Virus record (IMG/VR): IMGVR_UViG_3300032222_000314
Location: 1 to 23,688 of that record
Source of the DNA: a virus
DNA: 23,688 nucleotides
Reading direction: 5' to 3' (one strand)
Part shown: positions 1 through 23,688 of the stretch, one piece after another
How positions within the stretch are numbered: the first letter of the stretch is position 1
How the letters are laid out: each line of letters opens with the position of its first letter
Translations under genes and position numbers: made by a program
The notes under the pieces: model-generated
The model's database searches: none
The model's input: only the letters and a program-made list of their open reading frames with translations
What the model was told of the DNA's origin: nothing

Positions 1-224
1 GCGGTGCTTAGGTCGCTTGCTTCGTGGATGACATAAAGGTAGTTGCCCGATACGCCAGTGAAATATCCATGGTACTCAGCAATTTGCAACAAACTCAGCA
101 TCGAATTATCAGTGCTAAAGTATCGAGTTAGTTTCCTTATTGCCTTTTTCAGTGATCTCTCTGTAGTGCTTTGTATCTTTACTGCTATTACTTCTGGTGC
201 TATTCGCGGGTCGAAACCTCTCAT
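1..224 (-). CDS. Hypothetical protein, 3' end cut by window edge
   Basis: This open frame starts at ATG 224 and runs leftward off the window with no stop, giving at least 74 residues (MRGFDPRIAPEVIAVKIQ...). A strong AGGAGG Shine-Dalgarno lies six bases before the ATG, which fixes the start. The visible part has a basic helical stretch (about residues 22-35, rich in Lys and Arg) followed by a more hydrophobic part with several Tyr. I recognise no family. It lies 24 bases downstream of the stop of the 79-residue gene and is probably the distal part of the same transcript. The plus-strand open frame over this region has no ribosome site and is a shadow. Confidence 0.6.
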   Translation of the reverse strand, partial: MRGFDPRIAPEVIAVKIQSTTERSLKKAIRKLTRYFSTDNSMLSLLQIAEYHGYFTGVSGNYLYVIHEASDLST

Positions 225-248
225 GTTTTCCTCCTCTTGCTCATTCTT

Positions 249-488
249 TCAGCTGATAGTGTCGCTTGTCAAGTATTTTATTAGCGTGTCTAAGTCCATC
301 CCGCCGGTGAGTCCCTTGCGATCAGGGTACTCAACGACGATCGCATAGCGTCCCTTGTGAGTGCTACTTGGCTGGATGTAGATATCGCGATCAGGCTTGC
401 GGTATTTGGATACCTGAGCCGTGCTGTTGATCTCCTGCCATCCGGTCTTAGATAGCGCTTCAATGAGTCTCTGGGTTAGCTTGGCCAT
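249..488 (-). CDS. Hypothetical 79-aa protein, weakly HicA-like
   Basis: A small protein (MAKLTQRLIEALSKTGWQEI...). Its ATG overlaps the TAA of the upstream HTH gene as TAATG, so it is probably translated by coupling. The N-terminal helix with a GW pair at 16-17, followed by short strands (SKYRKPDRDIYIQ and GRYAIVVEYP), loosely recalls the small alpha/beta fold of HicA-type mRNA-binding toxins. The Gly-Ser-His signature of HicA is absent and no HicB-like partner is adjacent, so a toxin role is not supported. Best treated as a hypothetical protein in an operon with the HTH protein. Confidence 0.65.
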   Translation of the reverse strand: MAKLTQRLIEALSKTGWQEINSTAQVSKYRKPDRDIYIQPSSTHKGRYAIVVEYPDRKGLTGGMDLDTLIKYLTSDTIS

Positions 489-1093
489 TAGTCCAACTTA
501 CTTGGTGGCACTTCGCCGACTGGTAGCTCAATGATCTCTTCATCGCTGATCTCATAGCCTCTAACTTCTGCTACTGCTTTGCGCATCGCATAAGTAATGC
601 TAGGCCAGAATCTTAGGGGATCCTCAGCTCGCATTTTGTAGAATGCAGACTTAGGGTAGAGCTCATCGAGATCTTCGCCGGTGGCTTGCTTGTAGAGCTC
701 AACCTGCCACTTGCGCGTGTCTCCATATGCGTCTTTCCATCCGCTGTGATCCGTAAACCATGTGTACCATTTTGTCCAAGCGTTGCGCGTGGTGATCTTC
801 GATAGCTCATCAAGGTTCTTTTTCTGCTCGAAGTCAATAGTGGTGTTGCGTAGTGGTGCAGACTTGGCATTCGGTACTCGAACATATTGATATTCGATCG
901 TGCCGTTTTCTTCAAGCCAGATATCGATGTCATCCTTGCGATACCAACTTGTGCCTCCCTGCCTAACATATGGCAGTGGGGATGTGTCTGCTCGTAAGCG
1001 CTGATTGCGTAGCTGGTTCATGGTGAAACCGGTTAGATCTGATACTTCTCTGGAGGTCAAAAGCTCTCCATAAATTGGGTCATAATGACTCAA
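488..1093 (-). CDS. HTH DNA-binding protein, excisionase/MerR-like N-terminus
   Basis: A 201-residue protein. Residues about 11-62 (LLTSREVSDLTGFTMNQLRN, then PYVRQGGTSWYRKDDIDIWL) match the winged helix-turn-helix pattern of the excisionase/AlpA/HTH_17 group: a selection helix pair, a basic turn, a Y/F-R wing and a closing D-I-x-x-W-L helix. The remaining 140 residues are charged and Trp-rich (TRNAWTKWYTWFTDHSGWK) and do not resemble a recombinase. The start is TTG at 1093, supported by AAGGAG at the right distance; the ATG codons inside are later and lack such a site. Possible roles are replication or excision accessory factor or transcription regulator. No integrase is in view, so excisionase function is not claimed. 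Confidence 0.75.
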   Translation of the reverse strand: MSHYDPIYGELLTSREVSDLTGFTMNQLRNQRLRADTSPLPYVRQGGTSWYRKDDIDIWLEENGTIEYQYVRVPNAKSAPLRNTTIDFEQKKNLDELSKITTRNAWTKWYTWFTDHSGWKDAYGDTRKWQVELYKQATGEDLDELYPKSAFYKMRAEDPLRFWPSITYAMRKAVAEVRGYEISDEEIIELPVGEVPPSKLD

Positions 1094-1108
1094 GGTGGTC
1101 TCCTTTAG

Positions 1109-1249
1109 TTAGGTCTGAGTAGAATAGCATCTGAGACGCTGATATCTACTCATCGTACTTGATTTGGTTAGTTTAGGTGTTTTGGGTCTTCTTTGTCTAA
1201 ATTTTGTCGGCGTGTCGCCCTTTATTTTCCTCAAAATAGCGTTTTTCAA
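1109..1249 (-). CDS. Putative 46-aa basic peptide (TTG start)
   Basis: Between the 1266-1319 inverted repeat and the HTH gene there is a minus-strand frame of 46 codons starting TTG at 1249 (MKNAILRKIKGDTPTKFRQR..., ending RCYSTQT). A good TTAGGAG lies five bases before the TTG, and the stop falls 15 bases before the TTG of the HTH gene, as in a compact operon. The peptide is very basic (about 14 Lys/Arg) and has no hydrophobic segment. It could be a nucleic-acid-binding peptide, or a chance frame in the leader of the HTH gene. No family is recognised. Confidence 0.35.
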   Translation of the reverse strand: MKNAILRKIKGDTPTKFRQRRPKTPKLTKSSTMSRYQRLRCYSTQT

Positions 1250-1265
1250 TTGATCTCCTAAGAAA

Positions 1266-1319
1266 GATACCTACTCACTGCTAAATAACTCAGCAGTAGG
1301 ATAGCAGTGAGTAGGTGTC
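1266..1319 (-). terminator. Long inverted repeat; candidate terminator or operator
   Basis: A perfect 15-bp inverted repeat (arms 1269-1283 and 1302-1316, ACCTACTCACTGCTA) extends to 18 pairs with one G-T, and has an 18-base loop. It lies just downstream of the four-gene chain ending at 1351, and read leftward it is followed by TCTTTCTT, a weak U-tract, so termination is plausible. The loop itself carries CAGCAGTAGG, a shortened echo of the arms, which is unusual for a plain terminator and would fit a protein site instead. The stretch between 1319 and 1351 shows nothing else. Confidence 0.5.
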
Positions 1320-1350
1320 CGTATAGGGATGCTGGTTGGATTTCCACTTT

Positions 1351-1764
1351 TTATCCGTAGACGATCTCTCCAAATAGGCCAACTTGAATAATTACATCAA
1401 GCGCTTCTTCATCGATATATCCGTAATCAAGGCCCTCGGCAAGATCCTGAGCAATGCTCCTCCGGATCGCATCGTTGACCTGTGTTGCTCCGTTTAGTAC
1501 GCGCTCGATGCCTTCGATAATCGTATTGACGCTGATCAAGTACCAAATATCATCCGCTAAGACTTCAAATTGGTACCAGTTGCGGTGTCCGGACTCATCC
1601 GGTAATCCGCGTTTTGCGTTTCTACTCGCCTCGGCCCAGTAAGCGATCGCTCCCTCATCGTGAGCGCTGTCAACAAGGCTGATCAAGCTGGATACCTTGA
1701 CTCCCTGCCTAATCTTCAGTGCCACTGTATCGGTTGGGAATAGTACTCTTTGTGCTGTTTGCAT
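1351..1764 (-). CDS. Hypothetical 137-aa protein of actinophage type
   Basis: Start chosen at ATG 1764 (MQTAQRVLFPTDTVALKIRQ...), which overlaps the TAA of the small membrane protein as TAATG and has GAGGAAAAC in front. The same GAGGAAAACTAATG join recurs at 2152. A longer reading from 1875 would run through that membrane gene in another frame and is rejected. The protein has an acidic middle (YQFEVLADDIWYLI) and ends VIIQVGLFGEIVYG, a tail I have the impression of seeing in uncharacterised actinobacteriophage proteins. No catalytic motif is visible. It is the last gene of a four-gene coupled chain. Confidence 0.75.
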   Translation of the reverse strand: MQTAQRVLFPTDTVALKIRQGVKVSSLISLVDSAHDEGAIAYWAEASRNAKRGLPDESGHRNWYQFEVLADDIWYLISVNTIIEGIERVLNGATQVNDAIRRSIAQDLAEGLDYGYIDEEALDVIIQVGLFGEIVYG

Positions 1765-1862
1765 TAGTTTTCCTCTTTCTTTAGATATGTCCAAATTACT
1801 AGGGTTGCGCATAGCGCAAGTAGTGTGAATAGTATACTCATCGCTACTGTGTAGAAGATCAT
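1764..1862 (-). CDS. 33-aa single-helix membrane peptide
   Basis: A 33-codon frame (MIFYTVAMSILFTLLALCAT, then LVIWTYLKKEEN) fits exactly between its neighbours. Its ATG at 1862 overlaps the TAA of the upstream gene, and its TAA overlaps the ATG of the next gene, both as TAATG. Residues about 2-26 form one strongly hydrophobic helix, followed by Lys-Lys and an acidic end, so a short N-out/C-in membrane peptide is expected. The last codons (GAG GAA AAC) also form the ribosome site of the following gene, as happens at 2152. The function is unknown; small phage membrane peptides of this kind can be superinfection or host-takeover factors, but nothing here shows that. Confidence 0.7.
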   Translation of the reverse strand: MIFYTVAMSILFTLLALCATLVIWTYLKKEEN

Positions 1863-2152
1863 TAGCATTCCTCATCTTCGTACTCGGTGATCCATGCCTC
1901 TAGGTGGTGTGCATCGATCAAGTTGCTAGCTGGTGCAGTACTCTCGCCTCTCCAAGTGATCCCCTCGGGTAGATCGATCTCACGTGCAAGATCGTCATCC
2001 CAATAGGCATCAATGGCTTCAATGCAAGGCCGGACCATGCTCAGTGGTACTGGTGGATAGTGGTTGCTTCTCAGGTGGATCGCTAGTTGATCTTCTAGGG
2101 TAATTGTGCCTAGTGTGCCATCAGCTAGTTCGTGCGCGAAATTGCTTCCCAT
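1862..2152 (-). CDS. Hypothetical 96-aa acidic protein, actinophage type
   Basis: The protein starts MGSNFAHELADGTLG and has a central block LRSNHYPPVPLSMVRPCIEA followed by EIDLPEGITWRGESTAPASN and a helical acidic end. The SNHYPPVP...EIDLPEGITWRG...TAPAS arrangement is, from memory, a recurring hypothetical family in actinobacteriophages with no assigned function. It is acidic (many Asp/Glu), soluble, and has no metal or nucleotide motif that I can see. The ATG overlaps the preceding TAA (TAATG), so translation is coupled to the 95-aa gene. Confidence 0.8.
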   Translation of the reverse strand: MGSNFAHELADGTLGTITLEDQLAIHLRSNHYPPVPLSMVRPCIEAIDAYWDDDLAREIDLPEGITWRGESTAPASNLIDAHHLEAWITEYEDEEC

Positions 2153-2439
2153 TAGTTTTCCTCGTTTCCGTAGAGCTCGAAGTGAGCGCGCTCTGTTAGA
2201 GCTAAGTAGTAATTGAATAGATCAATGCTCATCAGAGAATAGATCGTTGAGTCGGGTGCCACTCCGTACTCCTGCCAAGTATCTTTATACTCAGCATCAA
2301 GATCGGTCCATTCCTGAATGATCTCACTGTAATAGATAGGCAACAGGCTATCCGCATATTCGTGCAGTCCGTCCTCGGGGTAATCGTTGCCTTGAAAGGG
2401 CGCTAGTCCCTCTTTGATATCTTCGTAGCTAGTTAGCAT
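2152..2439 (-). CDS. Hypothetical 95-aa acidic protein, first gene of coupled chain
   Basis: A 95-residue acidic protein (MLTSYEDIKEGLAPFQGNDY...) rich in Tyr, Asp and Glu. A GAGAGGATAAAGA leader gives a clear ribosome site. It opens a four-gene chain (2439, 2152, 1862, 1764) in which every junction is a TAATG overlap. The likely promoter is at 2488-2517, with a leader hairpin at 2458-2480. The family is not recognised. Its acidity suggests a DNA-mimic or protein-binding role at most, which is speculation. Confidence 0.75.
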   Translation of the reverse strand: MLTSYEDIKEGLAPFQGNDYPEDGLHEYADSLLPIYYSEIIQEWTDLDAEYKDTWQEYGVAPDSTIYSLMSIDLFNYYLALTERAHFELYGNEEN

Positions 2440-2457
2440 TCTTTATCCTCTCTTTGG

Positions 2458-2480
2458 TTAGCCGGCGGGTTGCTAGCTAA
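2458..2480 (-). promoter_or_regulatory. Leader hairpin of the 2439 operon
   Basis: TTAGC/GCTAA arms (2458-2462 and 2476-2480) form a five-pair stem with a 13-base loop, just ahead of the ribosome site of the 95-aa gene. It is the fifth, least regular member of the leader-hairpin set described at 3170, 3620, 4179 and 4917. Confidence 0.4.
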
Positions 2481-2487
2481 TAAGTTC

Positions 2488-2517
2488 ACTCTAATAGTCG
2501 GTTAGTCGATAAGTCAA
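2488..2517 (-). promoter_or_regulatory. Sigma70-like promoter for the four-gene chain
   Basis: Read leftward, TTGACT (2512-2517), an 18-base spacer and TAGAGT (2488-2493) form a plausible -35/-10 pair. The TAGAGTGAA start matches the TAGAGTGAA of the repeat promoter at 3196, but the upstream GAATGA block is missing here, so this unit seems to use a different promoter type. Confidence 0.5.
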
Positions 2518-2652
2518 GCATATTTTTATAACGGTTTGATAACGGTATTTATCGCTAGCCGATCCCTGCTTCACGTACTCAAAATTTCAATATCGGCAGT
2601 GTTGGCAGTGTCTATTGAATTGCTACGTATTACCGCGAGCGCTTTTGGCACT

Positions 2653-2697
2653 TCCTATACCACAATTTGGCAACATCGCATCACATTCCACTCATTC
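2653..2697 (-). promoter_or_regulatory. Repeat promoter element, copy 1 (orphan)
   Basis: This copy reads GAATGAGTGGAATGTGATG, 19 bases, then TATAGGA. The TAG lies 40 bases after the first G, the same as in the other four copies. Unlike them, no gene with a clear ribosome site follows: the next 130 bases hold only a 26-codon GTG frame (2571-2651) without a good Shine-Dalgarno. The rest of the 2518-2792 gap shows nothing convincing. It may drive a short RNA or read into the 2439 chain. Confidence 0.55.
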
Positions 2698-2792
2698 CCT
2701 TGGTTTGTTTTACGATTTTTGCCATCTCAATGAGATTTATTAGGCCCTGTGCGCCTCGTACGCGCCATAGCGATGCTCAGGGTATGAGATAA

Positions 2793-2823
2793 CCCCGCTA
2801 GCATCTCAATGGCGCTAGCGGGG
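2793..2823 (-). terminator. Hairpin terminator after the 102-aa gene
   Basis: A perfect 10-bp GC-rich stem, CCCCGCTAGC (2793-2802) with GCTAGCGGGG (2814-2823), and an 11-base loop. It starts 14 bases after the stop of the 102-aa gene. Read leftward the stem is followed by TTATCTCAT, a modest U-tract; on the plus strand no T run follows, so leftward termination is favoured. Confidence 0.6.
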
Positions 2824-2836
2824 CTCTCAGGGCTTG

Positions 2837-3145
2837 CTAGGCTACTGGTATCTCAGTGCCTGCTTCAATATCCCATATTGCTATCTGGTTCCAGCGCCTG
2901 CCATAGTCTAAGGCCCTGTCTCGATCGGTGAAGTGGTGCGTGCGATCGATCCACCGTTTACCCGTGGCAGTGTCTAGCCATATGCCTAGATAGCCATCAG
3001 TGTTATTTGCTAGGTTCACAAGCTCATAGACACTCAATGGCTCTTGCGCAACCCAATAACCAACCTCTTGGCCAGCTGGCTTTATAGTCTGATTGCTCAG
3101 GTCATAAGTACCGTCTGGCAGGTTCAGTACGTCTTGAATTAGCAT
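2837..3145 (-). CDS. Hypothetical 102-aa protein, actinophage type
   Basis: Start chosen at ATG 3145 (MLIQDVLNLPDGTYDLSNQT...) because AGAGAGGGTAATAAC precedes it and the repeat promoter and leader hairpin lie between it and the earlier candidate start at 3217. The C-terminal part has a TGKRWIDRTHHF segment, a DRDRALDYGRRWNQ helix and ends IAIWDIEAGTEIPVA. To my recollection a TGK-x-(I/V)D ... DR-x-x-A ... NQ-x-A-I-W-D-I order recurs in uncharacterised actinophage proteins. No enzymatic residues stand out. It has its own promoter (3196-3240) and terminator (2793-2823), so it is a one-gene unit. Confidence 0.75.
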   Translation of the reverse strand: MLIQDVLNLPDGTYDLSNQTIKPAGQEVGYWVAQEPLSVYELVNLANNTDGYLGIWLDTATGKRWIDRTHHFTDRDRALDYGRRWNQIAIWDIEAGTEIPVA

Positions 3146-3169
3146 GTTATTACCCTCTCTAGTAATTGC

Positions 3170-3185
3170 TAGCCGGTATTGGCTA
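3170..3185 (-). promoter_or_regulatory. Leader hairpin of the 102-aa gene
   Basis: TAGCC/GGCTA arms (3170-3174 and 3181-3185) with a six-base loop, about ten bases after the TAG box of the repeat promoter and ahead of ACTAGAGAGGG. The leader (GTTAGCC-AATACC-GGCTAGCAA) is near-identical to the leader at 4179-4194. Confidence 0.5.
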
Positions 3186-3195
3186 ACAAAATTCA

Positions 3196-3240
3196 CTCTA
3201 CACCATGCCAGCGACACAGCGCATCACATTCCATTCATTC
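3196..3240 (-). promoter_or_regulatory. Repeat promoter element, copy 2
   Basis: This copy reads GAATGAATGGAATGTGATG, 19 bases, then TGTAGAG, with TAG at 3198-3200. It shares GAATGANTGGAA and the exact 40-base distance to TAG with copies at 2653, 3645, 4203 and 4942. It lies 51 bases upstream of the 102-aa gene start. Confidence 0.6.
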
Positions 3241-3267
3241 CCTTGGTTTGAAAAACGCATTTTTGTA

Positions 3268-3309
3268 GAGCCTTTTTTCGTCATGCTCAGGACGCTAGGG
3301 GATAGCTTA
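3268..3309 (-). repeat. 3'-end repeat copy A, possible terminator
   Basis: A 42-base segment beginning at the stop codon of the 52-aa gene (TTA 3307-3309) is almost identical to 4289-4331 (two substitutions and one inserted G). Read leftward it contains CGTC-CTGAGCAT-GACG followed by AAAAAAGG, and also GAGC/GCTC arms. No long T run follows, so it may be an RNA-processing or stability element rather than a classical terminator. Confidence 0.55.
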
Positions 3310-3465
3310 TTCGGCGGGTGGCCACTGTTCTAATTCGGCCTCCCAGTCCCCGTCAGGGAACTCACCGTGTTGCTCAATGGCAATGGCAATGGCATGATTT
3401 TCGTCAAGTGCCTTGACCCAATACGTGGCAGAATACTCAACCTGCCAGCTTTTTAGCTCAGTCAT
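3307..3465 (-). CDS. Hypothetical 52-aa acidic protein
   Basis: A small frame, ATG 3465 to TAA 3307: MTELKSWQVEYSATYWVKAL, then DENHAIAIAIEQHGEFPDGD and an acidic Trp-containing end (WEAELEQWPPAE). An AAGGCAGGA lies about eight bases before the ATG, which comes one base after the TGA of the preceding 41-aa gene. The pattern of an N-terminal beta strand, a D-E-N-x-A helix and an E-x-P-D-G-D-W turn looks like a genuine small alpha/beta fold. No function can be assigned. Confidence 0.7.
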   Translation of the reverse strand: MTELKSWQVEYSATYWVKALDENHAIAIAIEQHGEFPDGDWEAELEQWPPAE

Positions 3466-3466
3466 C

Positions 3467-3592
3467 TCAGTATCCTGCCTTGGTTAGAATTGCCAGCACA
3501 GTGTCTAGCTCTTCATCTGTCAATGCCTTTATGGCATCAGTGTTGATTACAGCGGGCCCAAATAGCTCGCTTGCGTTTTGTTCTTCATTCAT
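3467..3592 (-). CDS. Hypothetical 41-aa acidic protein
   Basis: A short frame (MNEEQNASELFGPAVINTDA, then IKALTDEELDTVLAILTKAG and Y). It starts at ATG 3592 behind a strong AGAAGAGGATAAAAGA leader and ends TGA at 3467. It sits directly after the copy 3 promoter and its leader hairpin, and it is followed one base later by the 52-aa gene, forming a two-gene unit. The second half is a clear amphipathic helix (LTDEELDTVLAILTK). Small acidic helical proteins in phages often bind host proteins; here that is only a guess. Confidence 0.7.
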   Translation of the reverse strand: MNEEQNASELFGPAVINTDAIKALTDEELDTVLAILTKAGY

Positions 3593-3619
3593 TCTTTTAT
3601 CCTCTTCTAGTTATGAACA

Positions 3620-3637
3620 TCAGCCCTGTTGAGCTGA
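3620..3637 (-). promoter_or_regulatory. Leader hairpin of the 41-aa gene
   Basis: TCAGC/GCTGA arms (3620-3624 and 3633-3637) with an eight-base loop. Relative to the TAGCC/GGCTA leaders it changes a U-A pair to C-G on both sides, which keeps the stem, so the pairing rather than the sequence seems conserved. Confidence 0.5.
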
Positions 3638-3644
3638 CAAATAC

Positions 3645-3689
3645 ATCTAAACACATCAAGCAACACATCACATCACATTCCACTCATTC
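3645..3689 (-). promoter_or_regulatory. Repeat promoter element, copy 3
   Basis: This copy reads GAATGAGTGGAATGTGATG, 19 bases, then TTTAGAT (TAG at 3647-3649). It starts about 18 bases past the U-tract of the 3715-3750 terminator, so the upstream unit is closed before this one opens. It serves the 41-aa/52-aa pair. Confidence 0.65.
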
Positions 3690-3714
3690 CCTGGTTTAGA
3701 AAATCGTAAAAAAA

Positions 3715-3750
3715 ACCCTGCCAGCGAGTGGGGGGACTCGCTGGCAGGGT
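3715..3750 (-). terminator. Strong rho-independent terminator after the 132-aa gene
   Basis: A perfect 15-bp stem (3715-3729 with 3736-3750, ACCCTGCCAGCGAGT) with a six-G loop on the plus strand. Read leftward it is followed by a run of eight T (A run at 3708-3715). It begins seven bases after the stop of the 132-aa gene. On the plus strand a CTTTTTAT also follows, so it could work both ways. Confidence 0.9.
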
Positions 3751-3756
3751 GGCTTT

Positions 3757-4155
3757 TTATGCTAGATACTGAGCTAGGTTCTTGAGCAAGGACTGGCTAA
3801 CAGTCTGCTCTTCAGATAGCTTCAGGATTGCTAGTGCTTCAGATAGGTTCTTTATGTCCGTCTTGAGGCTCCAAGTAACCTGAACTTCGTTAGGCTTCTT
3901 TGGGTCAAACGGCTTCTCTTGAGGCTTCTTAGCTAGATAGGCTTGGCTAATCTCAAACTCGCCCGTTGAGCCGTATCTAATGCTTAGAACCTTGACAATG
4001 TGTTTGCTTGCTCCTTGTAGCCAAGTATCAAACTCCTTGTCATAACCTGCCTTGTGCTTCTCTAGCTTGGCTAGTGTCGTTTCTAGGTTGCCCTTGACTG
4101 ACTCTAGCTTGCTGATTAGTGCTACTCGGTTTACTTTTACTGCTCCTGTTGCCAT
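3757..4155 (-). CDS. Hypothetical 132-aa helical protein
   Basis: The protein starts MATGAVKVNRVALISKLESV and shows an N-terminal coiled-coil-like region to about residue 45 (KLESVKGNLETTLAKLEKHK), a middle with strands, a Pro/Lys-rich linker (KKPQEKPFDPKKPNE) and a C-terminal helical segment (LSEALAILKLSEEQ...). An AGAGGAGATAAAAA leader fixes the start. It is a single-gene unit between the copy 4 promoter and the strong 3715-3750 terminator, so it is probably well expressed. The family is not recognised; it may be a structural or nucleoprotein-type factor. Confidence 0.8.
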   Translation of the reverse strand: MATGAVKVNRVALISKLESVKGNLETTLAKLEKHKAGYDKEFDTWLQGASKHIVKVLSIRYGSTGEFEISQAYLAKKPQEKPFDPKKPNEVQVTWSLKTDIKNLSEALAILKLSEEQTVSQSLLKNLAQYLA

Positions 4156-4178
4156 TTTTTATCTCCTCTAGTTATTGC

Positions 4179-4194
4179 TAGCCCTGATTGGCTA
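4179..4194 (-). promoter_or_regulatory. Leader hairpin of the 132-aa gene
   Basis: TAGCC/GGCTA arms (4179-4183 and 4190-4194) with loop of six. Leader and ribosome site (GGCTAGCAATAACTAGAGGA) closely match those of the 102-aa gene. Confidence 0.5.
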
Positions 4195-4202
4195 ACACGT
4201 CT

Positions 4203-4247
4203 ATCTAAACACGCCACTAGGCACAACACATAGCATTCCACTCATTC
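4203..4247 (-). promoter_or_regulatory. Repeat promoter element, copy 4
   Basis: This copy reads GAATGAGTGGAATGCTATG, 19 bases, then TTTAGAT (TAG at 4205-4207). It drives the 132-aa gene. Just upstream (4260-4274) is a six-pair palindrome, GATCTT-TAT-AAGATC, which separates it from the 3'-end repeat copy B. Confidence 0.65.
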
Positions 4248-4288
4248 TCTAGGGATGTAGATCTTTATAAGATCCGGGTATGTTTAAT

Positions 4289-4331
4289 GAGCCTTTTAAC
4301 GTCATGCTCAGGACGCTAGGGGGATAGCTTA
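4289..4331 (-). repeat. 3'-end repeat copy B, possible terminator
   Basis: A 43-base segment at the stop codon of the 69-aa gene, almost identical to 3268-3309. It carries CGTC-CTGAGCAT-GACG and GAGC/GCTC arms, with TTAAAA in place of AAAAAA. Both copies sit at the 3' end of a two-gene unit and are followed by a repeat promoter element, so they form a conserved unit-to-unit boundary. Confidence 0.55.
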
Positions 4332-4538
4332 GGCGGTTACTTTTGCATCCATGGATCGAAGTACGTTACCCTCGGAATCGCGAAGGGTTATTGATCCTTT
4401 GGCCCAAACATCGCTCCATGTCGCGTGATCCATAATGATATCGATCGCTTGAATCGTTGCGCTGGTGTCATCGAAGGCGTTGAATATAACTCCGCCGGTC
4501 CTGATACCAAGCTGGGCTTGCACTATATACTTGTTCAT
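4329..4538 (-). CDS. Hypothetical 69-aa protein
   Basis: A small protein (MNKYIVQAQLGIRTGGVIFN...) with alternating strands and one helix (TSATIQAIDIIMDHATW), ending in a strand-turn-strand (KGSITLRDSEGNVLRSMDAK). An AGAGGGAGATAAAAA leader precedes the ATG and matches the leader style of the other small genes here. It follows the 88-aa gene after an 86-base spacer that contains the tRNA-like element at 4577-4616, and no repeat promoter is present in that spacer, so it is probably co-transcribed from 4942. The family is not recognised. Confidence 0.75.
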   Translation of the reverse strand: MNKYIVQAQLGIRTGGVIFNAFDDTSATIQAIDIIMDHATWSDVWAKGSITLRDSEGNVLRSMDAKVTA

Positions 4539-4576
4539 TTTTTATCTCCCTCTGAATAGCCTATTTGGCCATTCGT

Positions 4577-4616
4577 GCCTGCCCGGGACTTGCACCCGGG
4601 TGTCTGCTGGTCAGGC
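4577..4616 (-). other. tRNA-like acceptor/T-arm element
   Basis: Read leftward, the segment has outer arms GCCTG (4612-4616) and CAGGC (4577-4581) around an inner hairpin, CCCGGG-TGCAAGT-CCCGGG (4582-4600). The 3' arms are contiguous, so 5 and 6 pairs could stack as 11 pairs with a seven-base loop, similar to the acceptor plus T-arm half of a tRNA. The loop resembles a T-loop except for G at position 55. No D-arm or anticodon arm can be folded, so it is not a working tRNA gene. It may be a decayed tRNA, an attachment-site remnant, or just a processing hairpin. Confidence 0.35.
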
Positions 4617-4624
4617 TACCGTGC

Positions 4625-4891
4625 TTAGGCTATGGCGTAGCCTGCAAGCTTGAGGTGTTGCTTCATCTCGAGCTTGACCTGCTTGGCCACGTCTCCCCTC
4701 CAGTACTGCAAGTTATTCAGTGCGTACAGTACTACGCTAGTGCCCGAGTCATAGAAGTAATCTTCACCTGCATCGGTCATGCTTAGCATCGGTTCAACGT
4801 AGTGCTTAGCGATATTGAACCATGACTTACCCCGGCCCTCACTGTAGATAATACGGGCCAGCTCGCTTAGGTCCCTTGGTGCTTCGTTCAT
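4625..4891 (-). CDS. Hypothetical 88-aa protein, actinophage type
   Basis: The protein starts MNEAPRDLSELARIIYSEGR and continues with a helical fold ending NLQYWRGDVAKQVKLEMKQH. The order S-x-L-A-R-x-I at the start, a Pro-Met-Leu helix, then Y-x-L-N-N-x-x-x-W-R-G-x-x-A-x-x-x-K is, from memory, typical of a small uncharacterised actinophage family. AGAAGGGGTAACAAA gives the ribosome site. It is the first gene after the copy 5 promoter that faces the HTH regulator, so it is the leftward gene most likely to be repressed by that regulator. Confidence 0.8.
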   Translation of the reverse strand: MNEAPRDLSELARIIYSEGRGKSWFNIAKHYVEPMLSMTDAGEDYFYDSGTSVVLYALNNLQYWRGDVAKQVKLEMKQHLKLAGYAIA

Positions 4892-4916
4892 TTTGTTACC
4901 CCTTCTAGTTTGTTTG

Positions 4917-4934
4917 CTAGCCCGGTTGAGCTAG
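4917..4934 (-). promoter_or_regulatory. Leader hairpin of the 88-aa gene
   Basis: CTAGC/GCTAG arms (4917-4921 and 4930-4934) with loop of eight (read leftward TCAACCGG), similar to the TCAACAGG loop at 3620-3637. It is followed by AACTAGAAGGGG before the ATG. Confidence 0.45.
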
Positions 4935-4941
4935 TAGTTAT

Positions 4942-4986
4942 AGCTAACCATGCATGTTGTCTCGCGGTCTACCTTTCCATTCATTC
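4942..4986 (-). promoter_or_regulatory. Repeat promoter element, copy 5
   Basis: This copy reads GAATGAATGGAA, then diverges, then GTTAGCT with TAG (4944-4946) at the conserved 40-base distance. It is the least similar copy, but it is the only one carrying ATGCATGT (4950-4957) directly upstream of its TAG box, a likely operator. Confidence 0.5.
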
Positions 4987-5043
4987 TCTAGCATCAAACC
5001 TCTATACACTGCACCACAACTATGTCTACTATGCATGTATACT
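4950..5043. promoter_or_regulatory. Divergent control region with paired ATGCATGT operators
   Basis: ATGCATGT occurs at 4950-4957 and at 5031-5038, 81 bases apart. The first abuts the leftward TAG box at 4942-4948; the second abuts TATACT (5038-5043), the best rightward -10 candidate, which has no convincing -35. The second lies in a 16-base imperfect palindrome (5028-5043, 12 of 16 symmetric). Such a layout fits binding by the adjacent HTH protein at both promoters, with self-control. This is inferred from position only. Confidence 0.45.
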
Positions 5044-5066
5044 GGTAGCACAAGATAGGAGACATA

Positions 5067-5582
5067 ATGGCAAGAATTTCAGATCACCCAGTAAGGCTTG
5101 CGAGGCTTAGATCGTCGATGACACAAGCTGAGCTAGCCAAGCGTGCAGGGGTACAAAGATCAGCCGTGACAGCAATAGAAGATGGACGTACTAAGAAACC
5201 ATCTGAAGCCGTATTAGCCGTGCTTGCACAGGCCATAGGTATATCGCTGCCGGATCTAGAACTAGACATCAAGACATGGCAAGCAAAGCCTGCTACGCCT
5301 GATGTGCGTCCTGCTGTAGCTAATTTAATGACCATACCGCCATACGTATTGGGACAGTACTACAAGTCCTTTGTACAGTGGCGCAAAGAGATCGCACCAT
5401 CCCCGACCGCACTAGCGTCGCTACTTAGGCTCAATGCAGCCGTGGTATCTCGCTACGAAGCCGGCGACTACAAACGTGGTATGCCGGAAGTGCTGTCATC
5501 CAAGCTCCTTAAGTCCTTCGGGCCTTACGGATTAACAACCGAATACATACTAGAACTGGAGAAACTACCCGCACATGAGTGA
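5067..5582 (+). CDS. Tandem XRE-type HTH transcription regulator
   Basis: A 171-residue protein. Residues 10-65 are a typical Cro/CI (XRE) helix-turn-helix: RLARLRSSMTQAELAKRAGV, then QRSAVTAIEDGR and a closing ALAQAIGI-like helix. A second, more divergent HTH appears at about 111-150 (PTALASLLRLNAAVVSRYEA), so the protein may bind two half-sites by itself or through a dimer. No peptidase (LexA/CI cleavage) domain is present. AGGAG stands six bases before the ATG. It diverges from the leftward small-gene block and starts the rightward operon, the usual seat of a phage switch regulator. Target DNA is probably the ATGCATGT pair upstream. Confidence 0.85.
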   Translation: MARISDHPVRLARLRSSMTQAELAKRAGVQRSAVTAIEDGRTKKPSEAVLAVLAQAIGISLPDLELDIKTWQAKPATPDVRPAVANLMTIPPYVLGQYYKSFVQWRKEIAPSPTALASLLRLNAAVVSRYEAGDYKRGMPEVLSSKLLKSFGPYGLTTEYILELEKLPAHE

Positions 5583-5856
5583 ATTTAGCGAAGCATTAGA
5601 TAACAAATTTGTTGAAGCACAAGGTCTATTACTAAAGAAACACAAAGACTACGGACCGAAGAATATCTCACAGAGCCCTGGTGGCGCTGTTAACGGATTG
5701 CGCGTGCGTATGCATGACAAGCTTGCAAGGATCAACCACCTGTATGACAACAAAGTAGATCCTGAAAACGAGAGCTTCAGAGACAGCTTCATTGACCTAG
5801 CTAACTATGCGATCATCGGTCTCATGGTTATCGATGGAGATTGGCCGAATGAGTAA
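5575..5856 (+). CDS. DUF1599/Nmad1-like small protein
   Basis: A 93-residue protein with HKDYGPKNI (23-31), GLRVRMHDKLARI (41-53) and ESFRDSFIDLANYA (66-79). This order, K-D-Y-G ... D-K-x-x-R-I ... E-S-x-x-D-x-x-x-D-x-x-x-Y, is that of the DUF1599 / nucleotide-modification-associated domain 1 group, whose acidic helices recall all-alpha MazG-type NTP pyrophosphatases. A role in nucleotide handling is therefore likely, but the substrate is unknown. The ATG overlaps the end of the HTH gene by eight bases (ATGAGTGA), so translation is coupled. Confidence 0.75.
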   Translation: MSEFSEALDNKFVEAQGLLLKKHKDYGPKNISQSPGGAVNGLRVRMHDKLARINHLYDNKVDPENESFRDSFIDLANYAIIGLMVIDGDWPNE

Positions 5857-6610
5857 TTCAGAACACGTTCTGAATTTGGATCTATCCAAGTTTGAATCTC
5901 GATTAGAGTCTGCTAAACCCACTAAGGAGCAGGCTCTATTCGAGCAAGTCTTGGCAGCTGCAGTAGCAGCAGATAGGCGAGGTTTCTTTGTTGAGACCCA
6001 GACTGTAATAGACCAAGATCAACGATTAACTGAAGATAGCGTAGAACTGGTTTGGTCTACTACAAAGTTTCAAAAGGCGCTTGAGTCCCGTGGTATCAAG
6101 ACTGTGGCGAATCCAAACCTAACGCTCCGGCAAGAGACATTTCTGCAGGCTTATCTGAATCCGCTGAACCTAAAACCACCACAGGTATTAGCTAAGCAGA
6201 TGAAGATTAGCCTTTCAGAGCTAGATGGCTGGATGCGTGACAAACACTTTGCTGGCGCATTCTCTGCAAAGAGCGAAGATAACCTCAAAAAGTATTTACC
6301 GATTGCAGATCAAGCCTTAGGGCAGTTAGTGCAATCTGGCGATATGAAAGCGATTACATTTTTAAACCAGTTGACTGGTCGATTTGATCCAAACGCTCGG
6401 GCGAACTTGGATGTGCCAGCATTGCTTATGCAGGTGCAAGATATCATTCTGCGCCATGTTAGAGATCCGATCACAAAGCGCAATATTGCTCGCGAGCTCG
6501 TTGCACTCGCCACGGGTAATTCACCGGCTACAGTAGTGCCAGAGCCGCAAGCAGATGATATACTAACTGTTGAGACAGTTATTGACATTACTGACGCGCA
6601 AAAGGAATAA
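5849..6610 (+). CDS. Terminase small subunit-like HTH protein
   Basis: Start chosen at ATG 5849 (MSNSEHVLNLDLSKFESRLE...), which overlaps the previous stop by eight bases (ATGAGTAA), exactly as at the preceding junction; the earlier ATG at 5807 lies deep inside that gene. In the 253-residue product, residues 91-136 (LTLRQETFLQAYLN..., LAKQMKISLSELDGWMRDKH) form the phage HTH seen in small terminase subunits, followed by NLKKYLPIADQALGQLV and GDMKAITFLNQLTGRFD, a helical segment often found after it. The C-terminal end is acidic. It would recognise phage DNA for packaging. It is odd that it lies on the strand opposite the portal and capsid genes; a transcription regulator is the main alternative. 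Confidence 0.6.
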   Translation: MSNSEHVLNLDLSKFESRLESAKPTKEQALFEQVLAAAVAADRRGFFVETQTVIDQDQRLTEDSVELVWSTTKFQKALESRGIKTVANPNLTLRQETFLQAYLNPLNLKPPQVLAKQMKISLSELDGWMRDKHFAGAFSAKSEDNLKKYLPIADQALGQLVQSGDMKAITFLNQLTGRFDPNARANLDVPALLMQVQDIILRHVRDPITKRNIARELVALATGNSPATVVPEPQADDILTVETVIDITDAQKE

Positions 6611-6611
6611 C

Positions 6612-6788
6612 ATGTCTTCTACTCTTACATCTGAATTAGATCTATACAAAGCTGTACCCGGTACTGCAGAGCCTTTTAGGACTACTGACATTAACAGCAA
6701 CTGGGATAAAGTTGACGCATTTGCCGTCTCTGTATTGGCTACGATCGCTACACCAACAGCATCCACTATTAACGGTGGAACTGCATAA
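6612..6788 (+). CDS. 58-aa tail-appendage-like peptide
   Basis: ATG 6612 follows AAAGGAATAAC; an upstream frame start at 6570 has no such site. The peptide (MSSTLTSELDLYKAVPGTAE, then PFRTTDINSNWDKVDAFAVS and a Thr/Ala-rich end) resembles the region near the start of phage tail fibre and appendage proteins where an LYKP(V)PGTxE...F-x-T-T-D-I-N-x-N-W-D-K-I-D motif is common. Here the protein stops right after it, so this is either a separate small virion peptide or the remnant of a longer fibre. Its stop overlaps the next ATG (TAATG). Confidence 0.65.
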   Translation: MSSTLTSELDLYKAVPGTAEPFRTTDINSNWDKVDAFAVSVLATIATPTASTINGGTA

Positions 6789-7039
6789 TGTCTTCGGACG
6801 CCACAAGTGGTGCCCACGTAAAAGTCACAATCAACGATCTTTACAAGGAACAGCAGGAAACCAACAAGCTTCTAATCCAATTAGCCAGTGAGCTAAAAGG
6901 GCTGTCAGACATCCCCGATCGCGTCCGTAACGTTGAGCTAGAGATAGCTAAGCTACAATGGATTGATATAATCGCCAGAACGGCTCTGGGAGGCGCAATA
7001 GTCTCTTTTGTAGCTACCATATTCGCACTACTAAAGTAA
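6788..7039 (+). CDS. Coiled-coil protein with C-terminal membrane helix, holin-associated
   Basis: An 83-residue protein: a polar start, a heptad-like region about 17-56 (LYKEQQETNKLLIQLASELK ... RVRNVELEIAKLQW) and one hydrophobic helix at about 61-82 (IIARTALGGAIVSFVATIFA). This plan, coiled coil followed by a single C-terminal anchor, matches the XhlA/haemolysin-like small proteins next to phage holins. It is followed after 14 bases by the two-helix holin-like gene, so a lysis role is likely. No endolysin is visible in the window. Confidence 0.7.
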   Translation: MSSDATSGAHVKVTINDLYKEQQETNKLLIQLASELKGLSDIPDRVRNVELEIAKLQWIDIIARTALGGAIVSFVATIFALLK

Positions 7040-7041
7040 GG

Positions 7042-7047
7042 TATAAT
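7042..7047 (+). promoter_or_regulatory. TATAAT box ahead of holin-like gene
   Basis: A perfect TATAAT lies 7 bases before the ATG of the holin-like gene, inside the short gap after the coiled-coil gene. No good -35 is seen at 16-18 bases (TTCGCA is too close). If used, the transcript would be leaderless or nearly so, which is notable because the nearest Shine-Dalgarno-like GTAAGG is too far upstream. Confidence 0.25.
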
Positions 7048-7053
7048 AATCCC

Positions 7054-7233
7054 ATGAATCTAAACGCAAACGTACGCAGGTACATCTACGGCATTTCAGT
7101 GGCTCTAGTTCCACTGCTAATTGGCTACGGTCTGTTCACTACAGAAGAAGGCACTCTGATCCTTAACGTGATCGCTGCTGTTCTAGCTGTTGGAAACTCG
7201 ACTCTAGCTCTAAACAACATCAAAGAGGACTAA
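7054..7233 (+). CDS. Holin-like two-helix membrane protein (59 aa)
   Basis: MNLNANVRRYIYGISVALVP, then LLIGYGLFTTEEGTLILNVI and a second hydrophobic helix ending in NNIKED. Two membrane segments (about 11-28 and 34-52) are joined by a short acidic turn TTEEG, with a basic start and a charged end. This is the usual plan of small actinophage class II holins, which open the cell membrane at lysis. The start has no good ribosome site nearby, only GTAAGG about 12 bases upstream. Reading the gene from elsewhere is not possible because no other start codon precedes it in frame close by. Confidence 0.7.
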   Translation: MNLNANVRRYIYGISVALVPLLIGYGLFTTEEGTLILNVIAAVLAVGNSTLALNNIKED

Positions 7234-7235
7234 TC

Positions 7236-7499
7236 ATGCCTGGCCCAAAGGATCCTAAGTACCCGCCTTTTGTTGGCGATGAAGAAGACAAAAAAGGTCG
7301 CAAAAATTACGAAAAGTACAAGGAAGCTGTAAAGGTTATGCAGGGGGACAACAGGCCTGATTTTTCCAAGATGTTTTCAAAGCTAATAAAAAATGCTCCA
7401 AACAAAAGCCCTAACAGTGCAAAACTTGTTGCGCTTAAAAAGGCTGCAGCTGCAAAAGCTGCAAAAAAATCACCCATTCCAAAAAGCCCCACTAGATAA
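7236..7499 (+). CDS. Lys-rich 87-aa protein
   Basis: MPGPKDPKYPPFVGDEEDKK at the start, a charged middle, then a low-complexity tail (ALKKAAAAKAAKKSPIPKSP). Strongly basic. GAGGA lies nine bases before the ATG, which is two bases after the holin-like stop. The tail resembles histone H1-like or HU-extension tails that bind DNA without sequence specificity. First of four consecutive Lys/Ala-rich small genes. The product could be a virion-packed DNA-binding peptide; there is no direct proof. Confidence 0.7.
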   Translation: MPGPKDPKYPPFVGDEEDKKGRKNYEKYKEAVKVMQGDNRPDFSKMFSKLIKNAPNKSPNSAKLVALKKAAAAKAAKKSPIPKSPTR

Positions 7500-7509
7500 G
7501 GAAATTTAA

Positions 7510-7749
7510 ATGAAGAAGCCTATTCCTATGAAGCCAAAGCCAGCGCCACAAAGGCCAGCACAGGTTACTCGTGGAAGTTCACCAGTAGTGCCAGGATCTC
7601 CTGCGCCTAAGAACCTTCCTACACCCCCTCGTACTGCACAGGCTCCTGCCCCACAGGCTGCTGCTCAAAGGCAAGCTGCTGCAAATGCTGCTGCATCAAG
7701 TGCTGCTGCTAAAAAAGAAGCGCTTAAGAGAGTGAAGCCAGGTAAGTAA
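7510..7749 (+). CDS. Pro/Ala-rich basic 79-aa protein
   Basis: MKKPIPMKPKPAPQRPAQVT begins a Pro-rich first half (P-x-P, P-A-P repeats), followed by an Ala/Gln tract (QAAAQRQAAANAAASSAAAK) and a basic end (ALKRVKPGK). Intrinsically disordered in appearance. AAGGA stands eight bases before the ATG. Low complexity makes any database match unreliable. The composition is like that of disordered virion or DNA-binding proteins. Confidence 0.65.
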   Translation: MKKPIPMKPKPAPQRPAQVTRGSSPVVPGSPAPKNLPTPPRTAQAPAPQAAAQRQAAANAAASSAAAKKEALKRVKPGK

Positions 7750-7751
7750 TA

Positions 7752-7880
7752 ATGCCAGTCGTAAACGGAAAAGAATTTCCTTACACCAAGAAGGGTAAGG
7801 CAGCTGCTAAGAAAGCCGCTGTTAAGGCTACTCGCAAGAAGAAGTTTTCTGGCGTAAAGTCTCAAGTATACGGAGGCTAG
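7752..7880 (+). CDS. 42-aa basic peptide with VNGKEFPYTKKGK start
   Basis: MPVVNGKEFPYTKKGKAAAK followed by KAAVKATRKKKFSGVKSQVY and GG. Start ATG 7752 comes two bases after the previous stop; GGTAAG is the only ribosome-site-like sequence, so coupling is likely. The V-N-G-K-x-F/Y-P-Y-T-x-x-G-K opening followed by Lys/Ala repeats looks familiar from small phage proteins of unknown role (recalled, not searched). Very basic, so nucleic-acid binding is likely. Confidence 0.7.
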   Translation: MPVVNGKEFPYTKKGKAAAKKAAVKATRKKKFSGVKSQVYGG

Positions 7881-7881
7881 T

Positions 7882-8058
7882 ATGGCTACCGAGGTAGAGG
7901 TATCTGTAGAAACTCCCGAAGACAAAAAAGCGGAGATGAAAGAAGACGAGAAGAAGAAAGCCGCTAAGAAGGCTGCTTTGAAAACTCTACTTAGCTTAAA
8001 AGATTTAAAAAGCGAAACAGCATTGACTGCTTTGCTTGATCTAATTGAAAAAGACTAA
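7882..8058 (+). CDS. 58-aa charged helical protein
   Basis: MATEVEVSVETPEDKKAEMK, then EDEKKKAAKKAALKTLLSLK, ending DLIEKD. The first 15 residues are acidic, the middle is Lys-rich and the last third is an amphipathic Leu-rich helix. GGAGG five bases before the ATG gives a very strong start. It keeps the KKAALK element of the preceding genes, but is nearly neutral overall. It could pair with the basic neighbours. No family is known to me. Confidence 0.7.
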   Translation: MATEVEVSVETPEDKKAEMKEDEKKKAAKKAALKTLLSLKDLKSETALTALLDLIEKD

Positions 8059-8067
8059 CGCTTAAGC

Positions 8068-8691
8068 TTGAAAATAAATCTCAAAGACGTAGAGATTATT
8101 TACATAAATTTACCTAACTATGTAAATAGGAATAAGTCAATGATTAATATGCTTGAGCATTACGGTTTAAAATATAAAAGAGTTGATGGCATTGTTTCTG
8201 GTAATCAGGATTATGACATTATTGCTGATGCGCACAGAAAAGCTTTAGATTTTTCTTCAGCTGAGCAAGTTCTTATTCTAGAAGACGATTGCATTCCTTA
8301 TATCTATAGAGAAGAGTTTGATGTCCCCGATAACGCAGACATTGTTTATTTAGGTTTGCATGGGTACGAGCACGGTAAAGAGAAAGTCTCTAAAGAAGTG
8401 TGGAAAATTTTTAAAATGATTGGAGCACACGCTATTTTATATTTAACCCAGCAAGGTAAAGATATTCTCAGAGAAGCCCAGCAATTAACTAAAGATAAAA
8501 AATACGGATTTGATGATGGCCTGGCTGAGCTTCAGCATAAAGTTAATACTTACGCGTTAAATAGCCCTATTTGGTATCAAAAAAATTACCCAGAGCTTAC
8601 TAAGTTTAACTTAGGCGAAGTGGAAAACGTAACTTTTGGTCACTATGGCGGAGGATGCTCAGACTACGAAGAGCCTATAGTCTTTAGTTAG
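8068..8691 (+). CDS. GT25-like glycosyltransferase
   Basis: A 207-residue protein with a TTG start at 8068 and a poor ribosome site. Residues 10-22 (IIYINLPNYVNRN), 71-75 (LEDDC) and 119-130 (GAHAILYLTQQG) follow the order of the glycosyltransferase family 25 (LPS-type sugar transferase) fold: INL...R, then the acidic E-D-D that binds metal and nucleotide sugar, then a GAHAY-like helix. Usual GT25 enzymes are somewhat longer, so the C-terminal lobe may be reduced. The gene is more A/T-rich than its neighbours, suggesting separate acquisition. It ends the rightward operon and overlaps the leftward 74-aa gene tail to tail by eight bases. It may glycosylate virion proteins or host surface; which is unknown. 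Confidence 0.65.
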   Translation: MKINLKDVEIIYINLPNYVNRNKSMINMLEHYGLKYKRVDGIVSGNQDYDIIADAHRKALDFSSAEQVLILEDDCIPYIYREEFDVPDNADIVYLGLHGYEHGKEKVSKEVWKIFKMIGAHAILYLTQQGKDILREAQQLTKDKKYGFDDGLAELQHKVNTYALNSPIWYQKNYPELTKFNLGEVENVTFGHYGGGCSDYEEPIVFS

Positions 8692-8908
8692 CTTCAGCTT
8701 CTTTTACAGCAGTCATTGCATTTGCAATGTGCGCTAATCCATTCATAATAACGTCTGCGGTATCGCAAGGAAAATCTACGGCGCAGTGAACACAGTTGCC
8801 TGGATCGTTATCATCTTCTGGCTTCTCAGGCGCGTGTATTGCATACACTGCATCTAGCGTGCCAAAGGTTAGTGCTAGTACATCATCGAATGTCGGGTTA
8901 AGGCTCAT
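8684..8908 (-). CDS. Small Cys-containing 74-aa protein
   Basis: MSLNPTFDDVLALTFGTLDA opens an acidic protein with CVHCAVDFPCDT at about 39-50, a C-x-x-C-x5-C-D-T cluster. Helical segments flank it. C-x-x-C...C-x-T clusters are common in small actinophage proteins and may bind a metal, though a fourth ligand is not obvious (the His within the cluster or the H at about 25 could serve). AACGGAGATACT gives a ribosome site. It is the last gene of the leftward late block and overlaps the glycosyltransferase end. Confidence 0.7.
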   Translation of the reverse strand: MSLNPTFDDVLALTFGTLDAVYAIHAPEKPEDDNDPGNCVHCAVDFPCDTADVIMNGLAHIANAMTAVKEAEAN

Positions 8909-8918
8909 AGTATCTCCG

Positions 8919-11900
8919 TTATGGGTTAGGGAACATGTTCTTTAGTGCTGCAGCTTGATCGGCTGACCATTGCTTTTCAGTCTGTGAGGTCTTGTAATCC
9001 TTTAGCTTCTGACCTGTAAGCCAGTTTATAATACTCCGGTCTGCTTTTTCTTTAATTTCATCTGGTGTCAGACCTGTTTCTGGCTGTCTTCCAATGCCAG
9101 TTACCTTAGATATTGTGTTAAGGCCACCAACCTGATCTATGGCATACTCTAGCGGATCTATGATGTTACCTCCAGTACCCACTCTATTGCCCGTAGAAAG
9201 CTCTGCAAACCACTTAGGCAGTGGCGATAGGTTCTGACCTGCAAGGTTCTGTGTGCCCTTTGTAACGGCGTCTAGGCCTGTTTCTCCTGGTTTTAGGGTA
9301 AAGCCACCAAACAAGCTGTTTAGGATGTCTAGCTGCGGGATAGCTGGACCAAAGCCCATAGCGTCACCCTCGCCCTTAGGGCCCTGGAACTGTGGACCAT
9401 ACAAGTTACCAGTGTCCCATGAAGCATACATTCCATCTGGATCCCAAGGATCTCCAAATGACTCCGGGTCAAAACCATTTGCTTCTGCAAACGCATACTG
9501 GATCTTAGAAGGTATGATAACAGCGCCTGGCTTTTCAATCATAAGACCAAATACTCTTGTCATTGCAATTCTTTGCCAGGTGTAGAAGAACACTGCGCGA
9601 CGCATGTACTTACGCTCGAATGCAGAAAGTCCACCAATTGTTGGGTGGTATGCTGCAACTTTCTGAGCAGCAGCAATTGCAGCTTCTTCAAATGACTTGT
9701 AGACGCCACCCTTTTCTAGTTCTTTAACAAAGTGAGCCATGCGGAAAATGTTGTCGCGGTGCGAGCTAAAGTTAGCAAGCTTGCCATTCATTCTGCTAGC
9801 TGCACCAATAAAACCATTTCTTAATTCGCCCATACCAATTAAGTCAAGGTCTTCTACGGTTGACTGTCCACCGCGAGTTAAAATTTGTAACTGCTCTGCC
9901 ATAATGGCAACTGCGCTGTTTGGAACAACAGTGCGCTTGCCGGTTAGCGCACTAACATAGCCAACTTTTCCAACAAAGTCACCATCTATTTTCATACCTT
10001 TTGGAGCTGACATTTGAATATAAGTGTTGAATAAGTTTGGATCACCTTTGTAAACAGAAGGGTCAAACTCAACCAGAATTTTAAATGCATTATCGTAATA
10101 CTTAGGACTGTTTACTCCTGCAAGAAGGTTCATTGAAGCTTCGCCAATAATTGATGTAACATGGTGGCCAAGTCTCCAGGTGGTGTGAGATGCTTTTAGG
10201 AATCTTGTGATACGGTCAGAGAAGTCAACAATTTTTTGCATACTTCCCTTGAATGACTTTTCGTAAGTAACGTATTTTTTTACATATTCAAAACGCTTTA
10301 ACTCTTCAGCGCTATAAAGCATGTTTGGATCAAGAAGTTTTCCAAACTCATCATTAGGATCTATCTTTTGCAAAGTGTTTAAGCTAATGCCTTCTGCCTT
10401 TGCGGCTTCAGCGGTGCGACCAAAGAAGCTACTGAAGGACTGTCCGATACCAATTCTTGTTTGTACGGCATGTAGAGCTGCTGAGTAATTACCCAAGAAT
10501 GTAAGTGCAGTAAATTTATCATCTAGTTCAGCGCTAGCCCATGAATACTTAACTGCAAGTGGGCCAAGGTCCTTGGCGTTTTCAAGGTTAATCTTGAAAG
10601 CCTTGCTGTCACCAATCTCCCAGAAACCGCGCATTCCAAACATTTTATTTAGTTCATCAGCAAAGTATGGCTGAGTAATAGATTTTGCCATCGTTCCGGA
10701 CTTACCAAACAATGCATCAACAAACGGGCGAAGATCTGCAACAATTTCCATGTTGATGCCTTCAGTTTTTGCAGTTACAAGCCATTCATCAAAGGTCTGA
10801 ATTGTACCGCCCTCTTCAAGTGCGTCAAGTACTGTTCGACCATGACGCTGTAAAAGACTAAACGCTTTATTTATCTCTACAATGTTTCTGTCGTATTTTT
10901 GCGCAAACGCGATTAGACAGTTATTGAAATATTGAGTTCGGCTTGTATTAACTTGTTCGATACCACCAATAACATTCTTTACGGATTTGCCCATTCCATA
11001 ACTGCCACTCATGGAAACCATGAAACCTTCACCTAGTTTCATCGCAGTTGCGTTCTTTGTAACAGTTGATGCAACGTTTTCTGCACCGGCACCCACTGGG
11101 TCATCGCTACCTGCAGCGTTGTTTGTCTTTATTGTTGAAACATCGTCTGGCCCATCAACTGCTTTTTCGATGTCTTTTGCAAGCTGGACATCATTCTTAT
11201 CTACGGCGCGTGAAACAAGAGTAGCCTCAGTTACAATGTCTTTTTTAACGCCTTCTCTTCGAGTGTTTTTTGCTTTAACAACTTTTTCTGGAGGAATATT
11301 TTGTTTAGGCTTGGCGTCAGAAATATCATCAACCATGTCTAGCTCAACACTCAAGCTTGATTTTGTATCTTCAATAAACTTTGTAATGTAGTTGTGCAAG
11401 TTGACGTAATCAACCTCGCCTAGATCTGCTATTTCAGGGCTAGCCTTTTTAGAAAGCAAGCTTTTCAGGAACATGTTCATTAAGACATCAAAAACATCTT
11501 CTGCAATTTCAGCGTCCTTAAAAACCTTTTTGTTTTTTCCTGTAGTTTGCAAAATACCTTTAAGGTTTGTCTTTATTGCATCTAGTCCGTCTTCTCCGCT
11601 TTTCAATGTTGCAAGAGTTGCATCATCAAGTCGTTTTCCAGATTGGGCAAGCTCTGTAACTCTTGCAGCAAACTTTTCCTTTATTCCAAAGAAGGTAACA
11701 AGAGTTGAAACCACTTCGCTAGCTACCGGAAGTATCTCGGCTTGACTCTCAGCCAGCCTTGCTGCTGCACGCGTAGCGTGCAATTGCATTAGATCATCGC
11801 CGCCGTCGACAATTAGTTTGACAGCTGCTTCTAATTTTTCGTTAAGTTTAGGAATTTTTCTAAGCTGTTTGCCCTGGCGGGTTTTGCCTGGATTTAAGTG

Positions 11901-14309
11901 TGCTGCTGGTGCAAATAATTCATTTACTGGAACTTTGGCTTTTGCTTTTACTCCAGAAGCTGGCTTAATGTACTGCTCATCAAGTGCTTTTCTAATTTCA
12001 AGCCAAGCTTCTGATCCAGGAGTAATCGGCTTACCTAGTTTGCGATATCTAGCGTAAGTACCCATAGCGTTTTCAAAGTTACTAGGCATTACGTTCTGGT
12101 AAGCGTTCCCAGGGAACCGCAGTGCGCCCATAACGTCGCCTTTACCGCTTTTTATAGCAAGCAGGGAAAGGTCGGCTAGTGTTACATCGAATTCAAGCGG
12201 AACAAAACCATCGCTTAGTTTATCTCCAATAAACTTTTTACCGTCACGGCGAACTTGCATTGGAAGGTTTTCTCTAAACCTTACTGGTACACCCAAGAAA
12301 CGGAAAATGTTGTCATAGAATCTAAGTAGTCGAGCCTCTTCCTCAACGGAGTCCCCAAGAGTACGTTGATTTTTTCCAACGTTTCTTTTTGTGCTAAGCC
12401 AGACTCTAGTAAACGCTTCAATTCTTGCCTCAGTATTTAGCATGTCTAAGCGAACGGCATCAGGTGAAAGCTTAAATGCTGGGTTATTGAGAATTGCAGT
12501 GTCGCCCTCAGATGCTCTAAATAGCACATCGTCAACAGTTATTCCAAGTTCTTTTGCAAGTCTCTTTACCTGATCAAGTGGCCCTACGTCAACCGACTCC
12601 TCAAGCAGTGTTTCTATGTTCATTGTGGCGGTGTTGCGGTTGCCCTTAAATATAAAATCAAAGTCTTCAGTAATCTGAGCTGCGTGTATTGACCTAAGGC
12701 TTGTCGCAACTTCCATAAGCTGCTCAGCGGTCCTTGAACCTACGTAGTTGGTTCCCCTACTTGAGGCCTCTAAAGCGCCATCAATGATAGTTGAAATTTC
12801 TTGCTCTACTTGCATAACCTCTTCTGCAATCGGCGCGACATCCTCTGGATCGGCAGCTTTTGTCACCACGGCGACTGCTTCCGGAGTGGCGTTTACACGA
12901 TCGCTGTCTAAGGCGTTTCTAAGCGCTTGTGCCTCTGCTTTGTACTGATCAATTTTGCTAGTTTTAGTTGTTACCCTCTTAGTTACTCTAGTTAGAGTCT
13001 TGTTAATTAGATCAACTTTTGACTGAGTTGGATCAGCAGAAACACCAAGAGTGTCAGCAATTTCATTAGTTTGATTTGCAGTAAGTTGAACCTTACCAAG
13101 TGATAAAGCTTCTACAAATTCGTTTATGTTTCTAAAGTTTTTGTTCTTACGCCTAACTGCAGCTGGGTCAATAATTGTCTTAGCAACGTCTTCAACGCCC
13201 TTTATTAACTGAACATCTTTACCTAAAGACTTTTCAGCTTTCTCAATAAGTTTTTGAACTTCAGCTTCTTCAGCAACTGCCCTATTAAGGTTTTTTCCTT
13301 CTTCAAGTATTGCCACAGTGTCAGGAGTGCTTTCAAGGCCTTTTGCGGTAGCCTCGGCAATCTTTGCGTCTTCAAACGCTTTAGCAACTGCGGCTGAGTC
13401 GGTGTACCTAAGATCCTCGGCCTTTGAAACTTTAGCAGCAGCTTTATCTGCCTTCTTAGCAAGCTTTCCTTTTAGATAAGGGCTTTCGCTAATTGTTTTC
13501 ATAAAAATATCTCTGTTTTCTTGCGCTAAATTATCAGCAATGCTTACCCTGGAATTTTTTCTTGTAGCGTCTAAAGCAGATAAAGTTTCCCTGGCAAGGA
13601 CAGCGTTTTCCGGATTTTTCTTTGCGTCTTTTTGGATCGCATTTGCAAGCTTTTGGTTAGCAATATCTGCAGCCCTGTTACTCTTGTTAAATTCATATCC
13701 ACGCAAAGCACCAGTTAAAAAGTTTCCTAGCTTCTGTCCTTGAGTAAGTGGTTCTACTTGAGGAACGTATGAACGAGCTATGTCTGGAATATTTTGTTTT
13801 GCTGCATCAAGGGCAGATTTTAAAACAACAGCGTTAGCTTTGTTTGCGTCTTTTGCTAATCGGACTCCACCGGCTAAACCTTTTACACCGGCAACAGTAC
13901 CACCAGTAATGTAAGTGGTTGGGTCAAGTCCAATGTCAAGCGCAAGGCCCAGCCAAGTTGAGGTAGTTGGATCAACACCGAGGTCTTTTAAGTTTGAACT
14001 GTATGTTCTTCTTTCCGTAACTCCTTTTGCAGCAGCGGGAAAAATAGAAAGCGGGTTAACTAGATCGAGAAGACCACCAAGATCACCACGCTGGATAGAA
14101 GAAATGTTTTCGCCAACTTTACGGGTAATACCCGCTGAGGCATAACCACCGGTTGAAAGAATGTCAATGATCGACTGACCAAGGTTCCAGGTACCGGCTT
14201 TACCAGAAGCGACTGAAGCTGCAGCATTAGCTGCTTCGGTATTAAAAGCGCCGGACGTTTTACCAGAAGCGCCGGCTAACGCTTTAAGTAATTCAGGGTT
14301 TAGGGCCAT
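8919..14309 (-). CDS. Very large virion-associated protein (1796 aa), putative internal/ejection protein
   Basis: The largest gene in the window, on the late strand after the nozzle gene. Start MALNPELLKALAGASGKTSG is set by AGGAT before the ATG. Residues about 60-150 contain hydrophobic Gly/Ala-rich segments (WLGLALDIGLDPTTYITGGT), about 200-480 is a Lys/Ala/Glu-rich coiled-coil region, the middle is mixed, and the last 400 residues alternate helices and short hydrophobic parts before an acidic/basic end. No lysozyme, transglycosylase or polymerase signature was recognised. Size, position behind the tail gene and the neighbouring Ala-rich coiled-coil protein fit podovirus internal virion proteins that are ejected into the cell to carry the DNA. 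An unusual minor structural protein is the alternative. Confidence 0.6.
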   Translation of the reverse strand: MALNPELLKALAGASGKTSGAFNTEAANAAASVASGKAGTWNLGQSIIDILSTGGYASAGITRKVGENISSIQRGDLGGLLDLVNPLSIFPAAAKGVTERRTYSSNLKDLGVDPTTSTWLGLALDIGLDPTTYITGGTVAGVKGLAGGVRLAKDANKANAVVLKSALDAAKQNIPDIARSYVPQVEPLTQGQKLGNFLTGALRGYEFNKSNRAADIANQKLANAIQKDAKKNPENAVLARETLSALDATRKNSRVSIADNLAQENRDIFMKTISESPYLKGKLAKKADKAAAKVSKAEDLRYTDSAAVAKAFEDAKIAEATAKGLESTPDTVAILEEGKNLNRAVAEEAEVQKLIEKAEKSLGKDVQLIKGVEDVAKTIIDPAAVRRKNKNFRNINEFVEALSLGKVQLTANQTNEIADTLGVSADPTQSKVDLINKTLTRVTKRVTTKTSKIDQYKAEAQALRNALDSDRVNATPEAVAVVTKAADPEDVAPIAEEVMQVEQEISTIIDGALEASSRGTNYVGSRTAEQLMEVATSLRSIHAAQITEDFDFIFKGNRNTATMNIETLLEESVDVGPLDQVKRLAKELGITVDDVLFRASEGDTAILNNPAFKLSPDAVRLDMLNTEARIEAFTRVWLSTKRNVGKNQRTLGDSVEEEARLLRFYDNIFRFLGVPVRFRENLPMQVRRDGKKFIGDKLSDGFVPLEFDVTLADLSLLAIKSGKGDVMGALRFPGNAYQNVMPSNFENAMGTYARYRKLGKPITPGSEAWLEIRKALDEQYIKPASGVKAKAKVPVNELFAPAAHLNPGKTRQGKQLRKIPKLNEKLEAAVKLIVDGGDDLMQLHATRAAARLAESQAEILPVASEVVSTLVTFFGIKEKFAARVTELAQSGKRLDDATLATLKSGEDGLDAIKTNLKGILQTTGKNKKVFKDAEIAEDVFDVLMNMFLKSLLSKKASPEIADLGEVDYVNLHNYITKFIEDTKSSLSVELDMVDDISDAKPKQNIPPEKVVKAKNTRREGVKKDIVTEATLVSRAVDKNDVQLAKDIEKAVDGPDDVSTIKTNNAAGSDDPVGAGAENVASTVTKNATAMKLGEGFMVSMSGSYGMGKSVKNVIGGIEQVNTSRTQYFNNCLIAFAQKYDRNIVEINKAFSLLQRHGRTVLDALEEGGTIQTFDEWLVTAKTEGINMEIVADLRPFVDALFGKSGTMAKSITQPYFADELNKMFGMRGFWEIGDSKAFKINLENAKDLGPLAVKYSWASAELDDKFTALTFLGNYSAALHAVQTRIGIGQSFSSFFGRTAEAAKAEGISLNTLQKIDPNDEFGKLLDPNMLYSAEELKRFEYVKKYVTYEKSFKGSMQKIVDFSDRITRFLKASHTTWRLGHHVTSIIGEASMNLLAGVNSPKYYDNAFKILVEFDPSVYKGDPNLFNTYIQMSAPKGMKIDGDFVGKVGYVSALTGKRTVVPNSAVAIMAEQLQILTRGGQSTVEDLDLIGMGELRNGFIGAASRMNGKLANFSSHRDNIFRMAHFVKELEKGGVYKSFEEAAIAAAQKVAAYHPTIGGLSAFERKYMRRAVFFYTWQRIAMTRVFGLMIEKPGAVIIPSKIQYAFAEANGFDPESFGDPWDPDGMYASWDTGNLYGPQFQGPKGEGDAMGFGPAIPQLDILNSLFGGFTLKPGETGLDAVTKGTQNLAGQNLSPLPKWFAELSTGNRVGTGGNIIDPLEYAIDQVGGLNTISKVTGIGRQPETGLTPDEIKEKADRSIINWLTGQKLKDYKTSQTEKQWSADQAAALKNMFPNP

Positions 14310-14326
14310 AGCTAAATCCTACTATA

Positions 14327-15520
14327 TTAAAAGCTACTACTAATGGCTTCTTGTAGTGCGCCTTTTTCTTCTCTTGATAGTTGGTTTCCTGAGTAAGTTA
14401 TGGCATCACTGACTGCACTAAACTTATCCCATTTCTGCACTCCAGCAGCGGTTGGCTTGGCACCTCTATTAACCATCCATGCGTTATAAGCTGTCTGAAC
14501 CTTACCGGGATTAAAGTTACCGTAACCTAACTCAACACCCCTTGCAAGCGCTCTAGTAAGTGGATCTGCATTTTTGAGAAGTTCTTGAGCACGCTCGTTC
14601 GCAGCTTTATCTGCTGAGTTGCTTGCGTTAGCAGCTGCTCTTTCAGCGGCTGCAGCTGCGGAAGCTTGTGCGGCTTTTTGAGCTTGACTGTACTGGAACT
14701 TAGCTTCGGCAGCCTTGGCTCTGGTCTGGAACTCTTGAGTATCCAAAGCCTGCTGATAGCTTTGAAGGTTACGCTGAAGATCCTGTGTGTCTCTGCCTTG
14801 CTGGTATCCATAGCTTTGGACATCTTGGCTAATAACGTCTTGAGCGTTTGCTCCCATTGCGCCAAGCAATCCCTGCCAGTTTGCGGAGTTAATACCTTGA
14901 ACATTCTTTGCAGTTGCAGCTTGCTCAGAAGCTACGTCACCTAAACGAGCTGAAGAAACATCGCTAAGTCCCATGCTCTGCAGTACTGCATCGTTAGCTG
15001 AAAGTCTTGCAGCTTCAGATGCATCAATACCCGCATTAACAGCAGTAGACCTAGATGCAGCAGCATTTGAAAGTGCGTTGTAAGCTGCAGTTGTGCTTGC
15101 TACGTCGCTTCTACGTGCAGTAGTTAATTGGCCAAATATGTTTTCAATCTCGCCTTTGTTTGCTGCGTAGCGGCTATTTGCTGCTTCTCTTTGCTTACTA
15201 ATTAATTCAAATAGAGGATCAAAGATTGCAGCAGTTGGGTCTCCTCCGCCACCGTAGCCTCCACCACCACCGCTAGGGGCCTCTTCACTTGCAGCTGGAA
15301 CCCTGCCTGCATCTCTACCTGCTAATCTTGCTCTAACTTCCTCAGGACTTGGACCAGACACGGTGCCAGGTTTTGCAGTTGGCTTTGCTGAAGGCTTTTG
15401 ACCGTAAGGATTAGACTGTTGTCCATAAGCAATAACAACGTCTTTAACAAAGTTGTTTATGTTTTTGCCAGCATCATTTAACCAGTTTTTTTGTGCTGAC
15501 CAATCTCCGTACATGCTCAT
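14327..15520 (-). CDS. Ala-rich coiled-coil virion protein (397 aa)
   Basis: The N-terminal 50 residues (MSMYGDWSAQKNWLNDAGKN...) lead into a disordered Pro/Lys stretch, a Gly-rich linker (SGGGGGYGGGG, about 84-95) and then a 200-residue Ala/Gln/Ser-rich helical region (AAAAAERAAANASNSADKAA) typical of virion-internal or fibre-shaft coiled coils. Start ATG 15520 is one base past the TAA of the 164-aa gene. The residues match the style of short-tailed phage internal core proteins, and the position next to the 1796-aa gene supports that. No enzymatic motif is seen. Confidence 0.65.
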   Translation of the reverse strand: MSMYGDWSAQKNWLNDAGKNINNFVKDVVIAYGQQSNPYGQKPSAKPTAKPGTVSGPSPEEVRARLAGRDAGRVPAASEEAPSGGGGGYGGGGDPTAAIFDPLFELISKQREAANSRYAANKGEIENIFGQLTTARRSDVASTTAAYNALSNAAASRSTAVNAGIDASEAARLSANDAVLQSMGLSDVSSARLGDVASEQAATAKNVQGINSANWQGLLGAMGANAQDVISQDVQSYGYQQGRDTQDLQRNLQSYQQALDTQEFQTRAKAAEAKFQYSQAQKAAQASAAAAAERAAANASNSADKAANERAQELLKNADPLTRALARGVELGYGNFNPGKVQTAYNAWMVNRGAKPTAAGVQKWDKFSAVSDAITYSGNQLSREEKGALQEAISSSF

Positions 15521-15521
15521 A

Positions 15522-16016
15522 TTAGTATCCCAATCCTAGATCTTTGTATTTGTCGGTTAGCTTAAATAGTTCACCTAAAGATGAGCGACGAGCGCCGGCA
15601 CCAATTGAGCCATAGCCAGTAGGGTTCTTAAAGAAACCAGACACATCTGGAGTAGCTCCGTAAAGAACGTCTTGCTGGTTCTGCTGAGCGTTTATAGCGT
15701 TTTCTTCTTCTCTACGCTGAGCTGCAGTCTTACCCTGAATAGCTGCAAAGTCTCTTGTAACCATTTTTGGAGATCTAAATCCACGTGAAGCGTATCCGCC
15801 TGCAGTTCTTTGGATAGCTTCTCTCTGAGCCTGACCACGGGTCAGATCATTCTGAACTAGGTTGCTTCTTGCCTGCCCAATGTTGTACTGGCTTTGAGTT
15901 AAACCAGGAATATAAGTTTCGTTGTAGTAAGACTTTAAAGCTTCTTGGTATAGAGGATCGTTGAGGATATCAGCCATTGGATCTGGCGTAGCAGCACTGC
16001 TTCCTGTAGTTGCCAT
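15522..16016 (-). CDS. Small Gln/Ala-rich virion-type protein (164 aa)
   Basis: MATTGSSAATPDPMADILND starts a protein with a helical, Gln/Arg-rich middle (QSQYNIGQARSNLVQNDLTR, GKTAAQRREEENAINAQQNQ) and a Gly/Tyr-rich end. It overlaps the 70-aa gene as TAATG and lies between the nozzle and the large virion genes, so it is probably a core or connector component. The composition looks like that of ejection proteins of podoviruses. The family is not recognised. Confidence 0.65.
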   Translation of the reverse strand: MATTGSSAATPDPMADILNDPLYQEALKSYYNETYIPGLTQSQYNIGQARSNLVQNDLTRGQAQREAIQRTAGGYASRGFRSPKMVTRDFAAIQGKTAAQRREEENAINAQQNQQDVLYGATPDVSGFFKNPTGYGSIGAGARRSSLGELFKLTDKYKDLGLGY

Positions 16017-16228
16017 TATTTACCGTACCTTAAGACACTAGAGCTAGCAAAGGCACCACTTTGACTTGCCTTGTTCTTAGCCCTAAGAGCGTTCAACTTA
16101 ACTTTTCTTTTTCTGTCTCTGTCTGCGTAACCGGTCTTGTCAACTGGACCCTCTGTTGGGTTGTAGCGACCTGACCCATAAACCTTTTTACCAGCAGCAA
16201 AAGGATTGTATTGACCTGTGTTAGGCAT
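16016..16228 (-). CDS. Small basic virion-type protein (70 aa)
   Basis: MPNTGQYNPFAAGKKVYGSG begins a protein rich in Gly/Tyr/Asn, followed by a strongly basic helix (DRDRKRKVKLNALRAKNKAS) and a Ser-rich end. Both ends are TAATG overlaps, so it is translationally coupled on both sides. Net positive charge suggests contact with DNA or with the acidic tail proteins. No known family. Confidence 0.65.
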   Translation of the reverse strand: MPNTGQYNPFAAGKKVYGSGRYNPTEGPVDKTGYADRDRKRKVKLNALRAKNKASQSGAFASSSVLRYGK

Positions 16229-17865
16229 TAGTTTATCCTGTCTGGAGTCTTAGCCTTTGTTCCGATCATCGGGGTAAGGCTAAATATCTGAGCTGGCGAC
16301 GTATTAACCGTCCCGTCGCAGGTTAAGTACAATTCAAAGTATACCCTACGGAAGCGCAGTCCGTGGTCCAGTTTAAGGCTTAGGCGCTGTTTATAGGTAT
16401 AGCCAGTGTCTACCACGGTAGAGGCAAAGGTTGCCGTGGCAGTAGGGTTATCCCAAGTGTCGCCTTCTTTATCCCAGTCAACATACTCGGTGTCGCCTGC
16501 TCCTGAATAATCCATTGAATCCCAGTCCGTTTGGATTGCTGCTAGGGATACAGGGAAAGCCTTTGCAGTTACAGTATTAGACGCCATAACGTCTGCAGAC
16601 CACCAGTACATTCTTTTCCATTCGGTGGGAGCATCAAAATCGTAAATTCTAGTGCGCAAAATACACTCAATAGTTTCAGCCTGACTACTGTCGTGTGTGT
16701 GATCAAGCATCTTGTACATTTTCCATTTTGCGGCTGTTTGGCTAGATGAAACACCGTAAGCAAATTTAGCTTCTCCAATGTTGTTTGCGGGAGTCGGGGC
16801 CTGCACGAGTCTGCCGATCTCAGTGCTTGACTTCCAAGTAGACCATGTTCCTGTTTTAAGCTGTGCAACGTAGAGAGAGCCACCATAATTAACTATTGCT
16901 CGAGAGCCAAATATTGACACTGAATAGCGTATCTTTAAGTTGCTTGACCCAGCTTGTTCTTCAAACCTAACTTTCTGGTCATTAAGCGATGTAAAGTTTC
17001 CGTTGTTGTAAAGATAAAGCTGATCAGCACTAAGTACAAAAAGGCTGTTTTCATAACGCGCTATACAGAATTGATTTTCAGCCCCAATACCGTCTTGAAC
17101 TTTAGCAATAGTACCTTCTTCTGGAACATCGCTAAATGTGTATCTAAACGTTGAGGCGTTTCTAAAAATTGTAATATCGTTGTAGCCAGCAACAAGCCCA
17201 GTGATCCACTGCCCATCTCCGCCGTTTACGGATACTAAGTTAGTTGCGGATTCCCACCAGCGCCAGTCTTTGCCAGGAAAACCATCTATTTCACCTGAGA
17301 TGTTTGACCAATACATAATGGACTGAGAAACGCTGTCTAGTGGACCAAACAAGAACAAGCGCTCTTGGTGAAGTTCAATTCCTCTACCTGCCGGCATGGT
17401 TGCGATCGTAGAAGTGTTTGATCCAGTTACGGTCCACAAACCAGTACTGCTGTTATATCCCGGTGCTCCATCTGCGTTCCAGTATGCTCCGGCTCCGTTA
17501 ATGCGACACATGATTACATAGTTTTGGTACTGTACAAAGTCAGCTGCCGGGTGGCTCCAGATCTCAGTCCAAGTGCTAGCTAGGTTCCAGATGTAAGTTT
17601 TGGTGGGTGATACAACTATTGCAGATCGTGCGCCGTTTTGTGCTACGTAAAAACCTAAGATGTTAAAGAAAGTGCTAGCTTCAGGAAAGGTTGCGCCGGT
17701 GTCAAATATAGAAGGTCTAGAAGATAAAGCGCCAGTCGGAGAAAACTCTAAGTTTTGTAAAAATGGAACTTCTGTATCGGCAATTGCAGAAGGATCCCAA
17801 AAGTTATTTAGACCTCCAGAAAAGTTCTTTAATACGGCGGAGCGTTCCCGTACTAAATCAGACAT
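16228..17865 (-). CDS. Tail nozzle-like protein, probable beta-propeller (545 aa)
   Basis: A protein with regular beta-rich blocks: FSGGLNNFWDPSAIADTEVP at the start, then repeated short W/Y-strand segments (TKTYIWNLAS, YQNYVIMCRI, ERLFLFGPLD, WITGLVAGYNDITIFRNAST, NSLFVLSADQLYLYNNGNFT, GGSLYVAQLKTGTWSTWK). The LFLFG...MYWSN...G-D-G-Q-x-I-T-G stretch is typical of podovirus tail nozzle proteins (T7 gp12-like group), in which a propeller closes the short tail. The start overlaps the end of the adaptor gene. It is placed after the adaptor, as expected for a short tail. No host-binding domain is apparent. Confidence 0.65.
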   Translation of the reverse strand: MSDLVRERSAVLKNFSGGLNNFWDPSAIADTEVPFLQNLEFSPTGALSSRPSIFDTGATFPEASTFFNILGFYVAQNGARSAIVVSPTKTYIWNLASTWTEIWSHPAADFVQYQNYVIMCRINGAGAYWNADGAPGYNSSTGLWTVTGSNTSTIATMPAGRGIELHQERLFLFGPLDSVSQSIMYWSNISGEIDGFPGKDWRWWESATNLVSVNGGDGQWITGLVAGYNDITIFRNASTFRYTFSDVPEEGTIAKVQDGIGAENQFCIARYENSLFVLSADQLYLYNNGNFTSLNDQKVRFEEQAGSSNLKIRYSVSIFGSRAIVNYGGSLYVAQLKTGTWSTWKSSTEIGRLVQAPTPANNIGEAKFAYGVSSSQTAAKWKMYKMLDHTHDSSQAETIECILRTRIYDFDAPTEWKRMYWWSADVMASNTVTAKAFPVSLAAIQTDWDSMDYSGAGDTEYVDWDKEGDTWDNPTATATFASTVVDTGYTYKQRLSLKLDHGLRFRRVYFELYLTCDGTVNTSPAQIFSLTPMIGTKAKTPDRIN

Positions 17866-18520
17866 AATCCAACGGGTCCGGTAGGATCTGCTCGTACAGA
17901 TCGTTCTGTGACAGGTTCTCCTTTAGGTACATGCGGTCCAGTCCTTCTCTAAACTGTCCAGCTTTTGCCTGTGCAGCTGCGTAGTTTTCATCAAACTCAA
18001 GGGCCTGAATCATGCAGTAATTAACCAGCTCATTTAGGTAGCGATCCGGAATAGCCAAGGCGCTTCCTGAGGTAGTTACTTCATCGGGCATCTTTACGTA
18101 TTCAAGCTTTAGACCGTTTGTGTAGTCCTTGTCCGGAACTGGGTAAAAAGTAATGATTCCGGCACGCTCGTACCAGATAAGTGGCATGTCTGCTTTTTGC
18201 TCTGACTGAGGATCCTGCTGAAGAATATACTCTCTAGCTCCCTGAGCGGAAAGGTTTCTTATTGGCCTGTTATTTACTGAAACCGCTTCGATGTACTGAA
18301 CCTTGTCAGTTGGGAAACTGTAGTCAGCTTGGCCTTTTACAACGTTTGAGTACTTAACATCTTTTAGGATTGCGTTGTTGTTTACGATCTCCTGCTGGCC
18401 GTCGTTAATCCAACGCAAAATAGCGCTGTCTGTTATCTGGGCTCCGGAGGAATCTCCAAATTGAGTCTTAACGCGGGTTATGACGTCTAGAGCAGTTTTA
18501 GTAAATAGTTCTGCTGGCAT
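17858..18520 (-). CDS. Head-tail adaptor protein (220 aa)
   Basis: The MPAELFTKTALDVITRVKTQ start, a helix with DSAILRWINDGQQEIV (about 27-45), then beta-strands, a PLIWYERAGIITFYPVPDKD block and a C-terminal helical tail (YLNELVNYCMIQALEFDENY) are the hallmarks of podovirus adaptor proteins (DUF6682 / gp11-like group) that sit between portal and nozzle. It overlaps the nozzle gene by eight bases and is coupled (TAATG) to the 140-aa gene. Length and order are as expected. Confidence 0.75.
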   Translation of the reverse strand: MPAELFTKTALDVITRVKTQFGDSSGAQITDSAILRWINDGQQEIVNNNAILKDVKYSNVVKGQADYSFPTDKVQYIEAVSVNNRPIRNLSAQGAREYILQQDPQSEQKADMPLIWYERAGIITFYPVPDKDYTNGLKLEYVKMPDEVTTSGSALAIPDRYLNELVNYCMIQALEFDENYAAAQAKAGQFREGLDRMYLKENLSQNDLYEQILPDPLDYV

Positions 18521-18942
18521 TACTTCCTAATTACCTTTCCATTGTGGCGGTATTCGTTCTTACGGGAACTTATGACGGACTTCATCATGTCCTTCTTTTC
18601 CTCTCTCCATTCTAGCTCACGCTTGGCCTTCATAGCCGCTTCAGCCATCTCTAAAATCTGGAGTCTGTTTACTTTTGAGTTCTTGTCGTGCATGTTGTTT
18701 TCTACAAGCCAAGCAACAAGCCTCTGGTCCACTTCAGACTCTCGCATGTACCTGATTACATACGGCGGTAGCATGTGTGGCTCATCTATTAGCGCAAACG
18801 GCCGTTCTGGGTCAAAAGTTGGGTGTAGCGAGTCTACTCGGATCAATCTCACTGTAGGAAAAAGGTCGCTGATTACCTCAGCTACCCTCCGGTGATCCGT
18901 TGAATAAAGTCCGTCTATTTTGTCAAATTCTATATAGCTCAT
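18520..18942 (-). CDS. Hypothetical 140-aa head-assembly-region protein
   Basis: MSYIEFDKIDGLYSTDHRRV starts an alpha/beta N-terminal half (FPTVRLIRVDS, FALIDEPHMLPPYVIRYM) and a Lys/Glu-rich C-terminal helix (MKAKRELEWREEKKDMMKSV). AGGAG nine bases before the ATG is clear. It lies between the capsid terminator hairpin and the adaptor, so it is probably a minor head or connector factor. No matching family comes to mind. Confidence 0.7.
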   Translation of the reverse strand: MSYIEFDKIDGLYSTDHRRVAEVISDLFPTVRLIRVDSLHPTFDPERPFALIDEPHMLPPYVIRYMRESEVDQRLVAWLVENNMHDKNSKVNRLQILEMAEAAMKAKRELEWREEKKDMMKSVISSRKNEYRHNGKVIRK

Positions 18943-18973
18943 AATAATCTCCTGTCTCCATTATAAAGTAAAA

Positions 18974-19010
18974 CCCGTGGGGATAGATGAGACGGGTCTA
19001 TCCCCACGGG
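18974..19010 (-). terminator. Terminator after the major capsid gene
   Basis: A perfect 14-bp stem, CCCGTGGGGATAGA (18974-18987) with TCTATCCCCACGGG (18997-19010), loop of nine, and TTTTACTTT following in the leftward direction. It lies 14 bases past the capsid stop. The TATAAT in the following TTTATAATGG may start a new transcript for the 140-aa gene. Confidence 0.8.
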
Positions 19011-19024
19011 CGCTTAGTCGCTTG

Positions 19025-20257
19025 TTACTTCTCGGTGATGTTAGATAGTACCGCGTGTGCGTTTCTGCGGTAGGTACCTAGCTGAGAGTACTGGTAGTAA
19101 CGTGCTTCGTATGCGTCTGTGTCTGCGACACGTGACCACATAGAACCATCGCGGTCCATCCATGCCCAGTCGCGCTTGCGGTTAACCACAATCTCTTTCG
19201 AGCTTAGCGCGTACAAGGTGCTTGGTGGAGCTGCGTAGTCCGATACGAACTTGATTGGCTTGCCAACTGCATCGAATGAGAATGCACGCTGTCCACCCTC
19301 AAGGGTTGCACCGTTGGTGAACTGGCGTAGACCCTGTAGCAAGTCCCAGTAAGCGTTAAAAACGCCTGGGGATGCAAGGATTACGTCCACGTCGCCGCCC
19401 TGCTTGTCAACCTTTTGTACTAGGTTGATCAAAGCTAGCTCAGTTAGAGCGCCAGTTGCGGTTCCTGGAGTTCCAAGAGCCACCTCTGTTGCTGCCCATA
19501 CTGGGTAGCTAGCTGGGTCGATGTCGTGTAGAGAACCAGTAGCCTTAACGATTGCACCTAGACCAGTCCATTCCTTACCGAAGGAGTTTACTCCGTTGGA
19601 AGAACGAACGATGAAGTCACCAGCGCTGATGTTAGTGCTGAAGGTACCAAGAGTACCAGACACTGTGATCACGTTGGTTGTTTCGTTAATTGCTGTGATT
19701 TCTAGGGTTGATGCTGCACCTGACTGCTGCTTTACACCAGTTGTTGGGTCAACCACGTCAATGGTCATTCCGACCTGTAGGTAGTGGTCGGTGTCAACGG
19801 TCAAAGTAGAAGAAGAAGGCTGTGCAGTAACTACTGCCAACTTACCTGAGCCATCTCCGTAAACCTGACGGTTTAGATCGTTAGCTAGGTCTTTTCTTAG
19901 GCCCTTGATTTCGTTGTCAACAACGTTGATGAATGCTTGGTAGTTCTCGGATGCCTGCTCGAATAGCTGTCCGTCAACCTCAATAGAACCGTATAGGTTT
20001 GTGAGGTATAGGTGAGCTTGCTTGTACTTCTGGGCTCCAGCAACTGGTAGCTTCTCGCGAACGCCACGTGCACCGATTCCCTGGTTACGTCCAATGTGAG
20101 TATCGAAGATAACTTCTTTACCGTTTTGTGTAATGTTAGCCGATGAAGACTCGATGAGCTGTAGCGCTGGGTTTTTGTCCCTTAGCTGCTCGTGAAGATC
20201 TCCATAAACCAACTTAATTGCTTCTGACGCAAAGGTCAGAATTGAGGTTCCTGCCAT
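19025..20257 (-). CDS. Major capsid protein, HK97-fold type (410 aa)
   Basis: MAGTSILTFASEAIKLVYGD starts a protein with GARGVREKLPVAGAQKYKQA (62-81), LTNLYGSIEVDGQLFE (85-100), a long helix at 105-130 (FINVVDNEIKGLRKDLANDL), GDGSG (134-138), an insertion rich in Thr/Ser (about 145-215) and a C-terminal beta-rich half with KEIVVNRKRDWAWMDRDGS. This order matches HK97-type major capsid proteins of podoviruses. It follows a scaffold gene and is enclosed by two hairpins (20369-20411 and 18974-19010), so it is probably expressed as a high-level single unit. AGGAG precedes the ATG. Confidence 0.85.
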   Translation of the reverse strand: MAGTSILTFASEAIKLVYGDLHEQLRDKNPALQLIESSSANITQNGKEVIFDTHIGRNQGIGARGVREKLPVAGAQKYKQAHLYLTNLYGSIEVDGQLFEQASENYQAFINVVDNEIKGLRKDLANDLNRQVYGDGSGKLAVVTAQPSSSTLTVDTDHYLQVGMTIDVVDPTTGVKQQSGAASTLEITAINETTNVITVSGTLGTFSTNISAGDFIVRSSNGVNSFGKEWTGLGAIVKATGSLHDIDPASYPVWAATEVALGTPGTATGALTELALINLVQKVDKQGGDVDVILASPGVFNAYWDLLQGLRQFTNGATLEGGQRAFSFDAVGKPIKFVSDYAAPPSTLYALSSKEIVVNRKRDWAWMDRDGSMWSRVADTDAYEARYYQYSQLGTYRRNAHAVLSNITEK

Positions 20258-20368
20258 GTTAATGACTCCTATGATTTAAGAAAGGGGGGATTGTTTGTAT
20301 CATCTGGCCCTGACTCGGAATCGGCTGTACCATTGACATACTTAGAATACCATAAAACCTTAAGTTAC

Positions 20369-20411
20369 AAGTAAACCCGTCCACTGCTTTCGCTAATGAA
20401 CGGGTTTACTT
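20369..20411 (-). terminator. Hairpin between scaffold and capsid genes
   Basis: A perfect 12-bp stem, AAGTAAACCCGT (20369-20380) with ACGGGTTTACTT (20400-20411), with a 19-base loop, begins six bases after the scaffold stop. The leftward reading ends in TTTACTTGTAACTT, a weak U-tract. It may let part of the transcription stop or may protect the capsid RNA end. The gap from here to the capsid start shows only the ribosome site. Confidence 0.6.
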
Positions 20412-20416
20412 ATGTG

Positions 20417-21286
20417 TTAAATAGAGTTTCTTTGAGCCTTAGACTGCTCTTCAAACATCTGAATTAGCATGTTTTTCTTATCCGCAAAGTCTTTGGGAAT
20501 AGAAAGAGGAGTTGTTTGAATAGAGTTTCCTCCACTAGCTCCCAGCACTGTTGGTGCTGGCTGGCTTGGAAGCTGGCCCTTTTCGTTGTATCGAATGCCG
20601 GTAATTTCAGCAAGTTCACGTGCTGCGGTGTAGACAGTTGCGTCTTCACCACGCTCTAGCTGAATTTCCATTAGGCCTAAAATACGGTTCTGAAGTTGAG
20701 GAGAAATGTCGTACTTAGAGTTTAGGTCCTCAAGCTGTTCGCTTAGCACTTCTTGCTCTTTAGCTACTTCAGCTTCAAACTGAATGTTTTCTAGGTACTC
20801 TTGCTGCTTTGAAATGAGCTGATCGCGAGCTTCAAACTCTTTCCGGATTGCCGGGTTTAGTTCGTAGTTTTCATCGTCGCCATCTTCAATAGCGTCTGCC
20901 TGCTCTTCTACGGCTTCGGCTTCTTCTAGCAATCCCTGCTGACGTAGGTTTTCTGCAAGCGTACGGTAGAGATAAACAGGATCGTTTAGCGCGACATCTG
21001 CTAGGCGAAGGCTATCCCTGATAATGTCAGGCTGTAGCCCATTATCAATAAATTCCTTAAATGGGGTGAACTTCTCTAGCTGTTGCTGGAAGTTACGGTC
21101 TTGTTCCTGAAGGTGAGGGATTACCTTGTTGTGCCATGCTTCTGGAATCTCAGCAAGCAATCCATCGTATGCCGGGTGAACCTTAGAATCACTAACTGGC
21201 TCTACGGCTGGGGCATCTGGGGTTTCAATTGCAGGAGCGTCTTCAATGGGCGCCTCTGGATTTATATCGAATTCTGTCTCAGACAT
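20417..21286 (-). CDS. Scaffold protein (289 aa)
   Basis: An acidic, highly helical protein (MSETEFDINPEAPIEDAPAI...) with a Pro/Glu-rich disordered start, a long Glu/Gln helical middle (EEAEAVEEQADAIEDGDDEN, EFEARDQLISKQQEYLENIQ) and a Pro/Ser-rich end with basic residues (ADKKNMLIQMFEEQSKAQRN). Such composition together with the position between portal and capsid identifies a capsid scaffold. The basic C-terminal end could contact the capsid inner face. There is no protease-like domain. Confidence 0.8.
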   Translation of the reverse strand: MSETEFDINPEAPIEDAPAIETPDAPAVEPVSDSKVHPAYDGLLAEIPEAWHNKVIPHLQEQDRNFQQQLEKFTPFKEFIDNGLQPDIIRDSLRLADVALNDPVYLYRTLAENLRQQGLLEEAEAVEEQADAIEDGDDENYELNPAIRKEFEARDQLISKQQEYLENIQFEAEVAKEQEVLSEQLEDLNSKYDISPQLQNRILGLMEIQLERGEDATVYTAARELAEITGIRYNEKGQLPSQPAPTVLGASGGNSIQTTPLSIPKDFADKKNMLIQMFEEQSKAQRNSI

Positions 21287-21293
21287 ATGTCTC

Positions 21294-23456
21294 TTATCCT
21301 AACTGTTCTTGAGTGAAGCCAGATTGTTCCGGCTGTGTTTCTGGTGATTGTTCTTGCTGCATTCCGTCAACTGGCTCTTCTGGCGCAACACCACTAAGCA
21401 TAGCTTCTTGCTGTTGCTTTAGCATTAGAGCATTCTCGTGGATCGAGATGTGCTTCTGGAATTCTTTCTTAACAATATCTGGCAAGATCTCGTATGCCTG
21501 GCTCTTGCGGAACCTGTTGTGGATCTCAATGTGAACTGCGTGGTTATCCCAGCCGTTAACAGGGACAACAGGCGGTACCTGAAGCGGAGCACCAGTTGTT
21601 GGATCAATCTTGTCTATGTCACCATTTTGAGCTCCAGCGTTCCAAGCCTGTTCAACCTGCTGTGCAATTTCATCAGTGATCTTCTTCATCATCAAGTTTT
21701 CACGCTGAGCAGAGTTTTCATCGATCTTGATTACGTTGTAGTACTGCTTGAGCATACCCATCTCTAGGATACGTAGGCCGTCTTCTGGGCTAATGAAGCC
21801 CATCTTCATCCATTCGGTAACTAGGGCCTGACGAGCAGACTTGCTGGTTGGAAGAGCAGAGCCTGACTCAATCTTGATATCAGTACCAGAAGCTACGTCA
21901 GATCCAGAAAGCATCATGGCATCAAATGATCCATCAGAGCCGGTGATCTTGATCATACGCTTTTCTTCTACGTACTGAACAAACAGCGATAGGGCTTGGC
22001 GTGCTATCTTCTCAACACCGGCTTCAATGCTGTTAAAGATTGTTGTCAAGTAAGCGTCATCGCGCTCGCCAAGATAAGCCAAGGCAGTTGCTGCCGTAAC
22101 TCCAGCTCCGGACTCTCCACGGCTAATCTGGTGCTGACCTGAGATATCCTCAAAGTCCCGCTGAAGCTGGGTGACTTCCTGAAGCACGTAGTTAGGTAGT
22201 GGCTGAATAGGAACAGGGGTAGGCATAGAGAATCCTGGGCGTACTGGGATCCAGATACCAGCGCGAGCTGTGATCTTCTTTGGATCTACAGAGCCCTCGG
22301 CGTACATCATCTGTGGCTTAGCCATCAAGTTCTTTGCGTGGATGATCTGTGATCTTGTACGGTTAAGCTCACGCTGCAACGGGATTAGCGTCTTTATAAC
22401 TGACCGACGGTAGAACTTTCCGTTCTGGATGCCGTGTAGGTGAGCAAAAGGATACTGTCCATGGTGGTAAGGAATACCAGTATTGGACAACTGAACTATC
22501 TCGCTGTCTACGATTGTTACAAGTCCACCCTGAGGTAGGTAGGAAACTTGGTTTGGCTTGATCCACGCCTCGATGACCAATACCGCATCCGGCTTCGAGG
22601 TGTCAAGGCCACGAAGATCCATAATAGCTGCATCTTGGATCTCGCTTGCGTTTACCTTTGTTGGAACAAAGTCTTTAGGTAGTACAGACTTAAAGTTCTG
22701 CTTTACCCACTGCTCGCTCTTTGTGTACACGTTAAAGATATAAGGCTGCTGCTCTAGATCTTCTTGAGATAGGTCCGGGATAAACAAGTGAAATGGAGAG
22801 ACTACTTCAAACTTGACGTCACCAGTAGTAGAAACTGCCCTGCGCACTGTTTTGTTTCCAGTCATTGGGTCTACAAGTGTTTCGTTTTCATAGTGCTTAA
22901 TGGTCGGATCCCAGAAACATTTAATGAATCCGTTACCACATACTGCACGCCAGAACTCTGCCTTCTGCAAAATCTCAGTCTGGAAGTTGTTCTTGTCATA
23001 TACAGCTTGCCAGACCTGTTCTCCGGCAGTAGCGCTGAGTAGATCTTCTTCGTCGTTAGACGCTGGGACTACTGCTGCAGATGGCTGCTGAGATGTTGTC
23101 TTAGCAATCTCTGTACGGATTATTGGCTCAATGCGGTTAACGGTAATACGGGGGAGGTTAGCCGGGTTGGGCTCCTCCATAAGGCCTTCTTTGCCGTTGA
23201 TCGTTGCCCAGTTGTGGTACTGCTTACCGTTGTAAAAAGCAATCTGTAGATACCAGTCGATCTCTTCATTTTTACGGGCTGACTTGCACTTCTCGTATTC
23301 AGCCTTAATCCAGGCTACTAGCTTCTTTGACTCTTGGTCTTTTTTAAACTTATTAAGAATGCTGTCTTCGACAAGCTCGCCAGGCATGGCTGGATCCTTT
23401 TGGTAGAGGGCTTGATCGGCTACGGTAATTTCCTTGCCGAGTTCGTCAGTCGCCAT
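21294..23456 (-). CDS. Portal protein, P22-like type (720 aa)
   Basis: A 720-residue protein with NLPRITVNRIEPIIRTEIAK (about 100-119), a WRAVCGNGFIKCFWDPTIKH block (169-188), TLIPLQRELNRTRSQIIHAK (356-375) and SGQHQISRGESGAGVTAATA (439-458). The long helical stem, the wing region and the Asp-Ile-Ser-Gly...Ser-Gly signature of podovirus portals are all present. It forms the dodecameric ring through which DNA enters and leaves. The C-terminal 60 residues are Gln/Glu/Pro-rich. The start overlaps the end of the upstream gene by 11 bases. Confidence 0.85.
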   Translation of the reverse strand: MATDELGKEITVADQALYQKDPAMPGELVEDSILNKFKKDQESKKLVAWIKAEYEKCKSARKNEEIDWYLQIAFYNGKQYHNWATINGKEGLMEEPNPANLPRITVNRIEPIIRTEIAKTTSQQPSAAVVPASNDEEDLLSATAGEQVWQAVYDKNNFQTEILQKAEFWRAVCGNGFIKCFWDPTIKHYENETLVDPMTGNKTVRRAVSTTGDVKFEVVSPFHLFIPDLSQEDLEQQPYIFNVYTKSEQWVKQNFKSVLPKDFVPTKVNASEIQDAAIMDLRGLDTSKPDAVLVIEAWIKPNQVSYLPQGGLVTIVDSEIVQLSNTGIPYHHGQYPFAHLHGIQNGKFYRRSVIKTLIPLQRELNRTRSQIIHAKNLMAKPQMMYAEGSVDPKKITARAGIWIPVRPGFSMPTPVPIQPLPNYVLQEVTQLQRDFEDISGQHQISRGESGAGVTAATALAYLGERDDAYLTTIFNSIEAGVEKIARQALSLFVQYVEEKRMIKITGSDGSFDAMMLSGSDVASGTDIKIESGSALPTSKSARQALVTEWMKMGFISPEDGLRILEMGMLKQYYNVIKIDENSAQRENLMMKKITDEIAQQVEQAWNAGAQNGDIDKIDPTTGAPLQVPPVVPVNGWDNHAVHIEIHNRFRKSQAYEILPDIVKKEFQKHISIHENALMLKQQQEAMLSGVAPEEPVDGMQQEQSPETQPEQSGFTQEQLG

Positions 23457-23688
23457 TATTTATATCCAAATCTTTCCAGAGTTCCTGCATACGCTTTTCG
23501 TCGGCCAGAAGTTGTTCGTATTCTTCGCCCGATACATACGGTCCATTATAGCCTACATCTTTGATTGGCTGCGGTGTAGCAGCCTGAATCATTTGATAAG
23601 CTATTGGGTCTTTACTTGCTAGCAGATTTAACGCTTGGCTTAGTAGCCTTTGCTGTTCCTTTGCTGCCTGTGTCTGTAGCTCCAGCGA
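23446..23688 (-). CDS. C-terminal 80 aa of a protein cut by the window edge
   Basis: An open frame enters from the right edge and ends TGA at 23446, overlapping the portal start by 11 bases. The visible end is a Gln/Ala/Leu-rich helical piece (ELQTQAAKEQQRLLSQALNL), a short YQMIQAATPQP segment, then an acidic helical tail (SGEEYEQLLADEKRMQELWK). It may be the end of the large terminase subunit, expected just before the portal, but the piece shows no ATPase or nuclease motif and could be another gene. Confidence 0.7.
   Translation of the reverse strand, partial: SLELQTQAAKEQQRLLSQALNLLASKDPIAYQMIQAATPQPIKDVGYNGPYVSGEEYEQLLADEKRMQELWKDLDINNGD

Follow-up and report, generated by a model that had tools for sequence, protein, structure and literature searches.

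A predicted GT25-like glycosyltransferase gene carried as accessory cargo in a variable slot of an environmental phage

Results

A glycosyltransferase-like gene at the edge of a strand switch

The stretch of DNA analysed here in its entirety (hereafter the window) is virus record IMGVR_UViG_3300032222_000314, a fragment of 23,688 bases. It contains an uninterrupted frame of 207 codons, opened by TTG, whose features and surroundings are collected in Table 1. The motifs that a first-pass annotation had picked out of this frame, INL...R, LEDDC and GAHAILYL, were all found, the arginine at R21 and LEDDC at residues 71-75, and the gene does lie at the edge of a strand switch, overlapping a convergent minus-strand open reading frame by 8 bp. 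The frame is confirmed as a real gene, and a chance frame is excluded because its product matches the phage protein family PHROG 24091, finds counterparts in 10 phage records, and is 69% identical to the protein of another virus contig (locus L007), with a dN/dS of about 0.18 between the two (pN 0.18, pS 0.60). Judged against this one close relative, the gene is shown to be under purifying selection.

Table 1. Positions of the glycosyltransferase gene, its motifs and the adjoining genes in the window
Feature	Position	Strand	Basis
Left slot flank, conserved Lys-rich 42-aa gene	7752..7880	+	Found at 16/28 slot loci by tblastn
58-aa Lys-rich gene in slot	7882..8058	+	88% amino acid identity to L193 1234-1407
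Predicted GT25-like GT-A glycosyltransferase gene	8068..8691	+	207 aa, TTG start, open frame; PHROG match, relatives, predicted fold
INL, residues 13-15, end of second predicted strand	8104..8112	+	First 75 columns align with cyanophage GT25 set (hhalign)
IADAH, residues 52-56, in place of GT25 GE-GC..SH	8221..8235	+	GC absent, H kept
EDD, residues 72-74, presumed metal / nucleotide-sugar site	8281..8289	+	Invariant in 32/32 sequences of A2; role putative
GAHAILYL, residues 119-126	8422..8445	+	A2 alignment
D149, candidate catalytic or binding Asp	8512..8514	+	Invariant in 32/32 sequences of A2; role putative
C-terminal YGGGxxDY, residues 193-200	8644..8667	+	Also in L007; YHGGGISDY in L211; by eye
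Right slot flank, conserved 74-aa gene, convergent with the glycosyltransferase gene	8684..8908	-	28/50 records at E<=0.001

The gene had also been described as A/T-rich and of foreign composition. Its overall GC content is indeed low (0.349, against a mean of 0.466 for the 13 other window genes of at least 400 bp; z -5.6), and none of 302 overlapping coding segments of 624 bp is as low, whereas its third codon positions are ordinary (GC3 0.317, z -1.7), with 20.5% of the same segments equally low. Because GC3 is ordinary, composition is a weak argument for acquisition, and we rejected it as proof of recent arrival. The TTG start, proposed as a further sign of late gain, stands in the alignment where relatives begin with ATG, but a non-ATG start recurs in L007, L008, L033 and L211 as well as in the window, compared with 1/28 other nonredundant relatives (starts were assigned by rule, and L211 was grouped by similarity only). 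A non-ATG start is therefore a trait of the clade, and a poor start was likewise rejected as a mark of recency. The claim of a poor ribosome site held up, as nothing resembling a Shine-Dalgarno run stands before the TTG (AAAGACTAACGCTTAAGC). A promoter scan, which found 8 sites where 4.3 (sd 2.0) were expected, placed no promoter-like site between 7882 and 8068.

The gene occupies a variable slot between conserved neighbors

Comparison of gene order with related phages shows that the glycosyltransferase gene is accessory cargo. It closes a plus-strand block and lies in a slot of changing content, framed by two conserved genes that converge on each other. None of the 16 contig stretches that carry both flanking genes contains the glycosyltransferase. 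In seven the slot is empty (L177, L179, L180, L184, L185, L186, L201), in three it is filled by a 289-aa gene without a Pfam match (L178, L181, L182), and in six by small genes (L183, L187, L190, L191, L193, L204). The closest empty site, L186, matches the window in nucleotide sequence at 88% identity in the 42-aa gene and at 80% in the opposite flank. More broadly, no glycosyltransferase match at E<=0.01 was obtained in the 28 stretches with the 74-aa gene, where the window's own locus was positive, and none was found, with a query that does detect the window, in 44 IMG/VR contigs encoding a related capsid protein, many of them fragments. Late acquisition, which the first-pass annotation had argued from composition, start and position at a strand switch, is thus supported on other grounds, because related sites are empty or differently filled. 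By this comparison of occupied with empty slots among related phages, one copy of PHROG 24091 is pinned as cargo.

Across these phages the slot contents vary from nothing, through the 289-aa gene, to rows of tiny Lys-rich genes. Among 290 loci, the 58-aa gene upstream of the glycosyltransferase matched L193 alone besides the window itself; in L193 this gene (88%) is succeeded by one of 36 aa, in the position that the glycosyltransferase holds in the window. A gene of 35-38 aa (MPY-F-KWAYKK...) recurs in the slot of several relatives (about 1409-1520 in L193, the 235-342 region of L169 for L183, and 2137-2253 in L190 and L191) and is replaced by the glycosyltransferase in the window. The alignment with L193 is only suggestive that the bases just before the TTG may be a remnant of the start of the displaced 36-aa gene.

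Relatives in cyanophages and probable actinophages

The match of the window protein to PHROG 24091 (E 2.4e-25) runs from residues 1-174 to positions 1-186 of the 238 in the profile, covering most of the protein and placing it in this family. A weaker match to the glucosyltransferase family phrog_2835 (E 0.0015) is shared with its relatives, 19 of 32 members of alignment A2 (31 nonredundant relatives plus the window; L211 lies outside it) matching at E<=0.001. By tblastn, the 10 phage records, 4 of Prochlorococcus phages, 4 of Synechococcus phages and 2 of marine viruses, are 29.7-33.3% identical over 83-86% of the query, and those examined are Kyanoviridae. Extending the search with the proteins of L011, L033 and L007 gained only S-T4 and weak rows that are not phage glycosyltransferases. 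Two of these cyanophage proteins in PHROG 24091, P-SSM2 PSSM2_269 and S-CAM7 C490910_187, share with the window protein the same start, EDD and a HAIL-Y-type motif, but are only 29-32% identical to it (alignment A1) and retain GC..SH.

A scan of IMG/VR viral contigs with the single window sequence gave no match; relatives were reached by an alignment-based scan, which returned 180, and among the best 80 of these the closest is L007 (IMGVR_UViG_3300032268_000572), which shares the TTG start, an IADxH motif and the C-terminal YGGGxxDY. Repeating the scan with the window's clade as query returned 291 relatives, the best 80 of which include L211 (35% identity over residues 1-207). In a tree of 69 rows, the window joins L007, L008 and L033 with support of 97/96, and the window and L007 pair at 100/99; long branches leave the outer placements of this tree unsure, and its bootstrap is not fully settled. 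A further alignment (A6) contained non-GT25 proteins and was excluded. Relatives were confirmed in 2 of 214 candidate stretches of bacterial genome contigs. These two, L205 and L206, come from a Rhodobacter MAG and a Prochlorococcus single-cell genome and are possibly phage DNA. A literature search on phage glycosyltransferase family 25 found nothing on this gene in titles or the openings of abstracts.

The capsid and tail genes of the window resemble those of a different group of phages. The capsid protein is 23.5-38% identical to those of 14 phage records (8 Arthrobacter, 2 Microbacterium, 1 Cellulosimicrobium and 3 uncultured), and for a tail-type protein of 544 aa there are 11 matching records, from the same three named genera, Arthrobacter, Microbacterium and Cellulosimicrobium; from these similarities we infer an actinobacterial host. 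The tail-type genes are followed by a gene for a 1796-aa protein (8919-14309, minus strand) with only a sub-threshold Pfam match, and a very long gene stands at that place in Arthrobacter phage Jasmine too. L007 is another phage, as only one other of the 26 window proteins matches its 16.6-kb locus (43%). A gene beside its glycosyltransferase has a counterpart of 58.7% identity in Actinomycetia phage DSL-LC01, the L033 terminase is 75% identical to that of the same phage, and L033 and L211 share the gene order terminase, glycosyltransferase, 166-aa gene. WhiB-like proteins were found by pattern search at 8 of 31 nonredundant loci. No annotated glycosyltransferase was seen in the two stretches of DSL-LC01 examined, nor in the stretch examined of Gordonia phage GodonK, though a glycosyltransferase of the latter appeared in the viral fold library described below. 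As far as sequence similarity and gene context go, PHROG 24091 thus has members in T4-like cyanophages and also in actinophages.

A predicted GT-A fold close to GT25, with one motif missing

The window protein had been called a GT25-like glycosyltransferase. It has no match to the Pfam GT25 family (PF01755) at E<=10 and hence falls short of the curated cut-off of 24 bits, but 16 of the 32 A2 members match at E<=1 (best 3.2e-5). Among cyanophage proteins scanned early, P0001 and its near-copy in L002 (E 0.016) and P0002 (E 0.00054) stay below the cut-off, a true cyanophage GT25 (P0004) matches at 3.3e-12, and the relative at L004 has no match. A Pfam GT25 search of 19 related records gave none, and as the controls were equally without one it is uninformative. 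Profile-profile alignment with hhalign against a cyanophage GT25 set, three near-identical sequences comprising P0004 and two near-copies, gave a probability of 97.4 for A2 (E 1.2e-11, 75 columns) and 94.3 over 116 columns for the four-member clade. The link in sequence between the window protein and GT25 thus runs via relatives and a short profile alignment only.

Structure prediction, suggested in the first-pass annotation as a check, yielded an AlphaFold2 model with a mean pLDDT of 88.1 and a pTM of 0.88. The predicted fold is GT-A, and its nearest structures are of GT25; the outcome named in the annotation as refuting, a fold lacking a site for a nucleotide-sugar, was thus not seen in the prediction. 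Foldseek against the PDB ranked human COLGALT1 first (E 8.7e-7) and also matched mimivirus R655 (E 7e-6); VIA-align likewise placed COLGALT1 at the top (Z 16.5, rmsd 2.5, 169 residues), with R655 (9crz) as the first other chain (Z 13.7, rmsd 2.8 over 158 residues). In a viral fold library, 25 of the best 50 listed matches were named family 25. By sequence, no solved chain matches the window protein at E<=10, and the family profile reaches one, R655, only at E 0.012; R655 also differs in being a larger protein, 14% identical, from a virus of eukaryotes.

COLGALT1 and the P-SSM2 GT25 protein PSSM2_271 share with the window protein the predicted GT-A fold, the INL strand and EDD, and the EDD of COLGALT1 aligns with that of the P-SSM2 GT25. 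The acidic triad of GT25 is therefore present, and it belongs to the positions invariant in all 32 sequences of A2: Y12, EDD 72-74, P87, D91, L95, G96, H121, Y125, D149, A153, P167 and Q171 (H121 is replaced by T in L211). Of the three motifs that alignment finds in both P0004 and COLGALT1 (INL, GE-GC..SH and EDD), the middle one is missing from the window protein, which is also shorter than GT25 and keeps only the H of this motif. At the C-terminal motif the model is of low confidence, with residues 191-199 under 50. The predicted fold, the relatives and the invariant EDD uphold the first-pass name, while strict GT25 membership fails for lack of a Pfam match and of GE-GC. On this model and these alignments, the protein is a GT25-like GT-A enzyme and not a filed GT25 member.

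The GE-GC part is degenerate in L007, L008 and L033 as in the window, which raises the prospect that the fold has been kept and transferase activity lost. We consider such a loss improbable, as the invariant positions, EDD and D149 among them, are retained and the gene evolves under constraint, though the low dN/dS is by itself no proof of catalysis.

Discussion

Glycosyltransferase genes are common in phages. We propose, with a probability of about 0.75, that the window gene encodes a GT-A glycosyltransferase of GT25 type, carried as accessory cargo, and that in the infected cell this enzyme would link one sugar to some acceptor. The gene would be transcribed with the plus-strand block and expressed late; its product would take a host nucleotide-sugar as donor, presumably with the help of a metal, and transfer a single sugar to the acceptor inside the cell. 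PHROG 24091, a family of phage proteins that had no assigned function, would thereby gain a likely role as an enzyme.

As to the acceptor, our guess puts a virion protein slightly first, although still tentatively, because the glycosyltransferase ends a block of otherwise small late-type genes, which is a weak reason. Glycosylation of mycobacteriophage virions by phage glycosyltransferases has been reported (PMC12363180, PMC12619734). We can speculate that a short GT25-like family moves between unrelated actinophages and cyanophages as cargo of a single gene, and that in the present Arthrobacter-phage-like lineage it sugars a virion protein in the way COLGALT1 sugars collagen; phages that differ in nothing but one slot would then bear differently sugared particles. 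We regard this larger picture as rather unlikely in full. If the acceptor is a virion protein, the slot would amount to a natural with-and-without experiment on the sugar coat of an environmental actinobacterial phage; otherwise, the gene is one more phage glycosyltransferase. A hydroxylase partner, in the manner of lysyl hydroxylase and COLGALT1, was sought and rejected as unsupported: apparent 2OG-Fe(II) oxygenases were seen by eye near L004, L007 and L008, but Pfam yields nothing at E<=0.05 for the one at L007, no 2OG-Fe(II) family appears within two genes of the 31 relatives among the best 25 of 37 families listed, which reach down to one-member ones, and PF13640 was absent from 19 records (control positive in 2/14).

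The genes around the relatives favor the glycosyltransferase reading and bear on a second acceptor. Within two genes of the 31 nonredundant relatives (117 proteins) we counted GT6 15 times, epimerase 13, GT2 8 and GT25 6, compared with epimerase 7, GT25 3 and GT11 2 in 117 proteins sampled from the 203 genes at a distance of five to eight genes; nearby genes are richer in glycan functions than more distant ones. The same enzyme might act on the host envelope, on a wall glycan or lipoglycan, where the sugar would block other phages or spare progeny from binding to debris. Cyanophage relatives lie beside nucleotide-sugar epimerases and several glycosyltransferases, and L011 (7213-9957) and L027 (7276-9970), both WhiB-bearing, carry a row of GT2, GT25-like, Gb3-type glycosyltransferase and methyltransferase genes, as would suit oligosaccharide building. 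Glycosyltransferases are carried by phages of freshwater Nanopelagicales (Planktophila), for which prevention of superinfection and protection of DNA are described among the proposed roles (PMC10202952). However, such clusters could serve virion glycosylation, and whereas glycan genes cluster around the P-SSM2 family member, the window copy is solitary amid small Lys-rich genes, within a 23.7-kb fragment outside which partners may lie. We see an envelope acceptor as a realistic possibility, if one short of even odds, and an acceptor other than virion, envelope or DNA as an outside chance.

Glycosylation of modified bases in phage DNA, which would block host nucleases, appears less probable still. 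Besides the protective role proposed for phage glycosyltransferases (PMC10202952), it draws on a window gene (5575-5853, plus strand) for a DUF1599 protein, 'nucleotide modification associated domain 1' (30 bits, cut-off 25), and on a neighbor of the L027 family member that weakly matches TAGT, below cut-off. Against it, a gene of the thymidylate-synthase family (PF00303) was found in none of 19 records, the window's being a fragment, where the control was positive in 9 of 14 genomes, and the same DUF1599-type gene is seen, by eye, in relatives that have no glycosyltransferase.
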